From: Flavobacteriaceae bacterium
Lineage (GTDB): Bacteria > Bacteroidota > Bacteroidia > Flavobacteriales > Flavobacteriaceae
Assembly (NCBI GenBank): GCA_016780245.1
Contig: JADHME010000009.1
Coordinates: 1 to 34,094 of the forward strand
Length of the DNA stretch: 34,094 nt
Direction of reading: 5' to 3'
The notes under the pieces are model-generated. The model worked only from the letters and a program-made list of their open reading frames with translations, ran no database searches and was not told the origin of the DNA. Positions 1-34,094 of the stretch are shown here, one piece after another. The position numbers and the translations under genes are program-made. The first letter of the stretch is position 1, and each line of letters opens with the position of its first letter.

Positions 1-59
1 AACACCATATTCAACGTTTTAGAAATTATACCCTATAATTGATTTATATTTGTCAAATT

Positions 60-482
60 ATGAGCGGTATTAAAATAAATGGTGCAAAAAAAAGTTTTTT
101 TAACATCAAACATGTGTCACAAAAGCTTATAGATTTTGCCAAGGAAGAGGGTTTTGAAATTGAAAGACTTGAGTATAACTTTGTTGATTCAGAAAAGATG
201 TTTTCTTTAAATAAGGATTTTTTAAATCATGGCACAGATACTGATATAATTACCTTTGATTATTCTGAATCAAAAACAATAGTAGCAGAGGTTTTCATTT
301 CAAATGAAATGATGATTAAAAACGCAAACGAAAACACCCAAAGCATTGAAAATGAGGCTCTTAGGCTTTTTTCTCATGGCTTGCTGCATTGCATGGGGTA
401 TAAGGACGTAACTAATGATGATAAGGCAAAAATGAGGATAAAAGAAGATGAGTTTATCTTTGCCGTTTCACGTGAAACATAA
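60..482 (+). CDS. ybeY: Endoribonuclease YbeY (rRNA maturation factor)
   Basis: Protein contains HGTDTDIITFDY and SHGLLHCMGYKD, the UPF0054/YbeY signature in Bacteroidota form. ORF track starts at TTG 39; ATG at 60 preferred because a TAnnTTTG box sits at 45-52. Confidence 0.92.
   Translation: MSGIKINGAKKSFFNIKHVSQKLIDFAKEEGFEIERLEYNFVDSEKMFSLNKDFLNHGTDTDIITFDYSESKTIVAEVFISNEMMIKNANENTQSIENEALRLFSHGLLHCMGYKDVTNDDKAKMRIKEDEFIFAVSRET
464..479. promoter_or_regulatory. parS-like ParB binding site (CGTTTCACGTGAAACA; perfect 14-bp palindrome GTTTCACGTGAAAC)
   Basis: 15/16 match to parS TGTTTCACGTGAAACA; lies in the last codons of ybeY immediately before mnmG. Confidence 0.8.
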
Positions 483-2357
483 ATGATGTTTGAATCTAAA
501 TATGATGTTATCGTTGTAGGGGGAGGTCATGCCGGAGCTGAAGCCGCTGCGGCATCGGCAAATCTTGGCTCAAAAACCCTTCTTGTAACAATGAACCTTC
601 AAACAATTGGTCAAATGTCGTGTAACCCTGCGATGGGCGGTATTGCTAAAGGACAAATTGTTAGAGAAATTGATGCGCTTGGGGGGTACAGTGGAATCGT
701 TTCGGATTTAACTTCTATTCAGTTCAAGATGCTAAACAAATCTAAAGGTCCAGCTATGTGGAGCCCAAGAGTTCAGTCTGATAGAGCACAGTTTGCCTTG
801 AAGTGGAGGGAAATGCTAGAGAAGACCCCAAATCTTGACTTTTATCAGGACATGGTTGTTGGCTTAATAGTTAAAAACAATCAAATTAGGGGTGTTAAAA
901 CAGGCCTTGACATTGATATTTTCTCTAAAACGGTAATTTTAACCAACGGAACATTTCTAAATGGTCTAATTCATGTTGGAGAAAAAAATTTTGGAGGAGG
1001 AAGGGTTGGAGAGAAATCCTCTACAGGAATAACATCAGATCTTGAGTCGTACGGTTTTATTTCAGGCAGAATGAAAACTGGAACACCTCCAAGGGTTGAC
1101 GGAAGATCTTTGGATTATTCGGTTATGGAAGAACAGCCGGGTGATGAAACCCCCTCAAAATTTAGCTTTCTTGAGGAAATCAAACCGATTGAAGATCAAA
1201 CGAGTTGTCATATAACATATACAAATACAATCGTTCACGATATTATGGCTGAATCTTTTAACAGGTCTCCTATGTTTAATGGAAAAATTAGCAGTACAGG
1301 TCCAAGGTATTGCCCCTCTATTGAGGATAAAATTCATAGGTTTTCAGATAAAGAGCGTCATCAAATTTTTGTTGAGCCAGAAGGAAAAAACACTGTTGAG
1401 GTTTATGTAAACGGTTTCTCTACATCAATGCCAGAAGATGTTCAATATTCGGCAATAAAAAAAATACCAGGTTTTAAAAATGTAAAAATTTTTAGACCAG
1501 GCTATGCAATTGAGTACGATTATTTTCCACCAACTCAGTTAACATTAACACTTGAAACTAAAAGTATCGAGAATTTGTTTTTTGCAGGACAAATTAATGG
1601 AACTACTGGATACGAAGAAGCAGCAGCACAAGGTTTAATGGCTGGCATTAATGCTGCGGCAAAAGTTTTTTCAAAAGACTCTTTGGTTCTTACAAGAAGT
1701 GAAGCTTATATAGGTGTATTAATTGATGATTTAATAACAAAAGGAACAGAAGAACCATATAGAATGTTTACTTCTCGCGCTGAGTATAGAACTCTTTTAA
1801 GGCAAGATAATGCTGATATAAGGTTAACGGAAAAATCATTTAATATTGGACTGGCATCTAAAAATAGACTTAAAAGAATCCAGAACAAACAAGAAAAAGT
1901 TAAGTCCTATGTTGATTTCTTTGAAAAAACAAGCTATGAACTAGATGAGGTTAATCCATTATTAGAGTCAGTTGGCTATGAACCTGTTCCTCAAAAAGGT
2001 AAATTAGCCAAGATGTATGCTAGGCCTAATATTAAAAAGGACCATATGATCTCTTTACCCTCAGTTAAAGATTACATTGAAAAGAACTCTCTAGATATTG
2101 AAATTATCGAGCAAGCAGAAATTCAGATAAAGTATAGGGGGTACATTGAAAAAGAAAAAAACAATGCAGACAAGCTACAAAGATTGGAGGATATTAAAAT
2201 CCCAAAAAACTTTGATTATGACTCTCTTGCATCATTATCTTTTGAGGCAAAAGAAAAATTAAACTCCATTAAACCAAGCACCTTATCCCAGGCCTCGAGA
2301 ATTAGCGGTATTAATCCTAGTGATATTAGCGTTCTTCTGGTTAAGATGGGTCGATAA
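483..2357 (+). CDS. mnmG: tRNA uridine-5-carboxymethylaminomethyl(34) synthesis enzyme MnmG (GidA)
   Basis: FAD-binding VIVVGGGHAGAEAA, SCNPAMGGIAKGQIVREIDALGG, TGYEEAAAQGLMAGINAA; 624 aa. Confidence 0.98.
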   Translation: MMFESKYDVIVVGGGHAGAEAAAASANLGSKTLLVTMNLQTIGQMSCNPAMGGIAKGQIVREIDALGGYSGIVSDLTSIQFKMLNKSKGPAMWSPRVQSDRAQFALKWREMLEKTPNLDFYQDMVVGLIVKNNQIRGVKTGLDIDIFSKTVILTNGTFLNGLIHVGEKNFGGGRVGEKSSTGITSDLESYGFISGRMKTGTPPRVDGRSLDYSVMEEQPGDETPSKFSFLEEIKPIEDQTSCHITYTNTIVHDIMAESFNRSPMFNGKISSTGPRYCPSIEDKIHRFSDKERHQIFVEPEGKNTVEVYVNGFSTSMPEDVQYSAIKKIPGFKNVKIFRPGYAIEYDYFPPTQLTLTLETKSIENLFFAGQINGTTGYEEAAAQGLMAGINAAAKVFSKDSLVLTRSEAYIGVLIDDLITKGTEEPYRMFTSRAEYRTLLRQDNADIRLTEKSFNIGLASKNRLKRIQNKQEKVKSYVDFFEKTSYELDEVNPLLESVGYEPVPQKGKLAKMYARPNIKKDHMISLPSVKDYIEKNSLDIEIIEQAEIQIKYRGYIEKEKNNADKLQRLEDIKIPKNFDYDSLASLSFEAKEKLNSIKPSTLSQASRISGINPSDISVLLVKMGR

Positions 2358-3194
2358 TTGTTCCACGTGAAACAGATCTTTAAAAAAGACCATAAACTGT
2401 TTAAAGTAAAAGACTATATAAAGTCAGGTGATCTTTTTCAACTATATAAAGACAATAATTCTGGAATAGCTTGGACCTTTTTAGATAAGAATCATAACCA
2501 TGAGTATTATTACTTGTCCGAAAAATATATTCCGCATAAAGAAAAAAAAGGTTTTTTTGGCTTTTTATATTTATTTGTTCAAAAGATCATGTTTAGATAC
2601 AAATTAAAGAATCTAAAAAATCACATTAACAAAAACAAGACAGTTTTAGATTATGGTTCAGGAGATGGGAGGTTTGCCGAATATTTAAACCAACTACACA
2701 TTAAAACAATGACCTACGATCCTCTTGTAAACAAATTAGATGAATCAGAGCCTTATAGTCATCAAACATCTGAAAATCAAGTAGATACACTAATGATGTG
2801 GCACGTACTTGAGCATATACCAGATTTAGATTCATCGATTAAAGCAATATATAATTCTATTAAAAACAAAGGATCTTTAGTAATTGCTGTACCAAACATC
2901 GATAGCTTTGACTCAAAGCACTACAAAGAGTGTTGGGCAGGCTTCGATGTCCCACGTCATCTCTATCATTTTAATCATGAAAGTTTAATTAACTTTATAG
3001 AAAAGCAAGGTTTTATTTATAATTATAGAAAACCATTAATTTTTGATTCTTTTTATGTTTCTATTTTATCAGAGAAAAACAGGAATAATCCATTTGGTAT
3101 ATTGATTGGATTGACTATAGGGTTATTATCAAACTTTTTCGCACTTTTTTCTACTAACTATTCCTCATCCTTCTACGTTTTTACTAAAGACTAA
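2358..3194 (+). CDS. Class I SAM-dependent methyltransferase
   Basis: Motif I VLDYGSGDGRFAEYL, then MMWHVLEHIPDL; follows mnmG. TTG start inferred from the ORF track; initiation site uncertain. Confidence 0.85.
   Translation: MFHVKQIFKKDHKLFKVKDYIKSGDLFQLYKDNNSGIAWTFLDKNHNHEYYYLSEKYIPHKEKKGFFGFLYLFVQKIMFRYKLKNLKNHINKNKTVLDYGSGDGRFAEYLNQLHIKTMTYDPLVNKLDESEPYSHQTSENQVDTLMMWHVLEHIPDLDSSIKAIYNSIKNKGSLVIAVPNIDSFDSKHYKECWAGFDVPRHLYHFNHESLINFIEKQGFIYNYRKPLIFDSFYVSILSEKNRNNPFGILIGLTIGLLSNFFALFSTNYSSSFYVFTKD
2359..2374. promoter_or_regulatory. parS ParB binding site (TGTTCCACGTGAAACA)
   Basis: Exact 16-bp match to the canonical chromosomal parS consensus; overlaps the putative TTG start of the following methyltransferase ORF. 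Confidence 0.88.
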
Positions 3195-4288
3195 ACCTCT
3201 TCTTTATTTATAAGTTTAGTAAGGATAATAGCAAAATTGGTGAACACTATTTTAGAATTTACATTTCTTGAAATTGAATAATGACAATCTTCTATTAATG
3301 ATATTATTTCAATAAGATTAGAGCTGTGTACAAAAGGGGAAAGTTTATCAATTTTAAAATCTGTATTTGAAGAAAATGATCCCAAACTCTTGGAACTATA
3401 GCTTATCAACATGGCTTCTCTAATAAGATATGAGCAATAGCTTAAAAAATCTTTTTGCTGATCTCTAGAAATAGAGGCTAGTTTTTCAGACCATTTTGTA
3501 AGATCAAGAATTGCAGCTTTACTTTTTTTAGCTAAAAAGGCGAACCTTAAGCATTCAACAAAGTTGTTTTCGTGAGATATAGAATCAGACTCCTCATCCA
3601 AATAACTTATTGATCTCGCAACACTTCCTCTTGATGTATTTACAATTAAATTGTAGTCAACACCAGTAAAATTTTCTTTAATATAATTTGTGTGATCTAC
3701 TTTATTTATTGGATTTAAGTTTGAAATTTGACAACGAGAAATTATAGTTGGGAGAATAGCCTGAATGTTTGACGTAATTAAAATAAAGTATGTATTAACA
3801 GGGGGTTCCTCTAGAATTTTTAAGAGCTTATTTGATGTTTGTGGCATCATAGTTTCAGCTCCCCAAAAAATAAAAACTTTGTTCCCTCCTAAGTATGATT
3901 TTAGTGAGGATTTTTTTTGCACCTTTTCAATTTCAGAGACTTTTATTGATCCTTGAGACACTGTATTTCCAATATAGCTAGACCATTTTTGATAATCACC
4001 AAAAGTGTTTTCTTTTAAAAACGATAACCATTCGGAATAAACATCTTCATCATCTTTTATTGAAGCAAAAGAAGGAAAAGAAAAATGAAGATCAGGATGA
4101 TCATAAATATCACCTTGAAAAGAAGAGTCATTTTTTAGAAGAGATTTTGCAATTTCAATAGCTAAATTCAAACCACCATAACCATCTCTGTCAACTAAAA
4201 TTTTTGACTGTGGAAAAGATTTGTTTGTGATAGAATTATAGATTTTTTCTTTTATACTATGTTGTCCTAAAATTCTATCTAAATTCAT
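3191..4288 (-). CDS. holB: DNA polymerase III subunit delta' (HolB-like clamp loader)
   Basis: MPQTSNKLLKILEEPPVNTYFILITSNIQAILPTIISRCQ is the clamp-loader SRC region. Start placed at ATG 4288 rather than TTG 4294 because a TAnnTTTG box abuts it. Confidence 0.88.
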   Translation of the reverse strand: MNLDRILGQHSIKEKIYNSITNKSFPQSKILVDRDGYGGLNLAIEIAKSLLKNDSSFQGDIYDHPDLHFSFPSFASIKDDEDVYSEWLSFLKENTFGDYQKWSSYIGNTVSQGSIKVSEIEKVQKKSSLKSYLGGNKVFIFWGAETMMPQTSNKLLKILEEPPVNTYFILITSNIQAILPTIISRCQISNLNPINKVDHTNYIKENFTGVDYNLIVNTSRGSVARSISYLDEESDSISHENNFVECLRFAFLAKKSKAAILDLTKWSEKLASISRDQQKDFLSYCSYLIREAMLISYSSKSLGSFSSNTDFKIDKLSPFVHSSNLIEIISLIEDCHYSISRNVNSKIVFTNFAIILTKLINKEEV

Positions 4289-4291
4289 ACT

Positions 4292-4299
4292 CAAATATA
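4292..4299 (-). promoter_or_regulatory. Putative Bacteroidota -7 promoter element (TATATTTG) for holB
   Basis: Minus-strand TATATTTG, 3 nt upstream of ATG. Confidence 0.5.
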
Positions 4300-4309
4300 T
4301 ATCATATTA

Positions 4310-4317
4310 TATCTTTG
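4310..4317 (+). promoter_or_regulatory. Putative Bacteroidota -7 promoter element (TATCTTTG) for pgk
   Basis: TAnnTTTG match 19 nt upstream of the pgk ATG. Confidence 0.5.
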
Positions 4318-4336
4318 TCGACAAAATAATATTAAC

Positions 4337-5530
4337 ATGAATCTCTTACAAAATCATAAACTTAACAATAAGAAAGCTATAATTAGAGTCGACTTAAATG
4401 TTCCTTTAAATGAAAAAAAAGAGGTTACTGATTATACCAGAATTGAGGCTATAAAGGAGACGGTCAATTTTGTTATTGATAATGGAGGTTCATGTATTTT
4501 ACTTTCTCATCTGGGAAGGCCTAAAGGAAAAGATGAGAACTTGTCACTTAAAAATATTTTAGGTCCTGTTTCAAAGACTTTAGGTAGACCTATTGTTTTT
4601 TTTCAAGACTGTATTGGAGAAGAAGCTGAAAAAGCAACAAAAAAACTACAACCAGGAGAAATTATCTTGATGGAAAACTTACGATTTTATAAAGAAGAGA
4701 CGGGTGGAGATAATTTATTTGCAGAAAAACTATCAAGACTTGGAGATCTGTATATAAATGATGCATTTGGAACTTGTCATAGAGAGCACGCTTCTACTGC
4801 TGTAATTGCAAATTACTTTCCTAATGATAAATACGTTGGGAAATTATTACAAAAAGAACTTGAAGCAATTAGTCAAATTGCAGAACATGGAGAAAAACCA
4901 GTTCTTGCAATTTTAGGAGGTGCCAAGGTCTCCAGCAAACTAAATATTTTATATAATCTAATTAAAAAAGTAGATAAAATAATTATTGGTGGAGGAATGG
5001 CATATACGTTTATAGCTGCACAGGGAGGAAAAATAGGAGAGTCTTTGATTGAAGAGGATTTAATAGAAAATGCTAAAGAAATTCTAGAGATAGCAAAAAA
5101 TTTAAACAAAGAAATTATTCTACCGGATGATATAAAAGCGACAACAGATTTTGACCAGAATGACTTGATTAAAACTTTTGATTCAAATAAAATAGAAAAC
5201 GGTTGGATGGGCTTAGATATCGGTTCAAAAACTATTGAGAAATTTAATCAAGCAATTTTATCAAGTAAAACAATTTTTTGGAATGGCCCTGTAGGTGTTT
5301 TTGAAAAAGAGGCATTTTTAGAAGGGACTCGATCAATTTGTAATTCATTAAAAGAAGCCAAAACCCTTGGGACAAAGGTTATTGTTGGGGGTGGCGACTC
5401 AATCGCAGCACTTAAAAAACTTGGAAAAGAAGATTGGGTTAGCTATATTTCAACAGGAGGAGGAGCTCTTTTGGAAAGCTTGGAAGGTAAAATTCTTCCT
5501 GGAGTTAAAGCATTGCTTAATGAGAATTAA
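4337..5530 (+). CDS. pgk: Phosphoglycerate kinase
   Basis: RVDLNVPLN, LLSHLGRPKG, NDAFGTCHREHAST, FWNGPVGVFE, TKVIVGGGDSIAA motifs; full length. Confidence 0.98.
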   Translation: MNLLQNHKLNNKKAIIRVDLNVPLNEKKEVTDYTRIEAIKETVNFVIDNGGSCILLSHLGRPKGKDENLSLKNILGPVSKTLGRPIVFFQDCIGEEAEKATKKLQPGEIILMENLRFYKEETGGDNLFAEKLSRLGDLYINDAFGTCHREHASTAVIANYFPNDKYVGKLLQKELEAISQIAEHGEKPVLAILGGAKVSSKLNILYNLIKKVDKIIIGGGMAYTFIAAQGGKIGESLIEEDLIENAKEILEIAKNLNKEIILPDDIKATTDFDQNDLIKTFDSNKIENGWMGLDIGSKTIEKFNQAILSSKTIFWNGPVGVFEKEAFLEGTRSICNSLKEAKTLGTKVIVGGGDSIAALKKLGKEDWVSYISTGGGALLESLEGKILPGVKALLNEN

Positions 5531-6506
5531 AACTTTTTATAAAACCATATTGATCCTTTTGATTTTTGGACTTTTAGGGGGCTGTAATTCTAATGGTTCA
5601 AATGCTTACGTTCCAGAATCAAGTGGAAATATTAATGCATTAACCGTGGTCATGCCTCAAGCTTTATGGAGCAAATCACTAGGAACTGATGTAAGAAATA
5701 TATTAATGGAGCCCTATGAAGGCCTCCCTTTTGATGAACCAAAATATGATCTATATCATCTTGACCCATCTATTTTTACAGGGTTTGCTAGGAGTGGAAG
5801 AAATATAGTTTTTTTCAAGAAAGACACATCCAATCAAGGTTTTAGATTGATTAAAAATTTGTGGGCAAGACCTCAGATAGCAGGACTTATTACAGGAGAA
5901 GATGAAGAAGTTATGAAGTTTTATTTTGATGAGAATAAAGACCTTCTTTTAAGATCAATAAACGAGAATGAAAGATTAGAAAAGATCAGAAGAATGTCAA
6001 AAGCTTTAAATAAAGATAAAGAGCTATCAAATAGGTTTGGTATATCTATGACCTTTCCCGATGCATATAAAACTGTAAAAGACACAACTAATTTTGTATG
6101 GATTGAAAAGGAAGTTTACAAAGGACATCTAAACATCATAGCTTACACTTTGCCCTTAGATATAGATCTTAAGAAAATTGAAGAAAGAATTCCTGCAATA
6201 AGAGATTCAATTGGAAAAATTCATGTTCCCGGAAGAGTTCCGGGTTCTTACATGATAACAGAGAGAGCCTATTTGCCATATTATTATAAAACTACAGTCA
6301 ATAATCTTGAAGCTATACTAACTAAAGGAACATGGGAAGTTCAAAACGACTTTATGGCAGGCCCTTATGTAAATTATATCATTAAAGACACTTTAAATAA
6401 AAGAAACATGGTGATTGAAGGGTTTTCCTTTGCACCCTCAGAGAGCAAGAGAGATTATATGTTTGAATTAAACACTATAATAACGACTATGAAGCTAGTA
6501 AATTAG
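5520..6506 (+). CDS. DUF4837-family lipoprotein
   Basis: Re-started at ATG 5520 (MRIKTFYKTILILLIFGLLGGCNSNG: signal peptide plus lipobox LGGC). The track ORF from 5367 runs 164 bp into pgk. 11 bp overlap with pgk remains. Confidence 0.82.
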   Translation: MRIKTFYKTILILLIFGLLGGCNSNGSNAYVPESSGNINALTVVMPQALWSKSLGTDVRNILMEPYEGLPFDEPKYDLYHLDPSIFTGFARSGRNIVFFKKDTSNQGFRLIKNLWARPQIAGLITGEDEEVMKFYFDENKDLLLRSINENERLEKIRRMSKALNKDKELSNRFGISMTFPDAYKTVKDTTNFVWIEKEVYKGHLNIIAYTLPLDIDLKKIEERIPAIRDSIGKIHVPGRVPGSYMITERAYLPYYYKTTVNNLEAILTKGTWEVQNDFMAGPYVNYIIKDTLNKRNMVIEGFSFAPSESKRDYMFELNTIITTMKLVN

Positions 6507-6510
6507 AATA

Positions 6511-6663
6511 CTATTCTTTTGTTTCTTCTTCTTCCTCTTTTGTAGCTTTTTTAAACTCCTTAATTCCACTTCCAAGTCCCCTCATAAGTTCAGGAATTTT
6601 TCTACCACCAAAAAGTAGAAGAACGACAATAATAATTAGAATAATTTGAGGTCCACCTATCAT
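6511..6663 (-). CDS. tatA: Sec-independent (twin-arginine) translocase TatA/E-like protein, 50 aa
   Basis: Not in ORF track. Reverse strand translates to [52 protein letters not shown] helix, FGGRKIPEL hinge, amphipathic helix. Confidence 0.93.
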
Positions 6664-6676
6664 ATTTGAAAATTTA

Positions 6677-6691
6677 TGGAACTATGTTCCA
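6677..6691. repeat. Inverted repeat TGGAAC-TAT-GTTCCA in the divergent tatA / M23 intergenic region
   Basis: Perfect 6-bp arms with 3-nt spacer, between the tatA start codon and its putative -7 box. Confidence 0.6.
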
Positions 6692-6695
6692 AAAA

Positions 6696-6703
6696 CAAAT
6701 TTA
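6696..6703 (-). promoter_or_regulatory. Putative -7 element (TAAATTTG) for tatA
   Basis: Minus-strand TAnnTTTG match upstream of tatA. Confidence 0.45.
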
Positions 6704-6764
6704 AAGAATTATTTTTTGTAATATGAATTTATTAAACAGATAATAACTTCTGACTAACTATATA

Positions 6765-6772
6765 TATATTTG
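6765..6772 (+). promoter_or_regulatory. Putative -7 element (TATATTTG) for the M23 peptidase gene
   Basis: TAnnTTTG ending 5 nt before the ATG at 6778. Confidence 0.5.
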
Positions 6773-6777
6773 CATTA

Positions 6778-7635
6778 ATGCCAAAAAAGAAAAAAAACAC
6801 CTTATTTGAAAAGCTTTCTTCAAGGTTTCATATCCTTTTAGTTAATGAAAAAACTCTTGAAAAGAAAAAACTTTTTTCTTCTTCAACCTCAAGTTTACTT
6901 GTTTCTTTATTATTTGCGTTTATTCTTTTGCTTTCAACATCTTTTTTGGTAATATATTTTACCCCTCTTAAAGAATACTTTAGAGGTTATACGAGTGTTG
7001 AATTAAGAGAAAATTCTTTAGAAAATTCTTTAAAATTGGACTCCCTTGAAACCCTTTATATAATGCAGTCTAGATATATAAATTCATTGAAGGATATGCT
7101 TGCAGGAAATATTTCCTTTGAAGATCTTAATCAAGATAGTATCAGAATTCAAAATAATGCAGTTGAGCTTGAGCTTATTAAACCAAATGAAGAAGATTCC
7201 TTGTTAAGGGCAATAGTTGAAGAAGAAGACAAATACAATGCTTTTGATATTTTAGGAGAAAGATTTACTACAGTTTTATTTCCACCTGTAAGTGGAGGGC
7301 TTTCTTCAGGCTTTGACCTAGAAAACAAACACTACGGTGTCGATATTGTTATGCCGCAGAATTCACCTGTTCATTCAATTAGTGAAGGAATTGTAGTTTT
7401 TTCTGAATGGACATCTGAAACAGGATATGTAATTATCATTGAACACTTAAACGGTCTTACCTCAATATATAAACATAACTCATCATTGGTCAAGTCTCAG
7501 GGGGAAAGAGTAGAAACTGGAGAAATCATTGCATTTACGGGAAATACGGGAGAGCTAACTACAGGGCCACATTTACATTTTGAGCTTTGGTATCAGGGTG
7601 AACCAGTTGACCCACAGAGTTATATTGAATTCTAG
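6778..7635 (+). CDS. M23-family (LytM) metallopeptidase, membrane-anchored
   Basis: N-terminal TM; C-terminal KHYGVDIV and GPHLHFELWYQGEPVDPQSYI retain LytM metal-ligand motifs. Confidence 0.93.
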   Translation: MPKKKKNTLFEKLSSRFHILLVNEKTLEKKKLFSSSTSSLLVSLLFAFILLLSTSFLVIYFTPLKEYFRGYTSVELRENSLENSLKLDSLETLYIMQSRYINSLKDMLAGNISFEDLNQDSIRIQNNAVELELIKPNEEDSLLRAIVEEEDKYNAFDILGERFTTVLFPPVSGGLSSGFDLENKHYGVDIVMPQNSPVHSISEGIVVFSEWTSETGYVIIIEHLNGLTSIYKHNSSLVKSQGERVETGEIIAFTGNTGELTTGPHLHFELWYQGEPVDPQSYIEF

Positions 7636-9129
7636 ATGAAAACAATAATTGCAATTTTATATGCCCATCTTGTAAAAAGACGAAACAAAAAATGGATTGA
7701 TAGTCCAATAAAATGGCAAACAAACACATTTAAAAAACTAATAAAAAATGGTGTAAAAACTGAGTTTGGAAAAAACCATGACTTTGAAAATATTCATTCT
7801 TATGAACAGTATAAAGAAAGGGTTCCTGTAAGAGACTATGAAGAGTTAAGGCCTTATATTGATAAAGTAGTTAATGGTGAAAAAGATATTTTATGGCCTG
7901 GCAAGCCATTATACTTTGCAAAAACAAGCGGAACTACTTCAGGAGCAAAATATATTCCTATTACAAAAGAGTCTATAAAAACACATATTAGATCTGCGCG
8001 AGATGCTTTGTTAAATTATTTCCTTAAAACAAAAAATTTCAAACCTCTAAATGGTAAGCATATGTTTCTGCAAGGGAGTCCAGAACTAGACAAAAAACAA
8101 GGAATATATCACGGAAGGCTTTCCGGAATTAGTGCTCATTATGTACCGAAGCTTTTTCTTCGTAACAGAAAACCATCGTGGACTACCAACTGTATTGAAG
8201 ATTGGGAAGAAAAAGTAGAAGCTGTAATCCAAGAGACAGTTGGAGAGAAAATGACAATAATTGCGGGAATCCCATCTTGGGTGCAAATGTATTTTGAAAA
8301 AATTGTCTTAAAAGAAGGCAAAACAATTTGTCAAGTTTTTCCTGATCTTTCACTATATGTATATGGTGGGGTAAGCTATGAACCGTATCGACAAATTTTT
8401 GATAAACTATTTGGAAAGAGTATTGACACCTTGGCCACTTTTCCTGCCTCTGAAGGGTTTTTTGGTTATCAGGACCAGTTCAATAAAGATCAAACAGATC
8501 TTCTCCTACTGCTAAACAATGATATTTTCTATGAGTTTATAAAAGCAGAAGATTTTCTTAGTGGTAAGTATGACAGAGTATCTATAAAAGATGTAGAACT
8601 GGATGTAAATTATCTATTGATAATATCAACATCAGCAGGATTATGGTCATACAATATTGGAGATACAATCAAGTTTACATCAATAGACCCATACAGAATT
8701 ATAGTTTCAGGAAGAATAAAACATTTTTTATCAGCTTTTGGGGAACATGTAATTTCTAAGGAGGTTGAGAAGGCAATGGAGGCAGCAACAAAACTTCATA
8801 ATGTTGCAATTAGAGAATTTACAGTTGCGCCAAACATTAATACTATAGACATGCTTCCGCATCATGAATGGTATATAGAATTTGAGAATTTTCCAGAGGA
8901 CATGTCGGCATTTACCAAATCGCTGGATAATGAAATGATAAATCAAAACATATATTACAAAGATCTAATTGATGGAAAAATACTAAAAAGCCTAGAAGTG
9001 ATTTCTGTAGAAAGAGGAGGATTTAATAGCTACATGAAATCTGTTGGAAGACTTGGAGGACAAAACAAAGTACCTAGGCTATCTAATGACAGAAAAATTG
9101 CCGATAAATTAAAAACAATAAACGCTTGA
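7636..9129 (+). CDS. GH3 auxin-responsive-promoter-like family (acyl-adenylating enzyme)
   Basis: ATP-binding motif KTSGTTSGAKYIPIT, YGGVSYEPYR, and YNIGDTIKF...VSGRIKHFLSAFGEHV; 497 aa. Confidence 0.9.
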   Translation: MKTIIAILYAHLVKRRNKKWIDSPIKWQTNTFKKLIKNGVKTEFGKNHDFENIHSYEQYKERVPVRDYEELRPYIDKVVNGEKDILWPGKPLYFAKTSGTTSGAKYIPITKESIKTHIRSARDALLNYFLKTKNFKPLNGKHMFLQGSPELDKKQGIYHGRLSGISAHYVPKLFLRNRKPSWTTNCIEDWEEKVEAVIQETVGEKMTIIAGIPSWVQMYFEKIVLKEGKTICQVFPDLSLYVYGGVSYEPYRQIFDKLFGKSIDTLATFPASEGFFGYQDQFNKDQTDLLLLLNNDIFYEFIKAEDFLSGKYDRVSIKDVELDVNYLLIISTSAGLWSYNIGDTIKFTSIDPYRIIVSGRIKHFLSAFGEHVISKEVEKAMEAATKLHNVAIREFTVAPNINTIDMLPHHEWYIEFENFPEDMSAFTKSLDNEMINQNIYYKDLIDGKILKSLEVISVERGGFNSYMKSVGRLGGQNKVPRLSNDRKIADKLKTINA

Positions 9130-10169
9130 AACAAAATATTACACTTAGTTACTCAGTAAATAGAAGTTTTGTTAAATCAGACATCTATATTTTTGAGGCA
9201 CTAGGATATAATGTTCAAAGAATCTTGTCAAGGCCACATAAAAGCACCATATATTTTATATGGAATAGAACTAAAGAACTGCTAAAATCTTTATTGTATA
9301 TACCTAATTCAAAAATTGTTGTTTCTTGGTTTAATGATTATCATGCCCTAATGCCAATCATTATATCCAAAATTTTTTTTAAAAAATCTGTTATTATTGT
9401 AGGAGGTTATGATGCGATTGTTGATTATGAAAACAAACACGGAGTATTTTACAAACATAACATACGATCTAAAATAGCAAGACTTAATTATAACTTGGCT
9501 TCCGAAATATGGGTAGTTCACAAATCACTTATCACAGGTTGTGATAAAGCAGCTAGTAAATTCAATGTTATTTCAGGGGTCGAAAATTTCATTCAAAATA
9601 AACCACTCAAAATAAAAGAAATAAACACAGGGTATGATTCAAGATTTTGGAATTATGACGAAACAATAAATAAATCAGGTATTTTAACTGTTGCATTTTT
9701 TTCTGATAAAAGAGTCATCAATATTAAAGGCTTAAGTAACTTTAATAAACTGGCCTCTTTGCTTCCTAATAAAGAATTTTTGATTGTAGGAGAATCTGGA
9801 ATAAATATATCAGACTACATTAATCTAGAACCAAACGTTAAGGTCATAGGGGTTCAAAATAAATTTCAAATCAAGAGCTTATATCAAAAGTCAAAGTTTT
9901 ATTTTCAGGGCTCAAGATTAGAGGGTTTGCCTAACTCATTATGTGAAGCAATGTTGTGTGGGTGTGTGCCAATAGGATCTAAAGTCTTTGGGATACCTGA
10001 TGCTATTGGTTCAACAGGAATTTTATTTGATTTCGAAACAGACCTTGAGCAAGTAGCAGATTTCATTAATTCCAATATTGGAACAAAGGAATTCAAAAAT
10101 GCTAGAAAAAGAATAAAGAAAAAATTTAATCTTGCTTCAAGAATTGAAAAAATAAAAGAAAATATTTGA
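9126..10169 (+). CDS. Glycosyltransferase, GT4-like
   Basis: SRLEGLPNSLCEAMLCGCVPIGSKVFGIPDAIG (EX7E motif). TTG start overlaps the preceding stop (TTGA). Confidence 0.82.
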   Translation: MKQNITLSYSVNRSFVKSDIYIFEALGYNVQRILSRPHKSTIYFIWNRTKELLKSLLYIPNSKIVVSWFNDYHALMPIIISKIFFKKSVIIVGGYDAIVDYENKHGVFYKHNIRSKIARLNYNLASEIWVVHKSLITGCDKAASKFNVISGVENFIQNKPLKIKEINTGYDSRFWNYDETINKSGILTVAFFSDKRVINIKGLSNFNKLASLLPNKEFLIVGESGINISDYINLEPNVKVIGVQNKFQIKSLYQKSKFYFQGSRLEGLPNSLCEAMLCGCVPIGSKVFGIPDAIGSTGILFDFETDLEQVADFINSNIGTKEFKNARKRIKKKFNLASRIEKIKENI

Positions 10170-10170
10170 T

Positions 10171-11106
10171 TTGGAGATAGGTGTACTAGGATATATTGGT
10201 TCAAGAAACATTGGGGATTATATTCAAACCAAGGCAGTAATTGACATGATTCACCCAATTAATCATAAGGTTCTTGATAGAGAGGCGCTTAATAAATTTA
10301 TGGGGCCTAAGCTAAAGACAATCATAAATGGCTGGTTTATGGAAAATCCTAAAAATTGGCCACCGAATAATAATATATCTCCATTATTTATTTCTTTTCA
10401 TATTAATCCTTCAGCAGAGAGAGACCTGCTAAAACCAGAATCATTAAACTATCTAAAACAATATGAACCTATTGGATGTAGAGACACTTATACTCAAAAC
10501 CTACTTCAAAAAAATGGGATTAAATCATATCATTCATCTTGTATAACAACAACTTTTAACCGAGATAAATACATTACTAATAAAACTCAGCCTGAAGGGG
10601 TTATTGTAATAGGGGCATTCGACAGACTAAATCCGTCAATTGACTTTAGCTCAATATACAGGTTGCTATTATCACTGATTAAATATCCAATACATAAACT
10701 TAAATATCTCTTAAAGAAACAATCTTTTGAAAATCACTTACGTAATCAAAATATAGTATTTAAGAGATACCAACAAATAACAAAAAGAAAAATTTCATCT
10801 CATAACCAAGGACTTAAGCTTGCTAACGACATGTTGAAAGAAATAGCTAAAAGTGAAATTATAATTACTTCCAGAATCCATGCTGCCTTACCTGCTTTAG
10901 CTATGGGTCTTAAGGTAATCTTTATTAATGAAGGATTAAGTCACAAGAATCATATAACAAGAACAGCAGATGTAAATAAATTTTTTATGACTGTAAGTTT
11001 AGAAGAATTTTTTATGACTAATTTAGAGACCATACAAAAAAGGACTGACCATAAAGTATACTTCAAGAAAATCAAGGAAACAATAACTAAATTTATGAAT
11101 GAATGA
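10171..11106 (+). CDS. Polysaccharide pyruvyl transferase family protein
   Basis: N-terminal GVLGYIGSRNIGDYIQTKAV and C-terminal TSRIHAALPALAMGLKVIFIN are typical of the family. Confidence 0.82.
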   Translation: MEIGVLGYIGSRNIGDYIQTKAVIDMIHPINHKVLDREALNKFMGPKLKTIINGWFMENPKNWPPNNNISPLFISFHINPSAERDLLKPESLNYLKQYEPIGCRDTYTQNLLQKNGIKSYHSSCITTTFNRDKYITNKTQPEGVIVIGAFDRLNPSIDFSSIYRLLLSLIKYPIHKLKYLLKKQSFENHLRNQNIVFKRYQQITKRKISSHNQGLKLANDMLKEIAKSEIIITSRIHAALPALAMGLKVIFINEGLSHKNHITRTADVNKFFMTVSLEEFFMTNLETIQKRTDHKVYFKKIKETITKFMNE

Positions 11107-12374
11107 ATGTTTTGGTTTTAGGCTCAGGAGGTAGAGAGCACGCGATAATCACAAGTTTTACAAATAGTAAATTAGTAAATAAAATTTATGCTCTTCCAGG
11201 TAATGGGGGAACCGGTACAATTGCTACAAATATTCAAGGTGACGTAAATGACTTTAAAAAAATTAAAGAAGAAGTAATTAATAACAATATCTCTTTGGTC
11301 TTTGTCGGACCAGAGGACCCGATTGTAAACGGTATATATGATTTTTTTAAATCAGACAATTATTTAAAAAATATTAAAATTATTGCACCAAGCAAACTTG
11401 CAGGACAACTTGAGGGGAGTAAAGAATTTGCAAAAAAATTTATGGAGAGGTACAATATACCCACCGCTAAACATGGAACTTTTACGAAAGACAATATTGA
11501 TCAATCTGATGCTTTTTTGGAAAACATGAACCCGCCATATGTTCTAAAAGCTGATGGTCTTGCAGCTGGTAAAGGAGTTTTAATTATTGATAATCTTCAG
11601 AATGCAAAAGACGAACTAAGAAGTATGATTTTAGACAAAAAATTTGGTGATTCATCATCAAAAGTTGTTATAGAGGAGTTTTTAGACGGAATAGAGTTGT
11701 CATGTTTTGTTCTTACTGACGGCATGAACTATAAAACACTTCCATTTGCTAAAGATTATAAAAAAATTGGAGAGGGAGACACTGGTTTAAACACTGGTGG
11801 AATGGGTGCAATATCCCCTATTCCTTTTTTAGATAATAAGTTTTTAGAAAAAATTGAAGAAAGAATTATAAAACCTACAATCCATGGAATAAAAAAAGAA
11901 AACATGGAATATATGGGAGTTGTTTTTATTGGGTTAATTAAAGTTGGCAAAGATCCTTATGTAATAGAATATAATGTCAGAATGGGTGACCCTGAAACTG
12001 AAGTTGTTTTTCCAAGAATAAAAAATGATCTTTTGGATCTTTTTAATTCAATGGGTTCAACTGAGTTTGAAGATATAAAATTACAAATTGATGACAGACA
12101 TGCTGCTACAATAATTATGGTATCAGGCGGATACCCTCTGGATTATGAAAAAAATAAAATAATTTCAGGTTTAACCGAAGAAACAGACTCCATAATTTTT
12201 CACGCTGGAACAAAAAAAGTTGACGATAATTTTTTAACTAATGGAGGAAGGGTTATCGCTGTAACATCTCTTTCGGAAAACTATAAGGATGCAGTAAAAT
12301 CATCTTATGATCAGATAAAAAAAATAAGCTTTGACCAAGCTTACTTCAGACAAGACATAGGTTTTGATTTATAG
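11103..12374 (+). CDS. purD: Phosphoribosylamine--glycine ligase
   Basis: MNVLVLGSGGREHAI, GPEDPIVNGI, KADGLAAGKGV, NTGGMGAISPIP, EYNVRMGDPETEVV. Confidence 0.98.
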   Translation: MNVLVLGSGGREHAIITSFTNSKLVNKIYALPGNGGTGTIATNIQGDVNDFKKIKEEVINNNISLVFVGPEDPIVNGIYDFFKSDNYLKNIKIIAPSKLAGQLEGSKEFAKKFMERYNIPTAKHGTFTKDNIDQSDAFLENMNPPYVLKADGLAAGKGVLIIDNLQNAKDELRSMILDKKFGDSSSKVVIEEFLDGIELSCFVLTDGMNYKTLPFAKDYKKIGEGDTGLNTGGMGAISPIPFLDNKFLEKIEERIIKPTIHGIKKENMEYMGVVFIGLIKVGKDPYVIEYNVRMGDPETEVVFPRIKNDLLDLFNSMGSTEFEDIKLQIDDRHAATIIMVSGGYPLDYEKNKIISGLTEETDSIIFHAGTKKVDDNFLTNGGRVIAVTSLSENYKDAVKSSYDQIKKISFDQAYFRQDIGFDL

Positions 12375-12599
12375 AAAAGAATGAGAAGTAACATCCTTAT
12401 CTTCTTCTCCATTGTCATCGAACTCTTTTAACTTTTTAATCCAGTATGCAGCTCCAATTATACCAATCAATATAAATGTCCAAGTCACAATATTTGCTAT
12501 ATACCAATTATCATATTGAATAGTTCTCAATAAATCAAAAGGGAAGAAAAGAATTTCTTCAAAAAGCCAAGCTACGGAATAAAAAAAGTCTTTTACCAT
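12369..12599 (-). CDS. DUF6341-like small membrane protein
   Basis: MVKDFFYSVAWLFEEILFFPFDLLR...KDVTSHSFL matches the flavobacterial family beside purD and DUF6427. Start moved to ATG 12599 from track start 12650, removing an overlap with the divergent gene. Confidence 0.75.
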   Translation of the reverse strand: MVKDFFYSVAWLFEEILFFPFDLLRTIQYDNWYIANIVTWTFILIGIIGAAYWIKKLKEFDDNGEEDKDVTSHSFL

Positions 12600-12614
12600 A
12601 ATTAAATTATTACT

Positions 12615-12622
12615 CAAAATTA
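12615..12622 (-). promoter_or_regulatory. Putative -7 element (TAATTTTG) for the DUF6341-like gene
   Basis: Minus-strand TAnnTTTG 15 nt upstream of the re-assigned ATG. Confidence 0.4.
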
Positions 12623-12634
12623 ATACATTGAAAT

Positions 12635-13582
12635 ATGTTTGCAAAGACATTTGAAAAATTTTCTTACACTTCAGTCGGTATATCTACAGTTCTTCTTTTA
12701 GGAATTTCATATTACTATACAACTCTAGATATAAATTGGTCATTATTTGAATCAAAAATTATTAATGGAATATTAATTTTCGGAGCATTAATGTTATCCA
12801 ATTATGCTACAGACACAGTTACAAGAGAACTAACAATAGAAAGGTCAAATAGAAATGCATACCATCTATTATTGTATCCATTAGTTGTTATGTGTTATCC
12901 AGTTGAGTCTATTGACATGCGATTTATTATATCATCAGCAGCCATATGGGCAGCGTGGAGAAATGTGAGAATATTTTTTGAACTTACAAATACAATAAAA
13001 AAAAGTAAAAGATTATTTGACGCCTCTGTACTTCTTAGTTTCTCTTCATTTATAATTGTTGAAAACCTACTCATTTTTGTATACCCCTTGCTGGCTTTAA
13101 TTACTTCAAACATTAAGAGCGATTTTAAACATTATATAATAATTTTTATGACCCCAATTATTATTTTGCCATCAGGATATGTGCTTTTAACTTTTTTATC
13201 TTTAGAAAGTTACTTATTCAGCTCATACTTTTTTGGAGATCAACTTCAAATGCTAGATGAGTTTAAATTTATTCTGCCGACTTCTTACATCCCAGTATCA
13301 ATTGTCTTTGTATTATATATCATTTCAGTTATAATTAAATTCTACAGAACAGCTGGCTTACAAAGAAGAATTCTAGATTTTGTGGGTATTGCTTTCTTTT
13401 TGTTAACTTCTTACTTTTTTGCTATGAATCAGGAACTCAGCGGTTCAGAGTTTCATTATCTATCTCTCATACTAGTTTATTTTATATCTCAAATTTTTGT
13501 AAAAAAAATTAAGAGTTCATATGTAAACTTTATCTTTATAGTCTTAATTGCATCAATAGTAACGTTTAACTTTTTAATATGA
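12635..13582 (+). CDS. DUF6427-like integral membrane protein
   Basis: Multiple hydrophobic TM segments; divergent from the DUF6341-like gene, as in other flavobacteria. Confidence 0.65.
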   Translation: MFAKTFEKFSYTSVGISTVLLLGISYYYTTLDINWSLFESKIINGILIFGALMLSNYATDTVTRELTIERSNRNAYHLLLYPLVVMCYPVESIDMRFIISSAAIWAAWRNVRIFFELTNTIKKSKRLFDASVLLSFSSFIIVENLLIFVYPLLALITSNIKSDFKHYIIIFMTPIIILPSGYVLLTFLSLESYLFSSYFFGDQLQMLDEFKFILPTSYIPVSIVFVLYIISVIIKFYRTAGLQRRILDFVGIAFFLLTSYFFAMNQELSGSEFHYLSLILVYFISQIFVKKIKSSYVNFIFIVLIASIVTFNFLI

Positions 13583-14196
13583 CAAAAACCGCAATAAGCT
13601 CTCTTGCTATAAAAGTATTTGAAAAATCTGTAGATGATTATCACGTATACGATGACATAAACAGGTCAGCTTCTAATCCATATGACAAAAAAGATTTTGA
13701 ACACTTGCTATATGAAAAGAATTGGATTGATACTGTCCAGTGGCATTATGAAGACATTATAAGAGATCCTGATATAGACCCAAACGAAGGTATGAGTCTT
13801 AAAAGACTTATCGATAGTTCCAACCAAAACAGAACAGAGATGGTAGAATATATCGATTCTTATTTTTTAAAACTATATTCTAATGTTAGTCCAAAACCTG
13901 ATGCTAAGGTAAACACAGAAAGTCCTGCATGGGCCCTTGATAGACTCTCGATATTAATTCTGAAAATATATCATATGAAAGAAGAATCTTTGAGAAAAGA
14001 TGTAAGTGAGCAACACAGAAACGCATGTAATGAAAAACTACAAGTTCTTCTTGAACAACAAAAAGATTTGTCAGAATCCATAGATCAATTGCTCGAAGAT
14101 TTGTCAAGAGGTGAAAAGAAAATGAAGGCTTATAAGCAAATGAAAATGTATAATGACGAAACTTTAAACCCAGTTTTGTATAAAAAAGATGAATAA
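13579..14196 (+). CDS. DUF4254-family protein
   Basis: NWIDTVQWHYEDIIRDPDIDP...LIDSSNQNRTEMVEYID; adjacent to a GT9 gene. Confidence 0.85.
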   Translation: MTKTAISSLAIKVFEKSVDDYHVYDDINRSASNPYDKKDFEHLLYEKNWIDTVQWHYEDIIRDPDIDPNEGMSLKRLIDSSNQNRTEMVEYIDSYFLKLYSNVSPKPDAKVNTESPAWALDRLSILILKIYHMKEESLRKDVSEQHRNACNEKLQVLLEQQKDLSESIDQLLEDLSRGEKKMKAYKQMKMYNDETLNPVLYKKDE

Positions 14197-15256
14197 AAAA
14201 AGTGATAGACCAATTTTGGTTTATAGATTTTCTTCACTAGGTGATATAGCAATGACAGTACCGGTGTTAAGATCATTTTTCAATTCATATCCTAATCAAA
14301 AAATTGTTTTTGTCTCAAGACCATACGTTTCACCGTTATTTGAAGAATTTGACAACTTAGAATTTATACCTATTGATTTAAATAATAATTATAAAGGACT
14401 TGGGGGACTATTTAGTCTTTTTAGCAAACTCTATGGAAAAAGAGTAAGAGCAGTGGTTGACCTTCATGGTGTTTTAAGGACAAAAATTTTAAATATACTT
14501 TTTAGATTAACATTTACAAAAGTTAAGTCAATAGACAAGGGTAGGGCTGAGAGAAAAAAATTGATCAGAAAAAAAAATAAAATTTTTAAACCTTTGACCC
14601 AAGTTCACTATAAATACTCTGATGTTTTTAGAGGAATTGGCTTCCCAGTTGATTTGAGCAATCACGAGTATCCAATAAAACCCTTTTTACATCAAGAGAG
14701 TATAGAACAAGAAATATTATCAAAAAACCCTAATAAAAAAATAATTGGTATTGCTCCTTTTGCAGCTCATCAAGGAAAAAATTATCCTTTGGACTTGATG
14801 CAAAAGGTAATCGCATATCTTCAGAAAGATTATATAATCTATTTATTCGGTGGCGGAAATGATAACTTAAAACAGCTTAACATATGGGAAAATGTATATG
14901 ACAATGTAATTCACCTATCGAATAAACTTAACCTTGAGCAACAAATTAATATAATTAATTATTTAGACTTAATGATATCTATGGATTCTGCAAATGGACA
15001 TCTTGCAGCAAATTATAATATTCCAGTTTTAACATTGTGGGGAATGACTCATCCGTTTTGTGGATTTAACCCATTTGATCAACCGCAAGAAAATTCAATT
15101 ACTATAGATAGGAATCACTATCCTTATATTCCAACTTCAATTTTTGGTAATAAAATACCAAAAGGTTATGAAAATGCTTTTAGAACAATTGATCCAAAAG
15201 TAGTTATTGAAAAGGCGTTAGACATTTTATCTAAAACTACACTTCGTCATAGTTAA
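14189..15256 (+). CDS. Glycosyltransferase family 9 (heptosyltransferase-like)
   Basis: RFSSLGDIAMTVPVLRSF, VVDLHGVLRT, IIGIAPFAAHQGKNYP, MDSANGHLAANYNIPVLTLWG. Confidence 0.92.
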   Translation: MNKKSDRPILVYRFSSLGDIAMTVPVLRSFFNSYPNQKIVFVSRPYVSPLFEEFDNLEFIPIDLNNNYKGLGGLFSLFSKLYGKRVRAVVDLHGVLRTKILNILFRLTFTKVKSIDKGRAERKKLIRKKNKIFKPLTQVHYKYSDVFRGIGFPVDLSNHEYPIKPFLHQESIEQEILSKNPNKKIIGIAPFAAHQGKNYPLDLMQKVIAYLQKDYIIYLFGGGNDNLKQLNIWENVYDNVIHLSNKLNLEQQINIINYLDLMISMDSANGHLAANYNIPVLTLWGMTHPFCGFNPFDQPQENSITIDRNHYPYIPTSIFGNKIPKGYENAFRTIDPKVVIEKALDILSKTTLRHS

Positions 15257-15524
15257 CCTCAACCTCATCTGATGTGGGTCGAGCTTGACAAGAAAGGATA
15301 TATCCATCTTCAACTTCATCATCAGTCAAAATCTGGTTATTATCCATTTTTACAGATCCTTTATTAAGCTTTGCAAGACAAGCACTACATATACCCCCTT
15401 GACATGAGTATGGAGCATCAATATCATTTTCAAGAGCAAGTTCTAATATTGTTTTGTCATCTTGCATCTCAAGCTTATACTCAATATCATCACAGATAAT
15501 TTTAACTTTTTTTGACATATCCAT
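15237..15524 (-). CDS. [2Fe-2S] plant-type ferredoxin
   Basis: Cys cluster YSCQGGICSACLAKL...GYILSCQARP; 95 aa stand-alone domain. Confidence 0.92.
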   Translation of the reverse strand: MDMSKKVKIICDDIEYKLEMQDDKTILELALENDIDAPYSCQGGICSACLAKLNKGSVKMDNNQILTDDEVEDGYILSCQARPTSDEVEVNYDEV

Positions 15525-15557
15525 ATTTTTGTTAGCGCAATAATAATAATAAATTCG

Positions 15558-15578
15558 ATATTTATTTCAAATAAATAT
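15558..15578. repeat. Palindrome ATATTTATTT-C-AAATAAATAT in the ferredoxin / bactofilin divergent intergenic region
   Basis: Perfect 10-bp arms around a single central base, in the only non-coding space between two divergent genes. Confidence 0.55.
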
Positions 15579-15606
15579 TGTAATTTACCCACCCAATTTT
15601 TAATAA

Positions 15607-16008
15607 ATGAAAAATTATAACAATTCGGCAAGCTGCTGTATTCTAGAAAAAGACAGTTCTTTTAAAGGAGAGTTCAAGTCTGAATGTGACTTTAGGGTAG
15701 ACGGTAACTTTGAAGGGTCAATTGAAACAAATGGAAAAGTTGTAATAGGTAAAAACGGACGCATTGAGGGGACTGTAGTATGCTCTTCTGCTGATATTGA
15801 AGGTGCTATAAATGGAACTATTCATGTAAAAGACTTATTATCAATACGATCAACAGGAGAAGTTAAAGGAGATGTTGTTATGTCTAAACTAGTTGTAGAG
15901 TCTGGAGCTATTTTCAATGCTAAATCTTCAATGAAAGATGAAAATGCAGAAGATTCGTCTATAAAGAACATATCAAACTTCAACGAAACTCGTGAAAAAA
16001 CAGCCTAA
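15607..16008 (+). CDS. Bactofilin (polymer-forming cytoskeletal protein)
   Basis: FKGEFKSECDFRVDGNFEGSIETNGKVVIGKNGRIEGTVVCSSADIEGAINGTIHVKD repeats. Confidence 0.92.
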   Translation: MKNYNNSASCCILEKDSSFKGEFKSECDFRVDGNFEGSIETNGKVVIGKNGRIEGTVVCSSADIEGAINGTIHVKDLLSIRSTGEVKGDVVMSKLVVESGAIFNAKSSMKDENAEDSSIKNISNFNETREKTA

Positions 16009-16195
16009 ACTCTGGATAATTCTTTCAGGTTTAGTTTTTCAAATTGCAGCCGTAATGTACCTTTTAATTAGAGCCGGAACATGGGCTGATTCATATTTTC
16101 AAAATCAATCTAATCATTACACTTTGGGGCTATCAATCATAGGTGTAATTCTTATAATTTTTTTGATTCTTTCACAGACAAAAAATTTAAAATAA
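15992..16195 (+). CDS. AtpZ/AtpI-like F0F1 ATP synthase assembly protein
   Basis: Two TM helices, SGLVFQIAAVMYLLIRAGTWADSYF; upstream of atpB; 17 bp overlap with the bactofilin gene. Confidence 0.75.
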   Translation: MKKQPKLWIILSGLVFQIAAVMYLLIRAGTWADSYFQNQSNHYTLGLSIIGVILIIFLILSQTKNLK

Positions 16196-16244
16196 CTTTT
16201 TAAATTTTGACCTCAAATGATTTTATAAATATGTATTTATATCT

Positions 16245-16252
16245 TACATTTG
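16245..16252 (+). promoter_or_regulatory. Putative -7 element (TACATTTG) for the atpB operon
   Basis: TAnnTTTG match 31 nt upstream of atpB. Confidence 0.45.
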
Positions 16253-16283
16253 TCGCGCAAAACTTAATCTACTTAGTTTAAGC

Positions 16284-17354
16284 ATGGTATACAAAATAAG
16301 CAGATCTTTTTTTCTATCATTAATGCTAGTTTATGCGTCTTTTAGTTACGCTTTAGAAGAAGAAAAAGAACAGACTCTGCAAGAAGAAATTACTGAGTAT
16401 ATCTACCATCATGTTCAAGATTCACATGACTTTTCTCTTTTTTCTACAAAGGATAAGAAAACTGGAGAAAAGAAATACTATGGGTTTCCTTTACCAGTAA
16501 TCCTTATAGATGATGGGATAAAATTTTTTATGTCATCAAAACTAGACCATGGGAAAAAAGTTGTTGAGTCTTCAGGAAAATATTATAAGCTTTACCATAG
16601 CAAGATATATGAAACTGATTCAGAGGGATATATTTCTTATGATGAAAATGGGAAGGTAACAAATGCAAGACCTCTAGACCTTTCAATTACTAAAAGTGTT
16701 TTTTCTATACTATTAGTGTCAATACTTATGTTCTATTTATTTAGATCACTTGCAAGGTCATATAATGATAACAATCAAATTGCTAAAGGTGTTGGAAGAT
16801 TTTTTGAGCCAATTGTTATTTATATTAGAGATGAAATTGCAATACCGAGTATAGGAGAAGAGAAGCATAAAAAGTATATGTCTTTTTTACTTACCCTCTT
16901 CTTTTTTATTTGGTTTTTAAATCTTTTAGGATTAAGTCCTCTGGGAGTTAATGCTACTGGAAACATAGCAGTAACATTTGGATTAGCACTTGTTACGTTT
17001 CTAATTACAAATCTTACTGCAAATAAAACTTATTGGAAACATATTTTTTGGATGCCAGGTGTTCCAGTATGGTTAAAACCACTTTTGGCTCCTATTGAAC
17101 TTCTGGGTGTACTTATAAAGCCTTTTTCTCTAATGATAAGGTTATATGCAAATATACTTGCAGGTCATATTGTATTATATAGCTTAATCGGCCTAATATT
17201 TATTTTTAAAAATTGGGTTGGATCAAGTCTATCACTTGTCCTAGTGTTCTTCATTTCGATTATCGAAGTACTGGTTGCATTATTGCAAGCGTATATTTTT
17301 ACGCTTCTCTCTGCCTTGTATTTTGGTTTTGCAGTACAAGAGGACGATCATTAA
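16284..17354 (+). CDS. atpB: F0F1 ATP synthase subunit a
   Basis: C-terminal LIKPFSLMIRLYANILAGHIVLYSLIGL...VALLQAYIFTLLSALY; long N-terminal extension. Confidence 0.97.
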   Translation: MVYKISRSFFLSLMLVYASFSYALEEEKEQTLQEEITEYIYHHVQDSHDFSLFSTKDKKTGEKKYYGFPLPVILIDDGIKFFMSSKLDHGKKVVESSGKYYKLYHSKIYETDSEGYISYDENGKVTNARPLDLSITKSVFSILLVSILMFYLFRSLARSYNDNNQIAKGVGRFFEPIVIYIRDEIAIPSIGEEKHKKYMSFLLTLFFFIWFLNLLGLSPLGVNATGNIAVTFGLALVTFLITNLTANKTYWKHIFWMPGVPVWLKPLLAPIELLGVLIKPFSLMIRLYANILAGHIVLYSLIGLIFIFKNWVGSSLSLVLVFFISIIEVLVALLQAYIFTLLSALYFGFAVQEDDH

Positions 17355-17386
17355 TTAAACTAAATGTATAACTTAAATTTATAAAA

Positions 17387-17581
17387 ATGGAAATACCAAA
17401 AATAGTCGGAGCAGGACTAGTAATTATCGGAACAGGAATCGGGATCGGTCTTATCGGTCGTGGTGCAATGGATGCAATTGGTAGACAGCCTGATGCATCA
17501 AATAAAATTCTTGTAGCTGCTATTGTAATTGCGGCTCTTGTTGAGGGAATTGCTTTTGCTGCATTGTTTGCTGTTAACTAA
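17387..17581 (+). CDS. atpE: F0F1 ATP synthase subunit c
   Basis: GTGIGIGLIGRGAMDAIGRQPDAS...AALVEGIAFAALFAVN. Confidence 0.97.
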   Translation: MEIPKIVGAGLVIIGTGIGIGLIGRGAMDAIGRQPDASNKILVAAIVIAALVEGIAFAALFAVN

Positions 17582-17593
17582 TAAAACCAACTT

Positions 17594-18094
17594 ATGGAAA
17601 AGTTAATAAGCGAATTTTCTTCTGGTCTTTTTTTCTGGCAGACAATAATATTTGTCACACTAATTTTCTTATTAAGAAAATATGCGTGGAAACCTATATT
17701 GGATACTGTTAACGAGAGAGAAAAATCCATAAGAGACTCTCTAAACTCTGCTAAGCAGGCTAAAAAGGAGATGGAGAATCTTCAAGCAGAGAACAAAAAG
17801 ATTCTTCAAGAAGCAAGAGCTGAAAGTGATGCTATGATAAATCAGGCAAAACAGACAGGTAAAGAACTTGTTGAAAAGGCAAAATCTGATGCAAGATCTG
17901 AGGCAGAAAACATTTTAGCACAGGCGAGATCTTCGATTGAAAATGAGAAAAGAGCAGCGATGAATGAAATTAAAAATCAAGTTGCCGATCTTTCAATTGA
18001 CATTGCCTCTAAAGTTCTAGAGCAAGAGCTTGATAAAGATAAAAATCATCAAGAATACATTGATAAGCTCTTAAATGAAAAAAAGTTTAATTAA
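17594..18094 (+). CDS. atpF: F0F1 ATP synthase subunit b
   Basis: FFWQTIIFVTLIFLLRKYAWKPIL followed by a long coiled coil. Confidence 0.96.
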   Translation: MEKLISEFSSGLFFWQTIIFVTLIFLLRKYAWKPILDTVNEREKSIRDSLNSAKQAKKEMENLQAENKKILQEARAESDAMINQAKQTGKELVEKAKSDARSEAENILAQARSSIENEKRAAMNEIKNQVADLSIDIASKVLEQELDKDKNHQEYIDKLLNEKKFN

Positions 18095-18099
18095 ATAAT

Positions 18100-18636
18100 A
18101 TGACTATAGGAACAACATCTAAAAGATATGCTAAAGCTTTGATCCTTCATGCAATTGGTCAAGGTAAACTCGATACGTTGTTCGAAGAAATATTATCCTT
18201 ATCAAACATTTTAGAAGAGTCCGAGGAATTAAGAGACTTTATATCAAATCCTACAATTTCAAAGGATCTTAAAAAATCTTTACTTGACGATATAATTGGT
18301 AATTCTTTGCCTAATATTTCAATTTTATTTAATCTACTATCAACAAATAACAGAATAGATATAATTCTTAGTGTATGTTCTGCTTTTGTCAAGCTTTACT
18401 ACGACCACAAAAACATAATCGAGGTTAAAGTAACAACTCCAATCGAAATTTCAGATGAAGTTGAATCAACAATTAAGGAGTATCTCTCGTCAATCAAAAA
18501 CGGTGAAATTAAATTGACAAAAAAGAAAGATGAAAGCTTGATCGCAGGTTTTACTCTTGACTTTGACAATACTAGATTAGACGCAAGTATTAGAAAAAGA
18601 CTGAACATGATGAAAAAGCAACTTAAAACAAATTAA
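18100..18636 (+). CDS. atpH: F0F1 ATP synthase subunit delta
   Basis: KRYAKALILHAIGQGKL...ESLIAGFTLDFDNTRLDASIRKRLNMMKKQL. Confidence 0.95.
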   Translation: MTIGTTSKRYAKALILHAIGQGKLDTLFEEILSLSNILEESEELRDFISNPTISKDLKKSLLDDIIGNSLPNISILFNLLSTNNRIDIILSVCSAFVKLYYDHKNIIEVKVTTPIEISDEVESTIKEYLSSIKNGEIKLTKKKDESLIAGFTLDFDNTRLDASIRKRLNMMKKQLKTN

Positions 18637-18646
18637 ATAATAAAAA

Positions 18647-20221
18647 ATGCAAAAAATTAAACCAGCTGAGGTATCAGCATTATTAAAAAAACAATTAGAG
18701 TCAGCAGACATTCAATCTTCTTTTGATGAAATTGGAACTGTACTTGAAGTAGGTGATGGAATAGCTAGGGTTTATGGTCTTACAAACGCCCAATATGGAG
18801 AGCTTGTCGCTTTTGAAAATGGTCTACAAGGTATGGTATTAAATCTTGAAGAAGATCATGTTGGGGTTGTATTATTTGGACCTTCAAAAGAAATCAAAGA
18901 AGGGGATAATGTTAAGCGTACGAATCAAATTGCATCAATTAAGGTTGGAGAAGGAATATTAGGAAGAGTTGTTGATACACTTGGAAATCCTATAGACGGT
19001 AAAGGCCCTATCGAAGGAGAGTTGTTTGATATGCCTATTGAAAGAAAAGCACCAGGTGTTATATATCGTCAGCCAGTAAATGAGCCTTTACAAACGGGAA
19101 TAAAATCAATTGATGCTATGATCCCAATTGGGAGAGGTCAAAGAGAATTAGTTATAGGTGATAGACAGACAGGTAAAACAACTGTTTGTATTGATACAAT
19201 CTTAAATCAAAAAGAGTTTTATGATGCAGGAGAGCCTGTTTTTTGTATTTATGTAGCGATTGGGCAAAAAGCATCAACTGTAGCAGCAATCGCTAAAACA
19301 CTAGAAGATAAAGGAGCACTTGCTTATACAGTAATTGTTGCAGCTAATGCATCAGACCCCGCTCCAATGCAAGTTTTTGCTCCATTTTCAGGAGCTTGTA
19401 TAGGGGAATATTTTAGAGACACAGGAAGGCCTGCACTAATTATATACGACGATTTATCTAAACAGGCAGTAGCATACAGAGAGGTATCATTACTTCTTAG
19501 AAGACCTCCTGGAAGAGAGGCTTATCCTGGAGACGTTTTTTATCTCCACTCAAGATTATTAGAGAGGTCAGCCAAAGTTGTGAATGATGATAAGGTAGCG
19601 AGTGGAATGAATGATTTACCAGAGTCATTAATATCAAAAGTTAAAGGAGGAGGATCATTAACTGCATTACCAATAATTGAAACACAAGCTGGAGATGTAT
19701 CAGCGTATATTCCAACAAATGTAATTTCAATTACTGATGGTCAAATATTTTTGGAGTCGGACTTATTTAACTCAGGTGTAAGACCTGCAATTAACGTTGG
19801 AATATCTGTATCAAGAGTTGGAGGTTCTGCTCAAATTAAATCAATGAAAAAGGTTGCAGGTACATTAAAATTAGACCAAGCACAATATAGAGAACTTGAA
19901 GCATTTTCTAAGTTTGGTTCAGATCTAGATGCAGCAACTTTAAACGTTATTGAAAAAGGTAGAAGAAATGTTGAAATCCTTAAACAAAATCAGAATGATC
20001 CATTCCAAGTGGAAGACCAAGTAGCAATAATCTATGCAGGATCTCAAAACCTTCTTAAAGATGTGCCTGTTGAAAAAGTCAAGGCTTTTGAAGAGACATT
20101 TCTACAAGAACTTAGAAAAAATCACAAGAAACTTTTAAGTGAATTAAAAGCTGGAAAGATATCTGATCAAGAAACTGATGAGATTAAAAAAGTTGCTGAA
20201 AAAATTGCAAAATCTTTTTAA
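18647..20221 (+). CDS. atpA: F0F1 ATP synthase subunit alpha
   Basis: [68 protein letters not shown]. Confidence 0.99.
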
Positions 20222-20224
20222 ATA

Positions 20225-21085
20225 ATGTCTGGATTAAAAGAGATAAGAAATAGAATTAGTTCTGTATCCTCAACGATGCAGATTACCAATGCTATGAAAA
20301 TGGTTTCTGCAGCTAAATTGAAGAAGGCTCAAGACTCAATTTCTGCTACTCTTCCATATTCTAATAAGCTTTCCGAGCTTATAAAAAATATTTCTGCCTC
20401 TACAGACTCCGATGACACTAACCCCTTATTTGAGAAAAGAGAGTCAAAGAATTTACTAATCATTGCCATAACATCCAATAAAGGTTTGTGTGGAGGATTT
20501 AATTCTAATATTATAAAAGAAGTAAATAATATTAAAACAACCAGTGCATCTAAAAGAGTAGATTTATTAACTATTGGAAAAAAAGGCGATGACATTCTTT
20601 CAAAGAAGTTTGAGGTTATTAGCTCACATAATGATGTTTATGATAATTTTAATTATAATAACATCAAGGAAATTGCTGAAACAGTAATGCAGAAATTTTC
20701 TGACAAGGCATATGATGAAGTTACCCTTGTTTACAATCATTTTAAAAATGCAGCAACTCAAATAGTAACTAAAGAACAATATCTTCCAATTGAAGAGAGT
20801 GCTGATGAAAATAATTCTGTATCGGGAGATTATATCTTTGAACCCAATAGGGCTAAAATCTTAAATGAATTAATTCCAAAATCATTATCTATCCAGCTTT
20901 TCAAGGCAATCTCAGATTCTATTGCAGGAGAGCATGGGGCAAGGATGACTGCGATGCACAAAGCTACTGATAATGCATCTGAGTTAAGAGATCAGCTTAA
21001 GTTAACTTACAATAAAGCTAGGCAGACAGCAATTACAAATGAAATCCTCGAAATTGTAGGAGGTGCAGAAGCTCTAAACTCTTAA
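20225..21085 (+). CDS. atpG: F0F1 ATP synthase subunit gamma
   Basis: RNRISSVSSTMQITNAMKMVSAAKLKKAQ and C-terminal RQTAITNEILEIVGGAEAL. Confidence 0.98.
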   Translation: MSGLKEIRNRISSVSSTMQITNAMKMVSAAKLKKAQDSISATLPYSNKLSELIKNISASTDSDDTNPLFEKRESKNLLIIAITSNKGLCGGFNSNIIKEVNNIKTTSASKRVDLLTIGKKGDDILSKKFEVISSHNDVYDNFNYNNIKEIAETVMQKFSDKAYDEVTLVYNHFKNAATQIVTKEQYLPIEESADENNSVSGDYIFEPNRAKILNELIPKSLSIQLFKAISDSIAGEHGARMTAMHKATDNASELRDQLKLTYNKARQTAITNEILEIVGGAEALNS

Positions 21086-21110
21086 GTTAATCCAACAGTA
21101 TAAACTTTTG

Positions 21111-21118
21111 TATTTTTG
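21111..21118 (+). promoter_or_regulatory. Putative -7 element (TATTTTTG)
   Basis: TAnnTTTG match 16 nt upstream of the nucleotidyltransferase ATG. Confidence 0.4.
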
Positions 21119-21134
21119 AGAATAAATTAAGTAA

Positions 21135-22154
21135 ATGAAAATATTTATTCCAATGGCTGGAAAGGGGACAAGGCTAAGACCTTTTACACTAACATGCCCT
21201 AAGCCTCTTATAAACGTTTTAGATAAGCCTATTGTTGAACACTTAATTGATCAAATTACTTCTAAGGTTAAAAGTAATATTGACGAGATAGTTTATATAC
21301 TCGGCGATGAATCATATTTTAATGCTGAAGTGGTAAATTCCCTCAATATAATCTCAGAGAAATATAATGCAAAAACCAAAATTTATAGGCAACTTGAACA
21401 GCTAGGAACAGGTCATGCAATAATGTGTGCAGAAGAATCTTTATCAGGTCCATCAATAATTGCATATGCTGATACTATGATTCAAGGTAATATAGAAATT
21501 GATACACAGGTTGATGGAATAATTTGGGTTAAGAAAGTTGATAATCCCTCAGCATATGGTGTTGTCAATATTGACAATGAAAATAAAATTACAGAGCTAA
21601 TAGAAAAACCAGCTGAATTTATTTCAGATTTAGCAGTAGTAGGGATTTATTATTTTAAGGAAGCTGCAAATCTAAGAGGATATTTAAGAAAACATTTATC
21701 AGAAAAGTTAAGCACAGGAAAAGAGTACCTCCTTAATTATGGAATTGAAAAAATGATAAAAAATGGGGATAGTCTCGTTCCTAAAGAGATTGATATATGG
21801 ATGGACTGTGGAACCCCTGAACTATTGCTTAATTCAACCAAGATAATCATGGATACATACCATGATAATGTTGATGAGAATAGAGTATTTGATAAAGAAG
21901 TAATAATCAAGCCCCCTGTATTTATTGGTAAAAATGTGAAAATTCAAAATTCAACTATTGGACCTTATGTAAGCATTGGAGATAATAGTAAGATTGAAAA
22001 TACTAATATCAATAATTCTATAATTTTTAACAGTGTAGAAATAAATAATTCTGACATAGACAAATCTATCATAGGTTCAAACTCTAAATTTGAAGGTTCT
22101 GGTTCAGAAATATTTTTGGGAGATAATTCAAAATCAATAAATAATGAAGTGTAA
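21135..22154 (+). CDS. Sugar-phosphate nucleotidyltransferase with C-terminal hexapeptide repeat
   Basis: FIPMAGKGTRLRPFTLTCPKPLINVLDKPIVEHL, WMDCGTPELLL, and a left-handed beta-helix-like tail. Confidence 0.9.
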   Translation: MKIFIPMAGKGTRLRPFTLTCPKPLINVLDKPIVEHLIDQITSKVKSNIDEIVYILGDESYFNAEVVNSLNIISEKYNAKTKIYRQLEQLGTGHAIMCAEESLSGPSIIAYADTMIQGNIEIDTQVDGIIWVKKVDNPSAYGVVNIDNENKITELIEKPAEFISDLAVVGIYYFKEAANLRGYLRKHLSEKLSTGKEYLLNYGIEKMIKNGDSLVPKEIDIWMDCGTPELLLNSTKIIMDTYHDNVDENRVFDKEVIIKPPVFIGKNVKIQNSTIGPYVSIGDNSKIENTNINNSIIFNSVEINNSDIDKSIIGSNSKFEGSGSEIFLGDNSKSINNEV

Positions 22155-22926
22155 GGAAATCAAGCTATTTATAGTTTTTGTTTTTTTGTTTATTCAAGCC
22201 TGTTCAACAAACAAACAGATTTCAAGTAGTGTTCCCCTTGATATTATTGAAACTAGTGAAATAATTAAAAATACAAAAAGGGCAGAAGTTAAATTTGATA
22301 ATCTACGCAATAGGGTTAAAGTTGATTATAATGATGGAAAATCTATTCAAACAGTAATCCTAAGTTTAAGAGCCAGTGAAGATGAAAATCTATGGATCAG
22401 CGCATCTATGATTGTGCCCATTGCAAAAGTTTTTATAACTAATGAAAGGGTAGTTTTTTATGAAAAATTTCAAAAAACTTACATTAATCAAGAGATTGAT
22501 AAAATAATGCGAGCTTTAGGTATAAAGAGACCTGTTGAGTTACTCCAAAATTTACTTTTTGGCAGACCGTTATCAGATATTACTAAAGGAGATTGGGATA
22601 GAATAGAAAACTCAAATTATTATGTTCTTCAATCAAAATCTGGAATTCAAAATACGGTTTTCATTAATCCTGAATCTTTTCAGCTCCAACAACAAAGGGT
22701 ATATTTACCACTAATTTCATCTCTTTTAACAATTGACTATGGGAATTTTAAAAGCATTGATGAAAATTTAGTACCAACATCTGTAAGAGTTACCTCAATG
22801 AAAGGAAGTGATGTTATTTCAATAAATCTTGAATACTCTCAATATGATTTTCCAGATAATTTAACTTTTCCAATGGATATACCAGAGGGATATAAACTTA
22901 AAACTCTTGATGAGATTATTAAATAA
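22144..22926 (+). CDS. DUF4292-family lipoprotein
   Basis: Signal peptide with lipobox-like IQACS; VQ/LWISAS...GIKRPVELLQNLLFG pattern of DUF4292. Confidence 0.82.
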   Translation: MKCKEIKLFIVFVFLFIQACSTNKQISSSVPLDIIETSEIIKNTKRAEVKFDNLRNRVKVDYNDGKSIQTVILSLRASEDENLWISASMIVPIAKVFITNERVVFYEKFQKTYINQEIDKIMRALGIKRPVELLQNLLFGRPLSDITKGDWDRIENSNYYVLQSKSGIQNTVFINPESFQLQQQRVYLPLISSLLTIDYGNFKSIDENLVPTSVRVTSMKGSDVISINLEYSQYDFPDNLTFPMDIPEGYKLKTLDEIIK

Positions 22927-24118
22927 AATATATCTTTTATTATTTATTTCCTTATCACTTGGACTAAAAGCCCAAAATTATCAAGAAAGACAAAAACAAC
23001 TAGAGGCACAAAAAATATCAATTAAAAAAGAAATCCAGCAAATCAATAATTTGATTAATGATTCAAGAAAAAAATCAAGAGGTCTTGCGGATGAACTAGA
23101 AGATATACAACTCAAAATCTCAGTAAGAGATAGGCTTATTAGAATAAATAATTCTCAAGTCAATAACTTAAACAATATAATTTCAAATCAAAATGAGAGA
23201 ATAGCTGATCTTGAGGTTGATTTAAAAAAACTTAAAGATGAATATTCAAAAATTGTTTATAGCTCATACAAGAAAAGATCTTCAGAGATGAAACTTATGT
23301 TTTTGTTTGCTTCCGATGGTATTAATCAAGCATTTAGAAGGTTTCAATACTTTAAACAATACTCAAAATACAGAAAGGAACAAGCAAATAAAATTGTCTC
23401 ACTTCAAGAAGAAATATCCAACAATATTGATAGTCTAGATAAAAGGAAAATAGAAAAACAAAATGTTGTTAAAGAAAACCAATCAGTTAGACAAACTCTA
23501 AATCAAGATAGAATACAGCAGAATAATCTGTATAACAATTTACTTAAAGATCAAAAAAACTATGCTGTTGAAATTCAAGAAAAAGAGAAGCAGGCAAGAC
23601 TTATTGATAATGAAATTCAAAAATTAATTAGACTTGCGATTGCAGAGTCGAATAATAACAATAATTCTTCAAATTTTGCACTTACACCAGAAGGGAGATT
23701 AATTTCAAATAATTTTCAATCAAATAAAGGCAGACTTCCATGGCCTGTAAGAGAAGGTGTAATTACAAGAAGATTTGGTACACAGCCCCATCCCGTAGTT
23801 AGAACTACGACTATAAATAGCAATGGGATTTCAATTGCTACGTCAGCTAATTCAATTGCTTACTCGGTATTCGAAGGTGAGGTTCTTTCTGTATATGGAT
23901 TTTCTGGTGGTAATCCCGGAGTATTAATAAGACATGGAAAATATATTTCAAACTATCAAAACCTATCCAGCATTTTTGTTAAGAAAGGGGATAAAGTTAT
24001 GGCCAATGATGAGATTGGGATAGTCTTTACAAATGAATCCACAGGAAAAACTGTTTTGAAGTTTAATATTTTTAACGAATTAAAGCCTGAAAATCCAACG
24101 ATCTGGTTAGCTAGATAA
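22910..24118 (+). CDS. EnvC/NlpD-like murein hydrolase activator (coiled coil plus degenerate M23 domain)
   Basis: Signal peptide, long coiled coil, C-terminal LytM fold (WPVREGVITRRFGTQPHP). ATG 22910 preferred over TTG 22907. Confidence 0.88.
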   Translation: MRLLNKIYLLLFISLSLGLKAQNYQERQKQLEAQKISIKKEIQQINNLINDSRKKSRGLADELEDIQLKISVRDRLIRINNSQVNNLNNIISNQNERIADLEVDLKKLKDEYSKIVYSSYKKRSSEMKLMFLFASDGINQAFRRFQYFKQYSKYRKEQANKIVSLQEEISNNIDSLDKRKIEKQNVVKENQSVRQTLNQDRIQQNNLYNNLLKDQKNYAVEIQEKEKQARLIDNEIQKLIRLAIAESNNNNNSSNFALTPEGRLISNNFQSNKGRLPWPVREGVITRRFGTQPHPVVRTTTINSNGISIATSANSIAYSVFEGEVLSVYGFSGGNPGVLIRHGKYISNYQNLSSIFVKKGDKVMANDEIGIVFTNESTGKTVLKFNIFNELKPENPTIWLAR

Positions 24119-24121
24119 TTA

Positions 24122-25021
24122 CTAATCTTCAATTAATAACCACGCATCTTCACCATTTTCTTTTATTTCAGCAATTAGTGAATAAGCTTTCTTTCTGGAG
24201 TCTAATCTTGCATATGCTACTCTAAAAAGGCCTCTTGGATTTATAGCAGTATATGAAGCTTTAAACCCCTTACTGACAAGATGATTTAAATGTTTTTCAG
24301 CATTTACTTTAGATCTAAAGGATCCAGCAATAACACTAAAATAGATCTTATTGGTATTTTCGACAGGAGCAGTAACCTTAAGGTTAATTGTTGGGAGCTC
24401 TCCTATATTAAACGTAGCAGCCTGAACATTTTTAAGAATTTGATCCTGAGCAATAGCAATATTTTTTATCCTTTCGTTGTCCAAATAATTTGAATAATTA
24501 AAGTATCCAAAATAACTAAAACCAATTAATGCTATAAATATTGCAGCATATCTCAAAACTGGAGTTATGGTAGACGCAGTTTTAAAAGAAGCATCTTCTT
24601 TAACTGATTTTAAAATTGGCTGTTTTGAGAATGATGTAAGCCCAAATGAGTTAGACTCAAAATTTATCGACTCTTCAGGATAAAATACTAAGTTGCCTTC
24701 TGAAGACAATTCTATATAACCTAGAGGATCTATTTTAATTTTTTTACCTGCCGACAATTCATTTTTCAAAGATTGGGTCTCATCATTTATAGTCTTTAAA
24801 GCTTTTTTATATGATATATTTCTAGAAGTACTTAAATGCTTTACTAATAATCCATCATTTTCATCAAGCATCACATTAAAAGATATGACTTTTCTAGGGG
24901 GGTAAAACGTGTCATCTTTAATATATGCAGAATAACTTTTCAGAACAAACGCACCAAATTCAGGAACAATTACACAATCATTATTGTATAATAAATCATA
25001 AATTTCTTTGAAAATTGTCAT
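24122..25021 (-). CDS. HU/CCDC81-like N-terminal domain plus TM plus C-terminal SPOR domain protein
   Basis: N-term LYNNDCVIVPEFGAFVLKSYSA..., central hydrophobic TM, C-term YFSVIAGSFRSKVNAEKHLNHLVSKGFKA..GLFRVAYA (SPOR). Confidence 0.85.
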   Translation of the reverse strand: MTIFKEIYDLLYNNDCVIVPEFGAFVLKSYSAYIKDDTFYPPRKVISFNVMLDENDGLLVKHLSTSRNISYKKALKTINDETQSLKNELSAGKKIKIDPLGYIELSSEGNLVFYPEESINFESNSFGLTSFSKQPILKSVKEDASFKTASTITPVLRYAAIFIALIGFSYFGYFNYSNYLDNERIKNIAIAQDQILKNVQAATFNIGELPTINLKVTAPVENTNKIYFSVIAGSFRSKVNAEKHLNHLVSKGFKASYTAINPRGLFRVAYARLDSRKKAYSLIAEIKENGEDAWLLIED

Positions 25022-25044
25022 TAAGTAAATTTAAAAAAAAACAC

Positions 25045-26013
25045 TTAATAACCAACATTAGCTCTTACTCTTTTAAGAACTTTTTGAGCTTGAACCCTAG
25101 CCTTTTTTGCACCATCAATTAACAAGTCCTCAACCACTTGCTTATCATCCATCAATTCGAAAAATTTTTTTCGATTCTTAGCATATTTATTTATTATTTC
25201 AGAATATAAGATTTCTTTAGCCTCTCCATATCCTAAACCTCCCTGAGTATATCTTAAACTAAGATTTTTGACATCATCTTCTGATGCGATTATCTTATAC
25301 AATTTGAATACATTACAATCATTTGGATCTTTTGCCTCATCAACAGATAAAGATTTAGTTTGAATTTTCATTATTTGTTTTTTTAAGGCTTTATCATCTA
25401 CAAAAATATCAATTGTATTACCCTTGGACTTACTCATTTTTTGACCATCAGTACCAGTTACATAATTACTATCATCTTGAATCTTAGCCTCAGGTATTAT
25501 AAACGTTTCACCCATAAGGTTGTTAAATCTTGCCGCAACATCTCTTGTCATCTCAAGATGTTGAAGTTGGTCTTTGCCTACAGGAACTATATTTGCGTCA
25601 TAGATTAAAATATCTGCAGACATAAGCATAGGATATGAAAAAAGACCAGAGTTTATGTCTTTTAAATTTTCTGCTTTATCCTTAAATGAATGTGCAAGCT
25701 TTAACCGTTTGTATGGAAAAAAACAGCTTAAATACCAGGCCAGCTCTGTTACTTCTGGAACATCACTTTGTCTGTAGAAACAACTTTTTTCTGGATCTAA
25801 GTCAAATGCTAGCCATGTAGCTGCAGTTGCAAATGTATTGTCATTTAAAGTCTTTTTATCTTTAATTTGAGTCAATGAGTGCATATTGGCAATAAAGAGA
25901 TAAGATTCTTCATTTGATTCATTTGCCATTTTTATTGCAGGAATTATAGCTCCAAGAATATTGCCAAGGTGGGGTGTTCCAGTTGATTGAATGCCAGTTA
26001 GTATTTTGGCCAT
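25045..26013 (-). CDS. trpS: Tryptophan--tRNA ligase
   Basis: GIQSTGTPHLGNILGAI (HIGH-like), KMSKSKGN; 322 aa. Confidence 0.98.
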   Translation of the reverse strand: MAKILTGIQSTGTPHLGNILGAIIPAIKMANESNEESYLFIANMHSLTQIKDKKTLNDNTFATAATWLAFDLDPEKSCFYRQSDVPEVTELAWYLSCFFPYKRLKLAHSFKDKAENLKDINSGLFSYPMLMSADILIYDANIVPVGKDQLQHLEMTRDVAARFNNLMGETFIIPEAKIQDDSNYVTGTDGQKMSKSKGNTIDIFVDDKALKKQIMKIQTKSLSVDEAKDPNDCNVFKLYKIIASEDDVKNLSLRYTQGGLGYGEAKEILYSEIINKYAKNRKKFFELMDDKQVVEDLLIDGAKKARVQAQKVLKRVRANVGY

Positions 26014-26030
26014 GAATGAATTTTTCTAAA

Positions 26031-26061
26031 CAAAGATATTTTTTTTCTATGTTGAAACAAA
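26031..26061 (-). promoter_or_regulatory. Promoter for trpS: TTTG-N19-TATCTTTG (-33/-7)
   Basis: Both elements match the Bacteroidota consensus with 19-bp spacing on the minus strand. Confidence 0.65.
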
Positions 26062-26069
26062 ATACCTTT

Positions 26070-26077
26070 TACCTTTG
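26070..26077 (+). promoter_or_regulatory. Putative -7 element (TACCTTTG) for the plsC-type gene
   Basis: TAnnTTTG match 24 nt upstream of ATG; divergent from the trpS promoter. Confidence 0.45.
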
Positions 26078-26101
26078 ATTAATAATGTCAAAGATTAGGA
26101 C

Positions 26102-26884
26102 ATGATAAAAAGACTATTACTTAAAATATGGCTTCAGACCTGGTTTTATTTTCTAGCTGGTATTCAAGTTGTTTTATACTTCCCATTTTTAGTAATAGTT
26201 CTTCTACTTCCTAAAGCTTATTCGAAATTGTTCTGGATTGCTAGGAACATATGGGCAAGAATTGTTTTACATGGCAGCGGCTATTATGTTGAAGTTGAAA
26301 ATAAAGACAAATTAAAATCAGAAACAAATTGCCTTATAATTGCAAATCACTCAAGCCATATGGATGTTTTTTTAATGCTTATTGCAAATAAAAAACCATT
26401 TATGTTTGTTGGCAAGAAGGAGCTATATAGTATTCCACTTTTTGGTTATATATACAAAAGGGCTGCAATAATGGTAGACAGATCAGACCCTAAAAGTAGG
26501 TTTGAAGTTTATGGAAAGGCTAATGAGATGTTAAAACGCGGATATAATGTTTGTATTTTTCCTGAATCTCATTATCTGGATGATACTATCCTTCTGGCTG
26601 ATTTTAAAAGAGGTGCGTTCAAAATTGCTATTGATAATAATCTACCAATTATTCCTCTTGTATTTTATGATTTAAAATTAAAACATCCTTGGTACCCTAA
26701 GTTTGGATCACTTGGAAAATTAAGAGTTAAAGTTTTAGACAAGATTAATGTTGATGGGCTTAAAGAAAAGGATGTTCCAATGCTTACCAAAAAGGCCTTC
26801 GATACAATTAAGGTCGAATTAGAAAACGATCCTAGAAAGTCTGCTATTAAAGCAACTGAAAAGTGGAAAAAAATATTGGCTTAA
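26102..26884 (+). CDS. plsC: 1-acyl-sn-glycerol-3-phosphate acyltransferase (PlsC-type)
   Basis: NHSSHMDVF (HX4D), [19 protein letters not shown]. Confidence 0.92.
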
Positions 26885-27882
26885 TCTGAATTAAGTTGTT
26901 CGAGAATTTTTTGCTCTAACTCTTCCATTAATTCAGGGTTGTCTTTTAGAATAGATTTTACAGAGTCTCTACCTTGGCCAAGTTTACTTCCACCATAGCT
27001 GAACCAAGATCCGCTTTTTTCAATAATATCAAGCTCTACGCCTATATCTAAAATTTCTCCTGTTTTAGAAATTCCCTCACCATACATTATATCAAACTCT
27101 GCAGTTTTAAATGGCGGAGCAACTTTATTTTTTACAATTTTTACCCTTGTCTTGTTTCCTAGTACACCACCTTCTGTATCTTTTAATTGGGTAGATCTTC
27201 TAATATCAATTCTTACTGAAGCATAAAACTTTAAAGCATTACCTCCGGTTGTTGTTTCAGGGTTTCCAAACATAACACCAATCTTTTCTCTTAATTGATT
27301 TATAAAGAAGACAGTACAATTTGTTTTACTAATAGACGATGTAAGTTTTCTCAAAGCTTGAGACATCAATCTTGCATGTAATCCCATTTTAGAATCTCCC
27401 ATCTCTCCTTCAATTTCACTCTTAGGTGTTAAGGCTGCAACTGAATCTATGACTAATGCATCAACTGCACCTGATCTAATTAGATTATCGGCAATTTCAA
27501 GTGCCTGCTCTCCATTATCAGGTTGAGATATAACTAACTCACCTAAATCAACTCCAAGTTTTTCTGCATAAAATCGATCAAAGGCATGTTCAGCATCTAT
27601 AAATACAGCGATTCCACCAGCTTTTTGACACTCAGCAATTGCATGTAGTGTAAGTGTAGTTTTTCCAGATGATTCAGGACCATAAATTTCAACAACTCTA
27701 CCTTTTGGATACCCTCCAATTCCAAGAGCAACATCAATACCTATTGAGCCTGAAGAAATAGATTCAACCTTCTGAACTTCTTGATCCCCTAGCCTCATTA
27801 CTGAGCCTTTTCCGTAGGTTTTATCTAGTTTGTCTAGTGTTAATTTAAGTGCTTTTAGCTTAGAATCTTTCTGTTCAGACAT
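26881..27882 (-). CDS. recA: Recombinase RecA
   Basis: [33 protein letters not shown]. Start placed at [13 protein letters not shown] (27882) instead of track start 27933. Confidence 0.98.
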
Positions 27883-27936
27883 ATTGATACATTTATCACT
27901 AAAGTAATATTTTTTATATTTATATTTAACCAAACT

Positions 27937-29268
27937 ATGAGAAAAATATTAATAATTATATCGATACTATTTATTACAAATCTTAACTCTCAAGATATCC
28001 TTCCACTCAAAGAAAGAGCCGAGTTTATTAATAAGCTACAAAAAGATAGATTCAACAATTTACTTCCAAAACTTATGGAAAAAACCGGAATTGATATGTG
28101 GGTATTAATTGCAAGAGAATACAATGAAGATCCAATAATTAAAACTATGCTTCCTCCAACATGGCTTAATGCAAGAAGGACAACTATCATTGTTTTTTCT
28201 TTGGATTCAAAAACTAAAGAATTTGAATCAGTTGCAATAGCTAGATATGCATTTGGGGATAACATTCCGTCAATATGGAATAAGGATGAGCAACCAAATC
28301 AATGGGAGGCTCTTAAAGAATATATAGTAAGTAAGAATCCTCAAAAAATTGGGATCAATACATCAAGTTATGAATCTTTGGCAGATGGTTTAAGCAAATA
28401 TCATTTCGATCAATTATATAATGTTTTACCTCAAAAACTCAAAAAAAGGGTTGTGACAGCTGAGGATCTTGCAATAGCTTGGATTGAGACTAGAACTGAA
28501 TTAGAGATGACTGTGTTTTCTCAATTAGTAGAAATAAGCAGTGCAATTATTAGAGAAGCATTTTCAACCAAAGTTATAACACCCGGTATTACATCAACTG
28601 ATGATGTCGTTTGGTGGATGAGAGAAAAAGTTTTAGAGTTGGGACTAGACACATGGTTTCATCCAACTGTAGATGTTCAAAGAAAAGATAATAGTGATTT
28701 GTATGCTTTTGATAATAAATCAAAATTTGATATAATTCAACCTGGGGATTTGCTTCACTGTGACTTTGGGATTTCTTATTTAACATTAAATACGGACACA
28801 CAAGAATTAGCATATGTATTAAAACCAGGTGAGATAGCTCCTCCTGATTTTCTTGTGGAAGCAATGAATGAAGGAAACAGAGTACAAGATATTTTTACAA
28901 GTAATTTTAAGCTTGGGGCTACTGGAAACGAAATTTTAAAAAAATCGTTAGATCAGGGAAGAGCTGAAGGATTAAGACCTTCTATATATACTCACCCACT
29001 AGGAACTTATGGGCATTCAGCAGGAACAACCCTGGGTATGTGGGATTCGCAAGGTGGTGTCCCTTTCACAGGAGACTATCCTCTTCAATATAATACTGCT
29101 TATGCGATTGAATTAAATACCACAGTATATATTCAAGAATGGGAAAAAGACATTAGAATTATGCTTGAAGTTCCAGGATTCTTTGGCGAGGATGGATTTA
29201 GATACATTAAAGGTAGACAAACCGAGTTGTTATTAGTTGGACCTAAGCAAGCAGGACTTAATGACTGA
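27937..29268 (+). CDS. M24-family metallopeptidase (Xaa-Pro aminopeptidase-like), secreted
   Basis: Signal peptide; [46 protein letters not shown] provide the D/D/H/E/E ligands. Confidence 0.88.
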
Positions 29269-29824
29269 AAAAGAAAAAATGCTATTGGGTCAAACTTATT
29301 ATGCAAGAGATCCAGAGCTCATTAAGCTTCATAAAGATTGTAGAAAATTACTTAAGGAGTTAAACTCAATTACATCAGATAACGTTAACAGAAGATTTAC
29401 TATTCTAGATAATCTTTTAGAAAAAATTGATGACGGAGTTTGGATTGAATCTCCATTTTATTGTGATTATGGGACTAATATTTCTATTGGTAAAAACACT
29501 TTCATTAATTTTAATTGTGTTTTTATTGATAATAATAAAATAGAAATCGGCTCAAATGTTTTAATAGGCCCTGGAGTCCATTTTTACACCCCTTCCCATC
29601 CTCTTAAACATAATGAAAGAATAAAACCTAATGGAGAATACGTAACAACTGCTCTTCCTATAAAGGTTGGAGATAACGTGTGGATTGGAGGTAATTCATT
29701 AATATGTCAAGGAGTAACAATAGGGAGTAATAGTACGATTGGAGCAGGCAGTCTTGTATTAAACGACATACCTAATAATGTCTTAGCATACGGGAGTCCA
29801 TGTAAGGTTATTAAAAAGTTGTAA
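29261..29824 (+). CDS. Sugar O-acetyltransferase (maltose/galactoside acetyltransferase type)
   Basis: [20 protein letters not shown], hexapeptide beta-helix, VWIGGNSLICQGVTIGSNSTIGAGSLV. Start corrected to ATG 29261 (track 29237). Confidence 0.93.
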   Translation: MTEKEKMLLGQTYYARDPELIKLHKDCRKLLKELNSITSDNVNRRFTILDNLLEKIDDGVWIESPFYCDYGTNISIGKNTFINFNCVFIDNNKIEIGSNVLIGPGVHFYTPSHPLKHNERIKPNGEYVTTALPIKVGDNVWIGGNSLICQGVTIGSNSTIGAGSLVLNDIPNNVLAYGSPCKVIKKL

Positions 29825-29829
29825 TTTTG
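29822..29829 (+). promoter_or_regulatory. Putative -7 element (TAATTTTG) for trhO, overlapping the upstream stop codon
   Basis: TAnnTTTG match 19 nt upstream of ATG 29849. Confidence 0.4.
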
Positions 29830-29848
29830 CATTCTATATTAGTATAGC

Positions 29849-30883
29849 ATGCAACTGTACAATAAACTTAGCGCTGAAGAGCGTGCTAGAATCATTGATG
29901 AAAATTCTCAAGAGAGAATTACCTTATCTTTTTATAAATATTTTAAACTTGGCAATCCAAAAATATTTAGAGATCATCTCTTTGTGACATGGTCCAAGTT
30001 GGATGTTTTAGGTAGAATATATATTGCAAATGAAGGAGTTAATGCCCAGCTTTCTGTGCCAGAAGAGAGCATAAATGAGTTTAAAGAAACTCTACAGGAT
30101 ATTATTCCATTTAATAACATAAGATTAAATTTTGCACTTGAACATTATAGTAAATCTTTCCTAAAACTTACGATGAAAATCAGAAAAAAAATAGTTGCTG
30201 ATGGTTTAGATGACAAAACTTTTGACGTCACTAATATTGGAAAACATCTTGATGCAGAAAATTTCAATAAAATGCTTAATGATAGTAATACGGTGTGTAT
30301 AGATATGAGAAATCATTATGAAAGTGAAATAGGTTTTTTCAAAGGAGCAATAAAGCCAAATGTGGATACATTTCGTGAGTCACTTGAGATAATTGATAAT
30401 GAACTTGAAAAAAATGGTTCTGAAAAAAATTATCTAATGTACTGCACTGGAGGGATTAGATGCGAAAAGGCAAGTGCTTATATTAAACATAAAGGTTTAA
30501 AAAATGTCTATCAACTTGAGGGTGGTATTATTGAATATTCAAGACAGGTAAAAGAAAAAAAATTGAAGAATAATTTTATTGGCAAGAATTTTGTTTTTGA
30601 TGAAAGAAGAGGTGAGAGAATTTCAGACGATATTGTTTCTAACTGCCACCAATGTGGAGAACCTTGTGACACTCATGTTAACTGTTCTAATGAGGCATGT
30701 CATTTACTATTTATTCAGTGTGAAAAATGTAGACAAAGAATGAAGAACTGTTGTTCAGATGAGTGTGTGAATATCATTGAGCTATCATACGAAGAACAAA
30801 AAAAGTTAAGGAAAGGAAAACATAATAGTAATAAAATTTTTAAGAAGGGTAGGTCTGACAAATTAAAGTATAAGCTAAGTTAA
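29849..30883 (+). CDS. trhO: tRNA uridine(34) hydroxylase, rhodanese-related (TrhO/YceA)
   Basis: Rhodanese active site YCTGGIRCEKAS; Cys-rich C-terminus CHQCGEPCDTHVNCSNEACHLLFIQCEKC. Confidence 0.95.
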   Translation: MQLYNKLSAEERARIIDENSQERITLSFYKYFKLGNPKIFRDHLFVTWSKLDVLGRIYIANEGVNAQLSVPEESINEFKETLQDIIPFNNIRLNFALEHYSKSFLKLTMKIRKKIVADGLDDKTFDVTNIGKHLDAENFNKMLNDSNTVCIDMRNHYESEIGFFKGAIKPNVDTFRESLEIIDNELEKNGSEKNYLMYCTGGIRCEKASAYIKHKGLKNVYQLEGGIIEYSRQVKEKKLKNNFIGKNFVFDERRGERISDDIVSNCHQCGEPCDTHVNCSNEACHLLFIQCEKCRQRMKNCCSDECVNIIELSYEEQKKLRKGKHNSNKIFKKGRSDKLKYKLS

Positions 30884-30884
30884 T

Positions 30885-33170
30885 ATGAGAAAAAAACTTA
30901 CAATTAGGTTAATGTGGTTTGCTGTAATAACAGGAATGATTTCATTCTTTGGATTATTCATTCTAGCTGGTAATGGTGTGTTTGGAGAAATGCCAGAATT
31001 TGAACAACTCGAAAATCCAAACACAAACTTAGCCACGCAGATTATATCATCAGATGGAGAAATATTAGGAAAATTTTATTTTAATGATAACAGAACACCA
31101 ATTACATATAACGAGCTTCCTAAAAACTTAGTTGATGCTCTTATCGCAACGGAAGATGAAAGGTTTTATGATCATCCAGGAATAGATATAAGATCTACAT
31201 TAAGAGCGATAGCTTTTTTAAATACCAGAGGCGGGGCAAGCACAATTTCACAGCAATTAGCTAGACAACTTTTTGTTGGAGTTAGATCAAGAAACATTGT
31301 TCAAGCAGTTCTTCAAAAAGCAAAAGAATGGGTATTAGCAATTCAAATAGAAAAAAGGTATACCAAAAATGAAATAATTGCAATGTATTTGAATATCTAT
31401 GATTTTAATAATACAGCAGATGGTGTTAGGTCTGCATCAAAAATCTACTTTAACAAAACTCCAGATAGCTTACTTATTGAAGATGCTGCTATGTTAATTG
31501 GAATGTTGAAGAATTCATCATTGTATAACCCTCTTAGAAGACCAGAACTTGTAATTGAAAGGAGAAATGTTGTATTCCAGCAGATGGAGAGGAATAAAAT
31601 GATAACAAAAAAAGAACGTGATTCTTTGTCTAGGCTACCCCTTAATATTGATTACACCCCTGAGTCTCATAGGGAAGGATTAGCTACATATTTTAGAGCT
31701 TACTTACAAGAGTTTATGAATAACTGGTTAAGAGAAAATCCCAAAGAAGATGGATCCAGGTACAATTTATATAGAGATGGACTAAGAATTTATACTACGA
31801 TAGATTCTAGACTTCAATCAATTGCTGAGCAGTCTGTAAATGACCATATGAAAAATCTTCAATCTGAATTTTTTTATCAAAATAAAGAAAGTGAAGAAAA
31901 CCCAACACCTCCATTTAGGGATCTCAGGGAAGGTCAGGTAGATACATTATTAAAACTTTCTGCTATGCGATCAGAGAGATGGAGAAAAATGAAACTAAGC
32001 GGAAAAAATGAGGATGAAATTTGGGAAACATTTCAAGTGGAGACCCCAATGAAAGTCTTCTCATGGAATGGTGAGATAGACACAATCATGAAACCTATCG
32101 ATTCTATAAGATATTATAAATATTATCTAAGAGCATCTATGATGTCTATGGAGCCACAGACAGGCCATGTAAAAGCTTGGGTTGGAGGATTTAATTATAA
32201 ACATTTTCAATATGATCAGGTAAAACAAGGAAGAAGGCAGATTGGCTCTACTTTTAAACCTTTTTTATACGCAACTGCAATTGACCAATTGAAACTGTCT
32301 CCATGCTATACTGTTCCAGATGCACTTTACTGTATAGAACCTATGAAACACGGAAATATGGATGCTTGGTGTCCCAAAAACTCAAGCGATAAATATGGTC
32401 AGACAAGAAACTTAAAAAATGCTTTAGCAAACTCAATTAATACAATTAGTGCAAGATTAATGGATCAAGTTGGCCCTAAACCAGTTGTGACTTTAATGAA
32501 GAAAATGGGTATCAAATCTTATTTACCAGAAGTTCCATCAATAGCTTTAGGAACACCAGATATAAGCTTATATGAAATGGTAGGAGCCTATAGCACATTT
32601 GTAAATAAGGGTATATATATAGAGCCAATTTTTATAACAAGAATTGAAGATAAAAATGGAGTTCCTTTATTTGAAGTTATTCCTCAAACCACTGATGTTC
32701 TTAGTGAAGAGGCAGCATATGTTACTCTTAATCTAATGGAGGGTGTAACAAAATATGGATCTGGAGGTAGACTAAGACATTCAGGTCTGGAAGAAACAAA
32801 TTATATATATAAAAACTTAATAACAGGTTATCCTTATGCGTTTGAGAATTCAATTGCTGGAAAAACAGGAACAACTCAAAATCAAAGTGATGGATGGTTT
32901 ATGGGGATGGTTCCTAATCTTGTAACTGGAGTTTGGGTTGGTGGAGAAGACAGATCTGTTCACTTTGAGGATATAGCTTTTGGTCAAGGGGCCACAATGG
33001 CTTTACCAATTTGGGCTCAGTATATGAAAAACGCATATCTAAATCCTGATTTAGGAGTTTCTGCAGAAGACTTTCCAGTCCCTGAAATTGTAAACATTCC
33101 ATTAGATTGCGAAAACTTAAATATTGAGAGCTCAAAAAAGAAAAAAGATCTTGAAGAGTTAGGATTTTAG
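30885..33170 (+). CDS. Penicillin-binding protein 1A (transglycosylase/transpeptidase)
   Basis: EDERFYDHPGID, GGASTISQQLARQLF, GSTFKPFLYATAID (SxxK), ANSINT (SxN), AGKTGTT. Confidence 0.97.
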   Translation: MRKKLTIRLMWFAVITGMISFFGLFILAGNGVFGEMPEFEQLENPNTNLATQIISSDGEILGKFYFNDNRTPITYNELPKNLVDALIATEDERFYDHPGIDIRSTLRAIAFLNTRGGASTISQQLARQLFVGVRSRNIVQAVLQKAKEWVLAIQIEKRYTKNEIIAMYLNIYDFNNTADGVRSASKIYFNKTPDSLLIEDAAMLIGMLKNSSLYNPLRRPELVIERRNVVFQQMERNKMITKKERDSLSRLPLNIDYTPESHREGLATYFRAYLQEFMNNWLRENPKEDGSRYNLYRDGLRIYTTIDSRLQSIAEQSVNDHMKNLQSEFFYQNKESEENPTPPFRDLREGQVDTLLKLSAMRSERWRKMKLSGKNEDEIWETFQVETPMKVFSWNGEIDTIMKPIDSIRYYKYYLRASMMSMEPQTGHVKAWVGGFNYKHFQYDQVKQGRRQIGSTFKPFLYATAIDQLKLSPCYTVPDALYCIEPMKHGNMDAWCPKNSSDKYGQTRNLKNALANSINTISARLMDQVGPKPVVTLMKKMGIKSYLPEVPSIALGTPDISLYEMVGAYSTFVNKGIYIEPIFITRIEDKNGVPLFEVIPQTTDVLSEEAAYVTLNLMEGVTKYGSGGRLRHSGLEETNYIYKNLITGYPYAFENSIAGKTGTTQNQSDGWFMGMVPNLVTGVWVGGEDRSVHFEDIAFGQGATMALPIWAQYMKNAYLNPDLGVSAEDFPVPEIVNIPLDCENLNIESSKKKKDLEELGF

Positions 33171-33676
33171 TCTACAAGTTTTTCGTAGCAGTGAAAGGGA
33201 AATTCACTTTGCTTAGGAAAATAAACATCATCTAATTTATTATAACCTCTTGATTTATAAAACTTATTATTTCTAGGATTTTGACTAAATGTATCTAATC
33301 TTATGGATATATAGTTATTTGATTTTGCAAAATCCTCAGCAAAATCCATCATTTTTCTTGCTATACCTCTCTTTTGAAAAATAGGGTGAACTGCTAACCT
33401 ATGAATGTATAAATTATATTCATCTTGAGTAATCCAATTAACAGTCTTGTATACATCATCTTTGAAGGATGAAAACATTATACACCCAACTACTTCTTGA
33501 TTTATCTTTGATACATACAAAGATTTATTTTTAATATCTTCTTTAAATATTTCTCTGCTGGGGTATTTATCATTCCATTGAAAAATATTATTCTCAATCA
33601 TATTTTTAGCGCAAGCCTCAGCTATTTCCTTAACTCTATCTAATTCATTCTGCGTTGCCAATTCAATTTTAATCAT
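33167..33676 (-). CDS. GNAT-family N-acetyltransferase
   Basis: LAVHPIFQKRGIARKMMDFAEDFA acetyl-CoA binding motif. Confidence 0.9.
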   Translation of the reverse strand: MIKIELATQNELDRVKEIAEACAKNMIENNIFQWNDKYPSREIFKEDIKNKSLYVSKINQEVVGCIMFSSFKDDVYKTVNWITQDEYNLYIHRLAVHPIFQKRGIARKMMDFAEDFAKSNNYISIRLDTFSQNPRNNKFYKSRGYNKLDDVYFPKQSEFPFHCYEKLVD

Positions 33677-33717
33677 AGAAGATTTTAAAATATTAAATTA
33701 GAGTAAAATTAACGCAA

Positions 33718-34094
33718 TTGAAAAAACTTATACTTGCATTTTTAACACTTTTATTCTGCTTATTAACTAATGAAGCTATTTCACAAAAGCAGATAAATTT
33801 GGATGTTGACAATGATCTGTACTTTGATAGAGATTTTTATTATTCTAGTGGAATCTTCCTAACACTTATGACTCCAAATGCAAAAAATGATACAAGCTCA
33901 TTAAATAAATTAAAAATTGGACAGTTAATTTATACACCATCTATGAGGTATGAGTCTGATCCAAATAAATATGATTATCCTTATAGTGGATATTTATACC
34001 TTGAGTATCAAAATCAAAAAAAATTAACCAATTATTCAAGCTATTCCCTAGGAGGTCAAATTGGTATTACAGGAGATGCTTCATTAGCAAGAGG
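33718..34094 (+). CDS. LpxR-like (DUF2219) lipid A deacylase / outer-membrane protein, truncated by window end
   Basis: Hand translation from TTG 33718: (M)KKLILAFLTLLFCLLTNEAISQKQINLDVDNDLYFDRDFYYSSGIFLTLMTP... signal peptide plus the D-N-D...YYSSG pattern of DUF2219. Not in ORF track. Confidence 0.7.
   Translation, partial: MKKLILAFLTLLFCLLTNEAISQKQINLDVDNDLYFDRDFYYSSGIFLTLMTPNAKNDTSSLNKLKIGQLIYTPSMRYESDPNKYDYPYSGYLYLEYQNQKKLTNYSSYSLGGQIGITGDASLAR

Follow-up and report, generated by a model that had tools for sequence, protein, structure and literature searches.

Introduction

The best comparison for the locus described here is the chromosomal parS of the ParABS systems of Bacillus subtilis and Caulobacter crescentus, a 16-bp palindrome present in few copies at one locus. 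In Caulobacter, parS sites lie inside essential or costly genes (PMC5815017), and intragenic parS sites also exist in Pseudomonas aeruginosa (PMC4368675). Residues 173 and 201 set the preference for parS or NBS. The parS-type combination is R173/G201, and that of Noc is Q173/R201 (PMC7383237). For the Flavobacteriaceae, no description of ParB–parS was found in the literature searched, the scope of which did not extend to the Livny 2007 parS survey.

The window analyzed here is a stretch of 34,094 nucleotides from a fragmented Flavobacteriaceae MAG (1,065,178 bases, 74.5% completeness). A sequence-only reading of this DNA had claimed a parS site at the start of a methyltransferase gene. We compared the site with the rest of the MAG, with 25 genomes of the same genus and with other members of the family.

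Results

A pattern search of the 34-kb window located TGTTCCACGTGAAACA at 2359–2374. It is identical to the parS consensus TGTTNCACGTGNAACA, as the sequence-only reading had stated. The search also located a partner that this reading had not reported, CGTTTCACGTGAAACA at 464–479 on the ybeY/mnmG junction, with a single mismatch at an outer base. The pair flanks mnmG. Neither site was assigned a strand. The hexamer CACGTG occurs twice in the window, once in each site. In the whole 1.07-Mb MAG, a core-intact palindrome with both arms was present only at 464–479 and 2359–2374, and the remaining matches at ≤2 mismatches were degenerate in the core or in an arm. Core-intact, two-armed sites are likewise few and confined to one locus across the genus. 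The reversed control pattern gave no match at ≤1 mismatch in the MAG or in any of the 25 genus genomes. The genome-wide search suggested earlier was thus performed, and scattered copies of the 16-mer were absent.

Three genes on the plus strand surround the sites. ybeY, encoding an rRNA maturation RNase (60–482; Pfam YbeY 2.4e-22; TIGR00043 above cut-off), ends with GTT TCA CGT GAA ACA TAA. Site 1 lies over this end, encodes the last residues, VSRET, and stops 4 bp before mnmG. mnmG/gidA (483–2357; TIGR00136, E 1e-250) is bracketed by both sites. The third gene encodes a class I SAM methyltransferase (2358–3194; Pfam Methyltransf_23 3.1e-19, residues 78–219). Site 2 spans the mnmG/methyltransferase junction: it leaves one base free behind the mnmG stop codon (2355–2357) and lies inside the open frame 2358–3194, which from TTG 2358–2360 translates initially as LFHVKQ. 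Around 2355–2360, mnmG and the methyltransferase gene share a frame with one stop codon between them, as they do in 19 of 19 congeners read. Readthrough of this stop into the methyltransferase was judged unlikely because TAA, TAG and TGA are all found there among congeners. A phage origin of the methyltransferase was rejected, as no match was found in the phage sequence collection. An RNA hairpin or terminator was also rejected, the predicted fold being no better than those of shuffled sequences (z 0.83).

mnmG was detected in 19 of the 25 genus genomes. In each of these 19, both sites are present and their offsets are constant, site 2 from the second base past the mnmG stop and site 1 about 1,893 bases ahead of that stop. 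Among the six congeners lacking a detected mnmG, G063 alone has one core-intact, two-armed site (≤1 mismatch). Columns 2–15 of site 1 are identical in 19/19 congeners. The same columns of site 2 vary only at two degenerate Y/R positions, in one of the 19. Columns 1 and 16 are variable, and the mean identity of neighbouring columns is 0.80–0.82.

The sequence-only reading had proposed conservation beyond codon constraint as a check, and the column profile and codon usage of the 19 congeners bore this out. Site 1 keeps the codons GTT TCA CGT GAA in 19/19; at site 2, CAC GTG is kept in 19/19 and TTC in 18/19. Both CGT and GTG are kept at the sites although they are rare, CGT accounting for 4% of the codons for Arg and GTG for 7% of those for Val. 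In mnmG, amino acid-invariant columns with a single codon across the 19 genomes numbered 0 of 16 for V, 0 of 27 for S, 0 of 21 for R, 0 of 26 for E and 0 of 4 for H; 4 of 18 F columns were codon-invariant, all TTT. Codon constraint is therefore insufficient to explain the sites, since comparable V, S, R, E and H columns are never codon-invariant. The two sites are translated in different frames (VSRET at site 1, FHVKQ at site 2), and the same DNA is kept in both, indicating that the shared constraint acts on DNA.

The putative start of the methyltransferase had been given as TTG 2358–2360, with a protein that would begin (M)FHVKQ. The overlap with parS and the frame LFHVKQ were confirmed; the TTG became uncertain. 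Directly past the mnmG stop, the window and six congeners have TTG as the first codon; four congeners have ATG at this place and eight have AAG. The eight AAG genomes form a single clade (support 100/99 in the tree), and AAG at this codon in a sister clade is what makes TTG 2358 uncertain as a start. An alternative is GTG 2367–2369 (plus strand), which lies in the parS core CACGTG and is present in 19/19 congeners. With AAG as the presumed first codon, this GTG, codon 4, is the first in-frame ATG, GTG or TTG in the eight-genome clade, and thus its first usable start. In four of the clade's genomes (L138, L139, L140 and L143), the next candidate start after the core GTG is at codon 67 or 78; in the window protein, the methyltransferase domain starts at about residue 78. 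In 7 of the 8 AAG genomes, the frame runs uninterrupted to 273 codons; in the eighth (L141), the frame read covers only 120. Differences in this frame are enriched at third codon positions. Homologues starting just past parS (e.g. L083, MNFSKDKFIFKVKDH) align well with the GTG-started product MKQIFKKDHKLFKVKDY.

F. johnsoniae starts favour A at −3 (PMC6847099), and A at −3 is absent from both window candidates, codon 1 and the core GTG. We consider TTG 2358 and GTG 2367 about equally likely as the start in the window. Whichever is used, the methyltransferase start overlaps parS. We lean towards the parS-core GTG being the real initiation codon in the AAG clade, and the same GTG may serve the window genome. 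Its position as first usable start in that clade seems to be a new refinement.

A parS site at ≤1 mismatch was found in 59 of 61 Flavobacteriaceae genomes, and among the matches listed the sites were mostly paired, about 1.9 kb apart. In nearly all of 80 relatives identified through MnmG, parS flanks mnmG, either on one side or on both. Of the upstream sites, 39 overlap ybeY and 57 are intergenic. The 63 downstream sites comprise 9 that overlap a candidate methyltransferase start, 13 in an open frame before the start and 41 intergenic ones. The downstream site shifts relative to the next gene; therefore, the anchor is mnmG and not the start codon. The double use of parS as a gene start, described earlier as unusual, is accordingly not a conserved device, the start being overlapped at 9/63 downstream sites in the family.

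Some loci depart from the simple pair. In Flavobacterium sp. MC2016-06 (L072, 2812–3938), the ybeY–mnmG gap is enlarged to about 1.2 kb and contains ten parS-like sites (≤1 mismatch), four of which (TGTTCCACATGGAACA) lie in tandem units of about 117 bp. Sites with a CACATG core are found around mnmG in Tenacibaculum, Kordia and others, and sites with a CTCGTG core in Polaribacter and one relative (variant-core loci L080, L090, L111, L064 and L091), in each case beside canonical-core sites. A change in ParB specificity behind these variants in Tenacibaculum, Kordia and Polaribacter was rejected, as residues 173 and 201 are unchanged and canonical-core sites coexist.

In one relative (G024), the pair is at 3.388–3.390 Mb of a 3.411-Mb contig, 21–23 kb before the contig end. 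In 20 sampled stretches, GC skew was mostly negative before the contig end and positive after the contig start. The distance from the pair to the coordinate origin, at which the skew flips sign, is about 23 kb. A congener (G061, 1.11-Mb contig) has a noisy cumulative-skew minimum, and the pair lies 148 kb (13%) away from it.

ParB (TIGR00180) was detected in 20 of the 25 congeners, including both of those with completeness ≥90%. At the three loci read, parB adjoins parA, and after parB come a DUF5683-like gene and lepB. ParA and ParB were identified with Pfam, and the DUF5683 and LepB names are ones we presume from reading the sequences. parB and mnmG are about 436 kb apart in G061. None of parA, parB, the DUF5683 gene and lepB was found in the window's own 74%-complete MAG. 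The sequence-only reading had named the absence of parA and parB from the genome as refuting the claim: the genus has both proteins, and the window's MAG has neither. The missing block is probably an assembly gap. A gap is the simpler reading because the linked parA, DUF5683 gene and lepB are absent too and the MAG is 74% complete. Signal peptidase I is normally essential, so the absence of lepB also points to a gap. Loss of ParABS from the organism is less likely, given that the whole parA–parB–DUF5683–lepB block is missing.

Among the 25 ParBs read, which came from congeners and relatives and did not include that of the window genome, R173 is present in 25 and G201 in 24. Genus ParBs retain R173, and all but one retain G201. 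Q162 of Caulobacter ParB is a parS-contacting residue. Its equivalent is I, V or A in 7 of 8 genus ParBs (L120–L126) and Q in 17/17 ParBs from outside the genus. This alteration in the genus proteins would count against the parS reading.

Discussion

Consensus match, low copy number and the ParA and ParB of the genus strongly support the claimed parS identity; the start-codon overlap is not a conserved dual-use device. The 16-mer appears very probably to be a genuine parS doing the ordinary job of a centromere. Considering the sites, their conservation and restriction to mnmG, the genus ParA and ParB and the origin proximity in a relative, all of which the sequences document, we hold with high confidence that 2359–2374 is the downstream member of a chromosomal ParABS parS pair that brackets mnmG, with ParB loading and origin segregation as its presumed role.

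We infer the following events at the pair. ParB, produced from a separate parA–parB–DUF5683–lepB operon, would load on both parS sites as a CTP clamp and then spread across mnmG and its neighbours, and ParA would separate the origin regions of the two sister chromosomes. In the reduced genomes of this genus, the spacers that divide ybeY, mnmG and the methyltransferase gene have shrunk almost to zero, and, probably as a result, the centromere DNA now also encodes the YbeY C-terminus and would supply the methyltransferase start, either as an NTG at its 5′ edge or as the core GTG. The start-codon overlap is real and lineage-specific, and is probably a product of compaction.

The genus data alone might suggest that the 16-mer is mere coding sequence, with FHVKQ and VSRET as conserved peptides and an incidental parS match, since both sites lie in open frames there and the peptides are conserved. 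This coincidence was rejected and we give it almost no credence. One DNA sequence is maintained although the two sites are read in different frames, rare codons persist in 18–19 of 19 genomes where no comparable mnmG V, S, R, E or H column is codon-invariant, and in other genera the 16-mer is often intergenic. A different palindrome-binding protein is no more credible, whether Noc at an NBS or a CACGTG-binding transcription factor. One genus ParB does score higher with nucleoid_noc than with parB_part (208 vs 159 bits, NCBIfam), but 208 is under the Noc cut-off of 315. The site sequence is of parS type (TGTTTCACGTGAAACA) as opposed to a Noc site, and the genus protein has R173/G201 and not the Q173/R201 of Noc (PMC7383237); neither an NBS-type sequence nor a Noc with Q173/R201 was encountered. 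Unlike the sites of a regulon, these are few and all at one locus.

An element of dual function, at which parS-bound ParB regulates the methyltransferase gene, at the transcriptional or translational level, and ties it to segregation, deserves slightly more consideration, and we regard it as improbable. Site 2 overlaps the candidate start codons, and in P. aeruginosa ParB represses genes beside the intergenic sites parS3 and parS4 (PMC5521831). However, the genes beside the intragenic sites parS1 and parS2 of that species were not upregulated without ParB (PMC5521831). The position of site relative to start is not conserved in the family (overlap at 9 of 63 downstream sites), and the RNA fold is unremarkable (z 0.83). 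A direct effect on the mRNA would be unexpected because ParB is a DNA-binding protein. An ordinary centromere pair around mnmG remains our preferred reading.

These results locate the probable chromosome centromere of a large family as a pair around mnmG, away from parAB. The locus would also be a clear natural case in which a single stretch of DNA acts as a centromere and, in addition, encodes a protein C-terminus and a translation start. On both strands, parS contains NTG and GTG start codons in frame, and neighbouring gene starts can therefore fall within it. For annotation, this is a warning that an FHVKQ or VSRET protein end may be a translated centromere.

Like the chromosomal parS of the B. 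subtilis and C. crescentus ParABS systems, the sites described here are 16-bp palindromes in few copies at one locus, origin-proximal in one relative and accompanied, within the genus, by ParA and ParB of canonical type. Unlike that type, the pair brackets mnmG, parAB is distant (about 436 kb in G061) and both sites are within or bordering coding frames. The embedding of centromere sites in genes is shared with the intragenic parS of Caulobacter and Pseudomonas (PMC5815017, PMC4368675). Unlike in those bacteria, the site here overlaps a translation start, and in one clade the core GTG is the first start available.
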